Made by a program: the position numbers and the translations under genes. The notes under the pieces are model-generated. The model was not told the origin of the DNA, made no database searches, and saw nothing but the letters and a program-made list of their open reading frames with translations. 32,593 bases of DNA from an archaeon (GTDB taxonomy: Archaea; Iainarchaeota; Iainarchaeia; Iainarchaeales; DTGL01), in the NCBI GenBank assembly GCA_029258755.1, contig JAPDKC010000016.1, positions 1 through 32,593 on the forward strand, given 5' to 3'. The number at the start of each line of letters is the position of its first letter. Positions within the stretch are counted from its first letter, which is position 1. Below, in pieces: positions 1 to 32,593 of this stretch.

Positions 1-1
1 T

Positions 2-295
2 GGAGATTATATATAGATTAGTGTGATTGATTCTGATGGGAGCGATGTTAGCGGAGATGTTACGCCTAGTAATATAACCTCTTCTTGTCCAGCGGTGTTT
101 AGCTTTACTCCGCAGAAGATTGGCACTTATACAGTGATTGCAAAGTTTATTTGTAATGGTAGCGAATGTGATTCTAGAAGTGTGAAGTTTCTCGCGGAGC
201 AGGAGTTTCCGGAAACAAAGACTCCTGAACTAGAGCCATTGGTTGTTCTGTTTATTGCTTTGGTGGTTTTGGGGGTATTAGGAAGACGTAAATAA
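2..295 (+). CDS. C-terminal part of a surface protein with Ig-like fold and C-terminal membrane anchor; in-frame TAG at 14-16
   Basis: From GTG at 23 the frame gives 90 residues. Residues 1-58 look like the last beta-strands of an Ig/PKD/CARDB-type extracellular domain (pattern F-TPQKIGTYTVIAKF) with Cys22, Cys44 and Cys49. A P-E-rich linker (PETKTPELEP, 63-72) follows, then a hydrophobic segment at about 73-87 and a basic tail RRK. That layout resembles archaeal C-terminal sorting or anchor signals (PEF/PGF-CTERM style), but I cannot assign a family. The same frame continues upstream as G-D-Y-I, then TAG (14-16), then I-S-V-I-D-S-D-G. GDY-x-ISV-DSDG is the usual strand pattern of such domains, so the real gene probably starts before the window and is interrupted by this TAG. 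GTG 23 has no Shine-Dalgarno motif. It could be a decayed gene, a sequencing error, or an independent short ORF. Confidence 0.5.
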
Positions 296-316
296 GCTTG
301 CATGCTTTTTATTTGT
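294..316 (+). terminator. Weak stem and T-rich terminator after the surface protein
   Basis: A short stem AAGC/GCTT with a six-base loop sits directly on the stop codon and runs into TTTTTATTTG. Archaeal termination mainly needs the T-run, so this is a plausible end for the first gene. The stem alone is weak. Confidence 0.35.
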
Positions 317-329
317 TTCCTCCTTTTAA

Positions 330-337
330 TTTAAATA
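330..337 (+). promoter_or_regulatory. TATA box of rtcB
   Basis: TTTAAATA lies in an A/T-rich spacer. A start site about 26 bases downstream (near 360) would leave a leader of about 24 bases containing the GAAGGTGAT ribosome binding site at 372-380 ahead of ATG 384. Confidence 0.5.
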
Positions 338-383
338 GAATATAGAATTAATCTAAAAATTATTCTAGTTTGAAGGTGATTAT

Positions 384-3332
384 ATGAGTTTGAAAAGATT
401 GGATAGATTTGTTTGGGAAATACCAAAGCAGAACGATATGCTTGTTCCTGCAAGGATATACTCTAGTGAAGAAATGATTCAGGAGCTTATACGTGAGGAA
501 AGCACCGATTGGAGCACATTAAGGCAGCTTAGAAATGTAGCTTGCTTGCCAGGGATTCAAAAGCATGCTTTGGCTTTAGCTGATTGTCATCCTGGCTATG
601 GAGCTCCCATTGGCGGTGTAGCTGCAATGGATATAAATGAAGGTGTTATTACGTTCGGACTTATCGGTTTTGATATTAACTGCCTTGAGGGAAATGCAAA
701 AGTTCTGGATGAATTTGGGGCGTACAGAGAGATAAAATACGAAAAATTCTGGCTAAAACGCAATGTGCTCTGCTTTTGGAAAAAGGATATCGAAATGGCA
801 AGCGTTGTTAGGTTTCTGAAAAGAACGGATAAAAAGGCATGTAAGATAATTACTGAAACTGGCAGAGAGATTATTGCAAGCTTAGACCATCCATTTTTAA
901 CAAAAAGGGGGATGATAGAGGCAAAAAATTTAAAGAAAGGCAGCATGCTTGCGGTATTTCCATTTGAAGGCGTTCCTTTTGAAAAACCCAAAAATAAAAC
1001 AATAGTGGATGAAAAGAAAATAAAAGAGGTTCTTAAAAAACATGGTTATAAAGACAAGGCCAAAATGAAGCAGGTAGTAGAAGAGCTCAAAAAAAGGGGG
1101 CTTCTGCCGCTTAAACTCAACAATGAAAAGGTGCCCTTTCTAATAAAGCTTATCGGGTATTCCTTTGGAGATGGACACGTATCGCTAACAAAGGAGTACG
1201 CGAATGTTTCTTTCTATGGAAAAGCAAACGACCTGCAGAACATACTCGATGATCTCAAAAAAGTAGGTTATTCCACGACAATTTATTCAAGGGAGAGAAA
1301 GCACAGGATAAATACCTCTTACAGAAAGGTAAGTTTTACCCGCACTGAACATAGCATCAACTGCGGAGCCCATTCCCTGGCGGCCTTGTTTATTGCTATG
1401 GGAGCGCCAGAAGGAAATAAGGCAAAGGAAGATTTTGAAATACCGCAATGGCTTATGGGAGCACCGTTGTGGTATAAAAGGCTTTTCTTAGCTTCATTTT
1501 TTGGAGCGGAGCTAAGCTCGCCGAAGACTGTTACAAAGCACGGCTACAACTTCTACGGACCTATACTTTCTATAAATAAAAAAGAAAATGCTGTAAAAAG
1601 TGGCAAAAAATTTTTGATGCAAATTAAAAAATTGCTAAGCGAATTTGGTGTAAAAAGCAGATTGATAAAAGAAAGAACCGAATACAAAAACAAAGCTGGA
1701 GAGGTTTCAATAAGGCTGCGCCTTCAAATATCAAGTGAAAACAAAAACCTCATCAGCCTGTACAAAAAAGTGGGTTTCGAATACAATACCGAAAAAAGGT
1801 TCTTGGGAAACGCTGCAATTCAGTATCTAACCTTAAAAGAGAGGATATTAGAGTTAAGGAAAAGGATAGAAAAAAAGGCTAAGGAGCTTAAAAGCAAGGG
1901 CGTTCCAAGCAGGGAGATAAAGAACATGCTCTGCCAAAAATACATAAATAGCCGATTCATAGAAAGGTGCATTTGGGAAAGGAGAAAAACTGCGCCAAGA
2001 ATTTCATTCGTATTTCCAAAGTTCGAAGAATTTATAAAGGCCCGCACAACAGGTTTAGGCAAAAGCGGTGTTGTTTGGGAGGAAATAGCAAAAATTGAAG
2101 TAATTCCTTTCAGGAAAAAGGTATATGACTTCACACTTGGGCATAAAGCACACAATTTTATAGCGAATGGTTTTGTGGTTTCAAATTGCGGCGTCAGAAC
2201 ATTAAAAACACCGCTCAAAAAGCAGGATATAGAAGGGGTTAAAGAAAAGTTAGCGGATGCTTTGTTTGAAAATATTCCTGCTGGCCTAGGCAGCGAAGGT
2301 GAGCTACGCTTAAGCCCGAGCCAGATAGATGAAGTGCTCATTGGCGGTGCGGAATATGTTGTAAAACAAGGTTACGGGCTCAAAGAAGATCTCGAGTATA
2401 TAGAGCTCAATGGAAAGGCACCTAACGCTAAGCCAGAGAATGTTTCGCAAAGAGCCAAACAAAGACAGTATAGGCAGGTTGGCACTTTAGGTTCTGGAAA
2501 CCATTATTTAGAGGTACAGTATGTGGAAGAAATTTATGATGAAGAAGCGGCTAAAGCATTTGGCTTATTTAAGGACCAAATTTTGGTAAGCATCCATTGT
2601 GGCAGCAGAGCTTTAGGGCATCAGATAGGCATGGATTATATTCAGGTTTTGCGTAGCGCAACGAGGAAGTATGGAATAAGGATAAAAGACAATGAGCTTG
2701 TTTGTGCTCCAATACAAAGCGAGGAAGGCCAGCGCTATCTAAGCGCTGTAAACGCTGGCATAAATTGTGCTTTTGCCAATAGGCAAGTGTTAACACACCT
2801 TACAAGAAGTGTGTTTTCCAAGGTTCTTGGCATAGATGAAAAAGAGGTAAAAACGCTTTACGATGTTGGACACAATACAGCAAAAATAGAAAAGCATAGC
2901 ATTGATGGCATAACAAAAGAAGTTCTTGTACATAGAAAGGGCTCCACAAGAGGCTTTGGTCCTGGAAGGGAAGAAATACCTGAAGAATATAGAAGTGCTG
3001 GACAGCCGGTGCTTGTTGGCGGTACTATGGGAACAGCAAGCTATATATTGGTAGGTACAGAAAAAGGAATGCAAGAATGCTTCGGGTCAGCTGTACATGG
3101 GGCTGGTAGAAAGATGAGCAGACATGCAGCAGTAAAAAGATTCAGAGGCGAGCAGATAGCAGCAGAGTTAAGGAAAAAAGGAATAATAATAAAGGCGCAT
3201 TCTTGGCGTGGTGCAGCAGAAGAGGCACCGCAAGCGTACAAAGACATAGATGTTGTGGTAAACGTGATGCACGAAAGCGGCATAAACAAGAAAGTAGCTC
3301 GCTTAAGGCCTCTTATAACGGTGAAAGGATAA
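384..3332 (+). CDS. rtcB: RtcB RNA-splicing ligase containing an intein
   Basis: 982-residue precursor of the 3'-phosphate RNA ligase that joins tRNA exon halves and heals broken RNA (GTP- and Mn-dependent). N-extein is residues 1-99, intein 100-601, C-extein 602-982; the spliced product is 480 residues, the normal RtcB length. Extein landmarks: HPGYGAPIGG (69-78), metal ligands Asp97 and Cys602 (the split GFDIN/CGVR motif), GSGNH His707, SIHCGS His738, DVGH His830, and HGAGRKMSR with His905 at the place of the guanylylated catalytic His. These match the known Pyrococcus RtcB ligands once 502 residues are subtracted. ATG 384 follows a good GAAGGTGAT site. The gene appears to be monocistronic, with a TATA box upstream and a new promoter after it. 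All catalytic residues are present, so activity after splicing is expected. Confidence 0.96.
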   Translation: MSLKRLDRFVWEIPKQNDMLVPARIYSSEEMIQELIREESTDWSTLRQLRNVACLPGIQKHALALADCHPGYGAPIGGVAAMDINEGVITFGLIGFDINCLEGNAKVLDEFGAYREIKYEKFWLKRNVLCFWKKDIEMASVVRFLKRTDKKACKIITETGREIIASLDHPFLTKRGMIEAKNLKKGSMLAVFPFEGVPFEKPKNKTIVDEKKIKEVLKKHGYKDKAKMKQVVEELKKRGLLPLKLNNEKVPFLIKLIGYSFGDGHVSLTKEYANVSFYGKANDLQNILDDLKKVGYSTTIYSRERKHRINTSYRKVSFTRTEHSINCGAHSLAALFIAMGAPEGNKAKEDFEIPQWLMGAPLWYKRLFLASFFGAELSSPKTVTKHGYNFYGPILSINKKENAVKSGKKFLMQIKKLLSEFGVKSRLIKERTEYKNKAGEVSIRLRLQISSENKNLISLYKKVGFEYNTEKRFLGNAAIQYLTLKERILELRKRIEKKAKELKSKGVPSREIKNMLCQKYINSRFIERCIWERRKTAPRISFVFPKFEEFIKARTTGLGKSGVVWEEIAKIEVIPFRKKVYDFTLGHKAHNFIANGFVVSNCGVRTLKTPLKKQDIEGVKEKLADALFENIPAGLGSEGELRLSPSQIDEVLIGGAEYVVKQGYGLKEDLEYIELNGKAPNAKPENVSQRAKQRQYRQVGTLGSGNHYLEVQYVEEIYDEEAAKAFGLFKDQILVSIHCGSRALGHQIGMDYIQVLRSATRKYGIRIKDNELVCAPIQSEEGQRYLSAVNAGINCAFANRQVLTHLTRSVFSKVLGIDEKEVKTLYDVGHNTAKIEKHSIDGITKEVLVHRKGSTRGFGPGREEIPEEYRSAGQPVLVGGTMGTASYILVGTEKGMQECFGSAVHGAGRKMSRHAAVKRFRGEQIAAELRKKGIIIKAHSWRGAAEEAPQAYKDIDVVVNVMHESGINKKVARLRPLITVKG
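681..2186 (+). mobile_element. Intein with DOD (LAGLIDADG) homing endonuclease, inserted in rtcB
   Basis: In-frame 502-residue insertion splitting the conserved GFDIN/CGVR sequence of RtcB. It starts with nucleophile Cys100 (CLEGNAKVL, block A), has a block-B-like segment SLDHPFL with His169, and ends with block F VYDFTL...AHNFIANG and block G FVVSN (Asn601), followed by Cys602 as +1 nucleophile. Endonuclease motifs are LIGYSFGDGHV (Asp263) and LFLASFFGAELS (Glu376), typical of the two DOD helices with acidic catalytic residues. Residues 480-535 are a Lys/Arg-rich helical stretch, perhaps DNA-binding. The penultimate residue is Ser600 where most inteins have His; such variants are known and can still splice. 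RtcB inteins at this position are known in other archaea (for example Pyrococcus). The element looks intact: no stop or frameshift. Confidence 0.95.
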
Positions 3333-3363
3333 AAATTAACTTAGTAACTGTAAAAGGGAAAGA

Positions 3364-3371
3364 TTTAAATA
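3364..3371 (+). promoter_or_regulatory. TATA box for the leaderless surface-protein gene at 3394
   Basis: TTTAAATA is centred about 26-27 bases before ATG 3394, which is the usual distance from TATA box to transcription start in archaea. No Shine-Dalgarno motif precedes the ATG, so the mRNA probably begins at or beside the start codon. Confidence 0.55.
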
Positions 3372-3393
3372 TGATGAATGCGGTATTTTTATT

Positions 3394-4560
3394 ATGCCTC
3401 GTATAAAAAACTTTCTATGCTTTGTACTTATTGCTCTTGTTTTATTCCCAATGGTTAGCTTTGCGGCTGATTGTAGCGATTTAGAGCTTGTTGTCACAGA
3501 TGTTGATGTAAAAGAAGGAAGCACTGCAAGCTTTGCATTTTACCTCCATAATAACACTAACGAGCGCTTTTATATAGATAGGGTTAGCGCTTACGACTTT
3601 GCGGAAGGGATAATTACGCAAGCTTTGCGCTGGGATAGAGTTGCGCTTAGTGGGAGCGAAGCAAGCATTGTAATAAGCATAGAGGCGCCTGAAGGAGCTA
3701 GCGCTAAGGATAGAAATGCCTATGTTCAGGTAAGAGGACATTTCTTAAGCGGAAAGGTATGCCACTATCGCGATATAAAAGCTGTTTTTCCTGTTAGGGT
3801 TATAAAGGAAGACGCTTCTGAAGCAGTACCGGATTGTGGACACTTTGATATTGTTCTACCTTCCTCAATAAATATACATAACTTTGGTACCCTCGATTTT
3901 ATAGTGGAAAATTATACCAGCGAAGATGCAAGGATTTATGTAAAAGGCGTGGGAGCAAGCGTAGATACAATAATGTATTTGATTCCTGCAAAATCGAGGG
4001 TTTATAAAACGCTCCGCATAGAAAGCGAGCAAACAAGCGCCCTAATTCTGTTCGATGCCGATTTAGGGGCCTGCGGAACCAAAAGCTATGAGCTTACTGT
4101 TCACAATGTTGTGTTTGAAAAACCTGAAGAAAAGCCAGATGTAGAGATGAGCTATTCTATAGCCAAAGATGAAAATGGCTACTTAGTTAGTGTAACCTTG
4201 AAGAATCTAAGCCAATTTGAGATCAACGGCATTCTTTATGCTGAAGTGCCAGAGAACTGGTATGCTGATAGCTTTGAGGTTATGCTTGCGCCTTTTGAAG
4301 AGGCAACAATAGATATGCGTGTAATTCCTGAAGAAAAGAGCGAAACACAAAGCTTCGATATTGTTTTCCAATATAACGGCAGCGAGGAACGGCTTTCTGT
4401 TCAGCTCCAAAAGGAAAAAAGAGAAGAACCATTTGCCATAGGCCTTACGACGCTTGTGGCTTCAGCTATTTTAGCAGGAATACTGGTTATGGTGATAATA
4501 ATATTGATAGGAAGTACTACGAGCAAACGCATTAAGGAGCCTTGGCAAGAGGTGGTTTAA
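3394..4560 (+). CDS. Secreted, membrane-anchored protein with Ig-like repeats
   Basis: 388 residues, family not recognised. An N-terminal signal peptide (basic MPRIK, hydrophobic 7-22, VSFAA near 21-25) is followed by beta-rich extracellular sequence. Two related modules each begin with D-C (Cys27 in DCSDLELVV, then DCGHFDIVL) and each carry one later Cys (GKVCHYRD; GACGTKSYEL), suggesting one disulfide per module. A third, Cys-free module contains NLSQFEINGILYAEVPENW, the style of CARDB or NPCBM-associated Ig-like domains. A transmembrane helix at about 349-373 and a short cytoplasmic tail (TSKRIKEPWQEVV) end the protein. It is therefore predicted to be type I with the bulk outside. Its TAA overlaps the ATG of the next gene, so the two are translationally coupled and may act together at the cell surface. 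The function is unknown. Confidence 0.8.
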   Translation: MPRIKNFLCFVLIALVLFPMVSFAADCSDLELVVTDVDVKEGSTASFAFYLHNNTNERFYIDRVSAYDFAEGIITQALRWDRVALSGSEASIVISIEAPEGASAKDRNAYVQVRGHFLSGKVCHYRDIKAVFPVRVIKEDASEAVPDCGHFDIVLPSSINIHNFGTLDFIVENYTSEDARIYVKGVGASVDTIMYLIPAKSRVYKTLRIESEQTSALILFDADLGACGTKSYELTVHNVVFEKPEEKPDVEMSYSIAKDENGYLVSVTLKNLSQFEINGILYAEVPENWYADSFEVMLAPFEEATIDMRVIPEEKSETQSFDIVFQYNGSEERLSVQLQKEKREEPFAIGLTTLVASAILAGILVMVIIILIGSTTSKRIKEPWQEVV

Positions 4561-5150
4561 TGAAAAAAATTTGCATAGTTTTGGCAGCTTTATTGCTTTT
4601 TACAAGCGTCTACGCATACAGCGGCTCTTACTCAAAGCTTATTAAACCAGGGGACACGGTAAAGCTATTGATACCATATGGCAAGTATGTAGATATTAAT
4701 GATCTTAAGATAGAGGTAAACGGATGGCTCGCGCTCAACAGATTGGGCTTTGCGCCTTTGTGTCAGGGGACGTGCTGCTTATATAAAGATTTTTATATCT
4801 ATGCTGAACCTGACAAAACACCAATAGGCAAAGTGAGGATATTTGCAGGAATCCCGAGGGTTTCTATATGGCAAAGCTTCGATTTTAGAGGCAGAAGATG
4901 GCTTATCCTAATAGCGCAAGGACATGCTAGCTATGTAAAAACAAGCGCTCCGACAAGGAGCATAAGAAGCTCTACTTTCTACCCTATGCGAAGCTTACGC
5001 AACTATCGCTCGCGCAGCTATTGGAAAAACTATAGCTTGCGTAACATATCAAGGTACAACTGGCATAGCTCTAAGCGTTACATATATAAGCCTTGGAGAA
5101 TTAGAGGCAGCTTATACTACGGCCGCTATTCGAGATTTAGAATAAGGTAA
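4560..5150 (+). CDS. Small secreted protein with Arg/Tyr/Ser-rich tail
   Basis: 196 residues from ATG 4560, which shares its A with the preceding TAA stop and has an AGAGGTGGT site just upstream. A signal peptide is clear (MKK, hydrophobic 4-17, cleavage near VYA19). Residues 20-125 form a compact, probably beta-rich region with a Cys cluster (LCQGTCCLY, Cys68, Cys72, Cys73). Residues 131-196 are low in complexity: 15 Arg, 3 Lys and 10 Tyr, with many Ser and no Asp or Glu. The last acidic residue in the whole protein is Asp108. Such a tail could bind nucleic acid, envelope polymer or membrane lipid, or be intrinsically disordered and sticky. I do not recognise the family. It is coupled to the anchored Ig-like protein before it and followed by a gene-free stretch. 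Confidence 0.75.
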   Translation: MKKICIVLAALLLFTSVYAYSGSYSKLIKPGDTVKLLIPYGKYVDINDLKIEVNGWLALNRLGFAPLCQGTCCLYKDFYIYAEPDKTPIGKVRIFAGIPRVSIWQSFDFRGRRWLILIAQGHASYVKTSAPTRSIRSSTFYPMRSLRNYRSRSYWKNYSLRNISRYNWHSSKRYIYKPWRIRGSLYYGRYSRFRIR

Positions 5151-5170
5151 AAATGCAAAATTGCAAAAGT

Positions 5171-5180
5171 ATTTTAAAAT
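5171..5180 (+). promoter_or_regulatory. TATA box of the candidate RNA gene
   Basis: ATTTTAAAAT is centred about 27-32 bases before the first bases of the predicted RNA stem (5208), about the spacing expected between an archaeal TATA box and the start site. It lies just after the stop of the preceding gene. Confidence 0.45.
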
Positions 5181-5202
5181 ATTCTACAAAACATTTTATT
5201 TA

Positions 5203-5303
5203 ATTGTGCAAGCACACTGTGTCCCAGCACAGCTTGCATGAAGGGGAAGCAGCATACAAAAAGAGATGCTGGGGCATAAATGCTGCAGTGGCTTGCTTCT
5301 TTT
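5203..5303 (+). ncRNA. Candidate structured small RNA, possible pseudoknot
   Basis: The 191-base gap before L3 holds no ORF but strong base pairing. Helix 1: 5208-5213 (GCAAGC) with 5291-5296 (GCTTGC), and 5215-5219 (CACTG) with 5286-5290 (CAGTG), with A5214 bulged. Helix 2: 5220-5229 with 5267-5276, ten pairs including one G-U. A nine-base bulge (5277-5285) lies only on the 3' side. The apical loop 5230-5266 contains a small GCTT/AAGC stem (5232-5235/5247-5250). Loop bases 5250-5255 (CAGCAT) are complementary to 5280-5285 (ATGCTG) in the bulge, so a pseudoknot or an alternative fold is possible. The 3' end runs into CTTCTTTTAATATTTTT, a T-rich terminator. It has its own upstream TATA box. 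It matches no RNA family I can name; it could be a free RNA or the regulated leader of the ribosomal operon. Confidence 0.5.
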
Positions 5304-5307
5304 AATA

Positions 5308-5317
5308 TTTTTAAATC
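5308..5317 (+). promoter_or_regulatory. Promoter region of the ribosomal superoperon
   Basis: TTTTTAAATC lies 25-34 bases before ATG 5342, giving a start site at or just before the gene. An alternative TATA-like TTTTAATATT begins at 5301 and would give a leader of about ten bases that keeps the GGTGGCG site (5333-5339). Either way the leader is very short. The T-run here also serves as a terminator for whatever is transcribed from upstream. Confidence 0.45.
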
Positions 5318-5341
5318 TAACCCTTAGTATTTGGTGGCGCT

Positions 5342-6346
5342 ATGGCCAAAATACATAAGCCAAGAAGCGGTAGCTTAGCTTTCTACCCAAGAAAGCGAGC
5401 AAAGAAAGAAACGCCTAGCTTTAAGACTGTTCCTGGAAAAGAAGCTAGCGAAGTAAAGCCATTAAACTTCTACGGCTACAAGGTTGGGATGGCTCATGTT
5501 GTAGCCAGCGATATGCATAAAAAAAGCCCTAGCTATGGGCAGAAGGTTTCTATGCCTGTAACCATAATTGAGACGCCGCCATTAGCTGTTGTTGGTGTTC
5601 GCGCCTATGAAAAAACAACTGAAGGCTTAAGGGTTATAACTGAGGTTCTTGCAGAGGAGCTACCAAAAGAGCTCGCAAGGCGCATTAAAACATTGCGTAA
5701 GCATTTGGAAAAAAAGAAGGAGAAGAAAAGCGATCTTGGAAAGATAGAAAAGCTTGTTGAAGAGAAAAAGGTGCATGAGTTAAGATTGCTTGCATGCACA
5801 CAACCAAAGCTAACTACTATAGGAAAGAAGAAGCCAGAGCTCGTTGAGATTCATTTAAGCGGACCTGTAGAGAAACAGCTTGAATATGCTAAAGAAAAGC
5901 TTGGAAAGGAGATAAGCGTAAGGGAAGCTTTTAAAGAGCTAGATTTTTTGGATGTTAAAGCTGTTACCAAAGGCAAGGGCTTCCAAGGCGTGGTTAAGCG
6001 CTTCGGAGTTAAGATGCAGAGGCCCAAATCTAAAGAAAGACGTGTTGTTGGTTCTATAGGACCCTGGCATCCGCCCACTGTTATGTGGACTGTACCAAGG
6101 CCTGGCCAGATGGGCTATCACACAAGGACAGAATACAATAAAAAGCTGCTTAAGATAAGCGATGACCCGAGCATAAATCCGAAAGGCGGCTGGAAGAATT
6201 ATGGCATTATAAAGAATGAATATATAATAGTTGAAGGTTCTATTCCAGGTCCAAGCAAAAGGTGCGTTGCTTTTAGAAAAAGCATAAGGCCAGCGCCTTT
6301 AGAGCATCATAAAATAGAAGAGGTGTCGCTAATTGTCACCAAGTAA
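5342..6346 (+). CDS. rpl3: 50S ribosomal protein L3 (uL3)
   Basis: 334 residues, the normal archaeal length. It binds 23S rRNA near the peptidyl transferase centre and is an early assembly protein. Recognisable features: the N-terminal MAKIHKPRSGSLAFYPRKRA typical of archaeal L3, the GYKVGMAHV motif, and the central KGKGFQGVVKRFG...GSIGPWHPP loop whose tip reaches the catalytic site. A Lys/Glu-rich helical insertion (about residues 110-145) is characteristic of the archaeal/eukaryotic form. It is the first gene of the superoperon, behind a GGTGG site. Its stop at 6344-6346 overlaps the L4 start by 14 bases. Confidence 0.97.
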   Translation: MAKIHKPRSGSLAFYPRKRAKKETPSFKTVPGKEASEVKPLNFYGYKVGMAHVVASDMHKKSPSYGQKVSMPVTIIETPPLAVVGVRAYEKTTEGLRVITEVLAEELPKELARRIKTLRKHLEKKKEKKSDLGKIEKLVEEKKVHELRLLACTQPKLTTIGKKKPELVEIHLSGPVEKQLEYAKEKLGKEISVREAFKELDFLDVKAVTKGKGFQGVVKRFGVKMQRPKSKERRVVGSIGPWHPPTVMWTVPRPGQMGYHTRTEYNKKLLKISDDPSINPKGGWKNYGIIKNEYIIVEGSIPGPSKRCVAFRKSIRPAPLEHHKIEEVSLIVTK

Positions 6347-7145
6347 AGTAGCTGTTTATTCTATTGATGGTAAGAAGCTAAAAGAGATAGAATTGCCCAA
6401 GGTATTCTTTGCAGAGTTAGAGCCGGAATTAATAAGGCGAGCTGTATTAGCGATGCAATCTGCAAGGAGGCAGCCAAAAGGCACTAAAGAAGGCGCAGGC
6501 ATGAAGGTAGCTGAATATCGTGGCTCAAGAGATCTGCCATTCTATGATAGAAGCATAAATGTTGAGCGTGCAAGGCTTCCAAGGCTCAAGAATAGAAGAA
6601 CTCTGCTTGAAGGTCGCGTTGCCAATGTTCCGCAAGCTGTTGGTGGCAGACGAGCTCATCCGCCCAAGCCAGAAAAGAAGATCGAGGAAAGGATAAACAA
6701 GAAGGAGAAGAAAAAAGCGCTTATAAGTGCTATTGCATATACCAAGGAGAAGGAAGCAATAGCAAAAAGGCATAAGATTCCTGAAACAATACAACTGCCA
6801 ATAGTTATTGAGGACAAATTTGAGCGCCTTAAAAAAACAAAAGAAGTGCTTCAGGTATTTGAAAAGCTTGGTATAGCTAGCGATATTATTTATGCCAAAG
6901 AGAAAACAAGGAAGCGCGCAGGCAAAGGTAAAGCAAGAGGAAGAAAGATTAAAAAGAAGAAAAGTGCATTAATTATTACATCGAAGGAAGCGCCTGTTTA
7001 TAAAGCAGCTCGCAATTTAGTTGGCGTTGATATTTGCAGTGTAACAAATCTAAATGCTGAACTTTTAGCACCTGGCGGTATGCCAGGCAGATTAACAATC
7101 TGGACAGAAAGCGCTATAAAGAAGCTTAACGAGGTAATGCCATGA
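6333..7145 (+). CDS. rpl4: 50S ribosomal protein L4 (uL4), TTG start
   Basis: 270 residues. L4 lines the nascent peptide exit tunnel. The sequence opens with VAVYSIDGKKLKEIELP and carries the long basic tunnel loop, including QSARRQPKGTKEGAGM and GGRRAHPPKPEKK, then the globular C-terminal part with APGGMPGRLTIWTESAI. No ATG or GTG is available near the family start. TTG at 6333 is eight to nine bases after AGGTG inside the L3 gene, so translation of L4 is probably coupled to L3. The next gene starts on the overlapping ATGA at its end. Confidence 0.95.
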   Translation: MSPSKVAVYSIDGKKLKEIELPKVFFAELEPELIRRAVLAMQSARRQPKGTKEGAGMKVAEYRGSRDLPFYDRSINVERARLPRLKNRRTLLEGRVANVPQAVGGRRAHPPKPEKKIEERINKKEKKKALISAIAYTKEKEAIAKRHKIPETIQLPIVIEDKFERLKKTKEVLQVFEKLGIASDIIYAKEKTRKRAGKGKARGRKIKKKKSALIITSKEAPVYKAARNLVGVDICSVTNLNAELLAPGGMPGRLTIWTESAIKKLNEVMP

Positions 7146-7459
7146 AAAAAAGCGAAACATCAAAAGAAGAGAAAGAAAAGCTTGGGAAAGAGATAAGCTT
7201 AGAGATACTTGGCACATTGCTTTATCCTCTAGTATCGGAAAAAGCAGTGGATAAGATAGAAAAGGAGAACAAGCTTACATTCATCGTTGCTAAAAACGCT
7301 AGCAAAAAAGATGTAAAAGAAGCTGTAGAAAAAGAGTTTAATGTTAAAGTAAGTAAAGTAAACATAATAAACGATACTAAAGGAAGAAAGAAGGCAATAG
7401 TAGCTATAGACAAGGCATATAAAGCGAGCGATATAGCGATGAAGCTTGGAATATTGTAA
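7142..7459 (+). CDS. rpl23: 50S ribosomal protein L23 (uL23)
   Basis: 105 residues. L23 sits at the tunnel exit, where it forms part of the docking site for SRP and the translocon. The conserved core is LLYPLVSEKAVDKIEKENKLTFIV...NVKVSKVNIIN...GRKKAIV. An extra charged N-terminal stretch of about 25 residues (Lys/Glu-rich) precedes the core and is longer than in minimal archaeal L23. The start ATG overlaps the L4 stop (ATGA), indicating coupling. Confidence 0.95.
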   Translation: MKKSETSKEEKEKLGKEISLEILGTLLYPLVSEKAVDKIEKENKLTFIVAKNASKKDVKEAVEKEFNVKVSKVNIINDTKGRKKAIVAIDKAYKASDIAMKLGIL

Positions 7460-7469
7460 GGTGATTGAT

Positions 7470-8189
7470 ATGGGAAAAAGGCTTAGAGTACAGCGCTTAG
7501 GAAAAGGAGGTACAACCTTCAGAACAAGGAGAAAGGGAAGAATAGATATTGTTTATCCTACATATTTGAAAATGAAAGATAAAGCTATCAAAGGAGAGGT
7601 TGTTAGGCTTTTCAAGGAGCCTGGAAGAAACGTAGTAGTTGCTGAAGTGCTGCTTGAAGACGACAGCAAATGTTTTATGCTAGCTCCTGAAGGATTGCAA
7701 GTTGGCCAGATAATTGAGCTCGGCAAGGGGGCAAGCTTGGATATAGGAAATGTTTTACCGCTAGCAAATATTCCGGAAGGATGCCCTATTTTCAACATTG
7801 AAGCAGTACCTGGAGACGGCGGCAAGCTTGTAAGAGCTTCCGGAGCTTATGCTCTGCTGGTTGGAAAGGATGAAGAAAGCGCAATTATAAAGCTCCCCTC
7901 AGGCAAAACCAAAACGCTTAACCTTGAATGTAGAGCTACTATCGGCTGCGCGAGCGGTGGCGAGCGTACAGAGAAGCCTTTTATTAAAGCCGGCAAAAAG
8001 TACCACCACATGAAAGCCAAAAGAAAGAAGCATGTAAAGGTTAGGGGCGTTGCAATGAACGCTGCTGACCATCCATTTGGTGGTGAGCAGCACCACCCAG
8101 GTAAGAGTAAAAGCGTTAAGAGAGGTGCACCGCCAGGCAGAAAAGTTGGCCATATAGCTTCGAGAAGAACTGGTAGAAGGAAGAAGTAG
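7470..8189 (+). CDS. rpl2: 50S ribosomal protein L2 (uL2)
   Basis: 239 residues, normal for archaea. L2 binds domains II and IV of 23S rRNA and supports subunit joining and peptidyl transfer. Seen: N-terminal MGKRLRVQRLGKGGTTFR, the SH3-like/OB body (VPGDGGKLVRASGAYALLVG), and the conserved C-terminal loop AMNAADHPFGGEQHHPG with the catalytically discussed His. ATG 7470 follows AAGGTGATTGAT, an ideal site; an in-frame GAA/TAT stretch upstream has no better start. Confidence 0.97.
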   Translation: MGKRLRVQRLGKGGTTFRTRRKGRIDIVYPTYLKMKDKAIKGEVVRLFKEPGRNVVVAEVLLEDDSKCFMLAPEGLQVGQIIELGKGASLDIGNVLPLANIPEGCPIFNIEAVPGDGGKLVRASGAYALLVGKDEESAIIKLPSGKTKTLNLECRATIGCASGGERTEKPFIKAGKKYHHMKAKRKKHVKVRGVAMNAADHPFGGEQHHPGKSKSVKRGAPPGRKVGHIASRRTGRRKK

Positions 8190-8197
8190 GTGGTTTT

Positions 8198-8602
8198 ATG
8201 CCAAAAGAGATAACATTTAGAGGCAAAACAATTGATGAGCTAATGAAGATGAGCTATGCAGAGTTTGCAGAGCTTTGCAATGCAAGAGCAAGGCGTTCAT
8301 TGCTAAGGCATGGTATAGACAAAGCGTTGGAAAAGAAGATTAAAAAAGCGAGGGAAGCTCTTGAAAAAGGCGCTAAGGATCTAAAGCCAATAAGGACTCA
8401 TCGTAGAGATACTGTTATAGTACCGCAAATGCTTGGTTTGAAGTTTGCCGTTCATAATGGTAAGGAATTCGTTGTTGTTGAAATAAAACCAGAAATGCTT
8501 GGTCATTATCTTGGTGAATTTGCATTAACAAGGAAGAAGCTTAAGCACGGTAAAGCAGGTATAGGTGCAACACGTTCAAGTACAGCGATAGCTAGGAAGT
8601 GA
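8198..8602 (+). CDS. rps19: 30S ribosomal protein S19 (uS19)
   Basis: 134 residues. S19 binds the head of 16S rRNA together with S13. It has the archaeal-type N-terminus (KEITFRGKTIDELMKMSYAEF) and the universal core PIRTHRRDTVIVPQMLGLKFAVHNGKEFVVVEIKPEMLGHYLGEFALTRK, quoted here in pieces from residue 66 on. A GTGGTTTT site follows the L2 stop. Confidence 0.96.
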   Translation: MPKEITFRGKTIDELMKMSYAEFAELCNARARRSLLRHGIDKALEKKIKKAREALEKGAKDLKPIRTHRRDTVIVPQMLGLKFAVHNGKEFVVVEIKPEMLGHYLGEFALTRKKLKHGKAGIGATRSSTAIARK

Positions 8603-8606
8603 TACC

Positions 8607-9080
8607 ATGGTTAAGAGAAAATATCAGATACAGGACATCAACGAGAAGATATGTGCAAAAGCGATGCTCAAAAACAGACCTATAAGTTTGAAGTATGCAA
8701 CAGAGATATGTAGGGAGATTAAAGGAAAGCCGGTTGCAAAGGCAGAGAAGTTTTTGCAAGATATTATAGAAAAGCGAAGATATCTTCCGCTGAAAAAATA
8801 TAACAAAAAGGTTCCCCATAGAAAAGGTAAAGCACTATCTGGGCAAAAAGCTGGTAGATATCCTGTTAAGGCATGCAAAGCGTTCTTAGAGCTAATAAGT
8901 TATGCTAAAGCCAACGCTGAAAACAAGGGCTTAGATCCTGAAAAGCTCATAATAAAACATGTCTTCGCTTGTCAAGGTTATAGGCGTTGGAGCATCCAGC
9001 CAAAAGGTAGAATAGCTGGCAAAAGAAGGCGCAAAAAGAGCACGCATCTAGAAATAATATTGCAAGAGGTGCGCGCATGA
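8607..9080 (+). CDS. rpl22: 50S ribosomal protein L22 (uL22)
   Basis: 157 residues, archaeal/eukaryotic L17e-type L22 with a tunnel-reaching beta-hairpin. Conserved pieces: RPISLKYATEICREIKGKPV, the KVPHRKG segment, HVFACQGYRRWSIQPKGRIAGKRRRKKSTHLEIIL split around residues 118-152. The start ATG 8607 lies four bases after the S19 stop, so coupling is likely. The end overlaps S3 by four bases (ATGA). Confidence 0.96.
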   Translation: MVKRKYQIQDINEKICAKAMLKNRPISLKYATEICREIKGKPVAKAEKFLQDIIEKRRYLPLKKYNKKVPHRKGKALSGQKAGRYPVKACKAFLELISYAKANAENKGLDPEKLIIKHVFACQGYRRWSIQPKGRIAGKRRRKKSTHLEIILQEVRA

Positions 9081-9844
9081 TAGAGCGTTTATTTGTAAAG
9101 CAAGAGATGAACAAGCTAAAGCTTGAGGATTACCTAAGGAAAGAGCTGAGAAGGGCTGGCTTTACCGGTGTTGAAGTTGTTAAAACACCAATAGCAACAC
9201 GCATAATAATAAGCGTAACAAGGCCTGGTTTAGCAATAGGGAGGAAAGGAAAAACCATAAAAACGCTCACAAAAGAAATCGAAGAAAAATTTGGCCTTGA
9301 GAATCCACAAATCGAAATAAATGAAGTAAAAAATCCTATGCTAGATGCGAAAGCTTGCGTTGATAGAATAGTTGCATTGATTGAGCGAGGCTACTCTTGG
9401 AGAAGCGTTGTTTATAGAACAATTGAGGATATTATAGCAAGTGGTGCTCAGGGAGCAGAGATAGTATTAAAAGGTGTCCTTGCTGGCAAGGGAACGAGGA
9501 AAAAGAAGGAAAGGATTGCAAAAGGATACATGAAGAAAGCAGGCGAACAATCATATTTAGTGGATTATGCTAAAGGTGTTGCTGTACCAAAGCAAGGAGC
9601 AATAGGGGTTAAGGTCAGAATAATAAAGCCCGACATTGTTTTCCCAGATAAGATTAATGTTGAGGAATTGCTAAAGGAAAAGAAAGAGGAACCTGGCAAA
9701 GAGGAAAAAGAAAAGGCTGCAGAAGAAGCGAAGAAGGAAGAGGAAACGGAAAAGAAAACTGCAGAAAGTGCAAAAGAAAAAGAAGGAACAAAAGAAGTAA
9801 AGGAGGAAAAAGCAGAAAGTAAAGGAGAAGGTGAAGCTAAATGA
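9077..9844 (+). CDS. rps3: 30S ribosomal protein S3 (uS3) with charged C-terminal tail
   Basis: 255 residues. S3 forms the mRNA entry channel and helicase site of the small subunit. The N-terminal KH domain holds the GxxG-type loop AIGRKGKTIKTL at about residues 55-66. The S3-C domain follows (GAQGAEIVLKGVLAGKGTRKKK). From about residue 200 to the end the protein becomes an Ala/Lys/Glu repeat-like tail, low in complexity and probably disordered or helical. Such tails occur in archaeal S3 but this one is fairly long. Both ends overlap neighbours by ATGA. Confidence 0.96.
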   Translation: MIERLFVKQEMNKLKLEDYLRKELRRAGFTGVEVVKTPIATRIIISVTRPGLAIGRKGKTIKTLTKEIEEKFGLENPQIEINEVKNPMLDAKACVDRIVALIERGYSWRSVVYRTIEDIIASGAQGAEIVLKGVLAGKGTRKKKERIAKGYMKKAGEQSYLVDYAKGVAVPKQGAIGVKVRIIKPDIVFPDKINVEELLKEKKEEPGKEEKEKAAEEAKKEEETEKKTAESAKEKEGTKEVKEEKAESKGEGEAK

Positions 9845-10065
9845 AAGCTGCTGAGATTAGGGGCATGAGCGATGAAGAAGCCCTTGAACAGCTGGTAAAA
9901 CTCAAAAAAGAATTGGCTAAAGAAAAAGCCATAATTGCTTCCGGCACTAGACCGGAAAAACCATCAAAGATTAGGAATATTAAGCGTGACATTGCAAGAA
10001 TACTTACAGTATTGAATGAGCGTAAACGTTTAAAGAATAAAAAAGAGGTGAAAGTTGAAAGATGA
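9841..10065 (+). CDS. rpl29: 50S ribosomal protein L29 (uL29)
   Basis: 74 residues, a two-helix protein at the tunnel exit next to L23. It shows the family pattern [28 protein letters not shown] and, near the C-terminus, [18 protein letters not shown]. The start overlaps the S3 stop, with GAAGGTGAAG upstream, and the end overlaps the aIF1 start by four bases. Confidence 0.95.
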
Positions 10066-10364
10066 GTGAAGTATGTCCTAAATGTGGGCAGCCAATAGAG
10101 CTCTGTGTTTGCGGCGAGATAGCAAAGGAATCACAAAAAATCCATGTACAAGTCACAAAGAGACGTTTTGGCAAAACGGTAACGCTAATCTCAGGCTTTG
10201 ACAAGAGCGTTGACATAGAACAGCTAGGCAAAGAGCTTAAGAGAAAGCTTGCGTGCGGAGGAACCACAAAAAATGGTGTTATAGAGCTCCAAGGTGACCA
10301 CAGAGAAAAAGTCAAGGAATTGCTCATAAAAATGGGCTATAAAGAGGAACTCTTAGATGTATAA
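10062..10364 (+). CDS. Translation initiation factor aIF1 (SUI1 family)
   Basis: 100 residues. aIF1 binds near the P site of the small subunit and polices start-codon choice. The SUI1 core is clear: [17 protein letters not shown], then [34 protein letters not shown] in sequence across residues 46-90. An N-terminal zinc-knuckle-like element has Cys5, Cys8, Cys15 and Cys17. Its position between L29 and Rpp29 is the usual archaeal arrangement, so it is expressed with the ribosome it serves. Confidence 0.95.
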
Positions 10365-10656
10365 AAAATACAATATAACAAAGAACAACCTACTAGCTCA
10401 CGAGCTTATTGGCTTGTGGGCTAAGGTTGTTAAAAGTACAGATCCAAATAAAGAGGGATTAGCTGGCACAATCATCGATGAAACAAAAAACACAATAAAA
10501 ATAGAAACAAAAAAAGGGATTAAAATGCTGCCTAAAAAAGAGATCGTGCTTGAAGTAAAGCTTCCCTCAGGAGAGAAAGCATGCATAGATTGCAAGCAGA
10601 TAATGTTCAGGCCAGAGGATAGAACAAAAGTGTTTTGGAGGAAAGTAAGATGGTAG
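10357..10656 (+). CDS. rnp1: RNase P protein component 1 (Rpp29/Pop4)
   Basis: 99 residues. Rpp29 is a protein subunit of archaeal RNase P, the enzyme that cuts the 5' leader from pre-tRNA. The Sm-like barrel shows [19 protein letters not shown]...[18 protein letters not shown], followed by [11 protein letters not shown] and the C-terminal FRPEDRTK. The start lies inside aIF1 (8-base overlap) and the stop overlaps S17. The same window holds a tRNA-Leu placed one base after rpoD, which would need this enzyme for its 5' end. Confidence 0.93.
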
Positions 10657-10970
10657 AAGAAAAGAAATGCAACGATAAGAAATGCCCTTACCATGGCAAC
10701 GTTAAGGTTAGAGGTATGATGTTTACAGGGAAGGTTATAAGCGCTAAACCAACAAGAACAGTTACTGTAGAGAGGATTCTGTTAGAATATGTACCAAAAT
10801 ACGAACGTTACAAAAGAAAACGCTCGCGCATACATGCTCACAATCCACCATGCATAAATGCTAAGGAAGGCGACACTGTGCTTGTAGGTGAAACAAGAAA
10901 GCTTAGCAAAACAAAAAGCTTTGTTGTACTGAAGGTATTGGGTGAAGAAAATGAAAGCAATAAGCGCTAG
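10650..10970 (+). CDS. rps17: 30S ribosomal protein S17 (uS17)
   Basis: 106 residues. S17 is a primary 16S rRNA binder with an OB fold. Archaeal features: CNDKKCPYHGNVKVRG at the N-terminus (Cys7, Cys12, His15) and the core GKVISAKPTRTVTVERILLEY. It continues with YERYKRKRSRIHAHNPPC and VLVGETRKLSKTKSFVVL. ATG 10650 is preceded by GGAGGAAAG; a possible earlier in-frame ATG at 10635 is within Rpp29 and has no site, so the shorter form is preferred. Confidence 0.95.
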   Translation: MVEEKKCNDKKCPYHGNVKVRGMMFTGKVISAKPTRTVTVERILLEYVPKYERYKRKRSRIHAHNPPCINAKEGDTVLVGETRKLSKTKSFVVLKVLGEENESNKR

Positions 10971-11349
10971 CGCAACTAAGTGCTTAACACAAAAAACAAG
11001 GTGCGTTTGCACAGATAACTCCGGAGCAAAAGAGGTAGAGATAATTAGCGTTATAGGTCATAAAGGGAAAAAACGCATGAATCCAAAGGCAGGCATAGGT
11101 GACTTGGTAATAGTTGTTGTAAAGAAGGGTAAGCCAGAAATGCGTAAAAAAGTGGAAAGAGCTGTCATAGTGAGAACAAAAAAGGAGTATCGCAGAGCGG
11201 ATGGCACAAGGATAAAGTTTGAGGATAATGCTGTCGTGCTCATAGATGAGAAAGGCCTGCCCAAAGGAAGCGAAATAAAGGGTGTTATAGCAAAAGAGGC
11301 CGCTGAGCGATGGCCCAAGTTAGCGGGCATAGCCCAGCAGATAGTATGA
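10951..11349 (+). CDS. rpl14: 50S ribosomal protein L14 (uL14)
   Basis: 132 residues. L14 forms an intersubunit bridge. It contains CTDNSGAKEVEIISVIG, GDLVIVVVKKGKPEMRKKV, AVIVRTKKEYRRADGTRIKF and DNAVVLIDEKGLPKGSEIKG, all diagnostic. ATG 10951 lies within the end of S17 and is preceded by GGTGAAG; a GTG nine bases upstream is part of that site and is not needed as the start. Confidence 0.96.
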   Translation: MKAISASATKCLTQKTRCVCTDNSGAKEVEIISVIGHKGKKRMNPKAGIGDLVIVVVKKGKPEMRKKVERAVIVRTKKEYRRADGTRIKFEDNAVVLIDEKGLPKGSEIKGVIAKEAAERWPKLAGIAQQIV

Positions 11350-11359
11350 GGTGCTTTTC

Positions 11360-11746
11360 ATGAGCTCGAAGAAGCCAAAAAAGCAAAGGAAGAAGCAGGC
11401 AACTATGCCTTTGCATCAAAGGAAACGTTTAGTTAGCGCACATTTAAGTAAGGAACTTAGAGAAAAATTAGGGATACGAAGCTTGCCTGTGAGAAAGGGA
11501 GATACTGTAAAAGTAATGCGCGGGCAGCACAAAGGAAAAACAGCCAAAGTTACTGCTGTTGATCTGCGAAAAGCGAGAGTTTACTTGGAAAACATCACCA
11601 GAAAAAAGGTTAATGGCAGCGAAGTGCCAATACCTTTCAACGCCTCAAACCTTATGATAATAGCATTAGACAGAAGCGATGAGAAAAGATTGAAAAGAGT
11701 TAAGGAAAAGGAAGTTAAAAAAGAGGAGAAAAAGAAGGTGAAATAG
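11360..11746 (+). CDS. rpl24: 50S ribosomal protein L24 (uL24)
   Basis: 128 residues. L24 starts large-subunit assembly and carries a KOW domain: LPVRKGDTVKVMRGQHKGKTAKVTAVD at about 45-71. The N-terminus (SSKKPKKQRKKQ...PLHQRKRLVSAHLSKELREK) is the archaeal/eukaryotic L26e-type extension. The C-terminus is Lys/Glu-rich. ATG 11360 follows GAGGTGCTTTTC. The stop abuts the next ATG directly. Confidence 0.95.
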   Translation: MSSKKPKKQRKKQATMPLHQRKRLVSAHLSKELREKLGIRSLPVRKGDTVKVMRGQHKGKTAKVTAVDLRKARVYLENITRKKVNGSEVPIPFNASNLMIIALDRSDEKRLKRVKEKEVKKEEKKKVK

Positions 11747-12442
11747 ATGGCAAAAAAAGGCGGTTCAAAGGCAATGAAAAGGCACGCTGCACCAAAAACA
11801 ATGTGGATAAGTCCAAAAGAAGGTAAATGGGCTATAAAACCTGAGCCAGGCCCCTATAATAAAGAAAGCTCCGTGCCCTTAGGCTTTGTGCTCAGGGATT
11901 TAATAAAGATTGGCGAAACAGCTAAAGAAATAAAATTCATACTAAAGCGAAGAAAGGTAAAGGTGAATGGCAAAGTAAGAACCTCTCATAAATTCCCTGT
12001 TGGTTTATTTGACATAATCTCAATAGATGGTCTGGAGCATGATTATAAGATGGTTTATGATCAAAAAGGTCGCTTAATACCTGAAAAGATAGAAAAGATG
12101 CAAACCATAGTTAAGCTCTCAAAGGTTGTAAAAAAGACATGTGTTAAAGGAGGGAAATTCCAGCTTACAACAAACGATGGTAGAAACATACTTACGGATG
12201 ATAATAGCATAAAAGTACATGATACGCTTCAGTTAGAGCTCCCTGAGCAAAAATTGCTTAAAGTGCTAAAGATGAAAGAAGGAGCAAAAGTATACATAAT
12301 TGGTGGAAGCCATGCCGGCGAACAGGGAATTGTAAAGGAGATACTGCCAGGAAGTGAAAGGAGACCAAAAATGATTACAGTAAAAGCAGGTGCCAAAGAG
12401 TTCCAAACACCTATTGAGTATGCGTTTGTGATAGGTGAATGA
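11747..12442 (+). CDS. rps4e: 30S ribosomal protein S4e (eS4)
   Basis: 231 residues. S4e occurs only in archaea and eukaryotes. Seen in order: N-terminal KAMKRHAAPKTMWISPKEGKWAI in pieces, the S4-type RNA binding segment (VPLGFVLRDLIKIG...RRKVKVNGKVRTSHKFPVG), and a KOW motif GAKVYIIGGSHAGEQGIVKEI near 180-200. It sits between L24 and L5 as in other archaea. A GAAGGTGAAAT site overlaps the end of L24. Confidence 0.96.
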   Translation: MAKKGGSKAMKRHAAPKTMWISPKEGKWAIKPEPGPYNKESSVPLGFVLRDLIKIGETAKEIKFILKRRKVKVNGKVRTSHKFPVGLFDIISIDGLEHDYKMVYDQKGRLIPEKIEKMQTIVKLSKVVKKTCVKGGKFQLTTNDGRNILTDDNSIKVHDTLQLELPEQKLLKVLKMKEGAKVYIIGGSHAGEQGIVKEILPGSERRPKMITVKAGAKEFQTPIEYAFVIGE

Positions 12443-12443
12443 A

Positions 12444-12953
12444 ATGAATCCAATGCGTGACATTAGAATCGAGAAGGTTGTAATCAATGTGGGCGTTGGC
12501 AAGTTCGGCGAAGAATTAGAGAAAGCAAAGAAGATCATAGAAAACATAACTGGTGCAAAAGCGGTAAAAACTAAAGCAAAAGTGAGGCAGCCAAAATGGG
12601 GAATAAGACCTGGTTTAGAGATAGGTGTTAAAGTTACTCTGAGAGGGGAAAAGGCCATTGAGTTCTTAAAGAAAGCATTAGAAGCCAAAGATTTTACTAT
12701 AAAGGAAAGTCAGTTTGATGAAAATGGAAATTTTGCATTTGGCATATCAGAACATATTGAGCTGCCAGGTGTAAAATACGATCCTGAATTAGGGATTATT
12801 GGATTTGATGTTATTGTTGCTTTAGAAAGACCTGGTTACAGGGTGAAAAGGCGCAAATATCACAAATCTAAGGTTGGTAAAAGACATCGCATAACCAAAG
12901 CTGAAGCGATTCAGTTTGCTAAAGAAAAGCTCGGTATAAAGGTGGTACCATGA
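12444..12953 (+). CDS. rpl5: 50S ribosomal protein L5 (uL5)
   Basis: 169 residues. L5 binds 5S rRNA and touches P-site tRNA. Conserved parts: IEKVVINVGVGKFGEELEKA, KTKAKVRQPKWGIRPGLEIGVKVTLRG and the C-terminal ERPGYRVKRRKYHKSKVGKRHRITK region, given here in pieces. ATG 12444 is five bases after AGGTGA; ATG 12453 is a possible alternative. The end overlaps the S14 start by ATGA. Confidence 0.95.
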   Translation: MNPMRDIRIEKVVINVGVGKFGEELEKAKKIIENITGAKAVKTKAKVRQPKWGIRPGLEIGVKVTLRGEKAIEFLKKALEAKDFTIKESQFDENGNFAFGISEHIELPGVKYDPELGIIGFDVIVALERPGYRVKRRKYHKSKVGKRHRITKAEAIQFAKEKLGIKVVP

Positions 12954-13099
12954 GCAACAAAAAAGAGAGAAAGAGATGGCGCAAGCCTTGCTCCATTTGC
13001 GGACGCTACGCTGGCGTTATGCAGCGCTATGGCATGGTAATCTGTTGGCGTTGCTTTAAGCACAATGCAGAAAAACTTGGTTTTAGGAAATATGACTGA
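12950..13099 (+). CDS. rps14: 30S ribosomal protein S14 (uS14), zinc-binding type
   Basis: 49 residues, short but complete. The zinc ribbon is CSICGRYAG (Cys14, Cys17) and VICWRCFKHNA (Cys32, Cys35), and the C-terminal KLGFRKYD is the universal S14 end. It binds the head of 16S rRNA. The start ATG overlaps the L5 stop and is preceded by AAAGGTGGTACC. It lies between L5 and S8 as in all spc-type operons. Confidence 0.96.
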   Translation: MSNKKERKRWRKPCSICGRYAGVMQRYGMVICWRCFKHNAEKLGFRKYD

Positions 13100-13111
13100 A
13101 AAGGTGGTTAA

Positions 13112-13501
13112 ATGAGAAACGACCCTATTGCTGATGCTCTTATCTCGATAAAAAATTGCGAGATGGTGGCAAAGAAGGAATGTATATGCAAGCCAGCTTC
13201 AAAGCTACTTGGCAGAATACTTGAAGTAATGAAAAAGTATGGTTACATAGAGGATTACGAATATATTGATGACAAAAAATCCGGAATCTACGTGGTAAAA
13301 CTTTGGCAAAAAATAAACGAGTGCAAAGCTATCAAGCCAAGGTATAAGGTAAAAAAGAACGAGTATGAAAAGTTCGAAAAGAGGTATTTGCCGAGCAAAG
13401 ATATAGGCATACTTATAGTGAGCACCTCTCAAGGGGTTATGAGCCATAAGGAAGCAAAGGAAAGAGGCATAGGTGGTCGTTTAATAGCATATGTTTACTA
13501 A
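13112..13501 (+). CDS. rps8: 30S ribosomal protein S8 (uS8)
   Basis: 129 residues. S8 is a primary binder of central-domain 16S rRNA. It opens with [19 protein letters not shown] and ends with the signature [25 protein letters not shown] (here [12 protein letters not shown]...). The body [22 protein letters not shown] matches the archaeal form. An AAAGGTGGTTAA site precedes the ATG. Confidence 0.96.
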
Positions 13502-13512
13502 GGTGTCGCAAG

Positions 13513-14049
13513 ATGGAAAAGAGAATAGCATTGCCAGAGGGTTTTGAAGCAGAAATAAAAGGTTTAGCGATAACTCTGCGTTATAGTGGCAAAGAAGAAA
13601 GTAAAGTATTCAAAGCCAAAAATATTGAGATAAAGAAAGAAGATTCCGAAATAGTAGTTAAAAGCCTCAATGAAAAGAGGAAGACGCTAGCGGTAGTAAA
13701 TACGATAGCAAAACATATAATGAATTTGGTTGCTGGTTTGCAGCACGGTTATGAATACAGAATGCGCATAATACACTCGCACTTTCCAATGAACGTACAG
13801 GTTTCTGGAAGAGAAGTAATAATATCGAACTTTGTTGGTGAAAAGAAACCCAGAAAAGCAAAGATAATTGGCCCAAACACAACTGTTGAGGTTAAAGGAA
13901 AGGAAGTAATAGTAAAAGGAACCAACAAGGAGCATGTTGGCCAAACAGCCGCAAACATAGAACTTGCAACTAGAGTTAAGCGTAAAGACCTGCGAATATT
14001 CCAGGATGGAATATATATTGTTGAAAAGAAGGTGCCTCAATATGGCTAA
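13513..14049 (+). CDS. rpl6: 50S ribosomal protein L6 (uL6)
   Basis: 178 residues. L6 lies at the base of the stalk near the factor-binding site. It contains two copies of the L6 fold; diagnostic pieces are [53 protein letters not shown] and [31 protein letters not shown] across residues 58-175. An AAGGTGTCGCAAG site precedes it. The L32e start lies inside its last codons. Confidence 0.96.
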
Positions 14050-14440
14050 AAAAGAAGAGAAAAAAAAGGAGCTTAGAAAGCTCCAAGAAAAGATAAAAAA
14101 GAAGAGAAAGCCTACATTCAGAGGTCACTTTGGCAAGCGCTCGGTTAGGCGCAAAAGCAAGGAAAAGTGGGATAAATGGCGTGTCCCGCGAGGCGCTGAC
14201 TTCAAACTAAGAAAGGAAGACGGTAAAGCTCCAAGCATTGGTTATAGAACATGCAAAAAAATAAGATATTTGCATCCTTCCGGCTACAAGGAAGTTCTTA
14301 TACATAACGTAAAAGAATTGGAGGAAGCCGCTAGGCAGGAAAATGTTGCAGTAAGAATTGCATCAACCGTGGGTAAGAAAAAAAGAAGCGAGATTATAGA
14401 AGCCGCAAATAAGCTTGGAGTAAAAGTATTAAACGCGTGA
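14042..14440 (+). CDS. rpl32e: 50S ribosomal protein L32e (eL32)
   Basis: 132 residues, archaeal/eukaryotic-specific. Core features: [28 protein letters not shown], in pieces, then [30 protein letters not shown] and [32 protein letters not shown] 14042 overlaps the end of L6 by eight bases and follows AAGAAGGTGCCTC, which is why this start is preferred over upstream in-frame codons inside L6. Confidence 0.95.
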
Positions 14441-14445
14441 TCTAG

Positions 14446-14889
14446 ATGAAGGCGGAAAAAGCAAAAGAAATAGCTGCAAAGCTATTAAAGGTCGGAAAAA
14501 ACAAGATATGGATAGACCCAAATGAAACCGACAGCTTAAAGGAAGCCATAACCACTGACGATATCAGAGAGCTCATAAAAAGCGGCGTAATTAAAAAAAG
14601 GAAAGAAAGTGAACAAAGCAGGGCTCGCGCAAGAATGTTAGAGCGACAAAAGAAGAAAGGCAGGCGCAAAGGGCATGGAAGTCGCAAGGGCACAGCAAAA
14701 GCTAGAATAAAACCAAAGCGCGAGTGGATAAGCAAGGTTAGGGCTCAAAGAGCTCTGCTAAAGGAGTTAAAAAAGAAATATCCTGAAAAAGTAAAAGCAA
14801 TTGGTTATAGCAAGCTTTATCGAATGATAAAAGGTGGTTTCTTCAAAAGCAAGGCACAGCTTGAGCGATACGTTATGGAGGCGAAATAG
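14446..14889 (+). CDS. rpl19e: 50S ribosomal protein L19e (eL19)
   Basis: 147 residues, archaeal/eukaryotic-specific, a long helical protein reaching toward the small subunit. Conserved: KIWIDPNETDSLKEAITTDDIRELIKSGVI, then the very basic hinge RARMLERQKKKGRRKGHGSRKGTAKAR and LYRMIKGGFFKSKAQLERYV. Only five bases separate it from L32e, and its stop abuts the L18 ATG. Its site is weak (GTGATCTAG), consistent with coupling. Confidence 0.95.
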   Translation: MKAEKAKEIAAKLLKVGKNKIWIDPNETDSLKEAITTDDIRELIKSGVIKKRKESEQSRARARMLERQKKKGRRKGHGSRKGTAKARIKPKREWISKVRAQRALLKELKKKYPEKVKAIGYSKLYRMIKGGFFKSKAQLERYVMEAK

Positions 14890-15477
14890 ATGGCTAAAAC
14901 CAGGAAGATAAAATTTAGGAGACGTCGTACAGGGCATACAAACTATAGGAAAAGGTTAGCACTACTTAAATCAAATAAACCAAGGCTCGTATTCAGAAAG
15001 AGTAATAGGCATTGCATAGTACAAATAATAAGGTATAAACCTGAAGGAGACGAAACATTGGTGCATGTTACAACCAAGCATCTTAAGCGTTACGGATGGC
15101 TTGGCAAAAGCAACCTTCCATCTGCATACTTATGCGGCTATTTAGCAGGTAAGATGGCGTTGAAAAAAGGAATAAGCGAAGCTATTCTAGATATAGGGCT
15201 GATAAGCCCTGTCCACAAAAGTATGCCATTTGCTGCTTTAAAGGGCGCTTTGGATGCTGGCCTAAAAATACCTCATGGTGAAGAAGCGTTGCCTGCTGAC
15301 GATAGAGCTTCCGGTAAACACATAGAAGAATACGCAAAAATGTTAAGCGAGGATGAATTGAATAAAAGGTTTTCTGAGTATTTAAAAGAAAACATAGACC
15401 CTAGAAAAATTACTGAGATATTTGCTAAAGCTAAAGAATCTATAGATAAGGAGTTTGAAGGTGAAACCAATGAGTGA
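14890..15477 (+). CDS. rpl18: 50S ribosomal protein L18 (uL18)
   Basis: 195 residues. L18 binds 5S rRNA with L5. Archaeal/eukaryotic L5e-type features: KFRRRRTGHTNYRKRLALLKSNKPRLVFRKSNRH in pieces, AYLCGYLAGKMALKKGISEAILDIGL, and the longer C-terminal part GALDAGLKIPHGEEALPADDRASGKHI. The end overlaps the S5 start by eight bases. Confidence 0.95.
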   Translation: MAKTRKIKFRRRRTGHTNYRKRLALLKSNKPRLVFRKSNRHCIVQIIRYKPEGDETLVHVTTKHLKRYGWLGKSNLPSAYLCGYLAGKMALKKGISEAILDIGLISPVHKSMPFAALKGALDAGLKIPHGEEALPADDRASGKHIEEYAKMLSEDELNKRFSEYLKENIDPRKITEIFAKAKESIDKEFEGETNE

Positions 15478-16132
15478 AGCAACAGAGCAAAGCGAGGAGC
15501 TAAAAGAATGGGTTCCAAAAACAGAGCTCGGCAAGCTTGTATTAAACGGAAAGATAAAATCGCTGGAAGAAATTCTTTTGTCAAATAAGCGAATCATGGA
15601 ACCAGAAATAGTAGATTACTTAGAGCCGAATATGCAAAGTTTGGTAATTGATGTGAAAAAAACGGCTCGCGTAGTACGTGCTGGAAGAAAGTTCTCTTTT
15701 AGAGCGGCTGTGCTTATAGGAAACAAGAATGGAATTATAGGTCTTGGAATAGCGAAAGATAGAGAAAGGCTTCCAGCCATAAAAAAAGCCGAAAAAAATG
15801 CAAAGTTGAACCTTATATTGGTAAAGCGAGGTTGTGGTAGCTGGGAATGTGCTTGCAACACCGAACACTCGATTCCCTTTAAGGTTACTGGCAAATGTGC
15901 CTCGGTAAGAGTAACACTTATGCCAGCACCAAAAGGCGTAGGCCTTGTTGTTGGAAGCAAAATAAAGCCAGTAATGGAATTTGCAGGAATAAAGGACGTA
16001 TGGAGCAAAACGAAGGGCAGTACATCAACAACCCTTAACTTTGTTAGAGCTGCTATAGATGCTCTAAGAAAAACGACTAAGGTTAAAGCATCGGCAGATA
16101 TGGAAAAGAAGCTTATGAAGGTGAGCAAATGA
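15470..16132 (+). CDS. rps5: 30S ribosomal protein S5 (uS5)
   Basis: 220 residues. S5 lies at the mRNA entry site with S3 and S4. Double-stranded RNA-binding-like N-domain: RKFSFRAAVLIGNKNGIIGLGIAKDRERLPAIKKA in pieces; C-domain: VTLMPAPKGVGLVVGSKIKPVMEFAGIKDVWSKTKGS. Four Cys occur in RGCGSWECACN/GKCAS (residues about 125-148), typical of archaeal forms. ATG 15470 follows GAAGGTGAAACC inside L18. Confidence 0.96.
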   Translation: MSEATEQSEELKEWVPKTELGKLVLNGKIKSLEEILLSNKRIMEPEIVDYLEPNMQSLVIDVKKTARVVRAGRKFSFRAAVLIGNKNGIIGLGIAKDRERLPAIKKAEKNAKLNLILVKRGCGSWECACNTEHSIPFKVTGKCASVRVTLMPAPKGVGLVVGSKIKPVMEFAGIKDVWSKTKGSTSTTLNFVRAAIDALRKTTKVKASADMEKKLMKVSK

Positions 16133-16590
16133 TTGCATGCATTAGAGTACGTGGCACAGTGAATGTAAGGCAAGATATAGAAACAACACTAAAGCTGTTG
16201 CGCCTCACAAGAGCCAATCACCTAGTGCTCTTGCCTGAGAAAAAAGACACAATAAAGATGCTTCAAAAAGCCAAAGATTACATAACTTGGGGCGAAATAA
16301 ACAAAGAAACCCTAATAAAGCTTTTGCAAAAAAGAGCCAGGTTGCCTGGGAACAAACGCCTTACATTAGAGTATCTGAAATCACACCAAATAAACTCATT
16401 TGAAGAGCTCGCAGATGAGGTTCTAAAAGATGTAAAGGTTTTAGAAAGGTTAAACATAAAGCCTGTTTTTAGGATGAGGCCTCCGAGCAAAGGTTATGAA
16501 AGAGGCGGTATAAAAAAGAGCTTCAGGGTTGGCGGCGCTTTAGGTTATCGCGGCGAAAAGATAAATGATCTTATATCAAGGATGCTCTAA
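16129..16590 (+). CDS. rpl30: 50S ribosomal protein L30 (uL30)
   Basis: 153 residues, the long archaeal/eukaryotic L7e-type form rather than the 60-residue bacterial type. It opens IACIRVRGTVNVRQDIETTLKLLRL and continues with NHLVLLPEKKDTIKMLQKAKDYITWGEI. The C-terminal part holds FRMRPPSKGYERGGIKKSFRVGGALGYRG. Its ATG overlaps the S5 stop (ATGA), with GAAGGTGAGC upstream. Confidence 0.95.
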   Translation: MIACIRVRGTVNVRQDIETTLKLLRLTRANHLVLLPEKKDTIKMLQKAKDYITWGEINKETLIKLLQKRARLPGNKRLTLEYLKSHQINSFEELADEVLKDVKVLERLNIKPVFRMRPPSKGYERGGIKKSFRVGGALGYRGEKINDLISRML

Positions 16591-16599
16591 GGTGAAAGT

Positions 16600-17052
16600 A
16601 TGGTTGTGAGAAAAAGAAAGAAGAAAAACAAGTTGCGCGGCAAAAGAACCCATGGCAAGGGAAATACAAAAAATAAACGTGGCGCTGGTTGTAAAGGAGG
16701 GAGAGGCCGAGCTGGCTCAAAGAAGCATAAGAAGATGTTATATGCTTTAGTGGAAGGAAGAAAATATAGATTAAAGCCTAAGCCTAAGGGCAAAGCCATA
16801 ACTATTGAAGAGCTAAACAAGATTGTAGAGGATCTAAAAAAGCAGAAAAAGGTTAGCTATGAAGGCGACTACATATTAATCGATGGCAAAGCGCTTGGAT
16901 TTGAGAAAATATTGGCAAGAGGCGTTCCTGAAGAAAAAATGAAGATAATTAATGCTAAGCTCTCGGAAAGAGCAAAAAATCTTTTGTTGGATTATGGAAG
17001 TGTTATAGAAGAAGTTGCAGAAGCTAAAAAAGAAGCAAGCAGTGAGAAATAA
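16600..17052 (+). CDS. rpl15: 50S ribosomal protein L15 (uL15)
   Basis: 150 residues. L15 is a late-assembly protein with a long basic Gly-rich arm. Diagnostic N-terminal region: KKNKLRGKRTHGKGNTKNKRGAGCKGGRGRAGSKKHK in pieces; C-terminal region ILARGVPEEKMKIINAKLSERAKNLL. A TAAGGTGAAAGT site precedes ATG 16600. The stop overlaps the SecY start by one base. Confidence 0.95.
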   Translation: MVVRKRKKKNKLRGKRTHGKGNTKNKRGAGCKGGRGRAGSKKHKKMLYALVEGRKYRLKPKPKGKAITIEELNKIVEDLKKQKKVSYEGDYILIDGKALGFEKILARGVPEEKMKIINAKLSERAKNLLLDYGSVIEEVAEAKKEASSEK

Positions 17053-18473
17053 TGAGTTTTATGGAGCTCGTAAGCAAGATATGCTCTATAATCCCTGAAG
17101 TCAAGAGACCTGAGGTTGAAGTTCCGCTAAAAAAGCGCATTATGTGGAGCTCTGTGGCTCTGCTTATATTCTTTATTATGGGCAATATAACGCTTATAGG
17201 ACTTGCAGAAGAAACAAAGACAACATTAGTTCAATTTCAGGAAATATTGGCAAGCAGGGTTGGAACTCTTCTAACAGCCGGTATCGGTCCAATTGTGCTA
17301 TCCTCTATTATGCTCCAGCTTCTCATCGGAGCAAAGATTATAGAGATTGATTTGGCTGACCCCAGAGGCAGAGCAACATTTCAGAGCTTACAAAAGCTTG
17401 GCGCTATTCTATTCTGTTTCTTCGAGGGCTTCGCTTATCCCCTTAGCGGCTGGCTAAAAGGCGATCCCTTGCTTTTAGGGCTTCAGATTGCATTTGGCTC
17501 TATAATCCTTTTTTATTTGGACGATCTTGTTGGCAAATATGGTATTGGCTCAGGCATAGGGCTTTTTATCGCTGGCGGTGTAACCTCGCGATTCTTCTGG
17601 CAAGTGTTTAGGCCTGCGGGCATAGGTGCGCAAGAAGGGGGCTTGCTACCAGGCTTTATCGCCTCTTGGTTTGCTGGGCAACCACAATATTTAGCGCTCC
17701 TGCCCTTGCTTGTAGCGATTGCAATATTTTTGGTTGTTACATATGCACATGCTATGCACGTGAATATTCCTATCACGATGGGTAGAAGAGGCTTAGGTGG
17801 CCGATTCCCAGTGAAGCTTCTTTATGTATCAGTAATACCTGTAATACTTTCGGCAGCTTTATTTGCAAACTTTGTTATTATCACCTCTGTTGTTAGAGAT
17901 GTTCCTCTTATTGGAGATTTTATGCGTTATCTTACTTGGGCTACAGGCACACCAATAAGAGAAAACCTTCTCCCTAGTGAAAACCCAGGCAGATGGGCAA
18001 AGTTTGATACATCTGTGTACAATCTTTTTGAACGCGTACTTGTTCAAGTAGGAAATTACGGTATTGGTGCAATATTTGAAGAAAGTTTGGCTCTCAACAT
18101 AATCCAAGGAATACTCTACATGATTTTTCTTATAATATTCTGCATAATATTTGGTAAGTTCTGGGTACTTATGGGTGGCCAGAGCCCGGAAGATATAGCT
18201 CATCAGCTAGAAAGTTCAGGAATGTACATACCCGGCTTCAGAAGGGATAGAAGAATTATAGAAAAGATTCTCAATAGGTATATTCCAACAATAACTATAA
18301 TCGGCTCGGTATTTGTAGCTCTGCTAGCGGGAATAGGAAACATGGCTCTAGGCGCCCTAGCTTCAGGCACAGGTATCCTTCTTACGGTAGGTATTGTGTA
18401 TAACCTTTATGAACAGCTAGCAAGAATGCAATTGAAGGAGGTGCATCCGCTACTAAAGAGGTTGCTGCGCTGA
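17052..18473 (+). CDS. secY: Protein translocase channel subunit SecY
   Basis: 473 residues, about ten transmembrane helices, the pore-forming subunit of the archaeal Sec61/SecY translocon. Features: N-terminal amphipathic segment (ICSIIPEVKRPEVEVPLKKR), then helix 1 at about 33-51, the LTAGIGPIVLSSIMLQLLIG segment of helix 2, YGIGSGIGLFIAGGV, NIPITMGRRGLGGRFPVKLLYVSVIPVIL in pieces, and FGKFWVLMGGQSPEDIAHQL near the C-terminal half. It exports proteins such as the two signal-peptide proteins in this window. It closes the spc cluster after L15, as usual. Confidence 0.97.
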   Translation: MSFMELVSKICSIIPEVKRPEVEVPLKKRIMWSSVALLIFFIMGNITLIGLAEETKTTLVQFQEILASRVGTLLTAGIGPIVLSSIMLQLLIGAKIIEIDLADPRGRATFQSLQKLGAILFCFFEGFAYPLSGWLKGDPLLLGLQIAFGSIILFYLDDLVGKYGIGSGIGLFIAGGVTSRFFWQVFRPAGIGAQEGGLLPGFIASWFAGQPQYLALLPLLVAIAIFLVVTYAHAMHVNIPITMGRRGLGGRFPVKLLYVSVIPVILSAALFANFVIITSVVRDVPLIGDFMRYLTWATGTPIRENLLPSENPGRWAKFDTSVYNLFERVLVQVGNYGIGAIFEESLALNIIQGILYMIFLIIFCIIFGKFWVLMGGQSPEDIAHQLESSGMYIPGFRRDRRIIEKILNRYIPTITIIGSVFVALLAGIGNMALGALASGTGILLTVGIVYNLYEQLARMQLKEVHPLLKRLLR

Positions 18474-18478
18474 AAAGG

Positions 18479-18499
18479 GAAAAAGAAACTTTTTTATAA
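18479..18499 (+). terminator. T-run after SecY and/or TATA region of the next unit
   Basis: A short AAAAG/CTTTT pairing followed by TTTTTTATAATATT lies just after the SecY stop. It may end the superoperon. The same bases, or TTTTATATA at 18514-18522, may act as a TATA element for the downstream membrane protein gene. Confidence 0.35.
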
Positions 18500-18567
18500 T
18501 ATTGCAAGGAATGTTTTATATATTCGCTTACATTTTTTGCAATTATTTCGGGTTTTTCGGTGTTTAC

Positions 18568-18972
18568 ATGGTGTATATAACTCCAGAAGTGGACTTGCTC
18601 ATAATTGCGTTTGCAATAGTAATAATATTCAATCTTATAAGCAGAGCTGTGCGAAACAAAGTGCTTGGCAAAGGACATATGGAAGAGATAAAGAAAAAGC
18701 AGGCAGAATTCAAAGAGCTGATAAAAAAGACCGATAAGAAATCGCAGGAAAGATTAAAGGAGCTCGAACATGAGCTTCTAGAGATGAATCTGAAAATGAT
18801 GAAAGCATCGTTTCCAACAATGCTATTATCGCTTGCGGTTATAGCGTTGGTCTGGCCTTTCTTACAAGCGGAATACGGCACTTATAGCTTTCCTCTTGTG
18901 GGAAGCTGGATATGGTATTACATTGTTGTTTCTCTTGTGCTTTCCATAATAATCTCCAGAATTTTTAAATAG
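18568..18972 (+). CDS. EMC3/TMCO1-like membrane insertase homologue (DUF106)
   Basis: 134 residues from ATG 18568. Architecture: helix about 6-24 (VDLLIIAFAIVIIFNLI), a charged coiled-coil stretch about 35-80 (MEEIKKKQAEFKELIKKTDK..., LKELEHELLEMNLKMMKA), then two helices (PTMLLSLAVIALVWPF and WIWYYIVVSLVLSIIISRI). This three-helix plus cytoplasmic coiled-coil plan is that of archaeal DUF106 proteins, known relatives of YidC/Oxa1/EMC3 insertases. It follows SecY, as in many archaea. A longer reading from 18502 adds a hydrophobic stretch but has no binding site and lies on the probable promoter; the ATG at 18568 is preceded by TCGGTGT. Confidence 0.85.
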   Translation: MVYITPEVDLLIIAFAIVIIFNLISRAVRNKVLGKGHMEEIKKKQAEFKELIKKTDKKSQERLKELEHELLEMNLKMMKASFPTMLLSLAVIALVWPFLQAEYGTYSFPLVGSWIWYYIVVSLVLSIIISRIFK

Positions 18973-18980
18973 TGATTCCA

Positions 18981-19313
18981 ATGCCGACACCTGGAGAAAG
19001 AACAAAAAAGAAGAAGTATCGCAGAACTCCTGGCGGAAAAACAAAAGTTTATTTCGAGAGAGATAGGCATGGCAAGGCAAGCTGTGCTTTATGCAATGCA
19101 AAGCTTGCAGGCGTGCCGAGACAAGATGAGGTAAGGAAATTAAGTAAGACTGAAAAAAGACCTAGCGTGCCTTTTGGTGGCGTGCTTTGTAATAAATGCA
19201 GAACAAGCGTTATAGAGGAAGCGATAAAGATTAAAGAAGGCATAAAAAAGCTAGAAGAATGCAAGATAGGAAAGAGGCAGTATATAGAGCAAGCTTTAAA
19301 ATTATTGGAATAA
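18981..19313 (+). CDS. rpl34e: 50S ribosomal protein L34e (eL34)
   Basis: 110 residues, longer than the shortest archaeal L34e. It begins PTPGERTKKKKYRRTPGGKT and carries a zinc ribbon CALC (Cys35, Cys38) and LCNKC (Cys70, Cys73). RPSVPFGGVLCNKCR is the family signature. ATG 18981 follows AGTGATTCC; a GTG nine bases upstream is part of that site. It overlaps nothing but is only eight bases after the insertase stop. Confidence 0.93.
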   Translation: MPTPGERTKKKKYRRTPGGKTKVYFERDRHGKASCALCNAKLAGVPRQDEVRKLSKTEKRPSVPFGGVLCNKCRTSVIEEAIKIKEGIKKLEECKIGKRQYIEQALKLLE

Positions 19314-19344
19314 AAAGATAAGTTAGAGAAAAAAGGTTTTTTGG

Positions 19345-19869
19345 ATGATCATATGTTTAAGTGGGTTGCCAGGTAGCAACACATCAAGCATAAGCAAATC
19401 GCTTGCGCTTCAACTTGGCATGAAGTACATGCCAAAGGAAGTAATACTCAAAAAGATTGCATCACAAGTAAAAAAAGATATAGCAGAACTTGAACAAGAG
19501 ATCGCAAGCGAAACGTTTGTAAAAAAGCTGAGGGAACTTATCCTAAAGGAAGCAAAGAACAACAATGTCATACTGGATTGGCCCTTAGCATGTTGGGTGA
19601 TGAACGAAGCGGAGCTTAAAGTGTTTCTTTATTCAAGTGCTAAGAGAAGGGCTGAAAAAGTTGTGAAAAGGGAGAAGCTTCCATTCAGTGATGCAAAAGA
19701 AAGAATAGAGAAGGAAGAAAAGGAGCTTAGGCAAAATATGCTTAAGTTGCTTGGCATTGATATCTACGATGTAAAAAACTTTGATCTTGCAATAAACCTA
19801 GATAAGGTTGATTTGGAGGGTGCCGCTAGCACAATAATACGCTACCTAAAAAACTTGAGGAAAGGGTGA
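19345..19869 (+). CDS. cmk: Cytidylate (CMP) kinase, archaeal type
   Basis: 174 residues. It phosphorylates CMP/dCMP with ATP. The N-terminal P-loop region reads ICLSGLPGSNTSSISKSLALQLGMKYM, where archaeal CMP kinases usually have GPPGSGTTT; like them it lacks the classic Lys, and here the second Gly is replaced by Asn. The Tyr/Arg-rich LID-like segment KRRAEKVVKREKLPFSDAKERIEKEEK (about 98-124) fits the family. Placement between L34e and L14e is the known archaeal context, which supports the call. The start ATG has only a weak site (TTTTTTGG). Confidence 0.85.
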   Translation: MIICLSGLPGSNTSSISKSLALQLGMKYMPKEVILKKIASQVKKDIAELEQEIASETFVKKLRELILKEAKNNNVILDWPLACWVMNEAELKVFLYSSAKRRAEKVVKREKLPFSDAKERIEKEEKELRQNMLKLLGIDIYDVKNFDLAINLDKVDLEGAASTIIRYLKNLRKG

Positions 19870-19873
19870 AAAG

Positions 19874-20083
19874 ATGGCTGCCATCGAGCCAGGAAGGGTC
19901 TGCTATAAAACCAGAGGTCGCGATGCTGGCAGAAAAGTAGTTGTGCTAGAGGTTAGTGGCTGTTTTGCAACAGTGGTTAAAAGGAGTGGTAAGAAGGAGA
20001 GATGCAATATAAGGCACCTTTTCCCCTTAAGAGAAAAACTTGATGCTAAGATGCCTTTAGAGGAACTGATAAAAAAGCTATGA
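19874..20083 (+). CDS. rpl14e: 50S ribosomal protein L14e (eL14)
   Basis: 69 residues, short but in the archaeal range. KOW-type fold: [26 protein letters not shown]...[26 protein letters not shown] in pieces. It lies directly after cmk (four-base gap, GGGTGAAAAG site), the usual archaeal neighbour. Confidence 0.93.
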
Positions 20084-20093
20084 AGTGATGATT

Positions 20094-20606
20094 ATGGCTG
20101 AAAAGAATAAGGAACAATCAAAAGAGCAGATTAGGTATATAGTACGTATAGCTGCCAAAGATCTCAACGGCACGGAACCCATATATAAAGCCCTCACCGA
20201 TATAAAAGGTATTGGACATAGAACTGGAATGATATTTGCTAGAGTGTTTGAAAGAGAAACTGGTATAGCATTTGATGAAAAAATAGGAAAGCTCAACGAT
20301 GAACAAGTTAAGCTGCTTGAATCTATAATTAAAGACCCTTTAAAGTTTGGCGTGCCTGAATGGGCACTAAATAGAAGAAAAGATTTCTATACTGGTGAAA
20401 CAAAGCATCTAACCGCTGGCGATCTGGACTTTGCTATTAGAGAAGATATAAAGAGGCTCAATAAGATAAAGAGCTATCGCGGCCTTAGGCATGCATGGGG
20501 CTTGCCTGTTAGAGGTCAGCGCACAAGAAGCACGCATAGGGGCAAAGGACCTACTATAGGTGTGCACAGGAAAGAGGCAAGGCAATCTGGCAAGAAGAAG
20601 TCTTAG
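20094..20606 (+). CDS. rps13: 30S ribosomal protein S13 (uS13)
   Basis: 170 residues. S13 bridges the subunits and contacts the P-site tRNA. Family features: [26 protein letters not shown], the helix-two-turn-helix region, and the C-terminal [36 protein letters not shown] in pieces. ATG 20094 lies three bases after GTGATG; upstream GTG 20085 and ATG 20088 are part of that Shine-Dalgarno element, so the later start is chosen. It opens the alpha-type operon. Confidence 0.95.
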
Positions 20607-20628
20607 AAAGTAAGTAAAAGGTGATTGG

Positions 20629-21162
20629 ATGGGAGATCCAAAAAAACCCAAAAAAACCTATGAAAGACCGAGAAAACCTTGGGTTAAGGATGAAATTCTG
20701 CTAAGAAATCAGCTTTGCGAAAAGTACGGATTGAAAAACAAGAAGGAGCTCTGGAAGGCAGAGGCATTCCTGAGAAGGAAGAGAAAGGCTGCAAGGCAGC
20801 TTTTGGCAATGCCTCTAGAAAGTAGGCTAGAAAGGCAGAAGGAGCTCATAGAAAGTTTAGTAAGGTATGGTTTGCTGAAAAAGGATTCAACACTTGATGA
20901 TGTGTTAAGCTTAACTGTCGAGGATATTCTGGAAAGGCGGCTGCAAACTATTGTATGGCGAAAGGGGTTAGCAAAAACAATAAAACAAGCAAGGCAATTA
21001 GTAAGGCATGGCCATATAGCAATAAATGGAAAGCGCGTAACAGCACCCGGATATTTGGTAAAGAAAAAGGAAGAAGATAGCATAACCTATTTCAAACCGG
21101 AGATTGGAGAAAAGATAAAAGCGATGGTAGCTTCAAAAGAAGCTAAAGGTGGTAACAAATGA
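20629..21162 (+). CDS. rps4: 30S ribosomal protein S4 (uS4)
   Basis: 177 residues, archaeal S9e-type. N-terminal [20 protein letters not shown]4 RNA-binding domain at about 107-160 with [41 protein letters not shown] in pieces. S4 nucleates small-subunit assembly. AAGGTGATTGG precedes the ATG and the end overlaps S11 by four bases. Confidence 0.96.
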
Positions 21163-21545
21163 GTGATGTTAAAAGAGAGGGCATAGTGCATATATATTCC
21201 TCCCATAATAACATACTTATGCTACTCACAGATATAACAGGGGCTGAAACACTGGCAAAATGCACAGGTGGTATGGTTGAAAAAGCAGACCATAAGCAAG
21301 GCACACCATACACAGCGATGAAGGTTGCTGAAGTTATAGCAAATAAAGCCAAGGAAAAAGGCATCGAAACGGTAATAGTAAAGGTTCGTGCTCCCGGCGG
21401 CAACAAGAGTTTGTCACCGGGTAAAGGAAGCGAAGCGGCAATAAGAAGCTTAACAAGGAACGGTCTTAAGATTAAATCTATAGAAAATGTTACTCCAATA
21501 CCTCATGATGGGTGCAGAAAAAAGAAAAAATTTAGGAAGAAATAA
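21159..21545 (+). CDS. rps11: 30S ribosomal protein S11 (uS11)
   Basis: 128 residues. S11 lies on the platform near the E site. Universal features: [74 protein letters not shown] in pieces, and the C-terminal [21 protein letters not shown]. The start overlaps the S4 stop (ATGA). Confidence 0.97.
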
Positions 21546-21558
21546 AAAGGTGTGTGAG

Positions 21559-22311
21559 ATGAACATTAAGAAGGTTTTTGAGGAAGGAAACCAAGTTAAG
21601 CTCATGGTCACTGGCACAAATATAGCTTTGATGAACGCTATAAGAAGAACCGCTATGACTGAGCTTCCTGTGTTAGCGATAGAAGAGCTAGCTATACATA
21701 GAAATGATTCGGTGCTATTCGATGAATATATTGGTGCCAGACTCGGGTTACTCCCATTGAAAACGGATCTAAAAACGTATAAGCTCGGCGACAAAGTGAA
21801 GCTTGTGTTAAAAGAGAAAGGGCCTAAGGTAGTTACTGCTGCTGACATAAAGGCAAGCGATCCTAGCGTCGAAGTGATAAACAAAGAAGTGCCCATAGCG
21901 AAGCTTCGTGAAAATGAAGAGTTATTCATAGAGATGCTTGCTGTTGTTGGAACGGGCAAAGAGCATGCAAAATGGCAACCAGGCTTGATAGCTTACAATG
22001 AGGTTCCTAAGCTGGAAGGCAAAGTGAGTGAAAGAGAAGCAAGAGAAGTTACTAAAGCATGTCCCAAAAAGATTTTAGAATTTAAGGCCGGTAAAATTAT
22101 TATAGAAAAACCTTACGAGTGCGATCTTTGCGGATACTGTGAGGTTGCTAGTAAGGGCAAGCTAAAGCTTGCACCAGCAAGCAACAGCTTTATATTCACG
22201 GTAGAAACATATGGATCATTAAGCAATCAGGAAATCTTGGAGAAAAGCGCTGAAATTCTTGAAGAAAAATGTAAAGAATTTGCGGAAGAAGTGAAGAAAA
22301 AGTTAAAATAA
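21559..22311 (+). CDS. rpo3: DNA-directed RNA polymerase subunit D (RpoD) with Fe-S-type cysteines
   Basis: 250 residues, the archaeal counterpart of bacterial alpha N-domain and eukaryotic RPB3; it pairs with subunit L to start polymerase assembly. Features: VTGTNIALMNAIRRTAMTELPVLAIEEL (dimerisation domain) and DEYIGARLGLLPLKTDL. A ferredoxin-like insertion holds Cys168 and Cys188, Cys191, Cys194 (CDLCGYC), the four-Cys pattern that binds an iron-sulfur cluster in some archaeal RpoD proteins; cluster binding here is inferred. ATG 21559 follows AAAGGTGTGTGAG. The longer frame from 21487 lies inside S11 and lacks a site. The tRNA-Leu begins one base after the stop. Confidence 0.96.
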   Translation: MNIKKVFEEGNQVKLMVTGTNIALMNAIRRTAMTELPVLAIEELAIHRNDSVLFDEYIGARLGLLPLKTDLKTYKLGDKVKLVLKEKGPKVVTAADIKASDPSVEVINKEVPIAKLRENEELFIEMLAVVGTGKEHAKWQPGLIAYNEVPKLEGKVSEREAREVTKACPKKILEFKAGKIIIEKPYECDLCGYCEVASKGKLKLAPASNSFIFTVETYGSLSNQEILEKSAEILEEKCKEFAEEVKKKLK

Positions 22312-22312
22312 A

Positions 22313-22414
22313 GCGGGAGTGCCCGAGCGGCCAAAGGGGCAGGACTTAAGAATCAAGCTCAATTAAGTGATCCTGTGGCTTAGTGCCTTCGGCGGTTCGA
22401 ATCCGCCCTCCCGC
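22313..22414 (+). tRNA. tRNA-Leu (anticodon UAA) with a 19-base intron
   Basis: Perfect seven-pair acceptor stem (22313-22319 GCGGGAG with 22408-22414 CTCCCGC). Anticodon stem CAGGA (22340-22344) with TCCTG (22371-22375), loop CTTAAG + A with anticodon TAA at 22347-22349. Long class II variable arm (GGC/GCC around TTAGT) and T-arm GGCGG/CCGCC around TTCGAAT. Both the variable arm and the anticodon say leucine. An intron sits at the canonical 37/38 position (22351-22369). No CCA is encoded; ATCTAA follows. The gene starts one base after rpoD and ends 21 bases before L18e, so it is probably cut out of the operon transcript. A tRNA-Leu ahead of L18e is a known archaeal arrangement. Confidence 0.96.
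22351..22369 (+). other. tRNA-Leu intron, bulge-helix-bulge type
   Basis: 19 bases between positions 37 and 38 of the tRNA. CTTA of the anticodon loop (22345-22348) can pair with TAAG in the intron (22364-22367), giving a four-pair central helix. Three-base bulges AGA (22349-22351) and TGA (22368-22370) flank it, and cutting after the second base of each joins CTTAAG to A. The inner helix is short (AU/AU), so this is a relaxed motif. Exon joining would need the RtcB ligase encoded in this window. Confidence 0.8.
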
Positions 22415-22435
22415 ATCTAAAACTCTGGTGATCCT

Positions 22436-22804
22436 ATGGCAAAAAAACTGAGGAAAAAAACCAGTACTGTTGAGCTTATAAGAATGCTCAAAGCAAAGTC
22501 TAGGGAAACAAAGCAGAAATTTTGGCGTGATTTAGCTGAGCGTTTGCAGAGACCGCGGAGAATAATGCCAGCTGTAAACATAGAAAAGATAGAGAAGCTC
22601 GCGGGCAAGCACGGAGATAAGCTTTTCATAGTGCCTGGAAAATTGCTTGGCAAAGGAAAGCTTAGTAAAGCGGTTAGAGTTGCAGCGTTTTCCTTCAGTA
22701 AAAAGGCAAAAGAGCAGGTGGAATCTAACAAAGGCAAGCTTTACACTCTTAAAGAGCTTTTAGATATGAAGGTTAAAGGGAGTGAGGTTTTTATTGTTCA
22801 GTAA
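22436..22804 (+). CDS. rpl18e: 50S ribosomal protein L18e (eL18)
   Basis: 122 residues, archaeal/eukaryotic L18e with the L15-like fold. Features: TSTVELIRMLKAKSRETKQKFWRDLAERLQRPRR in pieces, VNIEKIEKL, IVPGKLLGKGKLSKAVRVAAFSFSKKAKE. A CTGGTGATCCT site precedes the ATG, 21 bases after the tRNA end. Confidence 0.95.
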   Translation: MAKKLRKKTSTVELIRMLKAKSRETKQKFWRDLAERLQRPRRIMPAVNIEKIEKLAGKHGDKLFIVPGKLLGKGKLSKAVRVAAFSFSKKAKEQVESNKGKLYTLKELLDMKVKGSEVFIVQ

Positions 22805-22816
22805 AGAGTGATTCCT

Positions 22817-23239
22817 ATGGCTGTTATAAACGCTGAAAACCTTGTACTTGGCAGGTTAGCGAGCATTGTAGCGGAAAGAGCGCTTAAAGGCGAAACTATA
22901 GATATAGTGAATGCTGAAAAAGCCATAATAATAGGGCATGAAAATAGTATTGTGGAAAAATGGAAGAGAAGGATTGATCTAAGCGCTAAAGGTAATCCAA
23001 GAAAGGGACCAAAATTTCCAAAAAGGCCTGATAGAATGCTAAGAAGAGCTATTGCAGGCATGCTACCTATGGAAAGCATACGCGGAAGAAAAGCGCTGAA
23101 AAGAGTGCGTGTATTTATAGGCATACCTGAAAGATTTAAAGATCAAGAGCTTGAAACTATTAAGATAGCCCAATACAATGGCAAGGAAGAAGCAATCACT
23201 TTAGGGGAATTAAGTAAAAAGCTTGGAGGAAAGTGGTAA
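22817..23239 (+). CDS. rpl13: 50S ribosomal protein L13 (uL13)
   Basis: 140 residues. L13 is an early assembly protein. Seen: AVINAENLVLGRLASIVAERALKGETIDIVNAEKAIIIG in pieces, GPKFPKRPDRMLRRAIAGMLP and RGRKALKRVRVFIGIPE. ATG 22817 follows GAGTGATTCCT; the upstream in-frame GTG belongs to that site. The stop is one base before the S9 start. Confidence 0.96.
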   Translation: MAVINAENLVLGRLASIVAERALKGETIDIVNAEKAIIIGHENSIVEKWKRRIDLSAKGNPRKGPKFPKRPDRMLRRAIAGMLPMESIRGRKALKRVRVFIGIPERFKDQELETIKIAQYNGKEEAITLGELSKKLGGKW

Positions 23240-23240
23240 C

Positions 23241-23657
23241 ATGGCAAAAAAAGGGAAAAAGCTTGGCATTACTTCCAAAGCAAAGAAGAAAACCGCTGTT
23301 GCAAGGGCATCTATAAGAGAAGGTAAAGGACGCGTTAGGATAAATAAAAAGAGCTTAGAAACTATAGAGCCAAAGTATTTGAGAATGTTCATAGCAGAGC
23401 CGCTTGCGATAGCTGGCGATATAGCAAAAAAGGTAGATATTGAGGTAAGCGTTAAAGGCGGGGGCTTTATGGCACAAGCGGTTAGTGCAAGGAGCGCTAT
23501 AGCAAAGGCCTTAGTTGCTTATACCAAGGACAAAGAGCTTGAAAAGCGGTTTAGAGCTTACGATAGACTCTTGCTTGTTGATGATCCAAGGAGGAAAGAG
23601 CCTAAAAAGCCTCTTGGAAGGGGCGCTAGAGCCAAAAAACAGCTTAGCAGAAGGTGA
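23241..23657 (+). CDS. rps9: 30S ribosomal protein S9 (uS9)
   Basis: 138 residues. The C-terminal tail of S9 reaches the P-site tRNA anticodon. Features: SKAKKKTAVARASIREGKGRVRINKK, VSVKGGGFMAQAVSARSAIAKALVAYTKD in pieces, LLVDDPRRKEPKKPLGRGARAKKQLSRR ending in Arg-Arg as required for the tail. ATG 23241 follows GGAGGAAAGTGGT at the end of L13. Confidence 0.96.
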   Translation: MAKKGKKLGITSKAKKKTAVARASIREGKGRVRINKKSLETIEPKYLRMFIAEPLAIAGDIAKKVDIEVSVKGGGFMAQAVSARSAIAKALVAYTKDKELEKRFRAYDRLLLVDDPRRKEPKKPLGRGARAKKQLSRR

Positions 23658-23662
23658 TGTAA

Positions 23663-23857
23663 TTGCTTATTCCCGTAAGATGTTTTTCTTGTGGTAGAGT
23701 AATTGGTGATCTGTACTACAAGTTCAAAGAAGAGGTTGAAAAAGGGAGGCATCCTAAAGAAGTGTTAGATGAACTCGGGGTAAAGAGATACTGCTGCAGA
23801 CGCATGCTACTTTCGCATGTTGAAGTGATAGATGAAGTGCTAAAATACAAAGGATAG
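23663..23857 (+). CDS. rpo10: DNA-directed RNA polymerase subunit N (RpoN), TTG start
   Basis: 64 residues, the small zinc-bound polymerase subunit equal to eukaryotic RPB10. Cys7 and Cys10 (PVRCFSCG) and Cys44-Cys45 (YCCRRML) form the atypical CX2C...CC site. The body [39 protein letters not shown] is diagnostic and is quoted here only in outline. There is no ATG in frame at the family start; TTG 23663 follows AAGGTGATG with good spacing. The usual neighbour subunit K is not found after it. Confidence 0.95.
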
Positions 23858-23865
23858 GTGAAAGC

Positions 23866-24486
23866 ATGGTAGAAAAAACACTAATACCTGCAAAGGAATA
23901 TTTAAAGGCAGGCATACATATAGGAGCGAAATTCAAGACCGAAGGAATGCGCAAATTTATATTTAAAAAAAGACCAGACAAGCTTAAGGTTCTAGATATA
24001 AGCACTATAGATGAGCGAATAAGGATTGCAAGCAGGTTTTTAGCTTCTTTTCAACCAGAAAAGGTTGTTGTTGTGTCGCAGAAGGAATACGGACAAGTTG
24101 CTGTTAAAAAGTTTGCAGAGCTTACAGGAGCTATAGCGTTTACAGGCCGCTTTGTTCCCGGAACCTTTACAAACCCTCAGTACAGAGACTTTGTTGAGCC
24201 AGCGGTTGTTGTTGTTACAGACCCCAATATAGATAAACAAGCTGTAAAAGAAGCTGCTGCTCAGCATGTTCCTATAGTTGCACTTTGCAGCACAGATGAC
24301 AAAACCGCTTACATAGATTTGGTTATTCCTTGTAACAATAAAGGGCGGAAAAGCTTAGCGCTTGTCTACTGGCTCCTAGCAAGAGAAGTTTTAAAGGCAA
24401 GAGGAGCTATTAAAACCGATAAGGAATTCACCGCAAAACCAGAGGAATTTGAGTTTACCGCACCTTCCCTTGAGTCCAAAAAATAG
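23866..24486 (+). CDS. rps2: 30S ribosomal protein S2 (uS2)
   Basis: 206 residues, archaeal SA-type without the eukaryotic C-terminal extension. Features: YLKAGIHIGAKFKTEGMRKFIFKKRPDKLKVLDI in pieces, GRFVPGTFTNPQYRDFVEPAVVVVTDP, VPIVALCSTDDKTAYIDLVIPCNNKGRKSLALVYWLLARE. A GATAGGTGAAAGC site precedes the ATG. It is the last gene of this run; a promoter for the next gene follows. Confidence 0.96.
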   Translation: MVEKTLIPAKEYLKAGIHIGAKFKTEGMRKFIFKKRPDKLKVLDISTIDERIRIASRFLASFQPEKVVVVSQKEYGQVAVKKFAELTGAIAFTGRFVPGTFTNPQYRDFVEPAVVVVTDPNIDKQAVKEAAAQHVPIVALCSTDDKTAYIDLVIPCNNKGRKSLALVYWLLAREVLKARGAIKTDKEFTAKPEEFEFTAPSLESKK

Positions 24487-24522
24487 CTAAGCATTAATTT
24501 ATTTTCCTTGTTATTTTTTACT

Positions 24523-25317
24523 ATGAAGGTTAGAGAACCTGCTGTTGCTGGCCAATTCTACCCCGGTTCGGAAGAGGAATTATTAAGCATGCTAAATCGC
24601 TTTTTTGCAAGAAAAGCTAAAGCAATTGCTAGCGAAGTTATAGCTCCGCACGCTGGCTATATATACAGCGGCCAAATAGCTGCAGAAAGCTTTAAGAGAT
24701 TAAAAAAAGCAAAAACAATTGTGATTCTATGCCCTAACCATACTGGTTTAGGGAGCGAGATAGCTGTAAGTGAAAGTGAAGCTTGGCTTACGCCATTGGG
24801 CAAAGTTTACTTAGACACAAAGCTTGCCGAGCAGATAGTAGAAAAAAGCAGTGCAACATTTGATGAGCTAGCACATATAAGCGAGCATTCAGCAGAAGTG
24901 CAAGTTCCATTTATACAATATCTTTTCAGGGACTCCAAAATCTTACCTATAACCATAGGCACAGATAATTTTGACTTATTAATAGAGCTTGCTAATGCTT
25001 TGGCGGAAGCCTCCAAGAAAACAAAATTTTCCTTGGTTGCTTCAAGCGATTTCTCTCATTTTGTGCCCCTTAAATTCGCAAAACAGAAGGATCTGAAAGC
25101 GATAGAATTTATAAAGAAGCTAGACACTGAAGGATTCTATAACTTTGTTACAAAAAACCGCTTAAGCATCTGTGGCTATGCGCCAATAACAGTTGCTATG
25201 CATTACTGCAAATTGAAAAGAAGAAAAGGTGCAAAGCTCGTAAAGTATGATACTTCTGCCAGGGTTACAGGAGACAAAAGCAATGTTGTTGGATATGCAA
25301 GCATTATTTTTGTATAA
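24523..25317 (+). CDS. MEMO1-like protein (AmmeMemoRadiSam family)
   Basis: 264 residues. The family resembles class III extradiol dioxygenases; human MEMO1 binds metal, and the archaeal role is unsettled. Conserved metal-site-type motifs: REPAVAGQFYP, APHAGYIYSG (about 42-51), CPNHTG, EHSAEVQVPFIQ, SSDFSHF and CGYAPI. ATG 24523 lies about 24 bases after a TATA-like AATTTATT (24496-24503), with no Shine-Dalgarno motif, suggesting a leaderless message. It follows S2 here, a common archaeal neighbourhood. It looks intact. Confidence 0.92.
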   Translation: MKVREPAVAGQFYPGSEEELLSMLNRFFARKAKAIASEVIAPHAGYIYSGQIAAESFKRLKKAKTIVILCPNHTGLGSEIAVSESEAWLTPLGKVYLDTKLAEQIVEKSSATFDELAHISEHSAEVQVPFIQYLFRDSKILPITIGTDNFDLLIELANALAEASKKTKFSLVASSDFSHFVPLKFAKQKDLKAIEFIKKLDTEGFYNFVTKNRLSICGYAPITVAMHYCKLKRRKGAKLVKYDTSARVTGDKSNVVGYASIIFV

Positions 25318-25474
25318 GAAGCTGGTTAAAACTTTTTTGTAAAAAATTAACTACTTGAGGTTTAAAGGTTTAAATGTAACAATTATAAATAAAATATGCC
25401 TAATAATAATGGCAAAAAGAAAGATTTTAAAAGGGTGAAAACTTTTAATTTATGGGAATTATAAAGGCGGTAAT
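25318..25474 (+). promoter_or_regulatory. Control region upstream of the TrmB-like regulator
   Basis: 157 bases without a sizeable gene. A T-run just after the MEMO stop (CTTTTTTG at 25332-25339) may end that transcript. A tandem duplicate GGTTTAAA GGTTTAAA lies at 25359-25374, then a TATA-like TTATAAATA near 25383-25391 and a second candidate ATTTTAAAA near 25424. A nine-codon reading frame starts at ATG 25409. The GAAAGGCGGTAAT-like site (AAAGGCGG at 25463-25470) serves the TrmB gene. The tandem repeat could be an operator or duplicated promoter element. Confidence 0.4.
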
Positions 25475-26209
25475 ATGCAAAATGAGGAAATAATCAGGTT
25501 ATTTCAGCGTTTAGGGCTGACTGAATATGAATCCAAAACCTTAAATGCGCTTATAAAGGTTAAAGAAGCCAAAGCTCCTGAGCTCTCTCGCTTAGCAGAG
25601 GTTCCTAAAACCCGAGTTTATGATGTGTTAGAAAAACTTATGGAAAGAAATCTTGTAATAGAGATGCAGGGTAGACCCAAACGGTATAGAGCAAACGAGA
25701 TAGAAAAAATATTTGATATGCTTATTGATGAAAGACGCAAAGAGTTAAATGAACTAGCGCAAGCCGTTGAGAAAGCAAAGAAGGTAATTCAAGCCAACAA
25801 GATTGAAGACGCAAAGGTAAGCCGCGTGCTTAGGGTTAAAGACATCCATGATTTAGCAAAAATAATAGCCCAAGAGCTCCAAACAGCGAAAGATTCTGTA
25901 ATAGGCTTTGCAGAGATTCTGCCAAAGCATACAACGCTGAGAAGAGCATTTCAAGAACTAAAGGCAAAGAATGTAGATATCAAGCTTTTGCATCCAAAGG
26001 CAGATGAGCTCGCAGAGCTAGCAAAACATGGCGTAGATATAAAAAAAGCCGACCATGGGCTAGAAGCGTACATCGTGGATGGAAAAAAATTGATTATATC
26101 CCTTAGTGATTTGAAAAAGGAGCAGGGCGAATACAGCTTTGCGATATGGCATGGAGCACCAATAATAGAACCTCTAAAAAGGCATTTCGAACAGCATTGG
26201 TCAAAATAG
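25475..26209 (+). CDS. TrmB-family transcriptional regulator
   Basis: 244 residues. The N-terminal winged helix (about 8-75) reads FQRLGLTEYESKTLNALIKVKEAKAPELSRLAEVPKTRVYDVLEKLMERNLV in pieces and then QGRPKRYRANE, the standard TrmB layout. A helical linker follows (FDMLIDERRKELNELAQAVEKAKKVI, about 90-115). The C-terminal part (about 128-244) resembles the phospholipase-D-like effector domain of TrmB-like proteins (VIGFAEILPKHTTLRRAFQEL, GAPIIEPLKRHFEQHW). Sugar-binding TrmB proteins have a longer C-terminal region, so the ligand is unknown. It is flanked by its own promoter region, and autoregulation is possible. Confidence 0.88.
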   Translation: MQNEEIIRLFQRLGLTEYESKTLNALIKVKEAKAPELSRLAEVPKTRVYDVLEKLMERNLVIEMQGRPKRYRANEIEKIFDMLIDERRKELNELAQAVEKAKKVIQANKIEDAKVSRVLRVKDIHDLAKIIAQELQTAKDSVIGFAEILPKHTTLRRAFQELKAKNVDIKLLHPKADELAELAKHGVDIKKADHGLEAYIVDGKKLIISLSDLKKEQGEYSFAIWHGAPIIEPLKRHFEQHWSK

Positions 26210-26232
26210 CTGTAAAGCCAAATTTACTCTAA

Positions 26233-26240
26233 TTTTTAAA
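26233..26240 (+). promoter_or_regulatory. TATA box of gltX, leaderless arrangement
   Basis: TTTTTAAA is centred about 27 bases before ATG 26264. No GGTG-type site lies before the ATG, so transcription probably starts at the start codon. Confidence 0.55.
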
Positions 26241-26263
26241 ACTATTGGTATTTAACTAAGAGT

Positions 26264-27925
26264 ATGCAAGAGCTTGAGAAAAAAGCATATAAGTATGCAA
26301 TAAAAAATGCTTATTTGCACGATGGCAAAGCTGATTTAGGGGCTGTTATAGGGAAGATAAAGGCATTAGCCCCTGATATCGAGATAAAGGAAGCTATAGA
26401 GTATGCTAAAGCTGCTGTTGAAAAGGTAAATAGCATGCAATTTGATGAGATAAAAGCAGAATATGAACGCTTTGAGAGGGAGGAGGGCTTTGAATTAAAG
26501 CCTGTAGAGAAGGAAGATAAGCTTCCTGAGCTTCCATGGGCGGAGCAGCAAGAGGTTGTTACAAGGTTTGCACCAAACCCAAATGGGCTAATGCATCTTG
26601 GCAGCGCAAGAGCCGCAATACTAAGCCATGAGTATGCAAAACGTTACAACGGAAAATTTCTGCTGAGGTTTGATGATACCGATCCTAAAGTAAAAACACC
26701 CATTCCCGATGCGGAAAGATTATTTAAAAGGGATTTAAAATGGCTAAAATGCGATGTTTACAAAACCTACTTCGCAAGCGACAGATTAAACATTTATGAG
26801 GAATATATGCGAAAGCTTATTGAGATGGGCAGAGCATACGTTTGTGTTTGCGATCCTGAAGAGTGGCGTACTAGGATAAAGGCACAAAAAGCTTGTCCTT
26901 GTAGAAATTTAAGTCCAAAGGAGCATATGGAAAGGTTTGAAAGGATGGTAAGGCATGAATTCAAGGAAGGTGAAGCTGTTCTTAGAATAAAGACGCTCTT
27001 GAGCCATAAAGATCCTAGCGTAAGGGATTGGTGGATCGCAAAGATCGTTGATGAGCCCATGCATCCAAGAGTTTCTAGCACGCAGCACGTATGGCCAAGC
27101 TATAATTTTGCATCAGCGATAGATGATCATTTGCTAGGTGTTACTCTTATTATAAGAGGTCAGGAGCATCAACAGAACGAAACAAAACAGATGTTTTTGT
27201 ATAGCTACTTTGGCTGGGAGTATCCGCATACCATATACACAGGCAGGGTGATGCTTGAAGGTGCTGTGCTTTCAACATCTAAGATAAGGGAAGGTATAGA
27301 AAAAGGCATATATATTGGCTGGGATGATCCTCGCTTAGGAACTATTGCAGCATTAAGAAGGCGTGGCTTCCAAGCTGAAACCATAAGGAAGGTAATACTG
27401 GACATTGGAATAAAACCAAGCGATACAACTATTGAATGGAATACGCTGGCTGCTATAAATAGAGAATTTATAATCAATAGAAGCGAGCGCGTAAGTGTTA
27501 TAGAGGAACCTTTTAAGCTTATAGTAGAATATGCGCCTGCAAAACAAGTAAAAACGGACTTTGGCACAATTCAGCTAAACGAAGGTTTGCAAGATTTTAT
27601 AGTGGAAAAAAAGCATATTGAGAATAAGCTTAATGCTATTGTTAGGTTACGTAATGCTTACAACGTAAAGATAAAGAAGATAACAGCCTTACAAGCGTTT
27701 GCAGAATATGTTGGAGACGAAAAGAGAGAGCCGATAATTCCTTGGATAACAGAACCTGTAGAGATAGAAATAATGATGCCTGATGCCAAAAAGATAAAGC
27801 GTGTTACAGACAAGCGCATTCTTCGCAAAAAAGTGGATGAAACATGCTACATAGACAATCTTGGCTTTGTAAGAATAGATAATGTGACAGAGACAAAGGT
27901 AGAAGCATGGTTCGCGCATCGCTAG
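26264..27925 (+). CDS. gltX: Glutamyl-tRNA synthetase, archaeal type
   Basis: 553 residues, archaeal/eukaryotic GlxRS class I enzyme that charges tRNA-Glu (and in archaea without GlnRS also tRNA-Gln). An N-terminal helical extension (1-95) precedes the Rossmann domain. The HIGH-type motif is PNPNGLMHLGSARAA (about 107-121), with Ser in place of the last His. The motif LRFDDTDPK follows, and the KMSKS-type loop is VLSTSKIREG. A Cys-rich stretch CVCDPEEW...ACPCRNLSP lies in the middle. The C-terminal beta-barrel anticodon-binding part (about 400-553) is of the archaeal type. It seems to be its own transcription unit. Confidence 0.95.
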   Translation: MQELEKKAYKYAIKNAYLHDGKADLGAVIGKIKALAPDIEIKEAIEYAKAAVEKVNSMQFDEIKAEYERFEREEGFELKPVEKEDKLPELPWAEQQEVVTRFAPNPNGLMHLGSARAAILSHEYAKRYNGKFLLRFDDTDPKVKTPIPDAERLFKRDLKWLKCDVYKTYFASDRLNIYEEYMRKLIEMGRAYVCVCDPEEWRTRIKAQKACPCRNLSPKEHMERFERMVRHEFKEGEAVLRIKTLLSHKDPSVRDWWIAKIVDEPMHPRVSSTQHVWPSYNFASAIDDHLLGVTLIIRGQEHQQNETKQMFLYSYFGWEYPHTIYTGRVMLEGAVLSTSKIREGIEKGIYIGWDDPRLGTIAALRRRGFQAETIRKVILDIGIKPSDTTIEWNTLAAINREFIINRSERVSVIEEPFKLIVEYAPAKQVKTDFGTIQLNEGLQDFIVEKKHIENKLNAIVRLRNAYNVKIKKITALQAFAEYVGDEKREPIIPWITEPVEIEIMMPDAKKIKRVTDKRILRKKVDETCYIDNLGFVRIDNVTETKVEAWFAHR

Positions 27926-27940
27926 CGACTTTACAAAGCA

Positions 27941-27948
27941 TTTTAAAA
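27941..27948 (+). promoter_or_regulatory. TATA box of the L7Ae operon
   Basis: TTTTAAAA lies 16 bases after the gltX stop. A start site near 27971-27974 would leave a leader of about 45 bases with a small CGG/CCG hairpin (27978-27980 with 27990-27992) and a strong GGAGGTG site at 28004-28010. Confidence 0.45.
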
Positions 27949-28017
27949 CTTCCCATGTAATAAATTAAGTAAGCGAGCGGCTTATTTTACCGATGAAATA
28001 TTTGGAGGTGTGGTTTT

Positions 28018-28398
28018 ATGGAATTTAGCGTTCCTGAGGAGCTGATGGCAGAGCAGCTCAGAGTACTTGAAAGAATCAAAGAGAAAGGTAAGCTTAAGGT
28101 TGGCGTTAATGAGGTTACAAAAGCTATTGAAAGGGAGCAAGCAAAGCTTGTGTTTATAGCTAAAGATGTTGATCCAAAAGAGATTGTGATGCATCTGCCA
28201 GTATTATGCGAGGAAAAGGGCATACCTTATACCTATGTAAATAGCAAGAAGGAGTTAGGTGAAAAGGCAGGCATAGATGTAGCAGCAAGCAGCGTTGCTG
28301 TTATAGACCCGGGAGCAGCAAACAAAGAATTTGCTGAACTGGTTAAAAAGATAAAGGAGCTTAAGGAAAAGAAGGAAAGAAAGGAAAAAGCACAGTAA
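28018..28398 (+). CDS. rpl7ae: 50S ribosomal protein L7Ae (eL8), kink-turn binding protein
   Basis: 126 residues. In archaea L7Ae binds kink-turns in 23S rRNA, box C/D and H/ACA guide RNAs and, in many species, RNase P RNA. Core: KLKVGVNEVTKAIEREQAKLVFIAKDVDPKEIVMHLPVLCEEKGIPYTYV in pieces, matching the family helix-strand pattern, then KELGEKAGIDVAASSVAVID. A Lys/Glu-rich tail ends it. Its strong GGAGGTG site and longer leader stand out from most genes here. It leads a small operon with S28e and L24e. Confidence 0.96.
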   Translation: MEFSVPEELMAEQLRVLERIKEKGKLKVGVNEVTKAIEREQAKLVFIAKDVDPKEIVMHLPVLCEEKGIPYTYVNSKKELGEKAGIDVAASSVAVIDPGAANKEFAELVKKIKELKEKKERKEKAQ

Positions 28399-28409
28399 AG
28401 GTGGCTTAA

Positions 28410-28616
28410 ATGAGCGAAGGAACGCCGGCTAAGGTAGTTGAGATAATAAAAAGAACAGGCGTGCAAGGCGAAATTGTGCAGGCGCTTGTGCAGATACTAG
28501 AAGGTCCTGAAAAAGGAAGGATAAAAAGGCGTAATATAAAGGGAAACGTGCGTTTAGGAGACGTAGTAATATTGCTCGACACAGAGATTGAAGCAACAGA
28601 AATTAAGGAGGTCTAA
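28410..28616 (+). CDS. rps28e: 30S ribosomal protein S28e (eS28)
   Basis: 68 residues, archaeal/eukaryotic-specific. Features: [57 protein letters not shown] across the protein, in pieces diagnostic of S28e (notably [11 protein letters not shown]). AAAGGTGGCTTAA precedes the ATG. Confidence 0.96.
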
Positions 28617-28620
28617 AGGA

Positions 28621-28788
28621 ATGAAATGTTCCTTTTGCGGCAAAGAGATAAAGCCTGGCACAGGCATCATCTTTGTCTTTAAAACAGGAAAAAAACTTAA
28701 TTTCTGCTCTAGGAAATGTGAAAGAAATATGCTTGTGCTGAAAAGAAAGCCCACAAAACTGAAATGGGCGAAAAAACAAAAAAGCTAA
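28621..28788 (+). CDS. rpl24e: 50S ribosomal protein L24e (eL24)
   Basis: 55 residues with a four-Cys zinc site: Cys3, Cys6 (KCSFCGKEI) and Cys29, Cys33 (FCSRKCERN). KPGTGIIFVFKTGK and the basic RKPTKLKW end are typical. ATG 28621 is preceded by AAGGAGGTCTAAAGG; the longer upstream reading lies inside S28e. It lies between S28e and ndk, the usual archaeal order. Confidence 0.95.
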   Translation: MKCSFCGKEIKPGTGIIFVFKTGKKLNFCSRKCERNMLVLKRKPTKLKWAKKQKS

Positions 28789-28801
28789 GGAGTGATTTTG
28801 T

Positions 28802-29280
28802 ATGCTCCAAAGAACGCTTATAATCCTAAAGCCCGATGCGGTAAAAAGAGGGTTTGTAGGCAAGATAATATCGCGGTTCGAGGAAAAAGGGCTTAAGATC
28901 GTTGCTATGAAAATGGTTCAGCTCGACAAGAAACTTTGGAAAAGCATTATGAAGAGCATAAGGGCAAGCCTTTTTTTGAAAGCTTGGTAAACTTTATGCA
29001 CAGTGGCCCTGTAATACTGGCTATACTTGAAGGCTTCGATGCTATAAAGGTTGTAAGAAAGCTTGTAGGCAAAACAAATGGCAGAGAAGCAGAGCCTGGA
29101 ACAATAAGAGGCGACTTTTCTATGAGTCAGCAAAATAACCTTATTCATGCGTCCGCTGACGAAGAAGTTGCAGAGCGTGAAATAAAGCTTTTCTTTTCAC
29201 AGGATGAGATTCTAAGCTATAAAAAGGATGAAGAGCTTGTTTATTCCAAAGATGAGCTAGAGAAGCTTAAAGGCGGTTAG
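28802..29280 (+). pseudogene. ndk: Nucleoside diphosphate kinase interrupted by a frameshift
   Basis: Ndk passes phosphate between NTPs and NDPs via a phospho-His. Frame 1 from ATG 28802 encodes [44 protein letters not shown] in pieces, then leaves the family pattern and stops at 28988-28990. From about 28936 the -1 frame resumes with [42 protein letters not shown] and the catalytic NLIHAS. Joining them gives about 159 residues, a normal Ndk. The break lies in AAACTTTGGAAAAG; one extra T in the T-run restores K-L-L-E-K-H-Y. All catalytic and binding residues are present across the two frames. This may be a sequencing or assembly error, a recent mutation, or a -1 frameshift; TTG 28936 could also start the second half. 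Confidence 0.88.
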
Positions 29281-29712
29281 ATGATTGTCAAGGTAAAGAA
29301 GCTTTCCAAAGACGCTAAACTGCCTGAGAGAGCGCTTAAAGGCGATGTTGGCTTTGATTTGTTCTCGAATGAAGAAGCTGTTCTAAAACCAGGTGAGTGG
29401 AAGCTTATAGGCACAGGGTTGAAGATAGCATTGCCAGAAGGTTATGAAGCGCAAGTAAGGCCCAAAAGTGGCTTAGCGCTTAATCATGGCATAACAGTGC
29501 TCAATACGCCAGGAACAATCGACTCTGGCTACAGAGGGGAGATAAAGGTAATATTGATAAATCTAAGTGATAAGGAGTTTAAGATTGAGAAGGGGCAAAA
29601 GATAGCCCAAATTGTCTTTAATAAGGTTGAAATACCTGAGCTGCAAGAAGTTGCAGAACTAGATACAACAGAGCGTAACGAAAGAGGCTTTGGCTCAACG
29701 GGCCTTCATTAA
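29281..29712 (+). CDS. dut: dUTP diphosphatase (dUTPase), trimeric type
   Basis: 143 residues. It hydrolyses dUTP to dUMP, keeping uracil out of DNA. The five trimeric dUTPase motifs are all seen: GDVGFDLFS (about 21-29), RPKSGLAL, GTIDSGYRGEIKVIL, GQKIAQIVF and the Arg/Gly-rich RGFGSTG near the end. The ATG directly abuts the ndk stop (TTAGATG), so it is probably read from the same message, and the ndk frameshift should not prevent its translation fully because the second ndk frame ends there. Confidence 0.96.
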   Translation: MIVKVKKLSKDAKLPERALKGDVGFDLFSNEEAVLKPGEWKLIGTGLKIALPEGYEAQVRPKSGLALNHGITVLNTPGTIDSGYRGEIKVILINLSDKEFKIEKGQKIAQIVFNKVEIPELQEVAELDTTERNERGFGSTGLH

Positions 29713-29738
29713 GTTTTTTATGTAAGACAGAGTTTTAG

Positions 29739-29746
29739 TTTTAAAA
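29739..29746 (+). promoter_or_regulatory. TATA box of the aIF5B operon
   Basis: TTTTAAAA in the 61-base gap after dut lies about 28-35 bases before ATG 29774, giving a leader of only a few bases. The gap also contains TTTTTTATG (29714-29722), a possible terminator for the previous unit. Confidence 0.45.
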
Positions 29747-29773
29747 AGAAAGAACTTATTGTAGTGGATAACA

Positions 29774-31534
29774 ATGATTAGGCAACCTATTATAGCAGTT
29801 TTAGGACATGTTGATCACGGAAAAACACTTTTTTTAGATAAGATTAGGGGCACAGCAATAGCAGAAAAGGAAGCTGGAAGGATCACACAGCATATAGGCG
29901 CAACAGAAGTGCCAGCTAGCGTAATAGAAAAAATTGGACACAAATTATTGAAAAAGTTTGGATTTGAGCTTAAGATACCTGGGCTTCTTTTTATAGATAC
30001 GCCGGGACATGAAGCATTTACAAATTTAAGAAAAAGAGGGGGCAGCGTTGCTGATTTAGCTGTGTTAGTTATTGATATAATGCAAGGTGTACAAGAACAA
30101 ACAAAGGAAGCAATAGAGATTCTAAAAAGCTACAAAACGCCTTTTGTGGTCGCTGCTACCAAGATAGATATGCTCCACTATTGGAACTCTAAAGAAGGTT
30201 CTTTTTTAGATAATTTGCCCAACCAGAGTCAAGAAGCAATAAAACAGCTTGATGAGAAGATATATGAGATTGTTGCTAAGCTATTTGAGTTTGGCTTCCA
30301 GAGTGAAAGGTTTGACAGATGTACAGATTTTACCAAACAGGTTGCTATTGTTCCAGTGTCCAATATAACTGGCGAAGGCATACCTGAAATATTGATATTG
30401 TTAGCAGGGTTAAGTCAAAAATTTTTGAGTGATAAGCTTGAGATTGGCAGCGAGGAAGAGCCAAAAGGAACAGTACTAGAAGTGCGAGAAGAGAAGGGCC
30501 TTGGTACAACTATAGATGTTATTTTGTATTCAGGTACATTACATGTAAATGACGAGATACTCGTTGGCGGAAAGAGTGGCATAATAAGGACTAAAATAAG
30601 GGCTTTACTAAAACCACAACCATTAACAGAGATTCGCGATAAAAAGGGGGTTTTTCAGTATGTGGATTCTGTAAGCGCTGCTTGCGGCGTAAAGATAGTT
30701 GCTCCAGAGCTGGAGCAAGCGCTTGCTGGCTCGCCAGTAGTTTCTGCTAAAAGCAAGCATGCTAAAGAACTTATAGAGCAAGAAATAGAATCAATAAAAG
30801 TAAAGGGGAAAACAGGAGTTATTATAAAAGCAGACACTCTTGGCTCATTAGAAGCGCTAACGCAACTGTTTATGAAATATGGAATAAACATAAAGGAAGC
30901 TGATGTGGGCAACATAACTAGAAAGGACGTTGTAGAAGCTAGTTCTGTTAAAAGAACGAATCCATTGGAAGGGGTTATAATAGGTTTTAATGTGAATGTA
31001 GAGGAACATGCAAGCATTGAGGCGAAAAAATTAAACATTAAAATATTTAGGAATAATGTGATATATAAGCTTCTAGAAGATTACCAAGAATGGCGTAAAG
31101 AAGAGCAAGAGCGAATAAAGAAAGAACGCGAAAAGAAACTCGTTTGGCCAACGAAGTTTGTTGTTCTTCCGCAGTATATATTTAGGAGGAGCGAACCAGC
31201 AATATTTGGAGTGCGCGTACTCGTTGGCAAGTTGAAGCCTAATGTAAAAGTGATGAACTCGCAAGGGAGAATAATAGGGAAGGTTATTTCAATTCAGAGC
31301 CAAGGCAAGGAGCTAAGCTCAGCTAACGCTAACGAGGAAGTTGCTGTATCTATCGATAAAGGGGTTATAGGAAGGAATATAAAATTGAACGATACTCTTT
31401 ACACATTTATCCCAAAAAAACAGTTCCAAGATGTTCTTTCTTTAGATTTAAGCGATGAGGAAAAAGAGCTTTTGGAGGAAATAAAAAGAATAGTACAGCA
31501 TGCTGAAATCGATGAGGAGAAGGTGGTAGAATGA
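29774..31534 (+). CDS. infB: Translation initiation factor aIF5B (IF2-like GTPase)
   Basis: 586 residues, normal for archaeal aIF5B, which lacks the long eukaryotic N-terminus. It promotes subunit joining. G1 is GHVDHGKT (11-18), G2 region GRITQHIGATEVP, G3 DTPGHEAF, G4 ATKID. Domain II (GTTIDVILYSGTLHVNDEILVGG), the IF2-type domain III (TGVIIKADTLGSLEAL) and domain IV (FVVLPQYIFRRSEPAIFGVRVLVGKLKPN) follow in order. No intein is present. The stop overlaps the S6e start by four bases (ATGA). Confidence 0.97.
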   Translation: MIRQPIIAVLGHVDHGKTLFLDKIRGTAIAEKEAGRITQHIGATEVPASVIEKIGHKLLKKFGFELKIPGLLFIDTPGHEAFTNLRKRGGSVADLAVLVIDIMQGVQEQTKEAIEILKSYKTPFVVAATKIDMLHYWNSKEGSFLDNLPNQSQEAIKQLDEKIYEIVAKLFEFGFQSERFDRCTDFTKQVAIVPVSNITGEGIPEILILLAGLSQKFLSDKLEIGSEEEPKGTVLEVREEKGLGTTIDVILYSGTLHVNDEILVGGKSGIIRTKIRALLKPQPLTEIRDKKGVFQYVDSVSAACGVKIVAPELEQALAGSPVVSAKSKHAKELIEQEIESIKVKGKTGVIIKADTLGSLEALTQLFMKYGINIKEADVGNITRKDVVEASSVKRTNPLEGVIIGFNVNVEEHASIEAKKLNIKIFRNNVIYKLLEDYQEWRKEEQERIKKEREKKLVWPTKFVVLPQYIFRRSEPAIFGVRVLVGKLKPNVKVMNSQGRIIGKVISIQSQGKELSSANANEEVAVSIDKGVIGRNIKLNDTLYTFIPKKQFQDVLSLDLSDEEKELLEEIKRIVQHAEIDEEKVVE

Positions 31535-31929
31535 ATATCGTAGTTAGCGATCCAAAAACTAGAAAAGCCTACAGCATAAACACTGAAAAACCGGTCTTTT
31601 TAGGCAAGCGTATTGGTGATGAGGTAGACCTAAGCATAATAGGATTAGCTGGCTACAAAGGAGTTATCACTGGTGGAAGCGATAAAGACGGCTTCCCAAT
31701 GAAACCTACTTTGCCAGGTACTATAAGGAAAAAGATACTAATGAGCTCTGGTGTTGGCTACAGACCTAAAGAAAAAGGGATTAAGAAACGTAAGCGCGTA
31801 AGAGGCAACACTATAGCAGAGGATATTCACCAAGTAAACATCAAGGTTACACACTATGGAGAAAAGCCTTTGGAAGAGCTTCTTAAGAAAGAAAAAGCCG
31901 AGGGAAAGGAAGGAGAAAAGAAGGAATGA
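31531..31929 (+). CDS. rps6e: 30S ribosomal protein S6e (eS6)
   Basis: 132 residues, archaeal form without the eukaryotic phosphorylated tail. Features: NIVVSDPKTRKAYSINTEKPVFLGKRIGDEVD in pieces, GYKGVITGGSDKDGFPMKP, KGIKKRKRVRGNTIAEDIHQVNIKV. It sits between aIF5B and aIF2-gamma, a frequent archaeal order. GAGAAGGTGGTAGA precedes its ATG inside infB. Confidence 0.96.
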   Translation: MNIVVSDPKTRKAYSINTEKPVFLGKRIGDEVDLSIIGLAGYKGVITGGSDKDGFPMKPTLPGTIRKKILMSSGVGYRPKEKGIKKRKRVRGNTIAEDIHQVNIKVTHYGEKPLEELLKKEKAEGKEGEKKE

Positions 31930-31949
31930 ATTTCTATTAAAGTGAGATT

Positions 31950-32593
31950 ATGGCCAAGAAAAGTAAGGGGAAGGCAAAAGCAATCCAAGCAAGCGTTAAT
32001 ATAGGCCTCATAGGGCATGTTGATGCTGGCAAAACAAGCTTAGTTGAAGCTTTAACAGGGCAGTGGGTAGATACGCACAGCGAGGAGCTAAAACGAGGCA
32101 TCTCGATAAGAATAGGTTACGCTGACACCTGTTTCTATTTTTGTCCAAAATGCAAGCGATACTTTTCAATAGAGGAGAAATGTCCTTATTGTGGAAGCAA
32201 AGGAGAATTCCTAAGGAAAGTATCGTTTGTTGATGCTCCAGGTCATGAAACTCTAATGACAACAATGCTTAGTGGAGCAGCATTGATGCATGGTGCTATT
32301 TTGGTTGTTGCCGCTAACGAGCATTGTCCACAAGCTCAAACAATTGAGCACTTAAACGCGATTCAGATAAGCGGGGTTAAAAACATTGTAGTGGCTCAAA
32401 ATAAAATCGATTTGGTGAGCAAGGAACAGGCATTGCAAAACTATAAGGAGATTGTGGCATTCCTCAAAGAATATAACTGTCAAGCAACGATTGTTCCTAC
32501 CGCTGCGCACCTACGCGTAAATATTGATCTGCTTATAGAAGCGATAGAAAAACACATCGCTTCACCAAAATTTGATGCGAACAGGCCCTTAAA
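31950..32593 (+). CDS. eif2g: Translation initiation factor aIF2 gamma subunit, partial (runs off the window)
   Basis: At least 214 residues are present, from ATG 31950 after AAGTGAGATT. aIF2-gamma is the GTPase that carries initiator Met-tRNA to the small subunit. G1 reads [11 protein letters not shown], where most family members have GHVDHGKT. The switch 1 region is [18 protein letters not shown] zinc knuckle follows (CPKC...CPYCG), diagnostic of the gamma subunit against EF1A or SelB. G3 is DAPGHETLM and G4 is NKID. The family pattern continues with [23 protein letters not shown] to the window edge. The beta-barrel domains lie beyond. Confidence 0.95.

Follow-up and report, generated by a model that had tools for sequence, protein, structure and literature searches.

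What is encoded in the gene-free gap ahead of the ribosomal L3 operon of a Diapherotrites (Iainarchaeota) genome of 1.2 Mb, and does it act by itself or on the operon behind it? The window (the whole stretch of DNA that was analysed, 32,593 nucleotides) has no genes between positions 5151 and 5341, as the initial annotation had stated. This gap separates a 202-aa ORF, which ends at 5150, from the L3 gene, which starts at 5342. The first two genes of the operon are as follows.

5342 to 6346, + strand: uL3 gene, first in the putatively regulated operon (Pfam PF00297, 2.8e-84)
6333 to 7145, + strand: uL4 gene, second in the operon, whose product is the favoured candidate ligand (Pfam PF00573, 1.9e-36)

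Genes for L23, L2, S19, L22, S3 and others follow, as judged by order and sequence. On the other side of the gap, 5' of the candidate RNA, ORFs of 388 aa and 202 aa lie side by side at 3394-5150. Both have signal-like or membrane-like N-terminal stretches and no Pfam match, and the C-terminus of the 202-aa product is rich in R, S and Y. A tRNA ligase RtcB gene at 384-3332 is split by an intein that carries a LAGLIDADG endonuclease domain (matches to the Pfam entries RtcB, Intein_splicing and LAGLIDADG_3). A tRNA and tmRNA search of the window found none.

The gap had been proposed to fold into two stacked helices that belong to no known family. Rfam 15 indeed gives no match at gathering score in the window, and at E values up to 10 there are chance-level matches only, in the element and in ten relatives. 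The proposed fold, at -30.4 kcal/mol, is not the minimum, which is -37.1. The folding energy of the region is unremarkable as well (z = -1.34, with 19 of 200 shuffled sequences folding at least as well), as could be expected if an AT-rich intergenic gap folded by chance. Folding energy therefore fails to single out the region, and comparison of relatives must decide.

The regions upstream of L3 were compared across the whole phylum, and those of the window's order have in common, in nearly all genomes, the pattern GYA-NACU-[hairpin]-AAA-UGC, in which the hairpin sequence is almost free. In the window, the covariance-model match covers 5204-5291 with 32.7 bits, and there is no other significant match. 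The parts of the element are as follows.

5204 to 5296, + strand: predicted 5' leader RNA element of the L3-L4-L23-L2 operon transcript, located by the covariance-model match
5212 to 5214, + strand: P1 5' strand, GCA (consensus GYA), pairing with 5281-5283
5215 to 5218, + strand: 5' side of the internal loop, CACU (consensus NACU), with ACU invariant in the alignment
5219 to 5229, + strand: P2 5' strand, whose first base, G, forms a conserved G-U pair
5230 to 5266, + strand: variable apical region, long only in the window's genus and a few others, and containing 5250-5255
5267 to 5277, + strand: P2 3' strand, identified by covariation
5278 to 5280, + strand: 3' side of the internal loop, AAA (consensus AA[A/G/C] in the alignment)
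5281 to 5283, + strand: P1 3' strand, UGC (UAC in some families in which its partner is GUA)

Covariation was counted in an alignment (A2) of 52 representatives of the order. Under the two-helix model 97.3% of 519 cells are paired, compared with 78.9% in column shuffles and 27-51% in slid controls, and 116 cells are changed on both sides (33 in the column shuffles). On four of five covariation measures none of 500 shuffles scored equally high. P2 has changes on both sides in all seven of the pairs tested. The middle pair of P1 occurs as C-G, U-G and U-A, is paired in 100% of the 52 sequences and includes a compensatory change. RNAalifold, run unguided, recovered the same fold, with double changes in 9 of 11 pairs. 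The alignment shows no or almost no variation in the loop ACU, in the two outer P1 pairs (G-C and A-U) and at the first two positions of AAA. This order-wide conservation and covariation refute the chance fold, whose probability we consider negligible. The G-U pair at the base of P2, present in 45 of 52 sequences, also identifies the strand as that of L3, because on the opposite strand it would read C-A; high model scores were found on the L3 strand in a search with filters off.

The helices named in the initial annotation can be compared with this fold. All their pairs can form in the window (5208-5213 with 5291-5296, 5215-5219 with 5286-5290, and 5220-5229 with 5267-5276), but only the inner helix is conserved across the order. 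It is P2 (5219-5229 with 5267-5277). The outer helix is specific to the genus, and its strands are as follows.

5208 to 5213, + strand: 5' strand of the alternative outer helix, GCAAGC, pairing with 5291-5296
5286 to 5296, + strand: 3' strand of the alternative outer helix, CAGUG-GCUUGC, identified by pairing and by comparison with relatives

GCAAGC/GCUUGC is kept in genomes G000 (that of the window) to G004, and no such helix is found outside family f1. The extension of the helix differs in sequence between these species (CACUG/CAGUG, CAC/GUG, ACA/UGU), and at 5215-5219 with 5286-5290 it pairs the CACU of 5215-5218, which is an unpaired internal loop in the order-wide consensus. Since the extension is rebuilt with different bases and swallows the conserved loop, the outer helix reads best as an alternative state. 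By the energy model the conserved core in the window, at -19.7, is weaker than the alternative, at -30.4, which counts against the conserved fold there. The nine-base bulge of the initial annotation resolves into the conserved AAA (5278-5280) and the UGC strand of P1 (5281-5283). A pseudoknot had also been suggested. CAGCAT at 5250-5255 is perfectly complementary to ATGCTG at 5280-5285 in the window, but other members of the family have not kept this complementarity: the loop site reads CAGTAA in G001 and G003, and the pairing is absent from G004, G005 and G006. Compensatory changes, the proposed check on the fold, are thus present in P2 and P1 and absent from the pseudoknot, with the outer helix local to the genus. 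A local hairpin (CUGUG..CACAG) whose loop CCCAG could pair with CUGGG as a pseudoknot is possible in f1 and not in the rest of the order.

The order comprises 75 genomes. Four are without an L3 match, two have only the C-terminal part of L3 and one has L3 at a contig end, which leaves 68 in which the upstream region can be read. The element is clear upstream of L3 in 66 of these, weak in G016 (17 bits) and absent in G060. Families f1 to f11, f13 and f15 to f20 have it, and a DNA search located it directly before L3 in seven of seven genomes of the window's family. The covariance model (R1), run against the whole genomes of 87 members of the phylum, gave 56 matches in 56 genomes, one in each and all before L3; eight of these genomes are not represented in the model. 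Further matches beyond the 56 appeared with filters off. The genes 5' of the element belong to many unrelated groups that differ between families while L3 is constant, which ties the element to L3 itself rather than to any larger gene block. Over 389 genomes, including other archaeal phyla, R1 has no match outside the order (about 300 genomes), with strict filters that may miss diverged forms. A 14-base core, GGGCATAAATGCTG, was rejected as a marker; it occurs exactly only in the window's family, and its one-mismatch matches elsewhere are mostly chance.

None of the 12 genomes that share the class but lie outside the order has a clear element. One genome of this class outside the order, G086, has the sequence CAUGUA-CACU-UGC-CAUAUU-GCA-AA-UGCAUG about 160 nt before L3 (L141, 214-253, - strand; 10 bits, E 1.7). 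It is possible that this is a very short, divergent relative of the leader, and it is not claimed as one here.

The signals on either side of the element bear on whether it belongs to the L3 transcript or is a gene of its own, both of which had been offered by the initial annotation. A TATA box before the stem and a T-rich run after it had been noted, and both are found.

5171 to 5178, + strand: TATA-like box TTTTAAAA of the predicted leader promoter, 30 nt before the stem, identified by sequence and by the position of the motif in relatives
5297 to 5312, + strand: U-rich tract, candidate archaeal terminator or attenuation site, supported by T-run enrichment in relatives

The motif TTTA[AT]A is most frequent 31-40 nt before P1, and 53 of 64 genomes have it at a distance of 30-75 nt ahead of P1. 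Upstream of the element a TATA motif is present in 77% of genomes by a strict definition (6% expected) and in 86% by a loose one (23% expected). Between the element and L3 the corresponding values are 19% (8% expected) and 33% (26% expected). In 69% of genomes, compared with 17% of shuffles, the 60 nt after P1 include a T-run of at least 5, and the T fraction peaks at 0.61 at +10 to +15 nt after P1. The median distance from the element to the L3 start is 97 nt.

A free-standing sRNA gene of about 95 nt, acting in trans and situated before L3 by chance, would account for a TATA box placed for a start at the stem and for a U-tract right behind it that would serve as terminator. In the window, TTTTTAAAT at about 5308-5316 could even be a second promoter, for L3. 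However, the element is never away from L3 in the 56 matched genomes, though the neighbours on its opposite side change, and most genomes have no promoter signal above chance between it and L3, so that on the sRNA reading L3 would be left without a promoter. With TATA just upstream, the U-tract just downstream and no consistent second promoter before L3, an mRNA leader is favoured and a free sRNA gene appears quite unlikely. The placement in the 5' region of the ribosomal-protein operon is consistent, in 67 of 68 readable genomes (one of them weak). Of the two initial proposals the leader is strongly supported by this linkage and by the promoter placement, and we have little doubt that the element is a cis-acting leader of the L3 operon.

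Very few cis-regulatory RNAs are known from archaea. A handful of archaeal cis-regulatory RNAs has been described (Eckert and Weinberg 2020, PMC7247131), and our search of the open-access full-text literature found no earlier description of leaders from Diapherotrites or DPANN. The nearest in role is L4-Archaeoglobi (RF03135, listed in Rfam 14; PMC7779021), likewise an archaeal leader before rplC-rplD-rplW-rplB, i.e. L3, L4, L23 and L2, for which a ribosomal-protein ligand was predicted from gene context (Eckert and Weinberg 2020, PMC7247131). In that RNA two hairpins emerge from a three-way junction, which is closed by CUGA/UCAG, whereas the present element consists of two stacked helices with a NACU/AAA internal loop and is without such a junction. 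The RF03135 model matches no genome of the phylum, while its matches in nine other archaeal genomes show that the search works; conversely, R1 has no match among RF03135 members. The archaeal eL15 and S15 leaders (Eckert and Weinberg 2020) are likewise predicted to be autogenous, and in the Methanomicrobia S15 leader a poly-U directly follows the structure, as it does here, but these RNAs differ in gene, lineage and structure, and they resemble rRNA sites, which the present element does not detectably do. The archaeal L7Ae leaders are a further case in which a ribosomal protein binds the structured 5' leader of its own mRNA (PMC5539422, PMC6298567). Those leaders contain a k-turn; the conserved loop here is NACU/AAA and the gene is L3 rather than L7Ae. 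As there is no Rfam match, RF03135 differs and no earlier description was found, the element appears to be a new family of ribosomal-protein leader RNAs, and it would be a second, unrelated RNA solution for the L3-L4 operon in archaea. An H/ACA guide RNA was considered and rejected; there is no ACA box 14-16 nt after the pocket, and the 3' strand runs into the U-tract.

In Escherichia coli, L4 regulates the S10 operon through a leader, by both termination and translation. This leader too heads an operon with L3 and L4, but its structure is unrelated and the gene order differs, S10 being first; the structural comparison was by Rfam only. In all known ribosomal-protein leaders the ligand is encoded by the regulated operon (PMC7247131), and a protein of this operon is for that reason the natural ligand. 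L4 is favoured, as the established ligand of a bacterial leader and the predicted one in Archaeoglobi, and L3 comes next. Mimicry of rRNA was examined as a further indication. In the window's genome a contig end truncates the large-subunit rRNA (contig C25, with only model positions 1324-2973 present), and relatives' rRNA was used for this reason. In four genomes of the order, R1 found nothing above background on either 23S or 16S rRNA, and direct and strand-swapped loop scans of 23S yielded no site common to the four. Since rRNA mimicry is absent from several proven leaders (PMC7247131), this result neither supports nor excludes a ribosomal-protein ligand. With no resemblance to 23S or 16S rRNA detected by the model, the case for such a ligand rests on genomic context, from which we judge it likely.

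A riboswitch would differ in that the P1/loop/P2 core would bind a small molecule or ion, such as a growth-state nucleotide. The concentration of the most conserved bases in a compact, asymmetric, aptamer-like internal loop would suit such a function, as would the missing rRNA resemblance. The element is, however, found only before one ribosomal operon and never before metabolic or transport genes, while small-molecule riboswitches usually precede several gene types, and it has no similarity to the riboswitches in Rfam. We therefore regard a riboswitch as rather unlikely and return to a protein-responsive leader.

The TATA box would put the transcript start near the 5' end of P1 and the U-tract follows at once, which makes attenuation the most economical mechanism. 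When a ribosomal protein of the operon is in excess, uL4 (favoured) or uL3 (next) would bind the nascent P1/loop/P2 core, and binding would decide whether the U-tract is exposed to the termination factor aCPSF1/FttA, in which case transcription would stop and the operon would be off. Otherwise the U-tract would be masked or by-passed through alternative pairing of the P1 strands, and the operon would be on. For f5 a candidate for this pairing is the hairpin GCCAAU..AUUGGC, which lies downstream and shares the 3' strand of P1; for the window's genus the candidate is the extended outer helix of the initial annotation. The joint action of aCPSF1 with the terminator U-tract in archaea is described in one report (PMC8716108). 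A terminated short leader transcript could accumulate under this scheme.

Whether transcription attenuation or translational control is involved we rate about evenly. The 3' strand of P1 is where the f5 hairpin (P3) begins, and the two would be mutually exclusive; the hairpin beats shuffles, and only 2% of sequences from other families pair as well. Families f9, f10, f13 and f18 have a trend in the same direction, and the hairpin is not convincing in f2, f6, f7, f8, f11 and f16. As a universal feature it was rejected, since only f5 and a few small families reach significance, and a single order-wide switching mechanism is consequently not demonstrated. A fuller version of the switch is offered tentatively: a protein or small ligand at the NACU/AAA core would choose between mutually exclusive structures that expose the U-tract to aCPSF1/FttA or hide it, and different families of the order would each have rebuilt the competing hairpin independently, with the core unchanged.

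The lack of a universal competing hairpin would also suit control of mRNA stability or translation, by protein binding or by gating of the 5' end, without termination. Some ribosomal-protein leaders work at the level of translation, and such action is established for bacterial ones. Yet at a median of 97 nt before L3 the element would not directly cover the start site, and the U-tract behind it is strongly enriched; we hold this explanation to be possible but doubtful. Taken as a whole, the interval 5204-5312 is probably the 5' leader of the L3-L4-L23-L2 mRNA, a cis-acting regulatory RNA gated by a ribosomal protein, and it probably lets the cell adjust its ribosomal protein output. Being kept across most families of the order, with clean covariation and a core of about 50 nt, the element makes a practical test bed for archaeal control of ribosome synthesis and for structural attenuation at U-tract terminators.

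Two variations within P2 may be added. Several f8 genomes (e.g. L083, L094 and L081) have A and C where P2 otherwise starts with its conserved G-U pair, a substitution that fits an isosteric wobble, and these leaders have UGGUGA in common in their apical loops. In the alignment rows of f5, f7, f9 to f11, f13, f15 and f17 the apical loop of P2 is partly conserved (GAACC / UAAAUCC), and it is possible that this loop is a second contact site.
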